Shown: in pieces, positions 1 to 64,000 of the stretch
How the letters are laid out: the number at the start of each line of letters is the position of its first letter
Numbering within the stretch: position 1 is the stretch's first letter
Assembly: GCF_026151205.1 (NCBI RefSeq)
Contig: NC_087074.1
Span: 14,814,667-14,878,666, forward strand
DNA length: 64,000 nt
Source of the DNA: Bolinopsis microptera
Lineage: Eukaryota > Ctenophora > Tentaculata > Lobata > Bolinopsidae
Reading direction: 5' to 3'
Notes under the pieces: model-generated
The model's input: only the letters and a program-made list of their open reading frames with translations
Databases searched by the model: none
What the model was told of the DNA's origin: nothing
Program-made: the position numbers and the translations under genes

Positions 1-495
1 CAGGACTTGACTCGACAAGACAGAACTGAACTGGACTTGACTTGACTCAACAAGACTCAACAAGACTCGACAAGACAGGACTGAACAGGACTTGACTCGA
101 CAGGACTCGACAGAACTTGACAAGACTTGACTCGACAAGACTTGACTCGACAAGACTTGACTCGACAAGACTTGACTCGACAAGACTTAACTCGACTCGA
201 CAAGACTTGACTCGACAAGACTAGACAAGACTAGACAAGACTTGACTCGACAGGACTTAACTCGACTCGACAGGACAGGACTGAACTGGACTTGACTCGA
301 CTCGACAGGACTGAACAGGAGTCGACAGGACTTGACTCGAAAAGACTTAACTTGAGTCGAAAAGACTTGACTCGACAGGACTTAACTCGACTCGACAAGA
401 CTTGACTCGACAGGACGTGACTCGACAAAACTTGACTCGACAGGACTTGACTTGACAGGACTTGATAGGACTTGGCTAGACAAGAATTGACTCGA
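1..495. repeat. Satellite of 15-bp units built from CNNGA pentamers
   Basis: The array reads almost entirely in a 5-bp register, each pentamer being a variant of CNNGA (CAAGA, CTTGA, CTCGA, CAGGA). The commonest higher-order unit is the 15-mer CAAGACTTGACTCGA, clearest around 120-200. The array is cut by the window's left edge and decays near 480-495. Open frames across it are low-complexity artefacts. Confidence 0.95.
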
Positions 496-722
496 AATTA
501 ACTAACATAGCTTTTTGACCCTGACATGATAAGAAAATGTGTACTGTCAAATCTTTAACAAAATATTTGATTGTTTCATTTGATTCAACTATATGTACCG
601 AGTTTCGTTTGAAACTTCATATGATTGCAAAATTATTGAGCCCATTGGTAATAATGGATAAGCTACCATAAAAATATTTAATCTGTGACTAAGAAAGTGA
701 CCACCCTGTAGCAAGAGACAAC

Positions 723-1441
723 ATGTTGAAGTTCCTGTTCGGTGTGGTGCTGGTCACGATAGCATTTGCAGATGTAGGTCTGGAAGTTGGTGGAGTCCCC
801 GAGGAAACTGTACCAGCTACAGAAACTGTTACTGAGGAAACTGTTGGCGAGGAACCAGCTGGTGAGGAATTTATTGCCGAGGAGCCTGCCGAGGAGGAGC
901 CTGTTGAAGCTATTGAGGAGACTTCCGGGGACTCAGTTTCTGGTAAGGACTGTTTGAATGAGCTACTTTAGCTTATCAGTGGTATTTCTAACATGAATTT
1001 GGCTTCATGGGCAATGGCCTTCAAACTGTTTAATGGTTAAAGTAGTTAAGTATGTCTTCTCTCCTTTATCGTAAACCCCTTGACATGTCCGTTTGTTTTA
1101 TATTATTCAATATTTTAACCCAAAACTCTTCACTAGATTCAGAGTTAGGAGACTCGGACGAGTTTAACTCAATGATCGCTTATAACACCTACATGTCGGA
1201 TTTGGACGCCGTACCCACCGAAGCTGAGCCCGTAGTAGAGGTAAGATGTCTTAGGTTCTGTTTCAGTGTATTACAATACAAATTGTCATACTTTGACTCT
1301 AAGAGCAAGCTTATTTTCCCAAAAATTATGTTGCAGTGTTTCATTTACTATGGCCCAGGCTGAATTACCTTGCTATGAGTATATCGATTTTTGTTTTGCA
1401 TGCATCTAATTTCAATTTTTTTGCAGGCAGAGGAAAAATAG
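723..1441 (+). CDS. Small acidic secreted protein, three exons (112 aa)
   Basis: Predicted exons are 723-942, 1137-1240 and 1427-1441. The donors are GTAAGG and GTAAGA, the acceptors CACTAG and TTTGCAG. The first junction is phase 1 and the second phase 0, and the frame stays open to TAG at 1439-1441. The product starts with a signal peptide of about 16 residues (MLKFLFGVVLVTIAFA). The rest is very rich in Glu, Asp, Thr, Val and Ala with no cysteine pattern or known domain. An AATAAA at about 1871 could serve polyadenylation. I do not recognise the family; an extracellular acidic protein is an inference from composition. Neither frame alone gives the full protein, so a single-ORF caller would miss it. 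Confidence 0.7.
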
Positions 1442-1889
1442 GAATGTAGTCCTTCTACCAGATGAGACTTTCACTTAATATAAACAGTTATTACTTGATG
1501 ATAATGCAGTGCATTTATTATTTTACAGTATTTGTAGAGTTGAGATTTTCTTTTTGTTAAAATGTTTATACTGTAGAGTACATTATCATTTCTTACGATA
1601 TTTCTTATATATTTTGAACTACACATAGTAAAGAACTTAAGTGATTGAACGGTTAACTAAACGTTCAGTATTTCAGAGCATCAACATTTATTAAATATTT
1701 GTAATTCTTGCATCAGCTTCAGTTTGAGAAAAACAGTGCTCAACCCGATATAAGAAATGTGTGTTTTTAGAAGCGTGGGTCTGGTTACCTGAAGACTTTT
1801 TTTCCTTATTTCTGTAAATCTTTGTATAGTATATGTAACATTTCAAGATTTGTTATCATTGTATTGTGATAATAAAATCTTTTATTTTG

Positions 1890-4800
1890 TTGGACATACG
1901 TAGCCAAATTTCACTGGTACTTTAAAGATGTTGTTGATGGCTTACAAATACAATGCGGTGAATGAAAAACGAACTGTGAACGAAAGTGAAATAACAGTGT
2001 ATTAGTGTACCTGTAATCTAGTTTTTATCACTTCCAAAGGTGATGTTATTACCGCTGCAACCCCTCCGGCGACCCTAAGGAGAAAGTCGTTAGTATTGAT
2101 TCATAAAGTTGGTTACAAAAAATTGATCACTTAAAATTCGTGATTTCTCAAACCAAGATAGAAGCTTCTAATTTATGCCTCTGAGACAATTCAAATGAAG
2201 GACAATTCGTTTTATCAAATTAAAAGATTTAATCTCACCCGCCGGCGAAGATGTTTGGGAAAAACCCATCAGGTTGTTTTTGGGTCGCCATATTCCTGCC
2301 TCAGTACCATTCTAGAGCGGCTAAAGTGAAGGTTACTTTAATGGAAGTGAAATTATTGAAACTATATCAAAATTAAACATTATATATATATTAGAGTATT
2401 AGGGAGTTATTTGAAAAGTTTACTTTCATATCTAGCAAACAATCTTTAAATGTACGACGATAAAATTCGCAGATATACTATTATGTAGTGATGTATGTCA
2501 ATGTATGTGTTATCTATTATAACTTTGAAACTGTGCAAAAAAAATGGCTATGACATCCCGGGACCCGGATCATTTCAAATGTTTCAACTCATGGAACGGA
2601 CATAACACGGATGATCGAATTCAGAGTGCACTTGATGCCACAGCTAGGTGCATTTCAACATGTAATCTGAGCTACATTTACTGATCAGGAAAATATTAAT
2701 ACTATTCATGTAGTACGGACCTAGCTCTTATATTATCATCCAATCTTGTAAGCTGGAGCCAGGATAAAAACACATACCATGAAATATTGGTGGAGTAAGC
2801 GAGAAGCGAGCAGATCTGTCGAATTAGGCACAACACAGCACGAGAATTATTGCTATTATATTAATTGTTTATATTAATTGTTTCTGCTGACGTCAACGGA
2901 AAGGAAGCAAGTTAGCACGATATTATTTATAGCTATAGTTAACAGGGCATTTTCGAAACATGAGGTTATTGCAACAGAAGAGTGCTAGCGCGCAGAGTAA
3001 AGCAAAACACTAGTTCTTAGTTCTGCAACACGGTTACTCATGACAATAGGAAATAATCTCATTGCAAAAGTGCTCCTTCATAAACAATTTACGTTTGTTC
3101 CGTCTAAGGAGAAATCATGAACAAGAAATGCGGCCGCTTTTCTTTTGTGGATGGCCGCTCAATTTCCCGATGGATCGGGAAAAAATAACGACTATTCTGA
3201 TTAGCGACAGGCCTACCACCAAACTCAGAACTTCATGAAATTTTACGGAACTGATGACTGATCTAAAACAAAAACCTAACAAAGTTTCAAGCCAAACAGG
3301 GGATCTTGATAATCCGTCGACGGACAACAAACACACAGCCGGGTCGCCGTACTGCAGTTAACACACATTTAAAAGTGACTTAAAACACACTTGCCCAACA
3401 TAAGTGATAAGGTACATCCCCTGCCATTTGATAATCATTGCTTATGAAGAGCAATAATCATCCCAAATATGATAAACATCCACCAGAAAAGTCGTGCTGA
3501 GTATAGGATGAAACGAATAGGATAATGACTACTAACTCCAGACATCAATAAGTTATTGGTAATTAGCGTAATTAGCTAATTACAAACGGTGTGATTAATA
3601 ACGAGAGAAGATTATGCTTAAAGTGCGAGCATCATGACTGATAACATAGATTTACACCCAGCAATTGGACCCCACGAGGATTTAAAATAACATGTACGCC
3701 AGGAAACCAACTCACACCAGCTGGCACAACGGTTATGTTATATATCTACCAGCTGAGACAAGCCGGCTAACTCTAATCAGCAACACCTGACTGCTACTTT
3801 TTAAGAATGTTTTCTGATAAATATGATTTATGAAGGACAACTGTGTAAATAAAAAAGGTTTTCAAGTCTTATCACATAATAAGTCAGCGAAAAGGTGAAA
3901 TTTAAGAGGGTCATTTGTCCTGAATAGCATAAAATTCCAAGTACAACTGTGAACTGACTGAAAAATGAAGATAACGTAATCTCTTAAATAAGAAAGCACT
4001 GATAAGTATCAATCACTACAGTGTAACTAACACGTAGCAGAAGACGATATGTATGATCTAGGTGACTTAAGCAGAAGCCAGTAATCTGTATAATGTTCAT
4101 GTAGACGACTCGCAATATTACACCAAAGTAAAATGTTCACCAGAAAGTCCAAATTCGTCCCCACGCCGGCGCGGTGTGGATCAAAGCAAAATCGATTAAG
4201 TGAAAACAGAGATTTGCTTCAAAACTTGTACGTTCAATCAACATTGAAAAGGAGAGGTTTGAAACACTGAATAACAATGTGTACACTATTAGGGAATCAA
4301 TTATGTCATTTGATACGCACACCGTCGCACACGCCGGTCAGTATTAGATCACGCCGGCGAGTGGAGAATAAGTCAATATTTTGATGGAGCGGTAGTAGCA
4401 CTTCCGAGATAGAGTCAAGGGGCGGATTGTCTTGTGGAACTTGTAGTGTTTGCGCCGGTTAATGTGCTAATTACCCGGCGTGGAGAGAAGATGAAGTAAA
4501 GGAGAGATGAAGTAAGAGATAACCGGATGGTAAAACTGATAAGTAATTCGGTGAAACAAAGGAAATCATCACTACTGTTATTTCAGATATACACCCGAGA
4601 AAATAATCACCTTCTCCCTATAAGGAGAAGATACTATACTCTCTACTATAAGGAGAGCTAATTACACGCAAAGAATAGATACAACTAAACTACGCACTCC
4701 TATGACGAGAATAATAGCTACAACAGTAGTATCGTGTACAATCTGTATATCTGTATATACTCTCCCTTGATCCCGTGCCAAATTACTGCTGCACGAAGAA

Positions 4801-6600
4801 GACATAAAAGGTTGTATCAATACAAGGTATAATCTAACGGGGGCTAATTATGACTTATGAGGCTGGGAAGATCAGAATCGTTAGTTAGTTTGTGATAGCA
4901 CTCGTGTGACAGCAATTTACAAAAATGTCCCAGAATCGTTGACACGTTGCACGGAAAAAGGATAATATCAAAATATGAAGAATATTTATTTCGATTCATG
5001 TTTTCAAAACACGTTTAGACGAGTATAAAAAGCCGGAGGCATTTCTATAAGTTTAGCTTGAGAGAGCGATTGCAAAAGCCAACAAGCATGCTCGGATAAT
5101 TACCAGAAAGGAGAACTGAACTCAGGAACAAAAACATCTAACTACAGGGACTTTTCCACGACAGAGAGAGGAAAGTTAACACTTACCACACGTATACTTG
5201 TCAACAAAGAAATCTGACCAATGCAACTTGCAAAATCTAACAACTCCGCGTTGTGAACACTGAAAACAGGCCAATCAAACCATATCATAATAGTCACGTG
5301 ACGTCACGCTTGGTTGAAATTCCTTGACAGATTAAAGCTGGGGAGCCTGGAACAGACTGTCTTACATCCAGCAAGTAGGTGGTGCTTTACTTTCTAGCTG
5401 CTGTGTGACGTGCGTTAGAGTGGTGTGATAGTGTGTGTGATAGTGTGTGTGATTGTTTGTGCTAATGAGATGGTATTACTGACATAATAGCCAAAAAAAT
5501 ACGCAAAGATGTATAAAAATCAATAAATTATATTATCAATGGTAAACAGATACACAAATATACTCAAACAAATCTAAATTATCTTTATCTCTGTTATCGT
5601 CCAGGCATAAATTGTTCTCGAGACAAGCCCAGTACGTTAATATCAAGCATAGTCAGACATGGTAATACACGTTGAATGTTGATTAACGTTTAATTGACGC
5701 TACACGATAATACTGGTGACACACTGCACAGTATTCAGTAACAGTGGTGGAATTAATTCGAGGCTAATGTTATGAGAAGTGTAACATGGCAAGTGCGGAA
5801 TAAAATCTCCGATCGTTGGCAATGCTTGACAAATATAAAACTAGAAGTAGCCTGTTCACGTGACCACAATCAATGCTAATTCACAATAGTATTTAACGAG
5901 TTAAAGACACGGCGAGCGCTAGCCGCTCATGGCTTACGTCCTTGCAAAGTAGCTCTAATGAACAAAAACACTGCACTTCTAGTAGCAAGCATGTCATGTG
6001 TTGCTGTGTTGAGTGCTGGCACGACATCAGCTATCAGAGTGGTAGTGATACTTCCCGCCCGGCGTACGGGAAATATTACTTCAGGAAACTAATGTGTTTA
6101 TATTCAGTCTCCACGGTAAAATAATTGTAGTAAATTACAGTCCTCCACGTAGATTGTACTTAATTGGAGTTTAATTACTAATTAAATACGGTCAAAGACT
6201 AAACTAAATACACTTCAACTTATAATGTTGATACAATGCCAGAAATACCGACCGCACCCCGCACCCCGCACCCCGCTACTTCAGACATTCTAAAGCGCTC
6301 TCTGAGATAATTAATTAAGTTGAGCTAATTAATGAAGTTCACATATCACACTGCTCTCTGTTCACATTTACACACGTTACCACACATCTTCTAGCTATAA
6401 GTCTGCTTTAAGATAGTTGTACTACAAGTGGAAGTGTGGAACTTTAACTTTTTCTTCTCTAAATATTAGTTTATTGATTAAAAGGAGAAAAAGTTGGAAA
6501 GTTGTACTTGTACAACTATGATCAAATAACAGCCCTCTTAACCGAACTGAAAAAATTCAGAGCTAACATGGAATAATGCTTCCCAAAATAATCAACATAC
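1890..6600. other. Gene-poor stretch
   Basis: No convincing exon was found in about 4.7 kb. Visible landmarks: several CACGCCGGCG-type GC patches (around 4160, 4330 and 4350); two adjacent small hairpins with arms CTTCTCC/GGAGAAG and CTCTC/GAGAG (about 4610-4650); a TATAAAAA box at about 5024 with no gene attached; a GTAAGT donor-like site on the minus strand near 5185; GT-rich sequence at 5415-5460; and a short CGCACCCC tandem at 6253-6280. An untranslated exon cannot be excluded. Confidence 0.5.
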
Positions 6601-6615
6601 CTAAGTCTAATAATT

Positions 6616-7368
6616 TTACATGGCTACACTGTCCAAACAAACTGTCCGATGTCTGACATAATACGGTAAACTGGTCAATTGTTCTTCCGTCTGACACAGA
6701 GGTTTAGGAACGGAAAATGTGGTGAACACGTGGTTTGTGACGTCACTAGTCACGTGGTTTGTGACGTCACTAGTCACGTGGTCTGTGACGTCACTAATCA
6801 CGTGACTAGTCACGTTATTTATCACGCAGTTTGACTGAGATCCCAGTTCGACTAAAATCAACTCAACTCCCGCTAAACAGTTCCCACTGTCACTAGTGTA
6901 ATAAACATACGGATACTGAAGGAAGAACCCAAATATAGTTGTCAAACACAGTCCGTTACACTCGTAATCCAGATCTAGGATCACCTGATCTTCATCAGTC
7001 TCATTTACTGATTTAATCATGTCACTAAACGCTGCCAGATACTGATCACACACATCATCCTCAGCTAACACGGGTGTTCCACGATAACTGGAGCAGTCAA
7101 TCACAACCGGGGAATACTCACTCACAAAATCGTGCCGTCTGTCCAGTAGGACAATGTCATGCTCAAGCTTTGCCACCAGTACCACTTCCTTCAGCCCACC
7201 TTGTTCCACGATACTCCCCAGCTGGTCGGTGGTACCGGCACAGAAGTCGAACAAGATGGCAGGTTTGTGGCGAGATAGCAGGGACTCTAGCGCCAGCAGG
7301 AACTTCTCTTTTCTAGCTCGTGATGTTTTGAGGGTCCGGTAGGTTATCTGACGGAAGGAGAGTGACAT
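6616..7368 (-). CDS. C1orf74/UPF0739 (DUF4504) family protein, 250 aa
   Basis: A single-exon gene starting at ATG 7368 and ending with TAA at 6616-6618. The length fits the DUF4504 family, which is eukaryotic and of unknown biochemical function. Family-like stretches are FDFCAG near the N terminus, the central NGLCLTTIFGFFLQYP, the following YYTSDSGNCLAGVEL, and FTTFSVPKPLC near the end. These parallel the vertebrate NLCTVFG...YP...NCL...FTVPE pattern as I remember it. Between the last two motifs lies a low-complexity insert of alternating VTSDV/TNHV-type octapeptides, encoded by a 24-bp repeat. No signal peptide or membrane segment is seen. Just past the stop, the minus strand carries a GTATGT donor-like site, so a 3'UTR intron is possible. 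Confidence 0.75.
   Translation of the reverse strand: MSLSFRQITYRTLKTSRARKEKFLLALESLLSRHKPAILFDFCAGTTDQLGSIVEQGGLKEVVLVAKLEHDIVLLDRRHDFVSEYSPVVIDCSSYRGTPVLAEDDVCDQYLAAFSDMIKSVNETDEDQVILDLDYECNGLCLTTIFGFFLQYPYVYYTSDSGNCLAGVELILVELGSQSNCVINNVTSHVISDVTDHVTSDVTNHVTSDVTNHVFTTFSVPKPLCQTEEQLTSLPYYVRHRTVCLDSVAM
6727..6815. repeat. 24-bp tandem repeat with TGACGTCA and CACGTG, inside a CDS
   Basis: Three TGACGTCA palindromes lie at 6738-6745, 6762-6769 and 6786-6793. Four CACGTG palindromes lie at 6727-6732, 6751-6756, 6775-6780 and 6799-6804. Both sets repeat every 24 bp, which is eight codons. The repeat keeps the C1orf74-like frame open. These are consensus CRE and E-box sequences; regulatory use is inference only. 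Confidence 0.9.
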
Positions 7369-7832
7369 TTAGCTTCCTTCTATACTCTATAAGTTTGCTT
7401 AATTAATTTTAGGTTTTTCAAGAATCAAGAATACAGAATATTGGGTATTTCAGGAAACTGAAAATATTAATTATTGTTGAAATATTGATTTGATGTTATT
7501 TGAGATGTAATATGGATGGACTAAGTTAAAACAGGTAAATTTAATTTCCAACAAAGTAATAAAGCGTGGATGTTTTTTATAGTAATAATTCAACATTTTT
7601 ATTTATCAAAATTATCTGCTATAACAAGTACAACGAAACGAAAACATAATTTATTATTTATATCTGATCAGGGAAACTACATTATTACAGCAGTTACCTT
7701 TATTAACAATTAATAAACAGCTGTTATTTATCATTACCCTTCTAATTTATATACAAGAAGATTACCGAAAATTGAATTTAATTAAATAAGCAATCCATAA
7801 CTGTAAAAAATCCTTCTTGAGCGCTAATTGTT

Positions 7833-9536
7833 TTAATCTTCGGGCAGCCAAATACCATGGTTAGTCCACGGGACACGAACCGGTGAGGAAAGTTTAGCAA
7901 TAACTTTCAGATTCCGCGCATTCCAAATGTAAAGCTCAGATCCATCTGTCCTGGGGTCGTAGACTGGAGACAGGAGAACACCATCATCCTCCTCGGTACC
8001 ACCAGGCCGGGGGACAAACACCGGCTCCACCGGGAACAGGTTCAGATCATCCCAACCAACAGAGGTCTGCTTGCACAGATCCAGTTTCAGGATTCCCATT
8101 GCATTTCTATTGTCCCACTGTATAGTATGGAAGTAGACAATACAAAAGGGTTTCCCGCGGAAGTTGTCGTTAACAAAGGGGAAATCAACGTGTAGAAGTT
8201 GTGGTTGCCACGTTTTAGGATGGTCAATCACCTCTCCTTTACCTGTGGCCAGGTTCATGACGAATCTCCTGATGGTCACGTCGTTCAGCGGTTTGAAGTC
8301 CTTCATGTAGCTGAACTGGTCGCTCAACATATACTCTATGTTGAGGATCTCGTAGTAACACCTGTCGTGATTGAAACCCTCCATTGTGGTCAGTGTAGGG
8401 TAATCCACCACAATCTCCGTCTCTCCGTTCTCGTTTACCCGCTCGAATGAGTTAATGATGTGAACAGAGATAAAGGGCGGGAACTCGAACGTTTTGAAAC
8501 TCCCGTCCTTGATCGCCATGACGTGTATATATGTGGGGGCTTTGTCGTCAAACACAATGTTAGAGCACACATGAGTGGTTGAGTTCAGCTCAGCTCTCAG
8601 ACTCAACCGAGGTAATATCACGTGATTCTCCGTTACACCCAGAGAGTGTATGATCCTGATGTCATTTAGAGAACTCGGAATATAACCGACCACCTTGCCA
8701 ACAGCTCTGCCGTCAGGGTCCTCAGTGACCCTGATCATCTCATAACCAGGTTCCACTCCTGTAAACAACCCCTTGTCATAGCCCGTCATGAACACATGGT
8801 TGTAACTATCTCCAGTTGTAGGATGTCTCGCATAGTGGGACGCTGACATGAACTCTTTAACAAACTTTCCCTTGTTGAAGAACTTGTATTTGTCCATATG
8901 ATCCAGGTTGACGTTCTGAACGTCAAACACCAGAGGGCTCTCTCCGCATACAGTGATCCCGTCCCTGCCCTTTATCTTCCAGGGGGTGATGTTGTTGTTG
9001 TCCCTGCTGGGATCCCACAAAGCCATCCTCAGTTTCTCCAGAGAGGTGATAGGAGGGAGGATGTCTCCTACAACTCGGTGAGGAACCAGCTCCCCCAGGC
9101 TCACACTCCGATTGTAAATGCTCGTCTTGAGGAACTTGGTGCTGAATGTTGGCACCTTGCCAGGTGTAAAGCTCCATCGGTAAACCTTGCTGAGAGCGTC
9201 GATAACGTTGTTAACTCGACGTGATCCCACATCAAAGGCCCCTACTCCCACCTTGTACATGGAACCAGACAGCCACTCGGGGATTTCCCCCTCCACAACT
9301 TGGATCTCAGAAAAATCCACCTCCTCCATCATGTTGACAAACAAGCCGGTAGGTTGTAACCTTCCCTCAGAGGACACGTCAAACTCAGCATTCTTCTGAC
9401 AAGATTCACCCTTACATTCAGAGTCTTGTTGTAAACTCCCCGCTAGGGTGCAGAGAGAGGAGTGTAGTCCGGAGACGAGGAGTAGAGTTAAAACCAGCAT
9501 ACTTCGGTTATTGAACTGTAGAGAAAGTGTCAACAA
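7833..9536 (-). CDS. Carotenoid oxygenase (BCO/RPE65 family) with signal peptide, 567 aa
   Basis: Member of the carotenoid cleavage oxygenase family, non-haem iron(II) enzymes that cleave carotenoids or process retinoids. The four iron-binding histidines are recognisable: His238 (ARHP), His297 (IHSLGVTENH), His359 (VHIINSFE) and His560 (NHGIW). The conserved PVFVPRPGGTEEDDGV segment is at about residues 505-520. The coding sequence is intact and has no intron. Unlike typical cytosolic animal members, it begins with a hydrophobic stretch. Met13 (ATG at 9500) gives the cleaner signal peptide, MLVLTLLLVSGLHSSLC, while Met1 lies at 9536. Secretion or ER entry is therefore predicted. Substrate (BCO1-, BCO2- or isomerase-like) cannot be assigned by eye. 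Confidence 0.93.
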   Translation of the reverse strand: MLTLSLQFNNRSMLVLTLLLVSGLHSSLCTLAGSLQQDSECKGESCQKNAEFDVSSEGRLQPTGLFVNMMEEVDFSEIQVVEGEIPEWLSGSMYKVGVGAFDVGSRRVNNVIDALSKVYRWSFTPGKVPTFSTKFLKTSIYNRSVSLGELVPHRVVGDILPPITSLEKLRMALWDPSRDNNNITPWKIKGRDGITVCGESPLVFDVQNVNLDHMDKYKFFNKGKFVKEFMSASHYARHPTTGDSYNHVFMTGYDKGLFTGVEPGYEMIRVTEDPDGRAVGKVVGYIPSSLNDIRIIHSLGVTENHVILPRLSLRAELNSTTHVCSNIVFDDKAPTYIHVMAIKDGSFKTFEFPPFISVHIINSFERVNENGETEIVVDYPTLTTMEGFNHDRCYYEILNIEYMLSDQFSYMKDFKPLNDVTIRRFVMNLATGKGEVIDHPKTWQPQLLHVDFPFVNDNFRGKPFCIVYFHTIQWDNRNAMGILKLDLCKQTSVGWDDLNLFPVEPVFVPRPGGTEEDDGVLLSPVYDPRTDGSELYIWNARNLKVIAKLSSPVRVPWTNHGIWLPED

Positions 9537-9539
9537 AAC

Positions 9540-11460
9540 GATAGCCTAGCTTTTAACAGTATGTGTGACATAACTTTGTTTAATAAGCTTACACAATTAC
9601 TTCATAGGTTCATTGCACCGACTAGTTATTACCATTGCAATCCCAAATTTCTCAGGAATATGTCAAGGATTTGATAATTTAAAAATAGACTGGCTTATTA
9701 ATAATTATTAAAACTTTTGGATGTTTAAGCTTAATATTATCGGCCTACAATTGTCGCGTCTTTAATAGCTAATACTACAATACCACGCGAAGCAACATCA
9801 AACAGCAACAATTACACTAAAATATAATAGTGATAAATTTGATCCCTTAACCCGAACCAAATATTAGGGGTTTTAATATTAGTGGGTTTAAAGATAGTCC
9901 AATCAAAAGAATGCTGGAAAATTTTACAAGATTTAGCTTCACATCATCAGCATCAGATTCTAACCACATGGAGTATTACTAAGTGTAACATCAAACAGGT
10001 ATGGTTACAGTTTCACATCTGTAATAATATGATACTGCGAATCTGAGCATTTAACAACACCTGGCTAGTGGCTACTAGTGAAATTAACAGGAAGTGATAG
10101 ATCAGCGAATCTACCGAACTAATTGTCACAGTTCGCTACAATTGTTCTCAACTGTTCTAATTTATGTTTCTTTCAATCCATAACAAAGGTCATGAGTGCA
10201 ATCATAATTTCAGGTTGTGTGCTAATATTTACAATATGAGTTACCAGAGATGTGAGGCGTTCTTAGAACTATCGGTTGAATTAAATGATTGCCATGAAAC
10301 GAAACGGAATACAGTATTTACTACCCCGCTACTAGGTATGCGACAAATGAAAATTAGAAAAGGGAGTCCTCCGATTTCGTGGATGACCATATCAATATTA
10401 TGTACATGATGGTTAAAATGACGGCCAGGTAATAAGAATTATAAGCAAAGTATGAATTTTAAGCTAGAAAAAGCTGCTAGGACAGAGCGAGAACTGTGAT
10501 ATTTTTTGGGAAAGTTTGAAAATCATACGATTTCCCTTCGGGTTCGGGTCGATCTTCAAAGGCTATTTTGGTGATACTGGTCTACCGGCACAGAGGCAAT
10601 ATATAAGTGGGGTGGGCGTTGGCGCGAAATCGCGTTATTGACCTGATACCGCGACTTTAGGCACCATCGGCCATTATTCGTTCTATTGGATCTGTGTGCT
10701 TCTACTTTATATCGCTGTATACATTGAGATAAGATCAACAATCGACATGGCCACAACTATGGTTAGGGTTAAACGTTTTACTTTTACATGACGTAACATT
10801 AAAAACATCGGAAAGTATGTATAATTACTATTTCCACGGCTACAATTAAATACATTAAGGAAGCGATGTAACAGAGTCGAAATATTTTAATGTTGCCATG
10901 GGGTGGCAAGTCCGATAGTTTTACTGCCTCTCAATATATGTTTGTTATATATATACGTTATACATAATTATAACGACAAAGAACTATTTTTATCAATAAA
11001 CTTTCAAATTGTTACACAAAGTATACCAGATACCTGTACAATGTACATGCCTTGACAAGTGACCGAGTGTTAACAAAATTAGGGACGCACCGAAACATCA
11101 GGTAACCAGTAAAGTGGTCATAGCAATTACATCGGGCCCTTAGTGCACCTATAAATGACCAATTGAAGCGATGCCGCAACCAATGCATGCTAGGTTTGCT
11201 CCCAAGGAATAAATGGGTTACAGCTTAAAATATAGATATGATAAAAATTATAATAAACACTAAAAGATTTAAATATATTATTAATATGATATTTAAATAC
11301 AATCAATTTAAAGATTAACTCATTATAAAAATAATAGCATTATCAATAACAGGAAATTTAGAGCACACTAATTTGAAGGATTTATACGGGTTTTAAGATA
11401 TCGAATTAAAATGTCAATATATCCGTGAAATTAATGAATATTTTTAGGAAGAAAAATTGT
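9540..11460. other. AT-rich intergenic stretch
   Basis: No exon with matching splice sites was found on either strand. Short open frames at 10164-10409 (+) and 10556-10756 (-) have no recognisable family or splice context and are left out. Confidence 0.5.
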
Positions 11461-11463
11461 TCT

Positions 11464-11472
11464 ATAAATAGA
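11464..11472 (+). promoter_or_regulatory. TATA box (CTATAAATAG) upstream of a minisatellite
   Basis: A near-consensus TATAAATAG is followed by a GC-rich block. An imperfect inverted repeat follows (GAGCGCGGGAAATTCA near 11471 against TGAAATTTATCCCGCTC near 11518). A GTAACT donor-like and a CTTACAG acceptor-like site bracket about 40 bp near 11511-11550. No convincing protein follows, so the transcript, if any, is unknown. Confidence 0.4.
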
Positions 11473-11696
11473 GCGCGGGAAATTCAGATCCCAAGACCCC
11501 GAATATAAGCAGGTAACTGAAATTTATCCCGCTCTTTCTTCTAACTTACAGAAGACGAGCACAGTATACAGCCATATTTTTACTGTAGTTAGCCAGCTCT
11601 ACAGCGATCAGTTTTAACGGTGTATGAACACCCTTGTTTGACCCACCAGAGCCGTCCAAGAGAGGATACAGTGGTCGTGCCATACATTATACTGTA

Positions 11697-12130
11697 TACA
11701 GACTCACATACCTTACATACCCTTTACAGACTCACATACCTTACATACCCTTTACAGACTCACAAGTCACATACCTTACATACCCTTTACAGACTCACAT
11801 ACCTTACATACCCTTTACAGACTCACATACCTTACATACCCTTTACAGACTCACATACCTTACATACCCTTTACAGACTCACATACCTTACATACCCTTT
11901 ACAGACTCACAAGTCACATACCTTACATACCCTTTACAGACTCACATACCTTACATACCCTTTACAGACTCACAAGTCACATACCTTACATACCCTTTAC
12001 AGACTCGCATACCTTACATACCCTTTACAGACTCACATACCTTACATACCCTTTACAGACTCACATACCTTACATAGCCTTTACAGACTCACATATGATA
12101 TACCTTACATACTCTTTACAGACTCACATA
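11697..12130. repeat. 28-bp minisatellite with 35-bp variant units
   Basis: The unit is ACTCACATACCTTACATACC followed by CTTTACAG (28 bp), repeated about 14 times. Three units carry a 7-bp AAGTCAC insertion (35 bp). Because 28 is not a multiple of 3 and the unit lacks plus-strand stops, long open frames run through in more than one frame. This explains the overlapping Tyr/Thr/Leu-rich ORFs of 176 and 147 codons, which I do not call genes. Confidence 0.95.
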
Positions 12131-12136
12131 CCTGGA

Positions 12137-12624
12137 CTATACGGAGTTAGGAGTCCAATCAATACCCATCTCATCCTTCCTGTTCCTATTCTTGAAGGTA
12201 TCCACAGATGCAGTGAAGGGTAACGTGTGGATCTCAACTATAGACCCAAACATCTCCGACAAGATCCTCTCCGAAAATGACGTCAGGAAAACGATTTCGG
12301 GTGTTTTGTTCTTCAGAGCTAATTCATCTGCGGATAATGGATATTTTTTCTTATGAATTTGAAATATTTTCAAATTTACTCCAACGTTATGACATGGGTA
12401 ATTTAGATATTGAACTAGAATTTGCTAAGATAAAATATCGGTGAGAACCTGAACATGTCTCTTTCCTCCTGTGCAATAATTCCAAATATCAACTTACCTA
12501 TGAAGAGGGAAATGTCGATATGGTTAAGGCGTCTTTTAATGATGACATTCTTGTATGAAGCTTTCGCGGGCGCGTGCAAGGCCCGGGTGTTGGAGAATAC
12601 ACTGTTAAAGAACCGTCGAATCAT
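12137..12624 (-). CDS. Two-exon small protein, possibly mitochondrial (105 aa)
   Basis: Exon 1 runs from ATG 12624 to 12498 and is followed by a GTAAGT donor. Exon 2 starts after the CCGCAG acceptor at about 12317 and ends at the stop at 12137. The junction is phase 1 (G|AT, Asp). Each half also appears as a longer ORF that reads into the intron, but only the spliced form removes the intron translation. The N terminus (MIRRFFNSVFSNTRALHAPA) is basic with no acidic residues, as in mitochondrial presequences. No family was recognised. The 3' end abuts the minisatellite at 11697-12130. Confidence 0.55.
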
Positions 12625-12629
12625 CAGAT

Positions 12630-13466
12630 CATCGATAGTCCTGAAAATAAACCATTATCAACTATTCTCGAATAGGAACCAGAACTTCCTATACATTATA
12701 TTCCTCTTTGCTAGAATGTTTCTTTACAATATCCCATCTTCAACACTACAAATTCGCATCTGTTCCCAGACATCTGGCTATCTAACACAAATCTGGTTGA
12801 ACTGACACACGCGATCAGTGTTAGCTGTTAGGTTAACGTGGCTTACATGTTAGTAATTAGTAATTAGTAATTATGTATGTTAGTAAACTTAAGAAAACTG
12901 AACCTTATTGCTGGTCAGGTCCTGAAACCAATTACCTCCAACAATCGGACAACAGTCTTCATTATATATTATAGTAAAACCCCAAATTACTGCGGAGTTG
13001 TTACTTATCTTATATCTATATCTTAGAATGTGTTTATGCTACAGCCGATATAGGTTTGGGTCTGATAATCTACTTCGGGAATTAAACTGTTAGCTCTCTT
13101 ATTTTCCTAGAGTAGAATTAATTTCTTGGTTTCGCCAGGCACAGAGAATATAATGGGGATATAATGTAAGTTTGAGTCCCACCAATCTTTGATACTAAAC
13201 ATAAAACAAGAGCATTAGCAGTCATTACCTCCTACCCTAGCTAACGCTATTACCACGGCCCGTAACTTCAAAAATATCATTGGCTGCCATTTTTAGAAGC
13301 ATAGCACGTGGACATATCCTCATTGGTTGAATATCCCGACATCAGAGTTCCTTAAGTTGGTTTGCAGCTTAGAATCTTAGAACCATCTCACTAGTTTATA
13401 TATCACTCTTTGCAGTAGATGAATCCCTAAATGAATTTCCGATGGCCCCTAGGCCTTGCTAATAAC
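12630..13466. other. Intergenic stretch
   Basis: Nothing gene-like was seen. A short (TAGTAAT)n-like run lies at 12848-12875. Confidence 0.5.
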
Positions 13467-13468
13467 TA

Positions 13469-14179
13469 CAGGGTGGGCCAAAAGTCAGTACCCATACGTT
13501 GGCCTTAATAGCTCCGCCGTGTTTTATATTTGAGAGCTGTTGCTTTGCAGATGGCATACGGTATTTACTGGTTCGAGGATTCCGTCGTCAAAATTTGAAA
13601 ATTCGAATATTTTAGACCACGCCCATTCAATATTAAAACACCTATATTGTTTTCTCTGAACATGCTGAACGCCTAATTTTTTCAGAGACGGTACATTATC
13701 AAATGTTGCATATGATCTGAAAACATGAGGCAAAACGGATTAGAAATGACGAAGTTATCAAGCATTTTCTGTATCTCGTTAACAAAATTGACTGGGTGAT
13801 TATGTGAGGGGTAGTTAACGGGGGACCTTATCACGTGATTAGGTAAACCAATCACCTGATCACACGTAATGAATAAACTCGTTATGGTTCATATCTCGGT
13901 CATCTGAGAAGCTACAGTTCTAATTCTTTCAGGACAAACGTAATTCGAATGGCCAAACACAATTCAATAACATTTAGCTTGATCCGACTATCCAAACTAT
14001 CAAATAAATGTGAAAATGAACCTCCATTTGAAAAAAATGAACGCGAATATTTTTCGAGTTGACAAATTCCTCGAACCAGTGGTGGTACTAAGTCATACCA
14101 GAAAGAAGTATTTAAATTGGGCACTCAGTGACTGAGCTATAAAGGCCAACGTATGGGTACTGACTTTTGGCCCACCCTG
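13469..14179. mobile_element. Mariner/Tc1-type non-autonomous element (711 bp)
   Basis: The ends are perfect inverted repeats of 38 bp, starting CAGGGTGGGCCAAAAGTCAG, and pairing continues to about 46 bp with one mismatch. The element is flanked by TA on both sides (13467-13468 and 14180-14181), the target duplication of IS630/Tc1/mariner elements. The two short minus-strand ORFs inside (13524-13733 and 13912-14124) show no DDE transposase motif, so the element is presumably mobilised in trans. Confidence 0.9.
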
Positions 14180-14806
14180 TATATTGAACAATCAACATTT
14201 ACAATTAGTTTTGGCTCAATTTATGGCTTAATAGGACAAATAGACAATTGTCCCACTTTTGTTCCAAGCTCCAAAGAGGCTCTAAAAACCCGGATTCATT
14301 AACTCAGTCTTTGTGTACCGTGCACTGTGTAGGAACTTCGTGTTGTGCAATTTGAAGTGTCTGTCTGTACTACTGAAGACAAGAGACGGGGCTTCTATTG
14401 TTTACGACTGATGAACACCTAGCCTAAATTATCCCGACAATCGGACTAATATATAAACCAACAGCTAGTACGTTCCTTTATATTCTGGTAACCCAGGTAA
14501 ACTTGCTTGGAAGTTAAAAATAGATGCATGCCCCAAAAGAAATGTTTTGTACTGGATGCCACATCATTTCTCTTACACCAGATGTGTTGCTAAACAGATC
14601 CACGTTCAGTACCAGAGTAGATTAGGTCGTTGGTAAAGGTGACGTAAACATGGAAAAATGGGCTGTACTGGGCTACGTTAGTCTGTTCATACTCGTAGCT
14701 TTTACTGTGGCAGTGAATATGAGTTCCCTAGGTTGTGCTTGGAGTTGTCAATGATAAATATAGTTTTGAAATGTCGAAATATAAATTGACTGTTGCTTAT
14801 TTTAGG

Positions 14807-17800
14807 ATGTTGTTATTAAAGTTGACGATACTTTTTCTCTTCTTACACGAAGCTTCGTCATCAACAGGTTAGACAGGTTCCTTTCTCCTCCTCTTTAACT
14901 CTTTATATAATAATCATGTGCTAACGTTTATGAAGGCTAACGTAACTAGAAAATTTAATAGAGTTCTAGCTGAGAATGAACGATGTTCCTTTAGTGGCTT
15001 GCGCTTATTTTCTTTCAAATTACATGATTCAAATTAAGTTAGAAACTGTTTCAGCTCCGACATTAGCAGTGACCAGTGATCACTCTGTGGTTGCCGTCTA
15101 TTTCGATGGTGTCAAACAAAACCTTGCAGCAGACCAAGCCCAAAATTGGGAGTCGATAACTAATATAGAAGTTCCTGAAGCCACTAGAGTCATGGCGTTT
15201 CATTGCTTAGAGGATGGTTTAGGTGGTTATGGGCTAATTGCCAAGTTGGAAGTAACCATGTGGACCGGGGACAGGACTGTTTACACAGTAACAGACACAG
15301 ATTGGACGTGTTCTGGGGTGGAGGAATCTGGGTGGCAGACACTAGGCTTCAAGGAGACTTCATACTGGAAGCCGGCTGTTGTCACCCAAAATGTTCAATT
15401 AGGTGGTTTTGGACACAATCGTTGGATATGGAACAGTTACGAGAGAAGTGTAACTTACTGTAGAAAGAATATTGACATCCGACCCTTTATATCAGGTATG
15501 TTATGGAAACTAATAGTATATACTGCAGTAACGGGTGTAATCTAGGTATGTTATGGAAACTAATAGTATACGGCAGTAATGGGTGTAATCTAGGGCTATT
15601 GAAGTCAAGTTTACTGCTTATCTGAGTTGATGAATAATATCATATACGGTCTGATGCAATTTTAGGAGTTTAAGTGCTAGGTGTTGTAAATGTCAATCTG
15701 ACAAGCAGTTTTCACATTAAAAAACCTTCCAGGTGCGATGCTAGCAGTGAGTTGTGATGATATCCTGACAGTCTATTTGGATGGTGTTAAATGGAGTCTG
15801 CGCTCAGGTGAAACTGATGACTGGACACAAACCTCAATAATAGGAGTTACTGAGTCCACAAAGGTTTTGGCGTTTCATTGTAAAGACAATTCGGGGGGAT
15901 ACGGGCTGAGAGCCTCCGTTGAGGTAAAGATGTGGAACGGGGAGAGGGTGGTATACACAGCAACAGGTGTAAATACTGGGTGGAGGTGCTCTGGGGCTGA
16001 GGACTCTGGTTGGGAGAAACCTGGCTTCCAGGAAACTTCAAACTGGAAGCAGCCTATTAAAGGGAACAATGGTGATCTAAATGATTTAAATGGTATTGCA
16101 AAACAAGCTGATGCGATATGGTGGAAAAGTTCAAGCAGGAATGTGTTTTGCAGAAAGGAGATCAACATAGAATCTTTCGTCAAAAGTATGTATACTTTTT
16201 AACTTTGCTGAGGATGCCAATCATCATTGCTGCGTTAAAAACCCAAAAAAGCGTCCAAATTTGCTAATACATTTTAAATGTTCAGGTGCGATCCTCAAAG
16301 CAACTTGTGATGATATTCTGACAGTTTATTTCGATGGTATCCAGCAGTACATACCTGAAGATGAAACTAAAGAATGGCAAAAGATTACTAAACTCATAGT
16401 CCCCGATGCCACTAAAGTCATGGCGTTTCATTGTAAAGATAACGAGGTTGAGTACGGATTGTTAGCCTTGATGGAGATATATATGGGACAAGGGTCCAGA
16501 GCTGTGTACACTATGACAGACACAGATTGGAGGTGTTCAGGGGTGGAGGAAGTTGGTTGGGAGACACCTGAATTTCAGGAGACTTCAAACTGGAAGGAGG
16601 CTATAGAAAGTGGTAACCCTGGAGACCGTGCTGGTGTTTCAAACCAGGCTAAGTGGATATGGAGCAATTCTGCGTACCGCGATGTGTATTGCAGAAAGGA
16701 TATCGACATCATATCTTTCGTGAAAAGTAAGCGGTCTAACAAAATTTCTCAACAAGTTATCTCTGGAATTAATTTGAAAATTAAACTTTTTCCAAAAATT
16801 AAAACTTAACCTCATTATAAGCTAAATTTGTGTTACCGAATTGTAAAACAATGATGGTTTTCCAGGTCCTATTCTAGCAGTAACATGTGATGATGTTCTA
16901 AAAGTGTACATAGACGGAGTAACGCAGAACTTACACTCTTCAGAAACTGGGAACCTAAACCGGGCATCTAACATAGAACTGCCAGATAACACGAGGTTAA
17001 TAGGATTCCACTGTAAGGATAATGGAGCGACCTATGGTCTGGCAGCCTCAGTGAGCGTACCCATGTGGACAGGAGACAGGGCTGTTTACACAGTAACAGA
17101 CACAGATTGGACGTGTTCTGGGGTGGGGGAATCTGGTTGGGAGACACCTGACTTTCAGGAGACTTCAAACTGGAAGCCGGCTGTTTATGGGAACACTGAT
17201 GAACTTTCACTTCCTTCCGATATTGATACAAGTGCTAGGTGGATATGGGGCGATCCAGGAGGTGAAGGCAGTGATGTGTATTGCAGAAAAGACACAGAAA
17301 TCAAATCCTTCGCAAAATGTAAGTTTCCCACATTAAACAATTAACTAGAAAAATAAGAACAAAATTTTAAATTAGGACGACAAGATTAGTTGAAGTGAGC
17401 ATCTCTCACCTGTATCTTTATACATTTTAGTTTGATCCAGCGGACTAATTAAATGAAAGATTTTAATTAAAGAATTTAATCGAGTAGAACGTGTTTCCAC
17501 AAGAGAGACGTTCACAACCACTCCTTATCAGGGCCAGTGCTAAGGACAACTTGTGACGACGAACTCACGGTGTACTTTGGTGGGAAAGAACACTCAATAA
17601 ACGAAGCCAATGATTGGAGGATAATGAAAGTATTTGCAATCCCGCCGGAAACTGGATCCTTGCGGCTGAAATGCAAAGATATCGGAGGAGACCGCGGACT
17701 CTACGCCTCGATCAGAGTTCCTTTAGTCAGGAAACCCATCCTGATAACAGATTCATCCTGGGTATGCTCGGATGTACATGAAGTAGGTTGGAGGGACGTA

Positions 17801-17968
17801 GATTTTGACGACAGTCTTTGGGGTCCAGCTAAAGTGGTTGACCACGAGTTGACGGAGGTGATGGCCTGGTCTCAAAGTTTGAAAGGGGACACAGTTTTCT
17901 GCCGCCTGAAGATCACCGAGGGACTGTTAAGTCATACTAAAGGTAAAGTCGTCGCGGTGTCTAGTTAA
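14807..17968 (+). CDS. Secreted protein of five tandem jelly-roll-like domains (761 aa)
   Basis: Predicted exons: 14807-14867 (signal peptide MLLLKLTILFLFLHEASSS), 15055-15495, 15733-16185, 16286-16726, 16866-17318 and 17532-17968. Every internal junction is phase 1, so each 137-151 residue repeat is a symmetric 1-1 exon, the signature of tandem exon duplication. Each repeat shows LAVTCDDILTVYFDG, then AFHCKDN, TDTDWTCSGVEESGW, ETSNWK and WIW...YCRK. This resembles galactose-binding-like jelly-roll modules; a lectin or adhesion role is inference. The last repeat is the most diverged. Its exon could instead end at a GTAAAG donor (17943), also phase 1, leaving room for further exons. An upstream ATG at 14650 opens a second signal-like peptide but does not splice in frame. 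Confidence 0.8.
15496..15596 (+). repeat. Tandem duplication that includes the 5' splice site
   Basis: The first ~50 bp of the intron after the first domain exon, starting at the donor GTATGTTATGG, is repeated directly (15496-15545, then from 15546). A second copy of the same donor therefore follows. Using the downstream donor would read through a TAG at 15543-15545. Confidence 0.85.
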
Positions 17969-18049
17969 AACTAAAACCCTCTCTAACACAATTTTGGATA
18001 GGCAATCAACAATGGGTGATGCATGATGCTCCGGTATTCCGGTAAAACC

Positions 18050-19390
18050 TTAACAGTAATTTCTTAACCCAGATATGATTCGCTTAGAAGGACAAGGACA
18101 TAAGATCTTAATTTATAATATTTTCATGTCTTGATGTCTAGCTAGCCTAGCTGAGAATTTGTGGTAAGCTTAGTTACCAGTGAGAGTCTAGCATAAAATA
18201 AGGAGTCAAACCTGTCACCCTCGCTTTGATACATCTGATCGTTCATGTTCATAACAAGGTCGTCAAACAAGCTCTCCGTATACACAGCCCCAGCGTAGGT
18301 GTTTGTATGTTCGGGCTCAGGAATGTCACGTCTGTCTCGCATGGGAGTCGCACTGAGGGACAGAGATTATCTCACTTGGGTGTCTTATATGGTGCAGGTG
18401 AATAAATTAGTAACTATCTAAAAAACTTCCAACACAAATTGTATTTAAACTGATATATCAAAGTTTTTACTAAACCCACAATTTTTGCTTAGCATTGCAG
18501 ATAGGCGTAGACTGTAAGCTGCGAGCGAGAAGTGAAGGACACAAACACGAGGCTCGTGGGACGAGACGTCCAGCTAACATTCTATCACCTAACGAAGGGA
18601 GAGCAGTTGATGGGTGGGAATAGTGATAAGATTTTATTAGATCAGTAGGGTTATCAAGCCATCCTTTTCAGAGTTTATATAATTATCTTTAATATGTTAC
18701 AAGTTTTTCACGCGATACCGATTACAGCTATAGTCCTATACTGTATTTCGAACTGTGTAAAAAAACAGAAAAGTAAAACGAGCGCCAAATTAAAAAACTA
18801 GATCATGAAATCATCAAAAATTCGTAATAACTTAGATATATATAAACCAAAAACAAACAGGAATCACAAGAAAAGCCAGACCTATTGCTAAAACGTGCTT
18901 AAGTCATGATTCGCTAGACAGGACAAGACATAAATCTTATGTAAATGTATGTCCTAGATGTCCACGAGCTAGCTGATGTTGTGGTAGCTGCTACCAGTGA
19001 GAGCTCTTCAGAAAAATGGGAAATCACTGTCTACTGCTTTGTTTTCTTTGTGTCCGATAGCCGTTAAAAAGGTAGTCAACAGCTTTTCGATGATACACAT
19101 GCAGTAGTGCTTTTATGATTGTCAGGAAGAACTCTGTACTGCAGGGACGCCTGCAACCAATTCATTGGGTGCATTGTGAGGTGACAAAATAGTACATCTA
19201 AAATTAACACAAATTGTATTCAACTGACATCAAAGTTTTTCGACCCACATTTTCGCTAGCATTTGAATAGGGTAGATAACTCAGCGAAATTGAGGGAACA
19301 AACAACGAAGTTTCTGGGAAAGCGTCATTAAATTTATCACCAAAAGGTGATGCAAATTATTGGATAGTGATAGTTTTATAATCGTGTACC
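18050..19390. repeat. Diverged tandem segmental duplication
   Basis: About 18060-18200 matches 18895-19010 (shared blocks ATGATTCGCT, TCTAGCTAGC-like, GTTACCAGTGAGAG). About 18400-18620 matches 19190-19375 (CAACACAAATTGTATT, TCAAAGTTTTT, AGTGATAAG/AGTGATAGT). The parts between the matching blocks differ. An open minus-strand segment at 18142-18349, preceded by a CCCTCAG acceptor-like site, lies in the first copy only and has no partner exon. Confidence 0.65.
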
Positions 19391-19508
19391 ATCTTTATGA
19401 AGTATACGTATATTGTGGACAAAAACGTGGCCAGAATTTACCACCGACATCAATTCTCCTTCCACCAACAGTTTGGGCTCGCCAGGTTGGATAATCAACA
19501 AGCCCAGT

Positions 19509-19939
19509 TCACATTCCAGCCTTTCTCCTGGACTTTACTTCCTCCGTGTTAGACAGGATAGCAGAGTCCTCTTCCGTCGGTGTCTGGGGATCTCCTAGTT
19601 TGGCTGCTGCCATCGAAACTAGCTTCTGTTGGTAGAACATCAGGTTTAGAACACGCTTTTCTCTTTTCACTTGCGACTTGTGGAGCTTGCCGTCACTGAT
19701 GAGGTGAAGCAGGGTTAAGAATGAAACTAAAATAATCTATTATAATAATAACAATTTGCAGACACGAGCTCCCACGAGATACAGCTGTAAGAAGAACTAG
19801 GACCTGAAAAAGAAACTGAAAGAGAAACTTACTATTTCCTCTTAACAAAGAGTATGTTAGAGGTGTGAAGCTCGCAGCAGGGTTGCACCAGCGAAATACA
19901 GATCCTCACTTCTGGAACTAATCGTCTTAACATTGACAT
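19509..19939 (-). CDS. Two-exon small protein (97 aa), unrecognised
   Basis: Exon 1 runs from ATG 19939 to 19833, followed by GTAAGT. Exon 2 runs from 19695, after a pyrimidine-rich CTTCACCTCATCAG acceptor, to TGA at 19509-19511. The phase-2 junction forms a Tyr codon and the frame continues as YDGKLHKSQVKREKRVLNLM. The start MSMLRRLVPEVRICISLV is basic and amphipathic, compatible with mitochondrial import. The C-terminal half is helical and charged. A mitochondrial ribosomal or assembly protein is conceivable but not supported by any motif I can name. Both exons are too short to stand out as ORFs. Confidence 0.55.
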
Positions 19940-20418
19940 TTTCTACAATATAGACAAGGGAATCAGTTTCATTTTTGAATAACTTTAATAAAACGCGCTA
20001 AACTTGAGGTCTCACAAAACGATGCAGTAAATATTTTTGTGACTTTACGTCAATTTTAGTGTAGAATGAATCGCATTTTATCACCAAAAAGTGGGAAGAT
20101 TTAGTCAAGTTTATTTGATGACAAATTGAATAAGGACATTATAAGAACTAAATCAAAAGGTTAAAATAAGGTTAAAATAATCACCACATACTCGTAAACC
20201 GTTATCACATCAGAAGTAAAAATGCGTAACTTTATTATGAATCAAAATAAAAACTATTTAAATTAAGTTTCAAAAAGATAAATAACTAAGTTTTACAACG
20301 GTTACACTACTCAATGATTTGAAATATTCCTGATAATTTCATAACAGACGCTGGTTTGTAAAAGTACAGAGTGGTGGGATTATATAATGATCTGGACATA
20401 AGTGGCAAGTAGCTCTTG

Positions 20419-20556
20419 AAAACAAACAAACAAACAAACAAACAAACAAACAAACAAACAAACAAACAAACAAACAAACAAACAAACAAACAAACAAACA
20501 AACAAACAAACAAACAAACAAACAAACAAACAAACAAACAAACAAACAAACAAACA
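20419..20556. repeat. (CAAA)n tetranucleotide microsatellite
   Basis: About 34 uninterrupted CAAA units. The sequence ACAGAGTGGTGGGA occurs just before (about 20366) and immediately after (about 20554) the array. Minus-strand Cys-Leu-Phe-Val frames here are artefacts. Confidence 0.98.
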
Positions 20557-20773
20557 GAGTGGTGGGAAGATTCGTGAGTAACGAATGATGAGTTACAACT
20601 TTATTTCTAATCAATTTATTTAAATACTCTTAAATCATCGCAAAAAAGCAATTTCTTTCTTCCATCGTTTTTCCTGATGTTTATTCAAATATTGTTAAAA
20701 CCTAAAACAATACATTGAAATTCTTATAAAAAGATTAAAATAAATTAATAATAATTTAAAACCCATGTTTTAA

Positions 20774-22709
20774 TTACGGAGATGACGATTGCTCGTTTAA
20801 TTGCTCATTCATGCTCGCTTTCCGTTCCCGGTTCGCCTCATCTGCAATAGTTTGATACTCCTTTTTCTTGTCTTCATCCAGAGATTTCCACTTTGGACCT
20901 ATCTCTGTCATCTTCATACCTAAGTTCATATGCTCTTTAGAATAAGCCTGATAAGCTGAAATTGCACGGAACGCCTTGGTCTTCATGCCGCTTTGTATAC
21001 CACGTATGTTGTTAAGAGCTTTAGCTTCCTTTTGTAATCGCTTCTTTTCAATTTTATCCAGTACATCCCATTTCTCCTTCACTTCCTCCCTAGATATTCT
21101 CTTCAGATCGAAATTAGATGAGAACAAGGAAAAAGCGTTAAGTTTCTTCTTCATGTTCCAATTTCCAGTAGCACCCACAGTTCTGATCTGACCCCGTTTG
21201 CTCAGCGGAACCTCTCTGACTTTAGCGTTACAGTAGGACAGCAGCGCCTCGTTCACAAGAGTACTATTGTTCTTCTCACGAGGAATGTTATTTAGCAGAA
21301 TCTCGTAACGACCAGCCATATCCTCGGGCTTCATGTCGAAAACGAAGAGGTCGTTCCAGTTTATATCTTTAACAAGGGTGTCAGGGAATTTATCCTTTAC
21401 CTGAGTTAGTAAGGTCAAGTCTCTGCGGTCCTGCTCTTGTTGGCTGATAACAGGGTCACTCAGGGGGGCTGGGACATGTTTCACTTCTTCTGAGGGAGAA
21501 TGGAGTTGAAGAATGGAGAGTGGAACCCTAAACAAGGGAAACATACCTATTGGGAGTTAATTCAAAATGCATGAAACTACTCAATTAAATATGATTAAGT
21601 AACACATTTCAGATCTACAAATCAGCGATGTACATTGTACGGTGTACCCCACATTTTAATATCGACTACGTGCAGTATACAATTCTTCTATTATATCGTT
21701 TTTAGAGCCAAAATATTATTACCTTTGACAGGAAGGGGAGCTAGGGTGCTAGAACATCATCCTCTTCAGCTTCAGCTTCTGAGTCGTCACTCTCAACAGA
21801 AACTTTCAGTTTCTTCGCGGGTGATTCCTCCGAGTTAGGCCTAGGAAAAAACAAATTTTAAATAATTGCAAATTAGTCGTACTTAATTTCTTAAAACTAA
21901 AACAAGCCACGAATTGAGAAATAATTCCTCATCCTGTACCTCAAATTTACTATCAAATGGGAAACACTAAATGAGGGGATGTTAGAGAAGGTGATCAGAG
22001 TGATAACACTTCTAACACAAACAATGTACATTTATGATCATGTCTGAAATTTGGTCATTTTGAATCCTCTCGTCTACAAATTATAGCGATGACAAAAATT
22101 GTATAACCACATTGGGTGGCACAGCTATTGATCGCGATAACCGTATGAATGAAAAGCAGATAATTACACAGTTACTTACTTAATATTATTGACGATTTTG
22201 GTCTTCTTCGCAAACTTCATAACCGGTGAAGGTCGGGACTCAACTCGTTTTACCGGAGACTCCTTGTCCGAATCCTCCGACAAGTCATCTTCACTTAATC
22301 CGTTTGGTGTCTGCGGATCGTCGGGACTGTGTTTCGTAAGCATAGGGGGACTTGGAGGAGTTTTAACAGGACTTTTCTGAGACTTGATAGGAGTTGTCTG
22401 AGACATAATAGGATTTTTCTGAGTCTTGATAGGACTGGGCGCCGGGGATTGTGACCCAAACAATTCTAAATCTGATTCGGGACGGCTTTCTTGAGAATCC
22501 GGTACTGGCTCTTGCGGATCAAACATCAAGGTGGAGTTTTTCAGATTCTTCTTCCTTTTCTTCTTTTTCTTCAAACCATCTTGGGAATCTTTGATGACCT
22601 TCTTTTTCTTCACGTTTTTAGCGCTTATTGAGTCATCTAATCCTGCGAGGCCACTTTGCCTCTTCTTCTTTTTCTTCTTCTTCTTCATTATTGATTCGTC
22701 AGTTACCAT
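20774..22709 (-). CDS. UBF-like HMG-box nucleolar protein (427 aa)
   Basis: Exon 1 (22709-22180) ends at a GTAAGT donor with two bases of a codon. The HMG exon (21527-20774, acceptor TTGTTTAG) completes it in frame. The N-terminal 176 residues carry Lys runs and Ser/Pro-rich KSP-type repeats. Residues ~214-282 (LLTQVKDKFP...INWNDLFVF...LVNEALL) resemble the N-terminal dimerisation region of UBF. Residues ~303-350 and ~361-413 look like two diverged HMG boxes (KKKLNAFSLFSSNF and AISAYQAYSKEHM...IGPKWKSL). UBF activates rRNA transcription in the nucleolus; that role here is inferred from similarity. DDX21, also nucleolar, is the next gene upstream on the same strand. Confidence 0.65.
21723..21840 (-). 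other. Stop-containing cassette exon of the UBF-like gene
   Basis: A 118-nt segment is bounded by a TTTTTTCCTAG acceptor and an AAAG|GTAATA donor. Joined to exon 1 it is in frame, adds an acidic tail (PNSEESPAKKLKVSVESDDS and on) and ends at TAG after VLAP. Skipping it joins exon 1 to the HMG exon in frame. Inclusion would give a ~210-residue form without HMG boxes, or an NMD target. Confidence 0.6.
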
Positions 22710-23109
22710 CGTCTAAAATAATAAGAAACGTTAAAGATTGGTTACAATCACAATGTGAAAGGCACATTGGAAAATTCGAATGGGTATTAATAATATGTTG
22801 ATAGTTTCAATGACATCTGCGAATAGTGCTGGCAATAACACGATGTTGACATTTGATCTGAACTATAATAGAATAAAACCCAAAATGTTTTTCAGAAAAT
22901 AAAATTCAAAAGCAGAATTGAGCAGTCAAGTAGAGTCACCCCTCAAATTACATACATCTTTCAGTTGCAGTTCAGTTCCAGATTTCAGAATACACGTTAA
23001 AATTCAAGATTACAATTAATCCCAGATAATGATCCCATCAAACGGGTCGAATGTTGATAGAATCATCGTTAAAAACAGAAATAAATTAAAACCTAAGAAA
23101 CACTTAATT

Positions 23110-25003
23110 CTAGAATTTAGTCCTCTTGGCTCCGTAACCGCCATTTCCAAAATCGTTTCTCCTCTTAAAACCGCCGTTTCCTTGACCTTTGTTGCCCCAG
23201 CTGTTATTAGAACGGTTGTTGTAACCACCACCATTACGGTTGTTTCCGTAACCACGACCGCCGCCTCCTCCGTTTCCGTACTGTCCTCTCGGTTCGTAAT
23301 CATCCAATTCTGGCAATTCGGTCATTTTAAAAAGCTGCACTTCGTCGGTATCAACCCACTGGTCTTGAATGAATTCCTCGTATCTGCAAGGAACGTCGAT
23401 AACACACCCGGTCTTGTCTTTGGTTAACTTCATGAACTTCACTTCGGCTCTAAAACTGGCCCCAAGGCAGTTCTCTAGGGCGTTCCAGAAATGATATGGC
23501 GCCCGGACTGCATACGTGTTTGACATCTGATAAGCGGTGAAATCTTCCATCGAGGACAACAGTGACCTCTTCTTTATTTCTGTGAGACCGGAGATGTGGC
23601 TGAGGGCTGCAGCTAAAAGTTCCTCTGCTGGTCTAGTTTCCAACATTTCCTTAGCGTACTTCCTGAATGAAGGGAGGACTTTAGGGGGAACGTTGTCAAT
23701 ACACCTTGTAGCGTCCCTGACAGCTGACTCAATGAGAGTTTCGGGTTGAGGTGGGGTCACCCTCTGAAACTTGATACCAGCCTTCTTCTCCACTTCCTTC
23801 AGAGCGTACTCCTGTCTGGCGTTGTACAGACACACACTTGTCCCTGATCTGCCAGCTCGACCTGTTCGACCTGATCGGTGAATGTACGAGTCCACGTCTT
23901 TAGGAGGCTCACACTGGATAACCAGGTCTATCTCTGGAATGTCCAGACCACGTGCTGCCACGTCCGTAGCAACAAGACACTGGAACTTGCCGTCTCTGAA
24001 ACCTTGCAGTCGCAGCTCTCGTTGTTTCTGGACGATGTCTCCGTGGAGAACCTGGGCTTCCATGTTGATGGAGGTGGATACCGATAGGTCGTTGGCTTCA
24101 ACTTTGGTCTGGGTGAAAACGATCGCTCGACCATGTCTACCACTGTATTGTTGGACGATGTCACCAATAATATCATTTCTGTTCTGCCACATACACCGTA
24201 TGGCCAAATGGTTGACTGTGGCAGACGTTTTATTGGTCATAGACACCAGGTTTATTTTCTTCGGTTTGTCATGTACTTCCTTGCCACTTCGGACACCCAG
24301 GAAGGCATGGTAGCAGAGAAAAGCAACATTTGGGGTTTATTCTCCGAGTAACAATACGATAAGATCATATCAATGTGCTCCTTAAAACCTATCTCCAACA
24401 TCCTGTCGGCCTCATCCAGAATGACATGGCTAACTTTGGTCAGGTCAAGTTTACCTTTCTCGCAGAGATCCATTATTCTGCCTGGTGTACCGACCAAGAT
24501 GTCGATACCTCTCCTCATAGCTGTTTCTTGTGGTAGGTAGGACGATCCTCCGTAGAACTTTTCAATCTTCAGCTTGTCCGTATCACTAACAGACACAAAA
24601 TCGTCGTATATCTGGACAGCTAACTCTCTTGTTGGAGCGAGGACGATGACTTTGGTAGGTCGTCCTCGTACCTGCTCCCCAATGTAACTCTTCTCCAAAC
24701 GAGATACTATCGGCAGAGAAAACGAGAGAGTTTTACCGGATCCAGTTCGAGCTTGTGTGATGACGTCTTTGCCTTTGTAAACAGGTCGGAATGTGGACAC
24801 CTGAACGGGGAATAGATGTGTTATCCCCGTTTCTGAAGTCGAGATATTATGTCATCAGATATGGCAAAGTTTTTGAAATCTCCGGGGTTGACTTCTTCCC
24901 CATTCTGCTCCTTATCAACACCACTAGCACTTGGACTGTCAGATGTGCTACCGTCTGATAGAGGCGGTTCGGCTGTCGTACTCTTCTTTGAAATACTCAC
25001 CAT
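23110..25003 (-). CDS. DDX21: DDX21-type nucleolar DEAD-box RNA helicase, two frameshifts
   Basis: ATP-dependent RNA helicase of the DDX21/DDX50 group, which acts in nucleolar rRNA processing. The motifs run in order: ARTGSGKT (I), APTREL (Ia), TPGR (Ib), DEAD (II), SAT (III), RGLDIP (V) and HRSGRTGRAG (VI). The GUCT domain (SHISGLTEIKKRSLL...YAVRAPYHFWN) and a Gly/Arg/Asn-rich RNA-binding tail follow. The coding region has no intron. The reading frame breaks at a C4 run (24825-24828, plus strand) and a T4 run (24255-24258). At each, one extra base would join family-like sequence (QKRG/ITHLFPVQ and TNRRK/INLVSMTNK). The span, 1894 nt, becomes a multiple of three with two more bases. Assembly error is the simplest explanation. 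Confidence 0.92.
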
Positions 25004-25850
25004 CCTGTCCTAGTAAGTGATAGAGGTTAGTGGTTGGGTTAATAACTTGGAAAAGGGAATCGATTTCAACAAATTAACTAATTTACAATAAACAGATGGT
25101 TATTAGAGCATGAATAATTGTAACAAGTAATTTGGATGAAGATTAGAAGGTCTGATCAGCAGGAAGTAAAGCTAGGCGGTCGGCAATTAAGGAGACGCCA
25201 TATTATATGCTGGCAATTACTTATTAAGCAGATCTGATATTGAGCTAACACTTGGGTCACTCTTTAAAGCTGATAGCTAAAATTAACTGATTGAATTATT
25301 GGACTGCACATCAGATGAGGGTTGACTTCTCAAGTTTAATGAGGGTCATTTGACTAATGGGTTACGTGATTTAATGTACCATCCGTAAAAGAGAAGGCAA
25401 AAGGGTACTATTTAGTTATTAGTACGTTTCCCATCTCTGTACTAGCAAAACAGACTCGCACCAGCAAGGGGGTGTTTATAACCGTACGTGACTATCCGTA
25501 CATGTAGACAATTTCGTCGATTAAGAGCAGACAATTGTCATACCTGCTGAACTGGTGTGTACATCCTGAAATGGTTATTTGAGATTGAGGTTGTTTATGT
25601 AAGCAGCATGGAAATTTATCGTTCCAACAAAGTATGGTAAATACTAAATATACAACCGTCAACCGTGTAGCCTGTAGGTCTGTAGCTTGGTAATACGCCA
25701 GGTCAGAAAGGATAAACAAGCGGCAATTTTAACATGCTGCAGAAATACGTGAACGCGCACACATTGCGCGTTGCGCCAAAAAATCTTTGAGCAACAAAAT
25801 GTCAAAAGTCCAAGACCCTTTCAGGTTTTGTGTGACTGCCCCATAGTACA
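25004..25850. other. Intergenic stretch
   Basis: No gene was recognised between the 5' end of the DDX21-like gene and the LINE fragment. Confidence 0.5.
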
Positions 25851-25918
25851 CAATGTTGCTTCCGTACATCTGGCAATTAGGGATTTATCATATATCGACG
25901 GAAAAGTCACGGAATTTG

Positions 25919-27140
25919 TACCCTTTACGCTACGGAATAAAAGGAAAGACTCTGCAATGGCTGACTGAATTCCTGAAGGATCGCCTGCAAACTGTGGTCG
26001 TGGAAGGAACAAAATCATCCTTTCAGCTAGTAATCAGTGGGGTACCCCAAGGAACAGTATTGGGACCCATTCTATTCATTCTCTATATTGACGACCAACT
26101 TGGTACATTGGTTACCGCTCTGGGAAAGGTGTTTGCTGACGACACCAAGCTCATTGGAAAAATAATGGACCTAGCTACCAAAAGCTTACTTCAAGACGAC
26201 CTCCTCAATGTAATCGCTTGGGCCCTGAAGAACAACATGCAACTAAATGAGGCCAAATTCGAAATATTGAATTACAGCTTGAACAATTCTTTACTGTTAA
26301 GAGAATTGCCCTTCACCAGTCAATACTCCTGTTACAATTTGACAAATGGAAGAACTATTGACCCAGCCAAAACTGTGAGGGACCTAGGGGTTCTCCTGTC
26401 AAATGACTGCTCCTGGTCTTCTCACATACAGCAGATGACTAAAACAGCAAGGACAATGACGTCATGGGTCCTTAGCGTATTCAGAGATAGGTCACGCTTC
26501 CTCATGCTCACCCTTTACAAAACCATGGTGAGAAGCAAACTCGAATACTGCTGCCCGGTATGGAACCCTGACAAAATCAGCGATATAGAAGCTATTGAAA
26601 GCATCCAACGACACTACACTCGTCGAATCAGTGGTTGCCAGAACCTTGATTACTGGAAACGCCTGCAGAACCTGAATCTTCTCTCATTACAGAGACGCAG
26701 AGAACGATACATCATAATCCATACATGGAAGATGATGAATGGACTAGCTCCGAACGACATCAACATGCAGTTCAAGGAAAGCTCCCGGCACGGTATAAAG
26801 GCCACTGTGCCTGCATTTAATAAAAAGGCACAATGCTCAATCTCGACCCATTATGAAAACTCTTTCGGAGTAAAAGCAGCCAAACTATGGAACCTGCTCC
26901 CTAAGGAAGTTAACAAAATCCAAATCTTGGAAACTTTCAAATCCTCCCTTGCTAAATTCTTGAAAGGCTTCCCGGATACCCCGCCCACAAAAGGGTATAC
27001 CGCCATCACAAATAACTCTCTTCTGGAATGGACTCTACAAAAAGATCTAACCCAGGAGTGATTGGAGGACGTACTTGATACTGTTGTCCAGAAGCGATCC
27101 CTGCCGAACCTACCTAAAGTAACCTAAAGTAACCTTTAGA
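25919..27140 (+). mobile_element. 5'-truncated non-LTR retrotransposon, RT C-terminal half
   Basis: An intact frame to TGA at 27059-27061 encodes the later part of a LINE reverse transcriptase: YGIKGKTLQWL, GVPQGTVLGPILFILYIDD and the catalytic FADDTKL. Thumb and C-terminal regions follow (SKLEYCCPVWNP, SIQRHYTRRI, YSLQRRRERY-like and LWNLLPKEV). The endonuclease and the RT fingers are missing, so the copy is 5'-truncated near 25919. The 3' end is a short CTAAAGTAAC tandem (27111-27135), as in the microsatellite tails of CR1/L2-like LINEs. I assign it to the Jockey/CR1-like group only loosely. The open frame suggests a young insertion. Confidence 0.9.
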
Positions 27141-27690
27141 CATACGGCATACCATGCGAAGAAGATGTTAATTTTGGCGTATCTAATCTAACGGTATGGA
27201 AAATCTTCGGACACTTCTACAGTCTTGAACTAAGCAACTCTGTACAAATTCATGCTTGTCGAATAGCAATTAAATTAGTGTGACATATTGGTATCTGTGG
27301 GGAGAAACAAAAGAATATCGATAAAGCAGACTCATGATCAAGCTTACACGGTGTACCTTCAATACTGGGTTGAAGACTCTTCTCTTCTCTCTCAAATACT
27401 ATTTTCACAGAATATCAAGTATTGATGGAGTATTTAGCTCAATTGTGCACTGTCACCCCCTGCCTTGTGGCGTTTGTCCAGAAAAGCTTCATTACATAAT
27501 AACTTCTACCCGCTCAATGGTGACAAAGATATAACGACATCACAATAAAAGAAACTACCATTTAAACAGTTAAACTAGTGTTTTCTAAACTACTATTTTA
27601 AAGGTTACACAAGTTTTACAGGTTTGACAAAAATAGATCTATAATTACATAATAGATAATTAGGTTCCCACTCACTAGCAATGATATATA

Positions 27691-27938
27691 CTCAGTTTGT
27701 TTTATAAAGACGCCCTTTATAAAGACGGAGCCTTAAAATGAAAAAATAACTAAAGACGGCAAGGCTTCAAAATTGTAAAATTTAAGACGCCACAACAGGT
27801 CTCAAAATAGATGGGATGTAATAAAGCACATTACACACACTGACCTTACTTTTACCAGCAAATTTAAAGACGGGTTGCGATGAATTAAAGACGGTGAAGC
27901 CTTCAAAATTAACCGTCTTTATAAAACAAATTCAACTG
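27691..27938. mobile_element. Tc1-like MITE with AAAGACG subterminal repeats
   Basis: The inverted ends share TTTGTTTTATAAAGACG and start with CAGTTTG (left) or CAGTTGAA (right, complement). TA flanks both sides (27689-27690 and 27939-27940). AAAGACGG-type motifs recur about six times inside. There is no coding capacity. Confidence 0.75.
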
Positions 27939-28311
27939 TAATCTACCGGTAGGGGGTGATATTTGTTGTTTTACATATCAAAACTCCCGGGAGCATGCTT
28001 TGATATGGGTGGCATTCTCCCAATGACTCGAAGACAACCTTCGGGATGTCACCGTCTACAAGGCTTAGTCCTCTTGGAGCATATATGATATATCTGAGTA
28101 GACTATAGTTCAGCTATAAGCTTATCAGTCATCCCATTAGACGGTAGCACAGTAAGTGGACGTAACCTTCTTACTTAGGTATTGAGGGGCAGCTGGTCAG
28201 ACCCCACAATATCACGAAATAATGTCAATAATGTCATTTGTCGATGTAATGTCGCTTATAGGATATAATGTCAATACAATGTCGCTTATTGAATATAATG
28301 TCGTATAATGC

Positions 28312-28343
28312 GGGGGGGGGGGGGGGGGGGGGGGGGTGGGGGG
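28312..28343 (+). repeat. Poly-G tract
   Basis: A run of 25 G, a T, then 6 G. A second run of about 18 G lies at 29270-29287. Both have G-quadruplex potential and are prone to assembly length errors. Confidence 0.95.
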
Positions 28344-28773
28344 ATCATAAGGTCAGAATCGTACGTGACGTTGGGGGTGGGTCATATTTTCTTCCAAAAC
28401 GCAGTAAGTGCTTTTGTACTAAGTGGTGGGTCTGCTGCTCATTTCTCAGAAAAACAGTTAGTACATGGTACTAAATGGGCTGTCCAACCCCAAAAAAACC
28501 CATATTACCTCAAATTTCAATTTTGGGAATGGGTTTTGAGGTTTTTTTGAGTTTTTTTGGGTTTAAAAAAAATTGTTATCTAATTCGACTACATTGAAAA
28601 CAAAACCCCTACTAAATAGTGGGTGTAATTTGCTCATTTCCCAATGTTTAATGAGCTGTTTAAAGCAATTTATGGATGGGTATCTTATTCTATATACCAA
28701 GACACAGTTAGTACCGTGATTTCTCAACAGTTAGTACCGCAAAAGCCGGCAAAAGGGGTGGGTGTCTTAATTA

Positions 28774-29115
28774 TTATCCGAAAAAAACAGTTGGTACCGC
28801 GATGGGGGTAAATTGCACTAATTCGACGTCACGTACGGCACTTGGTACCTGATCCCCCCCCAACCATTGAGTGGTTGCCCCACAATTTGTTTGTTCGGGA
28901 CTATGCCAGGTAATGTTTGAATTATTGACAGTGTAACTGTGATGGTAGGCGGTCAAAATGTTTGTGGGCGTGCCTATAGTATTAAGACGAGCCACGAGGT
29001 TGTTATCAGCATTACAGTTATTGTTCCGAACTGATTTCCTCAGTCCTGCTATATTATCAAACATAAAGTTGGGCCATTTGTCTCCAATACCCTCGTTTTT
29101 CTGATCAATTAGCAT
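28774..29115 (-). CDS. Hypothetical 113-aa ORF, Asn-rich
   Basis: An open frame from ATG 29115 to TAA at 28774 in otherwise non-coding sequence. Its composition is more protein-like than that of neighbouring ORFs, with segments such as DNIAGLRKSVRNNNCNADNN and NLVARLNTIGTPTNIL. No domain, signal peptide or splice context was recognised. It may be a decayed exon or chance. Confidence 0.25.
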   Translation of the reverse strand: MLIDQKNEGIGDKWPNFMFDNIAGLRKSVRNNNCNADNNLVARLNTIGTPTNILTAYHHSYTVNNSNITWHSPEQTNCGATTQWLGGDQVPSAVRDVELVQFTPIAVPTVFFG

Positions 29116-31830
29116 GTTTTGTTATGCACATTTTACAGATTTTAGGGTTGAATAGACACGGTAAAGAAGTTGCTGCGACACTATATCGGGTTATTGCTAA
29201 TAATGGACCTTTATAGTATTGTATCCCTGACCCGGGTCAGCGACGTTGAAAATTGGTGAACTGTTAGGTGGGGGGGGGGGGGGGGGGCATGGCATAACAT
29301 AGCATACCATGGCATAAAATGGAGACTTTTTATGGACAAAGTAGAAAAACCTTAAGGTAAATCTCCATCCCCCCGCCCCCGTTAGGTATTTCTTCCTTTA
29401 TAGACGTAGGCACTAGATTTGGGAAGTTTTTAAACTTCCCAAAGATGAGTGCATTCTTCACGATGATACTGTGAACTGTTAATATCTTGTGTACATTACT
29501 AAACATTTACCTGTTAATGTAAATGACTTTAAATATTATAACAGTCCCAGTTTTAAACTCTACATCCACACAATCTTACTATATATAAAGCGAGACGATA
29601 TATATATATTTATTTATCCGTGCCATTGTACTGACACCACGGCATCAACTTTAACGCAACTTTCCGCAAAAACCGTAAAAGATATACAACTGAAACTTTT
29701 TTGACTGGGTCAAATGCTTTATAGGCCTTCAAATCAGCATGAAAAAATAAAAAATTGACCAAGGAATAATAATTTTAGTGCCCGAAATTTGGACTCCCAA
29801 GTGGTGTCAAAAACGCGAATTAAATAGGTAATAATTATTTTAGTCTCTCGAGTCTTGACACCACTTTAGGGTTAGACGGGTTCCTGCTAGTACACTTAAC
29901 TTGTAGAATGTCTGGTATTCGGTCAACTTTCTAATATAAATCATTGTACTCTTCATACGCGGAGTACGTAATAACATGTTGTAAAGTCCTTCTACTTAAC
30001 TTTCATTTCCTACACCAATAAGCGAGCCGAACTATTCGGTGGACCAGTAGATGAATCTACGAACTCTCCAAATTATCCCAATTATTATAAACTAAATACT
30101 TACTGGTCATAATATTCTGTGGTGATTTCACAGGTTGACCAACTAAAAGGAAGAGCATAATATTCCTTTGGATGAAGACCGATATATATATTGGTAGTTG
30201 ATGTTCGTACAATTTGTATAAAAGGTAGTCTAAAATTAAGTGGCAATATTCCAGGGCTTACATAGTTATATTTAGCACATGATATTAGGAGGTTAGTTTA
30301 CTACACATTTACTTTGAGCAGAAGTCAAAAGTTAATTAAAAGTTAATCATAGAATTAGTTTTGTTTTTTGCCTTATGAAGAAATATGGAAAGACGCCAAT
30401 ATGAAAGACGCCAATGTAATAACATCCTTAATACCTACTCATTGAATCTTTGAATCAGTACAGACAGTTCATGATCCTTTGAATGCAAAGATAACGATAT
30501 CAACTGATTGGAAGCTCCTTTTGAAACCAAGCTCCTTTTGAAACCAAGCCTCCCAATACAACGAAATGTTCTTCCCTCTTAAATTTACAAACCATTACCT
30601 TGATTGTACACCTTTGATAGAACTAGAACTGTAATATTTTGATAAAAGCCAAGGGTATTAGATTAACTGTCTGATAAAAAATCCGCATCATTGATAAGTT
30701 ATGAATTTCAATGTTATTACTTTGTATTTTCTAAGCTAATTCAGCACCGTGGTTGTTGTCATATAATCTTATCAGTCATACAAATTAAAAATTTTCCCAG
30801 TTTCTTAACTCGTGCACAGATTTGTAGATTTACAAGACAAAATGGGGCCATTGCACGTGATGTCATGTAGGTACAAACTTAGTACGTAGCACGTGACTTA
30901 GTACATATCACGTGATCATGGTGTCATGTAGATAACACATCTGATTTCTATCAGCCAATAAATCATCCGGTTATAGACAGAAAACCTGATAGAAAGCTAT
31001 CAGATCACAATGGTGTGCTGTTTCATGATCAAATACCAAGTCAGATATTGTCGAGAAAATTTTGGTCATGTACTGAATATCACCAGTACTACAAATTCCA
31101 ACGATTTAGATAACTGCGGAGAATATGGTTTAAATCATTCTTAGGGACGGCTTATTAAGACTAAGAGTAAGTACTCATGTCAAAAGTTGAGGAATCTTTT
31201 TATCGAATGATCTAAAAATAAATTGTAAAATCGAGTCAGCCAGATTACTGAAGGTGAGTAAGTCTAGAACTCTAGAAGGTTCTTTCAGCTACTCAGAGTT
31301 AATTTAACTAACAGCAAGCACACAATCCAATTCGGTCATATTAAGAATTGTTAAGTTTTACCTTTTCAGAGTTGATATCATTGCCCTGCAGTCACTGTGT
31401 AGCTTTAAGTTACATAATTATCATTGAACACCCGAGTATCTCTGTCCGATATCATATGCCATACCTGGAGTAAAAGTATTGAGTCAAAATACGTGATAAT
31501 TAACATTTCGGAACATAATATTGATAAATACATAACGGAGCCAGATTGTTTGATTTTATGTCGTGAATATATTATGTGCAACATGTTTAATTTACTCAGT
31601 AGATTACAAGCATAAGATAATGTAGTGCATTATCATTTTCATTAAACTTTAAAAGAATTGGTTGAACGTAATATGAAACAACTGGTTTTAACTGAATACA
31701 AAATTAACAAATGGTATAATCTGAATTAAATGGATTACAAAATAGATCAAAAATGCGAAATGAGAAACACTTGGTAAAAAGTCAAGCCATTCAGCGATTT
31801 CAGTAAAAATGAAGATTCCAAGTTAAAAAT
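29116..31830. other. AT-rich intergenic stretch
   Basis: No gene recognised. Local features: a perfect 12-bp-arm palindrome at 29418-29443, an inverted GTGGTGTCAA/TTGACACCAC pair (about 29800 and 29857), a 17-bp tandem duplication (AAGCTCCTTTTGAAACC, about 30510-30545), and two CACGTG motifs (30882-30922). Confidence 0.5.
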
Positions 31831-31832
31831 TG

Positions 31833-34104
31833 TCACAGGCAAGTGCTAGTCTGCAATTGAAATATATTTGTACCCTTCTTCAACAGAAAGCCCTGATCAT
31901 TGAGCGCAAACATCAAACTATCAAACGATTTAACCTCAATCTTTGCCCTCGCCATAACTTCCTTGATCTCGACCACAGAGAACAGACTGGTACACGTATG
32001 TTCAGAGTGCCTGTTTAGTGCAGCTATCAGCAGTTTACTCGCTTTAGCTACACCCATTGTCTTGCCGGTACCTGATGGTCCTGCAGCGTTTCTATCAGCT
32101 TTAGCGTCCCTCATACAGTGCTGGAAGATCTCCACTACATCTATTGCATCAGCGCTGGTTGCCACACCTGCGCTGCGCAACTCGCGCCCTACTCTCAGTC
32201 AGTCTGATCAGACTCTCCAATTGACGTGTGGTTATGGGGGTCTCATCACTGTTATCCTCTGCTCTGAGCTGCAGATAATATTCCTTCAGCACTGCCTTAG
32301 CGTCATCACTCAGTACTGGCTGGATGGTACTACGAACATGGGCTATGTACTTCTTCATTTGCAGCGGTTCGAGCTGGTCTTTACAAGACATGAGTTTCTG
32401 TTCTAAAGGCAGGTCACTCTCGTGAGGTGCTACCTGAGAGTTGGACTCACCAGCATGCATTGCTAACACGTGATCTGAGAGATACTTGTCCAGACCGGAA
32501 TCAGGACGGTCTAATAGGATGAATATCAGATCAAACCTGGACAGTAGAGGTGTGGAAAGTTTGAGGTTGTCTGCCACTGATTTCCTGGGATTGAAGTGAC
32601 CCCCCACAGGGTTGGCAGCGGCGAGAACAGCTGTTCTGGCTGGAAGTGAACACACCATACCTGCTTTAGCAATAGAGATACTCTGCTGCTCCATAGCTTC
32701 AAGCAGGGCGCTGTGTTGAGCTCCCATTTTATCGAACTCATCAATACAGCAGCACCCTTTGTCAGCCAACACGAGAGCACCAGCCTCCAGCACAGTATCA
32801 GACCCATCTCGTGTCAGGGTGACAGTTAAACCTGCTGCTGTGGCGCTGTTTCCGCACACAAACACACCGCGCGGCGCTACATTACCCACTGCTTGTAGGA
32901 GCTGGGACTTGCCTAGCCCGGGATCACCCACTATCAAAACATGGGAATCTGATCTCTTGTGCAGTCCCGAGACAGAATCACTAGACCTGTCAGTGCCTCC
33001 AACCAGTGCTAAAACTAACCCTGCTTTTACCATAGTGTGACCAAATATTGTGGGGCACAATGAGTTGACTAGAGCACCGAAGGGATACTTCTGAGTAAGA
33101 GCGTTTATCTCCAATATATCAGACATTGTGATAACAAGTGCACTGTCTCCCGACGAGGAGGAACTCCCAACATAATTAGCATGGACATACAGCAGGAACA
33201 TGCACTTGTCTTTAGCATTCTTTGCCCGGTGTTCATCCCCACCATGATGCACCTTCACAATCCCAGTCACACTGACATTCTCTCCTGGTATACAAGCACC
33301 CACTAGATCACCAGTCAACTCACATTCCACAGTCCTGGGTATCCTGCCTGCCTCGTTCTGCTCCTCACTCACCACCTCCTGCAGCCGGACCTTCTGAAGA
33401 TCTATGGTTCTAGTGAGAGGACCAGAGTGGACTGGTGTGGGTGTCATTCCGCAGCAGGGGGATGGGTTAGTGTATTTACCGTCTTTTAAAGGGTGAGCTA
33501 TGTCGAGGGAACAGTTAGCACAGGTAAATTGGAGGTGAGTAACTAATGGTTTGATGTCACTTACCCTCACTACAGTACCCTGAACTGTCGCGAACTTTCC
33601 GTACAAATTAGCTCGTAGGTCTCTAAGAGGGGTGATGGGACCGAATTTAGACAGCCTAGCAATAACCTGGGGGATGGTATGGATAGCCTGAGTGCCGCTT
33701 TCTGCAGAGCTTAGAACGTGGTATAAGGATAGAGATAGAGATCTGATCATGATATCTGGGGTGGTCCGGAGCAGGCCCAGAAAATCAGGAATACCTTCTT
33801 GAGTTATGGGTTTAGCCACAAAACTCTCTAAATCCAGCGTAAAGGAACCCTTCAAATATATCTGCTCAAACAGCGACACGTCAAGAAGCATCTCCTCAAA
33901 CACTGACACAAATATTCTCAGTCTAGCAACCAGAGGTGACTCAGGGACGTATGGATCATCAGGGAAGTATTCTAACCATCCGAAATAAGGACAGTTATCG
34001 TCCACTGGTGGCTGAGGGGTAGCAGAGGGTGTCCCCCGGGTGAATGGTCTGGCTCTTTTGGAGTTTCCTCGCCCCCTCCAGGCAGGGTTCCACCTCTTCT
34101 TCAT
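31833..34104 (-). CDS. MCM8: MCM8 homologous-recombination helicase, one frameshift
   Basis: MCM8 is an AAA+ MCM-family ATPase that works with MCM9 in homologous recombination and meiosis. Visible parts: a zinc-binding segment (FTCANC...SPCCG), Walker A GDPGLGKSQLL, Walker B CCIDEFDKM, sensor AAANPVGG, arginine finger LLSRFD, and a C-terminal region ending LNDQGFLLKKGTNIFQLQT, as in vertebrate MCM8. The frame shifts at about 32180-32185, just after LTESRAR; the C-terminal 100-odd residues continue in another frame. A GAGT microhomology at the break fits a 5-bp deletion (2 bp also restores the frame). If real, the product loses the C-terminal winged-helix part. No intron interrupts the gene. 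Confidence 0.93.
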
Positions 34105-35337
34105 GTGATGTTGTTAGAGGAGATATGGGGCTAGTGAGTCACATGATGCTGTTGTAGCTCTGGTAATCTATAACTTACCATTCAATTAGATAGAAAACTT
34201 ATTGAAATTATCATGTTATAGTAGTGATGAAAGCTTATTTAACACGATTGGATTAATAAATAATTAATGAAAAAGTGTACATGAATGAAAATAGAAAAGT
34301 ACTTGAAGACGGTTTTTGTAATTATAATATGATTATTATACGATTCTAGGTTCTTTAATTTATATGGTGTTATTAGAGTTTCACAGAGAAAAACGAAGTT
34401 GTTGATGCAACATTTTCAATATAAAAACAGAATAAAATTTTAACTACAAAAAAACATAATTCATTGTATGTATATTAGAAAAAAAAATATCCCGACAACG
34501 GTTGCAATATTATATCATGCGTTGTGCATTCTGGATTTATCCTGTATTTCCATAAATAATTCGTTTTTGTTTTCAAAACAGGGACAATCATCTGTCATAT
34601 AATTGTACCCAGACTAAATAAAAGAAAATCAATGTTCCTTCAGTATTTCAATAATCAGTTTATTTTAAGTTATTTACCATAATTACTGTTCACTAATAAA
34701 ATAGGAATTCAGTTCGATACCAAAATATTTGCTCAAACGATGAGGCTTACAGGCGGAAAGCTCCACAAATTTATCAAATTAGTATTAAATTAAATAAGAA
34801 TTTTAATCAATAATCATGAAGGTTAAATTATTCGGTAGTTCGAGAGGATATCGCTGCCGGTAGTGCACCGGTCGGGCAGTATCCGCTCGAACTACCAATT
34901 ATTCTAGTAACTCAAATAAATTAAACATCGATCCCAAATTAAATTATAGGTCAAGAATCAAATGTATCATGTAATTCATTATTTAAACCCTACCGAATAT
35001 TAATATAGCTTTAAATCGCTATCTCACCCCATTGTACAAATATTAAATTTTGAATTGAATTTTTCTGTCATTCCCATACGAGCATACCATGAAAATTGAT
35101 ACAAATTCTTACTAACATTATCAACAACCTGCATATTATATAATATTATGTACAATAAATGACTGTAATCTACTCATTATTAGCGTAGCTTAAACCTTTC
35201 TTAAGCTATTAAGATTCATTATATCTCTAATAGTTATAAACTAATTCATCTTACCCTCCATTATCCATGTCCATAAGAGTTCATTTTTATTAATCCATGA
35301 GTTGGATACAAAGGACTGGCGGCATTTCTAAAGTGTG
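34105..35337. other. AT-rich intergenic stretch with a strong hairpin
   Basis: No gene. At 34834-34896, arms GGTAGTTCGAG and CTCGAACTACC enclose GGATA/TATCC and a CTGCCGGT/ACCGG inner pairing, giving a long hairpin of about 63 nt. Confidence 0.7.
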
Positions 35338-36255
35338 TTAATAGTTAGCTGTGTTGATCCCAAAGAGAGACTCAGCTACACCAATAAAGTAAACAGACTG
35401 AGCTATAGCCATGAGAGGTGCAATGACACTCATACGAGGCACACACCCTTTAAAAAGTGCTCCAAACCCCTCGTTCTTGATAACCTTGGAGAAGGCGTCC
35501 GGAACCCCACTGTAGGTGACGTTTTGAACTCCGGGTGTTACCGTCTGTATGCGTGTTTTAATAACATCGAAGGGCGTGACCATACCAGCAGCAGCAGCAC
35601 CCCCGACACTGGCAACACCCAGGGTTTTAAGGAAACCTGTGAACTTGCTATCAGTCTCGCTGTGGAAGAGCTGAGTTCCGATACCCACACACGGGAAGTA
35701 GACACAGGAGAAGGTAACGTCTCTCAGAGCTGTGACCGCCGTGCCCTTGTAAAGTCCTTTAATGCCTTTCTCCTGGAACAGTTTCTTAGCTAGAGACCCT
35801 GCAGTCATCGTGTTACCTTCCACCTGGCTAGCAAGCTGCATCTGGATCTTGAGGAGCTCCATGGGTGTGGTGATGACTATCTGACAAGAACCAGCACCAG
35901 CTCCAGCCAGCACTTCATGCTTCACTGAGATCTTTGACTTGCCTGACGTCACAGCAAAGTGTCTCCTCAGTTCATCGTTCACCACAAGCTTGATTGCTTT
36001 CTCCGGGTTGATAAGGAGAAGGTTGACACCAACACCTCGGTACAACCCTAAGGGTCCTTCTGACTTGAAGATGGATTTGAAACAGTGGAAAACATTTCGG
36101 TATTTGGGAGGTCCACCCATTGATTTGTTCTGACTTTGCATCCTCGTTTTAACAAGGTCAAGAGGAAAAGTACAGGTTACTCCGACTACCCCGGCAAAGG
36201 CACCGTTGAAAACTTTGCATTTCAAACGGTCGAAGGTGGAGATCTGGTGGGCCAT
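35338..36255 (-). CDS. Mitochondrial glutamate carrier (SLC25A22/A18-like), 305 aa
   Basis: An inner-membrane carrier of the SLC25 family; the A22/A18 group cotransports glutamate with a proton into the matrix. Three repeats carry the signatures PLDLVKTRMQ, PMELLKIQMQ and PFDVIKTRIQ. NPEKAIKL after the first repeat and the C-terminal IAPLMAIAQSVYFIGVAESL closely follow the vertebrate glutamate carriers. I chose ATG 36255 (MAHQIST) because a TTTTGCAG acceptor lies 3 bases upstream, implying a 5'UTR intron; the in-frame ATG at 36264 would lie inside that intron. The coding sequence is otherwise intronless. Confidence 0.93.
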   Translation of the reverse strand: MAHQISTFDRLKCKVFNGAFAGVVGVTCTFPLDLVKTRMQSQNKSMGGPPKYRNVFHCFKSIFKSEGPLGLYRGVGVNLLLINPEKAIKLVVNDELRRHFAVTSGKSKISVKHEVLAGAGAGSCQIVITTPMELLKIQMQLASQVEGNTMTAGSLAKKLFQEKGIKGLYKGTAVTALRDVTFSCVYFPCVGIGTQLFHSETDSKFTGFLKTLGVASVGGAAAAGMVTPFDVIKTRIQTVTPGVQNVTYSGVPDAFSKVIKNEGFGALFKGCVPRMSVIAPLMAIAQSVYFIGVAESLFGINTANY

Positions 36256-36264
36256 GACCTGCAA

Positions 36265-37265
36265 AATGTGTTCCCAGTTAATTAAGTTTTAAATAATTTA
36301 ATTAAGTTAAATAAGTTAATAAGTTAAATAAGTTCAACTTAGATGGATTAATGTTTTGAACTCAAAGAAACAGTTCAAAATTTTATCACACTGTATTTAA
36401 ATTATCCATTATAAAGGCATGATGATAATAACGTTTAGCTTTTTAAATAATAAAACGCCAGAATTTTGGACGATTAGAATATGTTCAAATGTATTCATTG
36501 ACAATCGTACAATGTGTGATTATGTTAATAATTTTTGCAACTAACATGTTATAAATTTCCGGCAACATTATATCATAATATATGCATCGCCACATTAGTA
36601 AATAAATATAAAATTTCGCGGAATGAAAAGTTCACTATTTACGAAAAGACTGATAAAATAAATTTGACAGCCATAATATGGCACACATTCAATAGCCAAG
36701 TAGTAAAACTTGCACTATAAAGCTGTCGTATTATATACTTAATTAACAACAACTTAAACCGGGGATAAAGAGATATTGTTCAATACTCAAAAGACAATTA
36801 TATAATAATATATGCTAACTTCAAATATTCACCGCATAAAATTTAGTCGGTAATGGCTTTAAAACTTAAAATTTGAACCTAAGTAGTATTAAACTGTGGT
36901 GCAGCTAAAGTATTAGTCAGACGAGCTTCACAACAAAGTTCGTGATTTAACACCTGAGCTGTATTTTAATTTTAGTACTATGATCATCAATACAAACTTT
37001 AATGTCGTTGGATAGTCCATAATTAAATGAAAATGCGTTGCTTCGAAAATTATAAAAACACTGTCCATATTAAAACATGATTTACTCAAGCTCAACAACT
37101 TGCGTGATATAACATAAATTTATATGCAATAATTGGATTCTAAAATCAAATACGTTCTAAATAGTAAATACTTATTCCACTCTTAAAACTTCAAAAGTCA
37201 AGCTAGGCGTTCCAAAAAGTAAGAACTTAATATATTATATAATAAAGATCATTAAATCGTTAAAT
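36265..37265. other. AT-rich intergenic stretch
   Basis: No gene recognised. A short TAAGTTAAATAAGTT-like repeat lies at 36285-36335. Confidence 0.5.
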
Positions 37266-39931
37266 CTATATCACTTCAGTGGGCTCAGCCTCTTCCACAT
37301 GAATTTTGACCTTTACTATAGCGTTTGGAATCTTACTGTTACAAAACTTAACAAATAAAACCCGCTCCCCGACCCTATAAGCGGAGAGGGTAAGCGTGCG
37401 CTCTATTGTGGACTCTGGCTGGACAGTGCCACAATACAACTTCTTACTGCGTCTAATACCAGGTCCCTCCAAGTAAAAATAGGACCGGGTCAGCTTGGTG
37501 GAGGTGGTGTTAGTGTAGGTACAGGTCACATCAAACTCCTCGTACTGTTTCACGTTTGTTTTGCTACACGTGACCATGACACCGGTACCTTTTTTCACCA
37601 AGAAGGTTTCCTGTGTGGCGTAGACTTGCTTCGTTTCTTGGACTGACAGCTGAAGGAACATCCGGAGCGTGGAGCCAGCACGGATCTTCTTGACGTACTC
37701 GTCTGGTAGGAGGGATATGGTGAGGGTGTCTGATTCATTGCTAGAGAGTTCTAGAACGTTGGTGATGGTTTTGATGAGGGGTTGCTTGTTGTCTGTTCTG
37801 CCGGTGTACGCAGAACACTTGATGTGTGCCGAGAGGGACACTGTTCTCGATGATTTGGAGCTCGTGTTCGTGAACTTGAGAGGAATTTTGATTTCTTCTC
37901 CCATGATCGCTGTTTCGTGCCCAATATCAACCTCAATATCTCTGTTAGATCTCATGACAGTCCACTCTTTCCGGGAACCAAAGTGACTAACCTTGGCCAC
38001 CACTTCTTCTTCCTCTTTGGAGTCCTCCGGGTATTTATAAAAGTTTGTTAAATCTTCTCGTTCATCTGACCCCACTGCTTTAGTGCTTATTGATTTGCCA
38101 ATACAGTTCCTATCAATATACTCCACCGCCATATTACCGTCCTTCTCAACCTTCCACCAGACTCTATCACCATTAACTTCTGAGAACATGAAGCCGGTAT
38201 CGTATGGGAGGTAGACATCCCCCTGCTTGATTGCTAATACGGGACAAGGTCCACACCTCATAATACTTTCACTAGCTTCTTGAGGGGTAGCATCAACTGC
38301 CTGCCAACCATCATACCCTGGGGGCAGGTCGTGTCTTTTAAACCAAGCTTCGTTCCAAACATGGAAATTCCAAATGGAATCGTCTAAATCATCAACAGGA
38401 TTCCCCTCGACATCGTAGTGACAGTCGATGGAGTAGCTGCAGTCTGTATCGTGCCCCGACTCAAAGTTCGTGATACACCGAGCTGGAATACCGAGACATC
38501 TCAAGAGAGTGGTCAGGACACCACTAAAGACCCAACACTGCCCATACCTCACTGGTTCCTCGTTAAGAAGATATTGTCTCAATATCTCCACACTTCCAAC
38601 CCACTCTGTAGGATCAGTGGAGTTGGGAGGATATGTCTCAGTCCATCTGCCCCATAACATGCCCCCTTCATCATTAGAGTTTACAAGAGCTGACAGGGCC
38701 CGGGTCAATTTAACTGGGTCTGATCTAGCTCCCACAGCCAAATTAGCGTTAGATAGAAGATAAACAGCACATTCCAAAACACAAACTTCGTACTGACCAA
38801 AGTTCCACGGGATGGGCTCGTAATCACGGTGAGTCCCGACCCAAATGAGACCTGTGTCATTTAAAACATACTCCTCCCTCTGTGCTTCATCGTCTAAAAA
38901 CACACTGTCCTCAGGACACCAACAGTTGAAGAGGACGAATATCTCCTCGGGGCAGGTTATTTTAGTGATGTTGGGAGATCCAGGAGAGTCTGGCACGGAG
39001 CATATACTTTCTATGAGGACTTTGTAGTAGCCGACTGGAGCGGAGACGGGAGTCATCATGCTGTAAGTTACCTCTTCCCCCTCGTGTTTATCTAGGATGA
39101 AGCCCCAGTCTTTGTTGTCTAGTTTTTTGGACTCGTGAAGCGTGCAGAGTGTTCCTTTGCCTGAAATAAATTGTGTTTATGTACGATCAACAAACGTTTT
39201 ACAGCACAATTTCACACTCAGATTTAGAGAATATTCGTAGCTGTTCTCTTTAAACTTGGAAACTGGCAAGTTTTTGATTTTTAGTGTTTTGCTACAATAC
39301 AGTGAGCAGAATCATTATTGGACGATATAATTCTGGGAATTCTGTCAGTTTATAAAACGTTGCCACTTGACACGAAACAGACGTCTTGCACATATTAAAC
39401 GCTAGGTTATACACGGAACTACAAACAATTAGAGGTTCTTAGACTTACAGGGACTGTACCGCTGCAGTCCAGATATCAGTATAATGTGCAGCGGACTTAC
39501 AAATTGTTAATAAATTATCAACAGTTTCCTGAATTTAACATGCAAAACGGCTAAAAAAACTCACTTATAGCAGGTTTGTCACCAGTGTAAAAGGTAAAAA
39601 CAACAGAATGCTTCTCAGGATCAAATTCTTTATCTAACTTCAACTTCATTTTGAATTCTTTGCCCCTTCTCAAGATTAAACGTTTATTATCATACTGATC
39701 AGTTCGGTGATTTGCTTTGTTGTCTTTTATCATCCAGTCTATTGTCTGCACCCATATTTTGTTGGGTCCCTCGTCGTCTTTGATTGTGTTGTTGAGGCGA
39801 GCAAAGAAGTTTGACCGTGAGGGTTTGAGGTAAGCAGCACTTGATTCGAATGTGTTGAATTCTGAATCTTCCTCATCACCCGAACCGTCAGAGTCAATGT
39901 CAATTACTTCTTGAGCATTTGCATTCGCCAT
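37266..39931 (-). CDS. Transglutaminase (factor XIII/TGM family), 753 aa
   Basis: Protein-glutamine gamma-glutamyltransferase, a calcium-dependent protein cross-linker. Exon 1 is 39931-39565 (GTGAGT donor) and exon 2 is 39160-37266 (TTTATTTCAG acceptor), joined in phase 1. The catalytic triad is intact: Cys331 (YGQCWVF), His389 (NFHVWNEAW) and Asp412 (GWQAVDATPQ). WNFGQ, the calcium-binding region and DEREDLTNFYKYPEDS are recognisable, and two C-terminal beta-barrel domains follow. The first 50 residues form an acidic N-terminal extension (VIDIDSDGSGDEEDSEF) without a signal peptide, so the enzyme looks cytosolic or unconventionally released. ATG 39931 is preferred over the in-frame ATG 39970 because of its better context. 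Confidence 0.93.
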
Positions 39932-39971
39932 CCTGAATATATTATGATTTATTAAATTTATAACATTCATT

Positions 39972-40605
39972 TTGATGTTTAAGCAGGCTTTTTAAGTTCA
40001 GATCATTCTATACGTCTTGTATACTAAGAGAATAGCACACAGAGTCAGTCCACACGAATTTTACCAACAATTTACCGCCTATTTGATCACGGGTATCAAA
40101 TGGCGGGTCACAGATGTTAACTATCTACTCATCAACAAGTTAGATAGACGTTATTTCATCTTTACCAGGAATTCCTGTACCACTTCTGCTCAACCGACGT
40201 AAATAGTGATCAACTACAACCCTTACACTGTGCTTAAAATGATCGTGTTGATATACGGTTCATCACCATTGTAATTCCTAGTAGACATCTCTAGGCTCAC
40301 ACTTTTTAGGAACCAAATTAGTACAAGACTTAGCTAGACCAGATTTTGTTCCATATACTAAAACGTTTTATCTTAATTTATCAATATACAGTGTGCAAAT
40401 TTCTAAATACTTCGGCGTGTATATAATATAAATTAAACCGGTTATTGAGTAGGCTAGAATGAAATAACGCCCTCGTATCCCATTGGAGGAGAGCGGTGTA
40501 GAACTTGATCACGTGCAATAAAACTTCCTATCATCTCACGGCTGGTTAGAGTGAACTGCACTAGACGTTGGGGTATTGTATTTGAACCGTTTGTCATTTG
40601 GTCAA
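39972..40605. other. Divergent intergenic region
   Basis: It separates the transglutaminase (minus) from the receptor kinase (plus) and so should hold both promoters. No clear TATA box or other motif was picked out. Confidence 0.4.
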
Positions 40606-40609
40606 TATT

Positions 40610-48100
<7,491 letters not shown>

Positions 48101-49741
48101 GCACTTAGAAACCGGTTGAAAATCAAACGACTGATATAGTGATTAAGGACATCGAGAACGATGGACATCGATGGAACACAATAACTTTGAAGACAACAGA
48201 GAGTTTTATCCAAGAGAGCCTCATACATGCATTTGAAATTGACGTTTATTAGTTAAGACTTAATCAGGATCCGTGGAGAAAATGTCGAAGTGAAATAACT
48301 AGCGTAAGCGGTACTGCATGATCATCACTTAACTTTGATATTAGTGATTAGCTTGAAAAGAAATATTGATAAGATTTTGGTCATTAAGATCAAATAAATA
48401 TGAACTGTTAATAGTACATATCATTTTTAATTGCGTGGAATGTGTATCATTTAACTTACCATTTTTATTATTTCTTATATTTTGTTTTTCAATTGTTAAC
48501 AAAAGTACAGAATGTAGGAAGGAATCCATAATAATTGCCACTTTATATTTATTTACCTATATTGACCATTGTTAATGGTCTGGCCCGGCGGCGCGCGCTA
48601 CTTCGAAGAAATTTAGACGAGTAACATCCGTCAATTACCTATCTTGCTGGTTTATGTGACAGATAATGCATAAATAATGCACGGCTAAATTGTGTTAAAG
48701 TTATATTTGTCATACCACATTGAGTCAAGTAGATTTTAACGGTTAGGGGCCCTTTTAGAAAAATCTCGTAGATCAACTGTATAATAAAGTATAATACGAG
48801 TTGGACTCGTCGATAATCCATTTGAAACAAATATTAATATTTTACAAGTATCACCCGTTAAGGCCCAGTAGCGCATTTCGCTGATCTAACTACGGTTGCG
48901 AGAAGCATAATTGAGTGCGCGGCGCGACCCATGCAGTAACGTACCAGTAATTTAACGCATCCCCACTGCGAGATGATCATTCGCGAGGTGAAAATGAGCG
49001 CTGGGGACGATCTCTCTGAAATTTTACCTGTTGGTTCAGTGGACGATTTTAGCCACAGCGCCTTAAATTTAGCACGATCGTCCATAATCACACAAAGTTA
49101 CAGCTAATTTAGTGATGTAAACACTCGTTGCAATATACTGGAATTGAATCGAGCGCGTTACTATGGTTACTGCGCGTTGATATGGTTACTAGATTTAGAT
49201 TAGATTCATCGTTTTAGCGCGCGTAGCACGTAGCATTATTACAATTCTATCATATTGTCATATTATTATTAGATGCACGAGTTTAGCTGCATTTTACATT
49301 TAATTTCAGGAATCTGCAAGATTTGTAATCGATTAGATAATATTTAATTTCGTTCTTCATTCCTTGCTTGGCGGTCCTCATTTATGTATGTATTTTACCT
49401 GGGAGCGGGAACTCCAGGCTCAAGGCTACGCTTTTCATTAACCGGGATGTAATTTTCATAAACCGATTAGAGTTTAGTCAGTATGACATGCTGATCGCCG
49501 CCAGACAGTTGAAAATTTGTTTCATACACATAAAATTGATTGTGTCATATCTGAGTTCTTGGCTGTATTTCGAAACCTCAGTCAGTTGTGGGTTTTTACC
49601 GGCCTAAATAAAAAGTCAAGTTTACAGGACATTTCTGGGGAACCTTACTATGTGTTTTACTTAACAAGATCAAAGATGCGAAGGTGAGGAAAAGGAAGCG
49701 TGCATTCGAGAGCGTATCATTTTGTACATTATATTACCCCG
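48101..49741. other. Gene-poor stretch downstream of the RTK
   Basis: It contains the presumed RTK 3'UTR (to about 48410) and GC-rich CGCGCG patches (48585 and 49205). No gene was supported. Confidence 0.5.
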
Positions 49742-49749
49742 ATCTGAAG

Positions 49750-50557
49750 CAGGAGGTGACCGGGATTGGCAATTTTGAGTTATCCCGGTCCCGGTCAACC
49801 GGGTCAAGTCACATTTTTCATCCCGGTCGCGGTCAAATGCTGATTTATGATCCCGGTCCCGGTTAATTCAGGATTCTTGGTCCCGGTCAATCACTCAAAT
49901 TTGCCGGGATTTTGACCGGGATCTTTTACATAATTTCATTCACTGTGATTTTAAGTTTTTACTTTCATTCATTGTGAATTTCATCTTTAAACAACCTCTG
50001 AGCCAAATAAAACAATGTTTAAAATTGCTAAACAAGTTTAGGTAACTAATATCGTTACATAACTCATAAGTGCAAACTAACATCAAGTTTTCAACTCGGG
50101 CTACGCCCAATTATCAATTGGAGAATGAAACTGTTGAATAATTTGAGGGATCATTGACTGAGGAATGAGGAATGAGGGTGAACTTGAGTAATCAGTACAT
50201 GAACATTATTGGTGTAGTACATTAGGCCCATGCCCCATATTGACGGGTTTTTTCTAATTTAATATTCTAGTTATTACTTATTCAAATTGTTCAATTATAA
50301 TGTAAATGAAAGTTGCAGCTTTCAATATGAGAATACCAGTTTTGGTCCCGGTCATCCCGGTAAAATCCCGGTCATCCCGAAAAAATTGTATTGTTGGTCC
50401 CGGTCCTGGTCCCGGTCCCGGTAAGATAGAAATCCCAGAAATTATTGGTCCCGGTCCCGGTAAATTGATAATCTCAGTCCCGGTCCCGGTCAAGTCACAT
50501 TTTGTATCCCGGTCCCGGTCCCGGTCAGGCCTAAAATCATGTCCCGGTCACCTCCTG
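49750..50557. mobile_element. hAT-type non-autonomous element (808 bp)
   Basis: The ends are inverted (CAGGAGGTGACCGGGA) and flanked by the exact 8-bp duplication ATCTGAAG (49742-49749 and 50558-50565), the hallmark of hAT elements. Both subterminal regions are packed with CCCGGTC-type hexamers, at 49775-49920 and 50345-50545. No transposase frame is present. Confidence 0.92.
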
Positions 50558-50559
50558 AT

Positions 50560-52259
50560 CTGAAGTTTGATGACTAGAAAACAGTGAATACAATTAATGT
50601 TTATTAATATTATTATCGAACTTCATATTATATTGTTTATCCTAAGTAAAGATCTGATAACTCTACAACAGGGATCGGTTAAACTATAAATGGAAACAAT
50701 TTAAATACTGAAACATAAACTAGTGTTAACATATCTATAATACGTTAACTTAAAACTTAATTACATCAACTTGCAAGATTTAAAAAATTTTCCCTATAAA
50801 ATACAGAGGCAATATCAAATATGGCACAGTTCAGTCAAATGAAAAAATCTGTTTGTTGATGGCACTGAAGAATATTTTGAAAAAAGCTACGATGAAAGTT
50901 GAAGGAACAGTTAAAGGAACACTATACCAATTTCAGAATGTAAATTTTCGTGTTTAAATATCATACTTTATAAGGTATAAAGTTTCGTATTATTAATCAA
51001 AAGTTGGTGTAATATCACACGTAACACGTTTTAGATATTAAACAGAAGAAAGTTTTTTTGTCCTAGATCAAGAGCTGCTCATTTCTCACAAGCAGTGTGG
51101 TCGGGGTTCTGTTCTTCGATTCTTGCTGCCTTTGTCTTTCGCACGCAAGTAGGAGTACCCTGAGGATTAGAGGCAATAATAATAATAACGCTTTATTTGT
51201 ATACCGCTTAGGCCGTATAATCAACCATGAATTATTAAAATTTTATAGTTCTACAATTGGAACCTGCGACTTGTTTTGCAGTGAATCACAATCCAGACGA
51301 AATGTGTAATTTTAAAAAGTATAGGTACACACCTGTCCGTAGTTTCTCGTACATCACGCGTGACGTCCGGCTAGAAGGAGTTTCTCCCAGGTCTGCTGTC
51401 TAGGAAGAGAGAATGGGAGATGAGAGCTGTCAGATGAGATGGTGGTCCAAAAGAAACTGCTGGGAGCCTGACAGAAAACCGTATTGCAAGCCCCGAAACG
51501 GTGTCAGGTTTGTGACTGAAGATTCTGATCAAGCTCAGGGTTGAGTCTACACAGTGTCGCCACTTGCCGATGCCAGTTGATGCGACAGGACACTGATTTA
51601 AGTGGGAAGTTGTGTCTAAGAAACAGCGTGTGGTTCGGGTGCCGGTTGAACGCATGTAATAGGGAGGGTATATCCGTATTTCGCTGCTAGGAGGTGGTCC
51701 GCAGATTGCGTGAAGATGCCTACTTTTAAACCTATCAATAGGTTCAATAGGTAGGTGCTAGTGATGCAGTCCTTGACCCGGAAGCTAAGGCTTCCCCGTT
51801 TCTCGCTCATTTGTGCTCCGATGTTCTTGTGACCTCTGCAGGGGTCAAGTGCAGGATGAGGGACATGGCCGACCAAGAGAAGGTTGTTTTTGAGAGGTAT
51901 TTTTATACAGTTTAACTGTATCATTACCCTTGGAAATCTCTCGACCCAAACGATGCCAAATTCTGCCTCCGAGCACAAGTACTTTGTAGGGGGTCAGCGA
52001 GTCATTTCATGTCTATTGTTCAATGTCGTTGAGCAAGGGGGAGGTTAGCTGCTGTCTACTGCCGTTATTCTCCAATTCTTAGAGTTCGTCTTTCGCACGT
52101 GAGTAAGTTTCCTGGGGAAAATAAATAGTCAACCAAAAATTATTAATAATAAACATAGATGGACTTCCCACAATTATAACCAGTAAATCTGACACCTGCT
52201 AGCTGGCGTAAATTTAAAATTTAACACGCAGTGCGCGCGCCGCGCGCTAAAAATATCTC
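50560..52259. other. Repeat-derived stretch, no supported gene
   Basis: A diverged direct repeat (GTCTTTCGCACG followed by AATAATA and a TCAACC...ATTATTA block) occurs at about 51115-51260 and 52070-52200. The ~800 bp between has higher GC and overlapping minus-strand ORFs (51371-51655 and 51616-51978) without a recognisable family. It may be an old retroelement with short direct terminal repeats. Confidence 0.4.
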
Positions 52260-55200
52260 AAATTTGAAAACTGATGTGGTTCTTATTACCGAAAATCGAA
52301 TTCGCGCCAGCCCAGTAGATGAATCCATAAATTTGGAACATGGGCACATCGCAGTATTGGCCGTATTTGAGTGCTGGGAAGGCTCAGTTCGGTTTTCTAA
52401 GATGGACATAGCCGTAAGCTAGGCCTAGGAGCCATCAAAAGTCGTATAAAATTACCCATGGAATGACCAGAAATGAACGAAAATGAACATTCTTCTCAAA
52501 GTGCTCAGAATGGTTTAAAATGGGTCGGAAAGTGTTTATATTAGTCCTAGGACCACTCAAACCAAGTTTGGGAATCACTGCATGTCTAGAACCGATGTTA
52601 CCAATGTTCCAAAATGTTCCAATTTTGGCACAATAATCCTCCTGAGAATCCAGATTTTTGGAACATGGGCACATCGAAGTATTGGCTGTATTTAAGTGCT
52701 GGGAAGCCTCAATTCGGTTTTCTAAGATGGATGTAGGTAAAAACTAGGCCTAAGAGCCATCAAAACTCAAATAACATTACCCAGGTTCATGGAATGTATG
52801 GAAAATGAACAAAAATGAAAATAGTAGTTGAGATGGTGGAAACATTTGATACAATTTTGGAAACATGCTTTTACAGCCGTATTTATGCTTGTACTGACTT
52901 GGACACGTTCATAAAAAGGTGGCACTAGAGATTGATTTTTCACTGCCAAAATTGTGTGAAGCATTTTAAAATACTTGTATCTCAAGGAGTATGCTATGAA
53001 AGTTAACCAAATTTTAATGTGGTCCAAAAAGATTCAAATGTCACATAATAAAGTCATTCATCTCTTTATATCTGTTAATTGTGCAGATATGAGCCAGAAA
53101 TCACAAAATATTCATTTCTTGCACCTCTAATGATGAATTTACATTCTGTGAGTGTGTCCTGCTTCTCAATGTGATTATTGAACCTTTTTGAGATAGCTGA
53201 GTGTTAAAAGTGCAAAGAATCACCGGTTAAATGTGGAGTTACGATGCAATTATCACATACAGGGTTAATTCTGACTAAGTATTTTAGAATGATGAATGTG
53301 ATATGAATATCAACGGAATGATTGTAACAATGAACTCTATCAATCACAATTATATCATGCTAACTAATATTTAGAGAATTTAGATGGTTAAAAGTGCCAT
53401 AATGAGTCAAAAATCACATAAATGAGCATGTATTGAAATGATGCTGTATCAGGGGAATGTACACTGTCCATTTGAACACTGTCCATTAGTACTCCGATGA
53501 AAAAGCGATGAATGTCGATTTGCCGTGATTCTAGCTTTGTGTGTTATTGTGTGATTTCAATGCACGGCAATGAAGGGACTCAGGTACCACGATCTGGCAG
53601 ACAAACATGTCTGAACAGACATAGCGAGTCAGATCTGGTTCAGGAAATTTTATCGTTAAAGAGATATTCATATTTCATATGAATCAATACTCAGGTTTCT
53701 AATTTTGGACTCGCCCGGGGTTTGATTATGATACTTTGAGGAATGACATTTGATTTATAAGTTGATTTCAAATCCCCTATGGGTACCAGAAATACTGGTT
53801 TCACAACAACAACATCACTTTTTGGCTCTATATCAGGTTGGTATTCATAGTAAATCTGCAGTAATTTGTTGTGACACTGCACTTGTTTATGGTCATGGAG
53901 AAGTTCGTTATTAGAGTAATAGTGGAATCAATAATCACAAAACACTGATTTTAAACTGATTAAACTAGGCAAGTACTTTTACTACTCAGGCCATGATAAT
54001 TTTGTCTCCATACTGTGACAAATGAATCAATCAGTTACGTATAATACTTAATTGAATTTTTGAAATGTGATTATCGATTCATTACCTTTCTTTTCAAAAT
54101 GTCATTACAACTTGAACATTACATATGATTCAATTGTCATACTTTAAAGAAAATTACATAGTTGGTAGCCAGATTTGTGTGATTTTTGAATCATTTAACC
54201 ACCCAGATCAAAAATTATCGCTCAAAGGCCTTCAATATGGTATAAGCTTAGACATGGATTCAAAAATCACATAATAAGAACCATAGAATGGATATATGTT
54301 GTCATATTGTGCACTTAATTTAAGGCTTACTATAGTGAGACTTAATAGCGCACCAATAACGAAAATGTGATTTTTGAATCATATTAACTGGTTTTAATAC
54401 TATTTAATACTATTTTGTACCCTAAAAAATGATAGAAAGCCAATAAAAACATAAGATGATTCAATAATCACTGCTCAAAATAGGCTCATTTCCAATGTTT
54501 AAGTTGTGATTTTTGAATCATTTTGGCACCAATAACAATTTCAGATAAGACATTTTATTCCTTACATGCATTATAGTCACCATATCAATTTTGGCGTCTT
54601 TGTGAATAGTACTTTTCAGATTATCTAGTGTTGATTCATCTTGCATTTCTAATTGTGTGATTTTTGAATCATTGGCACACAAATAACGATAACTCCTGTG
54701 ATATAAGCACTACAGACTCCGTGATTTCAGGATCATGAAATTTAATCGAATTTCTAAAGGTATAGATAGATATATCAACCAACAAAGAGCAATGACCATT
54801 TTAAAAACTCATTTAAAAAAAATCAATCTCTAGTGCCACCTTTTTTTGAACGTGTCCACTTGGAATCTATCTGGTATGGTAGAAGGACACATGTACTAAC
54901 ATTTCCAGCCACTTAGAAGTGCAAAATACTCCCCTGGTTCATGGAATGAATGAAATGAACACAAAATGAACATTTTCCTAGAATCCCCTGAATTGGGCTA
55001 AAACCAATTGGAATCGGTCGGTATTGATACCAGGAGTGTCCCTGAGAAGTTTGGTGTGCCTAGCATGTTCAGAAAGGGCTCTGGGGCAATGTTTCTATTT
55101 TGGTTTCAGAGTAGTTGAGATGGTGGAAACAATTGACACAAATTTAGAAACATGCTTTTTAGCGGTAATTATGCCTGGACTGGCATGGAATCGATATGGT

Positions 55201-55290
55201 ATGGTGGAGGGGTATATTAACTACATTTTTGGGTGTTTTCAAATTAAAGATTTCAAAGCCAGATTTTCGGCTTAAGTTGGATGGGACATG
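52260..55290. repeat. Tandem ~320-bp module array, interrupted by an insertion
   Basis: Modules share GGAACATGGGCACATCG, GTGCTGGGAAG, CGGTTTTCTAAGATGG, an AAATGAAC run and GTAGTTGAGATGGTGGAAAC. GGAACATGGGCACATCG starts at about 52337 and 52660. The GTAGTTGAGATGG block is at 52824 and 55111. The array is split by the element at 52901-54857. Confidence 0.8.
52901..54857. mobile_element. 1,957-bp inverted-repeat element with internal motif array
   Basis: The 40-bp ends (starting GGACACGTTCA) match as inverted repeats with one mismatch: 52901-52940 and 54818-54857. ACTT flanks both sides (52897-52900 and 54858-54861). A paralogous module at 55111-55210 shows the same flanks joined without the insertion. 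Inside, TGTGATTTTTGAATCAT or close variants recur on both strands, e.g. 54178, 54258, 54366, 54457, 54505 and 54656. A minus-strand frame at 53691-53882 is open but has no transposase motif. The superfamily is not assigned. Confidence 0.85.
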
Positions 55291-55344
55291 CCCAAATTGT
55301 ATATGCTTTGATCGTGATCGGGTTTTCAAAAATAAACGATTTAC

Positions 55345-58300
55345 CTTTCGCATATGATGGACTTTTTCCCGAAGAAGGTGGGTATTTTATCCTTGTAGTT
55401 TTCCAGAGAAGGACGTAGTCTTTTCCACATCTCTGTCATCAGAGAAGTCCTTTCGATTAAACGGTCCCTGTTTGGCACTCCTGAGATAATTGACTGTCTT
55501 ATACACAATGGTTTTACCGTTTACAACATTTGCAGTAATATTTATTACCGAATTTAATTAGAATTTAACCCATACATTTTTAACACATGAACTGCTGTAT
55601 CAGTAACCATCAAAATAGAAACAAACCTATGAATTTGATGTTTATCTTGTTAAGTGGGAGGTTAACCTCTTCTTGACACAAAATACCCAGTCGTCTCCTG
55701 AGATCTCCGACATGACAGAGGAAGCTACTGTCGAGTTCGATATTACAGCTAACCTAAGATAGTCAAACTGAGTGGGATCAATTTTAAGCATTACAAATCA
55801 GCAGTTATCAAGCAAATGTGATGAAAGAGCCATTATTGAAATGTAAGGCAGATCTAGAGCTAGGAATGTGTTTAGGGGCATCAAAGAATAAGTATCTGTG
55901 TACTGTTCTTTACCATACCATTTAAACGATTTAATACATGGAAGTATCACAATAATATACTTTTTCAACAACATAAACACATTTAAAAAAAGGCTCGAAT
56001 GGGTTATCGATATTTCCATATAATGCAGGATTGAAATAATCTGTTTAGGAGTAATACGTTCAAATTCGATCCTGATCTACAAAAGTGTAACATGATAGCA
56101 AAATCCGCTCTGCTTTTCTATACTAGAACAAGTTTTAGTAGTCTCCAGCACATCACAGCTTAAAGGCAGTAACACTAAATCGATTACATTAAATAATCTC
56201 TCAGGATCATTTAGTAATATCTGTATTTCAATGTGCAACGAAACAGCTTCTATACTACTTTCCTACTTCTATACTACTTTACTATCAACTAGATATACGG
56301 TTTGAGCATTGAAGCTCTATGCTGTGAGCAGTAACGAAAAGAGATGGGATTGCAATATATCGACTCACTTGTGAAAATAATGATTAAATCTCCTAATTAC
56401 GATTTCTAACTGCGCGGCGTAGTGCGTACTTTGAAATCCAAATAAAAATTATTTTTGATCAAAATATTGGAAAACAAAATTACAACATGATTCAAATCTT
56501 GTGTAAAAAAATGTTATAAACAATATGCTGTTAAAAACTTTCGTGAAAAATTTTAAAAAGCATGATTTCCACCCGATTATGTGAAGTTATCATTTTTATG
56601 ACTTTTACAGGTTATAATTTTTGTCAAGAGCTTAGCCATTTGTCAAAATTTAGGTCATGGTATCATGTTATGTGACTATACAATGAGATTATAATCCGTT
56701 GATGTATAATATCTTGGAGTTTATCAGGGGATGAAATTATTTGTAGGTTTATAAACTACCAAAACGCGCGCTGGGTTGGACTCGTTGTATAATAATAATG
56801 TATAACTATCAATACATGATACACGATAACGTAAAACTATATAAATCGATAACATATAAGATCAAATAAACCATATGGTACCAAGTTACATTAATTGATG
56901 AAATCTTTCCATGTTTTAGAATGAAAATCCATACACAAATTTCCTAGCTTTAAGTATGACACACATTATTACATGATAACGAATTGATTTAACGCGCATA
57001 TGCAAAATATATTGTAATTGTATAAGAATCGACCTTGTTTTTTAAAGATTAGTCATTTAAAGTATCGATGAGAAAATCCCTGTACAAATAGCTTCTACTT
57101 ATAATCCGATAATTTATGTTGTATGATGCAATAAAAATACTCATACCGCGCGCAGCTTGAACTACGACATACGCAAGCGTTCAGTTGCAAATTATAAGGT
57201 CTACCGAAGTTTGTAGGGCGCGAAAAATTTTATGTTGACGTGCTCGCGCATTCTGAGTAGTCAGCTCGCGTTGGGTCTCGCTACAAGATGAAAATTCAAA
57301 TATTTTAACCGGGAAATATCCTGTCCAAACCCAAAATACACAACATTGAACATGAAAACTTTTCATGCTGTAACTTGTATGAACAATGAAAAGCATAAAT
57401 AATAAAAAGTAAAATACTTTTTAAGTAAAATACAATTTTTATTTTCCACAAAAGAATCAATACATATTGAATTATAAATATCCGATAATTCCATTAATAA
57501 TCATTAAAAGTTGCTTTGTCATTTGTAAAATCAAAAACGAAAAGCCGTAGTACGCTGAACTGTGAACGCGCGCGGCGTTTTTTCTGCAGCTGCCTAGCTT
57601 CAAGCTTGTAGCCGCTAACATCAAAGCCGCCGCGCTCGCCCAGTGCTGGGGTGCATTCTCATTAACAATTAAACTTGGTCAAAGATAGTTATATACAATT
57701 CCTAAATTAAATTAATAATCATGTTAATATGAGTATTCAACACTACTCGACAACAAATATTTGCCGGCCCATCAACGATTCAGTCGCCGAAACAAAAATC
57801 AAATGTTTGCTTTTTTCGTTTCGGGGACTGTTTGAACTCAGTACTATATCCGACTAATTATACTTTATAATGGTTAAAATACAAAGTAAAAAGATTTTCC
57901 TCGATGGGCCGGCATTCACAACCGCGAAACGTTTTGAGTACGACGAACGATGACACCACCACCAGCCGTTAATCAATAAGGTAAGTTATAGAACTCCTGA
58001 CCAAACGAGTGCCGAAGGCACGAGTTTTGTCAAGAGTTCTATAAATTGCTTATGGTACGGCACAAGACAACAGTCATAGGAACATTTCCCGACTAAAATT
58101 TTGAAATTTAGTTCCTTTTAACCGTGTCAAATTGGCAAAAAACTGTATCTACTTCCGACACAAAGTGTTCATTGTCCATTGAGCATCATGCCATGCTGCT
58201 ACCATCGTCTTACTCTCGTGGTTGCCACATGACGGCTTACCAAACTGCTATTGGACAGCGCACGTTTGTCACGTGACGATTTGATTATTGATACTTATTG

Positions 58301-61204
58301 AGCACTGTATTTCATAGATCACATTTATTGAGTACAGTACTGAATAAACGTTAAATTCCTGTTAAATTCTTGTATGACGTGGTGACCCCCACGGTCGCTT
58401 CACTATAGTTAGGCGGTGCACGATAAAAATAAACTTGCTCGGATATTCAAAATTTTTGTACCATCGTTTTCTAGAGACTGTGAGAATTTTCACAGTACCA
58501 AATTTATCATACCTTTTTGGAATGATCAGTGAGTTTCGCCTAGGTGCCATATTTGATGGTGCGCGGCTTTTGGAGCAAAATTAGGCGTAAAAGTCGCGTA
58601 ATTTGACGAAAATCGTTGATTTTTGTTGTATTATTTTGTCATATCTTCGGTTCTTGAACATGAATCATGCTGACAATTTGTCAGAACCTTCTAATCATAC
58701 TCAACTACCGAACCTAATTTAGTTGGGAGAGATTGGCCTTGATTAAGAGGTCTAAAAATGACAAAATAGGTATAAATTCGTTGATAACTCAAATTCTGAG
58801 CATCGAAATTGCTCAAACTAAATTAGGTTCAGTAGAACATAAGTGTTTACGTAAGCTGACCAAATTTCACCCTGCAGTTTCTTTTCGTTTAAATCGTAAA
58901 TTCGCGCGCAAAAATTTCACCGGCGCGCCTTCCATTAATGATGCATTAGACGCATACATTATAAGCATCGAGTGTGTTTAACGGACGGTCACTTGCGCCG
59001 CGCGAAATATGAATAGCATAGCGATCAATTATGTGTCAACACTTACAATTTAATATTATATTGTGTTGTAAGATTTTTTTGTATAATGAGCCAATTTATG
59101 TTTTAAATTGATGAGTAATAATAGTTTTTGTTATTTGTTATTGTGTATTGACAAATACGCGTTCAATTCAATGTTGTGTGTTGATAAATATGGTAGTGAT
59201 ATGATTTTAAATATATGACACAAGTATCATTCTTACATTACATTAGAATTATATAAATATATAATTCTGGTTTTGCATCAAAAAGGAAGTAACAAATGTT
59301 TTTTCTGCAATCATATTTAAGTTACAAATCACTAAACTGTAAACTGAAAACACAAATGACAAAGCCACGCGCCGATTTGTTGCAACAAAATTGTTATATG
59401 GGAAGTATTATAACTTTTCGATTGTTTCCAAAATAATGTGCTGGCCGAAATAAGAGCTAAAAAACCATTCAATGGTCAGCGCGCGCGTCTTATTGTCGAT
59501 GGCGCACTGCCTACTATAGTGGCGTCTTCGACTGTAGCGTCGACTGTAGCGTCCCCCTGTAGCGTCTTCGCCGCTACAGGGGGAGCCGCACACTTCGTGC
59601 GCGGCGGGTCATACAACGTATGACAATTGAATTCCTTTATGAAAGTAATTCCTTTGCGATAGATACTCCTGTAATTTCCAACGATTACAGTGATATTTCA
59701 AGCTTGACTCAACCCTTGCTGTTCTCTCAAACTATAAGGATGTGAATTGTGAATCTAATTTTGCTTGAGCATGAAATCCAGCCCTTCTCGCTGGCTAATA
59801 TAGGTCACGTTATCTATCAGCTCACTGTACCTCGTGACTGCGTCACTCGGTTACCACGTGCCCGACAAACTGGTGCCGTACCATAAAGTAATATAATAAA
59901 CGACGCGAGTATTAAATATTCAGTATCAAGTACGTATATGTTTGAATGACTATGTTTCAGTTTAGTTTAATTTTGTTGATTTTATTGTTTACATAGTGCA
60001 ATGTGCAGCATATGTGAAGGACTGTTATATTACATTATTATATATTAATATATATTATACTATGCCGTTATGGCATGTTTGATGTTTAGGTCACTTGATC
60101 AAGTTTGGCAACATTGAACATAAAATTTGCCTTTAATTTTATTTGCTGTCTACTCAATCTTTCAATATTTGAAAAGTTAAATAAATAAATTACAAATTTG
60201 GTCGTTTAATGGTAAATTATAATTAATAGTAATACCTAAATTTAGTTCACGTGAGGATAAAACGAATTAAGTTGATTTATGATCTAAGGAGCTCATAGTG
60301 AATACACGATCATACCCGTTTTTTAATTTCCACTTACTAGTACTACAACAGTTTGGGGGAACTGTTGCGAGACGCTTCGCGAGACACTTCACGAGACACT
60401 TCGCGAGACACTTCACGAGACACATCACGAGACACTTCACGAGAGACGTCACGAGACACGTTACGAGACACGTCACGAGACATGTGATTCGTTGCTGTCT
60501 GTTAATTTGTGGAGTGTCATGTCGGTGGACCATTTTTACACTGATTCCGGGAAGCATTCTTTTTAGTTTTACGCATTTTTACACTGATTCCGGGAAGCAT
60601 TCTTTTTAGTTTTACGCAAGTAGTAAATTCCACATTGAGAAATAAGATATCGTTAATTTAAAATTGATTAATTATAGGCATGTCAGGGATTACACTTTAC
60701 AGACCAATTAAGACTAAGAGCTAATCTGGATTAGCTACGTGTACTATATACGGATTAGCTTAGGTCACGTGACCACCGATCCTATCATGTGACCTCTATT
60801 TCTCAGACACGTGCAGAAGCCGTACCTATTTGCAGGCTTAAGTTTTAAAAATTCTAAACTTATTTCTCTGCTGAAACTTTTTAAATGTGATACTTGACTA
60901 TGTAAGTATGCATATTTCATATAATACATAATGATATTAATATATATGATATTGGGTCCCGAAATTTCGAGCTGAATTGATAAATGCAGCGTGAAGTCAC
61001 ACATCGGCAGCTGCATTCGTCTGTCATGCTTACAGTTGCAGAATAATAGTAATAAGAGAAACTCACAGAACTTGACGTTGCAGTGATAATACACTTACAG
61101 ACACTCACCCGGCCGTCAGACGTCAGTACGACATTGTGTCTAAATGAATTCAGGACTGGAATATAACGTAGGACTGTGACCAGTCTCTGCCATTCGTTCT
61201 TCAT
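55345..61204 (-). CDS. Cryptic multi-exon gene, 3' end not found
   Basis: Three exons fit by phase: 61204-61109 (ATG; ends TSDGR before a GTGAGT donor), 55753-55627 (acceptor TATCTTAG, donor GTTTGT) and 55480-55345 (acceptor TTATCTCAG, donor GTAAAT). Joins are phase 0 and phase 1. The product reads MKNEWQRLVTVLRYIPVLNS, then DLRRRLGILCQEEVNLPLNK and GVPNRDRLIERTSLMTEMWK. No family was recognised. The last donor leaves two bases and no continuing exon was found; further exons may lie beyond the repeat array at 52.3-55.3 kb, or exons may be missing from the 5.3-kb intron. The long intron is full of repeats and hairpins. Confidence 0.45.
55798..56270 (-). pseudogene. Possible decayed coding segment
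   Basis: One minus-strand frame stays open from about 56270 to 55798 apart from a single TAG (about 56086), reading EAVSLHIEIQILLNDPERLF, then PKQIISILHYMEISITHSS. The composition is protein-like. It has no start, no clear splice sites and no recognised family. It lies in the long intron of the cryptic gene. A remnant exon or chance are both possible. Confidence 0.25.
56300..60360. other. Gene-poor, hairpin-rich stretch
   Basis: CGCG-rich islands (56765, 57150, 57565, 58560, 58980 and 59480) sit in AT-rich DNA. Structures include an inverted TGCCGGCCCATC pair at 57762 and 57903, a ~70-nt hairpin at 57983-58052, and stem-loops at 59549-59602. No supported exon. Confidence 0.5.
59549..59602 (+). 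repeat. Pair of GC-rich stem-loops after TGTAGCGTC repeats
   Basis: Three to four TGTAGCGTC copies (59534-59568) lead into a 12-bp perfect stem CCCCCTGTAGCG/CGCTACAGGGGG with a 7-nt loop. A second short hairpin with TTCG in the loop follows (CCGCACACTTCGTGCGCGG). Confidence 0.85.
60366..60482. repeat. 12-bp minisatellite
   Basis: About ten copies of CACTTCACGAGA with substitutions. Because 12 is a multiple of 3, both strands give repeating peptides (TRHF-like plus, CLVK-like minus), which are artefacts. Confidence 0.95.
60531..60616. repeat. Perfect 43-bp tandem duplication
   Basis: Two adjacent identical copies beginning CATTTTTACACTGATTCCGG, at 60531-60573 and 60574-60616. Identity implies a recent event or an assembly duplication. 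Confidence 0.95.
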
Positions 61205-62635
61205 GATATTGTAATACATAAAAGTTAATTACCGGTGGCTGTATTGTTTCCGCTTGGGGCAGCATATTTTAGCTAAACTCTTTCCACTTAGTTCTGCACT
61301 AGGTCATATTTAGAGATGGGCATTTTTTATTCCTTTGTCACGTGTCACGTGTGTTTCACTTTTTTGCGTCGATCTGAAAGTAAACGAATTGTGATTGCCT
61401 ATCACTTATGCTCGTCTAATTTTTAAACTTGCGCATTTTGTGAACGGTACGATGGTACGATTTTATTTAACGCTGATTCCAAGCACCCAAAATGTTTTTT
61501 TTTCTCTCGTTTAAGAATCTAACTACGCTGCTGTCCTCTCCGGTAGTTGTGACCAATAAATATGTGTATCCCTAGGTTAGGTACAATCAATTATGACGAA
61601 TGATCAATGATCAAGATATGACGGAGTGACAAACTGAGCGCCACCCAGTAAAATATAGTGCATTACACACTACACATTTAATCTTCCATTTGGTCGTTAT
61701 TGTTTTTCCTTCCCTGATTATTTATCTTTTTATCTTTTGTTAGTTCTAGAACTTTCTGATGGTACTTACTACTTGTACTTGAAAAGGTCTCCTCCTAGTC
61801 GTTGGAGTCATGGAGTGGCCTGCACCACACAGTAACTCATTTTTCAGGTGTATTAGAGTTAGACCTCTCCAATGTAATTGTACCCTGTTTGTTGCTTGTA
61901 GTTGTTGTTCTGCATCTTCTATCGTGATGTTATCGGGTTGGCCAATAAATCAATAAATTTACAATTTGAAACATATTATTTTCCTCGTTGTCCCTCCTAT
62001 CCCTCTGCCAGTCTATCTGATATAATGTGTCCTGTAAGGCACTAATACACCTGCCCGAACACAAATGAATAATACAAAGACAGAGACTCAGACGATAAAC
62101 TGTTCCCCGGTATTACGTGCCTTTGTTTCAGGTTTTACTTACAGCTCCATTATTTAGTTATTACTCGCTCAATCTTAAAATAGGACAATAGGACCACTAG
62201 AATACGTTAGTAATCAGGGTAACTGAGCAACCTGGTGAAATATTGAGGGGTCTAGAATACGTTGGGTAACTGAGCAACCTGGTGAAATATTGAGGGGTTT
62301 AGTTGTTCTAATGTTATTGTTCTGATAACCATTAAGGATCGTGATCATATTATATGTTAAGTGGCATCACTAAATCTCAAAGCAACAAGCTAAGCTTGCT
62401 TGAGCCCCCTTGCCGTAATCACAGCCAACAGCTAACTTAAACTAAGATTGGACAGTTCCAGCATGATATCGGATAGATCTATGAGCTGCAGTTATAGTTA
62501 CAACTTCATCAAAAGTTGCAACTCCAGATGATCAGCATGAGTGAACACGCTGTTAATACTCTGTCAGAAAATGATTCAAATGATTCAATGATTCAGTCAG
62601 ATACGAATACCCCAGACCAAATTCATGACTGCATT
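61205..62635. other. Intergenic stretch
   Basis: No supported gene. A tandem duplication of ~50 bp (62198-62251 and 62252-62298) repeats CTAGAATACGTT...GAGCAACCTGGTGAAATATT, the second copy lacking 7 bp. Confidence 0.5.
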
Positions 62636-62639
62636 CTCT

Positions 62640-63480
62640 TCCCGGAACAAAATCCCTCAACTCAAGGAAATTGCCGAATATCAGATCGAGAAAGTTCACC
62701 TCTTCTTCCTTAACTTTAAGTGGACTATAAGCGTCGGTAAAAGAACCTCCAATGCAGGAGTGTGGGGTGATACGGGTCGATACCCTCTTGCTATTGAGGC
62801 CAGTCCCCAAGTATTTAACTATGTTCGAAGACTAGAAAGCATGGAAACTTTCGGATCGGAAGCCCTTGTTCGACATGCATTCACAGAACAAAAGAAAATG
62901 GGCAATCATGGTACTCCGGCATTACGTCTATGAATCATTTTCTGGCAGAAACGAACGAAAGGCAACAATCACCCATCCAGATACGAGATGTTCTCCGTTC
63001 TTGCTTTAGAACGCAATGGGATGAAGAGAGACAGCTTAACAGAAAACTTGGATTCTACAATTCGATTAAATCAAGTTTTGGTTGTGAAAAATACCTCTCT
63101 CTCTATCTTCCATACAACCAGTCAAAAAGACTAGCCCAAATAAGGACTAGCTCTCACCGCCTAAATATTGAAACGGGACGCCATGGACATGTCAGAAGAA
63201 ACAACATTCTAAATCGTATCTGCACTACATGTTCCACTAAGGACAAGAACACTATGGAGTTCATGGCAGAGTTACCCTTCGTTGATCCCATAATTGAAGA
63301 TGAGGTTCATGAACTTAGAACCTGCACCCTCTACCAAGACAACAGGGACCGCCTTAGCCCTGAGCTAAAACCAACCTCTTCGACGGAATGGATATCATAT
63401 TCACTCAACCAAAGCTTTTAAAAGAGATTGCTAAATTTTTAGTTGATATAGATACACTTCGTTTCCCGAGAGACTTAGCT
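62640..63480 (+). pseudogene. LINE ORF2 C-terminal fragment, frameshifted
   Basis: The segment VGKRTSNAGVWGDTGRYPLA, followed by VHLFFLN-type and ESM...LVRHAFTEQKK context, continues after a frameshift at about 62905 as SWYSGITSMNHFL...LGFYNSIKSSFG. It ends with a Cys/His-containing region (GRHGHVRRNN...RICTTC...EDEVHELRTC). This order is typical of the C terminus of some non-LTR retrotransposon polyproteins. The RT domain is absent and the frame is broken, so it is a 5'-truncated relic. It differs from the LINE at 25919. Confidence 0.75.
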
Positions 63481-63663
63481 TAAATTATAATATATCTTTC
63501 TTTACGGTTTTTGTATCTTATTATATTTCTATGTTATGATTTCATTATCATATTGTCAAGCCAGGAGTGTTAGGGCTTCTCTAATTCTCTTGACCAATTA
63601 CCGTTTAATCCGTTTAATACTCTGTAGACAGCAGACGTAGAAAGTACGGTGACACAAGTGATA

Positions 63664-63800
63664 CAGTAAACCCCGATTTTCCGCGGAGTCTCTTGGGGAA
63701 AGGAAACATCTGCAGTAAATCTAAAATCAGAGTCCGCGATAAATCGAGTTAAGCCCTATTTGGCAAAAGGAAATGGCAGTGGTAAACCGGGGATTTACTG
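63664..63800. mobile_element. Pogo/Tigger-like MITE (137 bp)
   Basis: The termini CAGTAAACCCCG and CGGGGATTTACTG are inverted with one mismatch and flanked by TA (63662-63663 and 63801-63802). There is no coding capacity. The family is inferred from end sequence and TA target. Confidence 0.8.
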
Positions 63801-63802
63801 TA

Positions 63803-64000
63803 CCTTGATTTTTGTCAGTTAATTAACTGTTAATTAACTATTCCCAAAAACGTGGTGCAGCCTCGTTTGTAGTTCGAGGTATATTTAAGGTGACATCGTT
63901 CTGAAAAGATTACAAAGCTTAGAATTTCCAAATGTAATAAAGTCATGTGTTTCAAAAGATGAAATTCCCCGTTTTGGAGTCACGGCGGGAAACATACTTG
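63803..64000. other. Right-hand edge, no gene seen
   Basis: A palindromic AGTTAATTAACTGTTAATTAACT lies at about 63818-63840; nothing else was recognised before the window ends. Confidence 0.5.

Follow-up and report, generated by a model that had tools for sequence, protein, structure and literature searches.

Element and host repeat in the window

The window, a 64,000-nucleotide stretch of DNA (C3:14814667-14878666), was analyzed against its genome, whose 232 contigs total 264,652,675 bases; C1 to C13 are 15-26 Mb each and 258.1 Mb together, and the remaining 219 contigs comprise 6.6 Mb. Within the window, an element with inverted ends lies in an array of tandem modules that is itself part of a larger repeat (Table 1). 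A sequence-only reading had described it as a 2-kb insertion with 40-bp inverted ends, ACTT on both sides, and no transposase. Both copies of ACTT are present, and the terminal inverted repeats (TIRs) are complementary at 39 of 40 positions; a repeat-finding tool reports 41-nt TIRs because the duplication bases T52900 and A54858 also pair. The 2-kb span likewise held, but its 1957 bp contain a nested insert, and the copy L025 measures 1604 bp. The element is a genuine insertion of a non-autonomous TIR DNA transposon from a family whose members are usually ~1.6 kb. The extra length of the copy in the window is due to the nested fragment, which is missing in L025.

Table 1. Coordinates of features in the window
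Feature	Position	Strand	Details
Host repeat, larger TIR element	48962-57275	.	8314 bp; ends CCCACTGCGAG... and ...GCGTTGGG
Host 2-bp duplication	48960-48961 and 57276-57277		TC
Tandem module, two copies	52321-52783	+	138 nt aligned, spacing 325; the array is the insertion target
Left target-site duplication	52897-52900	.	ACTT
Non-autonomous TIR DNA transposon	52901-54857	.	1957 bp, including the nested insert
Left TIR	52901-52940	+	40 bp, GGACACGTTCATAAAAAGGTGGCACTAGAGATTGATTTTT
Span of dispersed motif GTGAYTNTTGAMTCA	53030-54735	both	23 matches, up to 3 mismatches
Nested insert	53462-53814	+	353 bp; 3' end near ...CACAACAACAAC; absent from L025
Right TIR	54818-54857	-	40 bp; single mismatch to left TIR at position 12 (A for T)
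Right target-site duplication	54858-54861	.	ACTT

Termini of the family start with GGACACG, giving GG..CC ends, and the end sequence of the family is GGACACGTTCATAAAAAGGTGGCACTAGAG. Among 14 chosen ends, every column of the 40 except column 12 was at least 90% identical, and in diverged copies (two in L046 and one in L098) the ends were 97-100% alike and the interior 86-88%, as would be expected of transposase binding sites. When the left end was folded as DNA, its stability was not above that of shuffles. The interior carries a dispersed motif, GTGAYTNTTGAMTCA, with 23 matches in the window element (mean 2.3 and maximum 10 in 200 first-order Markov sequences) and 18 in the copy L038 (mean 1.7 and maximum 7 in 200 Markov sequences), an enrichment that is partly circular because the motif was picked from the same sequence. 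Because of the partly palindromic motif, certain sites are matched on both strands, and the matches correspond to about 15-16 sites and a further one within the nested insert. Its conservation in the diverged copies was 90-94% versus 86-88% elsewhere, a weak excess, and one might guess at a role for it in the element.

The absence of a transposase from the element was borne out: the ORF list holds no sizeable ORF inside 52901-54857, and of the 11 stop-to-stop frames of at least 35 aa in a 1.6-kb copy, 10 were compared with Pfam, all of them staying below the cut-off with weak matches only (E 0.029 or worse). No RNA families were found in 48900-57400 at E up to 1, and no tRNA. Beyond the host repeat, the nested 353-bp insert is matched well at 13 places, and five other aligned copies extend further 5' and stop near the same 3' place. 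It is probably the 5'-truncated 3' part of a longer, retroelement-like repeat; no duplication is evident around it in the window.

The right edge of the host repeat is shared by 23 other places, which stop at 57275 or a few bases from it; the left edge is shared by 21, which begin at 48962 or a few bases from it, except for one of them that begins 14 bases further out. Its inverted ends are related but imperfect (CCCACTGCGAG, with CCCAACGCGAG read from the opposite strand). A 2-bp duplication flanks 10 of the 11 host copies whose junctions were compared (the window and 10 others), the exception being L077/L078 (TC vs TT), and L073/L074 is compatible with 3 bp too. Shared edges, inverted ends, and 2-bp duplications together indicate that the host, too, is mobile. 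No large ORF was found among the ORFs listed for 50000-58000. More diverged modules lie to the right of the GGACACG element, e.g., at 55110-55223. The modules at 52313-52825 (325-331 bp) occur elsewhere in foldback-like tandem arrays, first forward and then reversed (C2:16130026-16135962, C9:12224062-12227379, and C8:9773354-9776980). A CCCGGTC-rich repeat in the left part of the host (49747-50560) is also found alone at 18 other places, with 87-93% identity.

Genomic copies and target-site duplications

The sequence-only reading had proposed searching the genome with the element's end for full-length copies and an autonomous relative, and tabulating target duplications over many copies. The search yielded many two-ended copies. 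A genome-wide pattern search with a 30-bp end, in which as many as 3 mismatches were allowed, gave 143 matches versus 0 for the reversed sequence used as a control, and 124 of these ends formed 48 neighboring pairs and 28 unpaired ends. In a search with the whole element, 40 of 136 candidate places were scored, and 40 loci were examined at their ends; 37 were two-ended copies. The right flank ACTTGGAATC was common to 24 of the 37, with the left flank shared as well in 23 of these and different in one (L013), and the remaining 13 were ~1.6 kb and had different flanks. No left end was seen in the stretches covered for three loci (L023, L029, and L030); L029 was completed as L044 and L030 as L043. 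The best full-length matches are thus mostly copies carried along by the larger host repeat and not separate insertions.

Mean difference was 2.5% among 14 independent 1.6-kb copies and 0.6% among 22 host-borne copies; between L025 and the copy in the window, 8 of 1604 positions differ. A 36-kb pair of ends on C11 represents two inverted duplicates of one insertion, with flanks identical over 70 bp. A 32-kb pair (C10:9863395-9895854, in L059 and L099) is one GGACACG element split by ~31 kb of other DNA, with ATAA on both sides. Among the 40 scored of 158 candidates, the diverged subfamily seen in L046 was confined to a single C11 cluster. This cluster of subfamily fragments spans C11:1655790-1691006 (part in L046), and L046 also holds a 353-aa ORF that looks by eye like a multi-helix receptor and has no Pfam match.

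Target duplications were tabulated for 32 copies that have both ends and do not lie in the host repeat of the window. A perfect 4-bp duplication was present in 29, and flanks matched at 3 bp or at 5-8 bp in none of the 32; randomly re-paired flanks, as a control, matched at 4 bp in 5.5 of 32 cases on average and in 12 at most. Two of the exceptions have a one-base mismatch each (AGAG/AGAA and ATAT/CTAT), and the third is a slip of the end finder, with ATAT recognized by eye. The commonest duplication was ATAT (11 of 29), and the symmetrized target over the 29 copies is YATATR.

A neighboring module at 55111 had been read as a preserved empty site. It does cross the insertion point, but it is 82% identical, reads GCAT, and is a paralogous tandem module, not an allelic site. 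Better empty sites, also paralogous and not allelic, are present in L120 (C1:17384400-17387950), where seven modules were aligned across the insertion point. Six carry a single ACTT (89-96% identity over 113-160 bases), which supports a true 4-bp duplication; the seventh (75% identity) does not. Diverged modules in L002, L005, L122, and the right flank of the window have GCAT, or ACTT followed by other bases. The ends, the duplication, and the paralogous empty sites in L120 all agree with the earlier claim of a real insertion.

Search for a transposase-bearing partner

The ends that were followed, most of the unpaired ones for 3-5 kb, led to no autonomous relative and no copy with a transposase. 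Longer copies were considered as candidates and rejected. In L041 (7.4 kb), a 1.6-kb element is broken up by another element that has endonuclease and reverse transcriptase domains, and the longer copy L056 has a long ORF with a reverse transcriptase domain, as in L041. In L044 (5.2 kb), a 496-aa ORF resembles reverse transcriptase by eye. Four others, L042 (2.3 kb), L043 (3.0 kb), L093 (4.5 kb), and L094 (3.7 kb), proved to be 1.6-kb elements that had been split or enlarged, and none of the ORFs in L093 and L094 is transposase-like by eye. The unpaired ends in L047-L051, L053, L055, L059, L060, and L095-L097 had no transposase partner within 3-5 kb. A GGACACG copy borders a frame resembling a C2H2 zinc finger by eye (L041:7697-7984). 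Beside a truncated GGACACG end, a 403-aa ORF (L053:660-1868) has a 2OG-Fe(II) oxygenase domain, and a PHD-like finger in it falls slightly short of the Pfam cut-off.

PHIS-type transposase domains (PF13359, DDE_Tnp_4) had 114 matches in the genome. At four of these 114 loci (L128, L129, L130, and L131), the GGACACG end was absent within the stretch covered. One match, C11:15943578, lies ~8 kb inside the unpaired end C11:15951700; this locus (L131) was rejected as the partner, since even with 9 mismatches allowed it showed no GGACACG end; it contains a block 99.3% alike to L128 over 2230 bp. Five DDE_Tnp_4 matches have equal scores (C7:8497185, C7:10319616, C11:16198, C11:15943578, and C13:10825327), and four of them lie in 403-aa open frames. 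L128 and L131, with their 99.3% block, are two of the five, which are likely a young transposon family. The end, duplication length, and target rule of the GGACACG family are well supported, and a transposase-bearing partner could be recognizable on sight.

Proposed history and relation to known groups

We are highly confident that the GGACACG elements are a non-autonomous cut-and-paste family that is moved in trans and of which one copy, nested in the host repeat, was spread by the host's transposition. A transposase made elsewhere, presumably with DDE chemistry, would recognize the 40-bp ends, excise the element, and join it to a staggered 4-bp cut in a YATATR-like target, and gap repair would then produce the 4-bp duplication. 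One copy would have inserted at ACTT in a tandem module of the 8.3-kb TIR element, a 5'-truncated retroelement-like fragment would have inserted into a GGACACG copy, and the host's own transposition would have carried the composite to ~25 places. The GGACACG family may have spread first, followed by the insertion in the host and the recent host spread; the retroelement-like fragment may have come in either ahead of this last step or in the course of it. The locus illustrates nesting clearly: most of the nearest "copies" of one transposon are passengers of another, and such passengers can mislead estimates of copy number and activity.

The transposase probably belongs to a named superfamily with short duplications (such as Sola, Academ, a PHIS group, or a MuDR lineage), the parent having been lost from the assembly or having diverged ends. 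The stated duplication ranges of PHIS (none or 1-4 bp), AcademX (3-4 bp), Ginger1 (4 bp), and IS256/MuDR (4-10 bp) all include 4 bp (PMC10045372), Pangu ends usually start with AG or GG and NuwaI ends with GGG (PMC4482050), and PHIS-type transposases are common in this genome, with their 114 PF13359 matches. However, the PHIS groups described in PMC4482050 have 3-bp duplications (ANT in Pangu, CWG in NuwaI, and TNA in NuwaII), and four of the PF13359 loci have no GGACACG end within the stretch covered. Mobilization by a transposase of a yet unnamed superfamily is unlikely. Such an enzyme would make strict 4-bp duplications at YATATR, act on the 40-bp GGACACG end, and perhaps bind the ~15 inner GTGAYTNTTGAMTCA sites, a combination to which we give little credence. 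GG...CC ends with a strict 4 bp and YATATR do match no group described in PMC10045372 and PMC4482050, but these descriptions detail few superfamilies, and it is common for a family to fit none: of 6012 MITE families in insects, 481 have no assignment (PMC5199201), and neither has a silkworm family with ATAT duplications (PMC2997013). That the inverted ends are merely arms of a foldback or segmental duplication, as the inverted arrays formed elsewhere by the nearby 325-331-bp modules might suggest, is extremely improbable given matching 4-bp duplications at 29 of 32 separate sites and the paralogous empty sites in L120.

As a cut-and-paste family, the GGACACG elements can be set beside the known superfamilies. 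For classifying non-autonomous elements, Repbase requires an equal duplication length and terminal positions 1-11 that can be aligned (PMC4455052). Their 4-bp duplication is equal in length to that of Sola (4 bp), whereas Tc1/mariner duplicates a 2-bp TA, and their GGACACG start differs from the ends of CMC elements (CACTA and Chapaev), which start with CAC. Ginger1 ends begin with TGT, Harbinger duplicates TWA and ISL2EU 2 bp, and MuDR duplications are usually 8-9 bp. With respect to the published ranges given above, 4 bp falls within that of AcademX and at the edge of that of IS256/MuDR. The PHIS superfamily (PIF/Harbinger, ISL2EU, Spy, Pangu, and Nuwa) resembles the GGACACG family in its short duplications, and Pangu and NuwaI also in their GG-type starts; Pangu, NuwaI, and NuwaII differ from it in duplicating 3 bp, a length seen in none of our 32 copies. 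Ginger1 and IS481EU resemble it in that 4-bp duplications occur, but IS481EU ends are TNT..AYA or TGT..ACA (PMC10045372) and those of our family GG..CC. The likeness to piggyBac lies in the 4-bp duplication and in termini (5'-CC..GG-3'; PMC10045372) that mirror GG..CC, whereas the piggyBac duplication TTAA (PMC5199201) occurs in none of the 29. Duplications of hAT (5-8 bp; PMC4482050) and P elements (7-8 bp; PMC5199201) are of lengths that were matched in none of the 32 copies.

Among shorter non-coding elements, MITEs are limited to 800 bp in iMITEdb (PMC5199201), a length exceeded by the standard GGACACG copy of ~1600 bp. The silkworm family BmMITE-10, called novel (PMC2997013), is likewise non-coding and unassigned to a superfamily, with TIRs and an ATAT duplication, but it is 258 bp long with the TIR CGTCGCTG..., compared with ~1.6 kb and GGACACG... 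in the window family. Transposable elements have been linked with chromatin loops in ctenophores and placozoans (PMC12221973), and nothing resembling the GGACACG family appears in what that source gives on ctenophore elements. A forward 12-mer of the end had no match in literature text, and its reverse complement matched only under unrelated titles. The earlier statement that no superfamily could be named for a 4-bp duplication with GGACACG termini is consistent with this comparison, in which the strict 4-bp YATATR duplication with GG..CC ends matches none of the few groups described in PMC10045372 and PMC4482050. The GGACACG elements are a new family of a known kind, set apart by comparison with the few published group descriptions.
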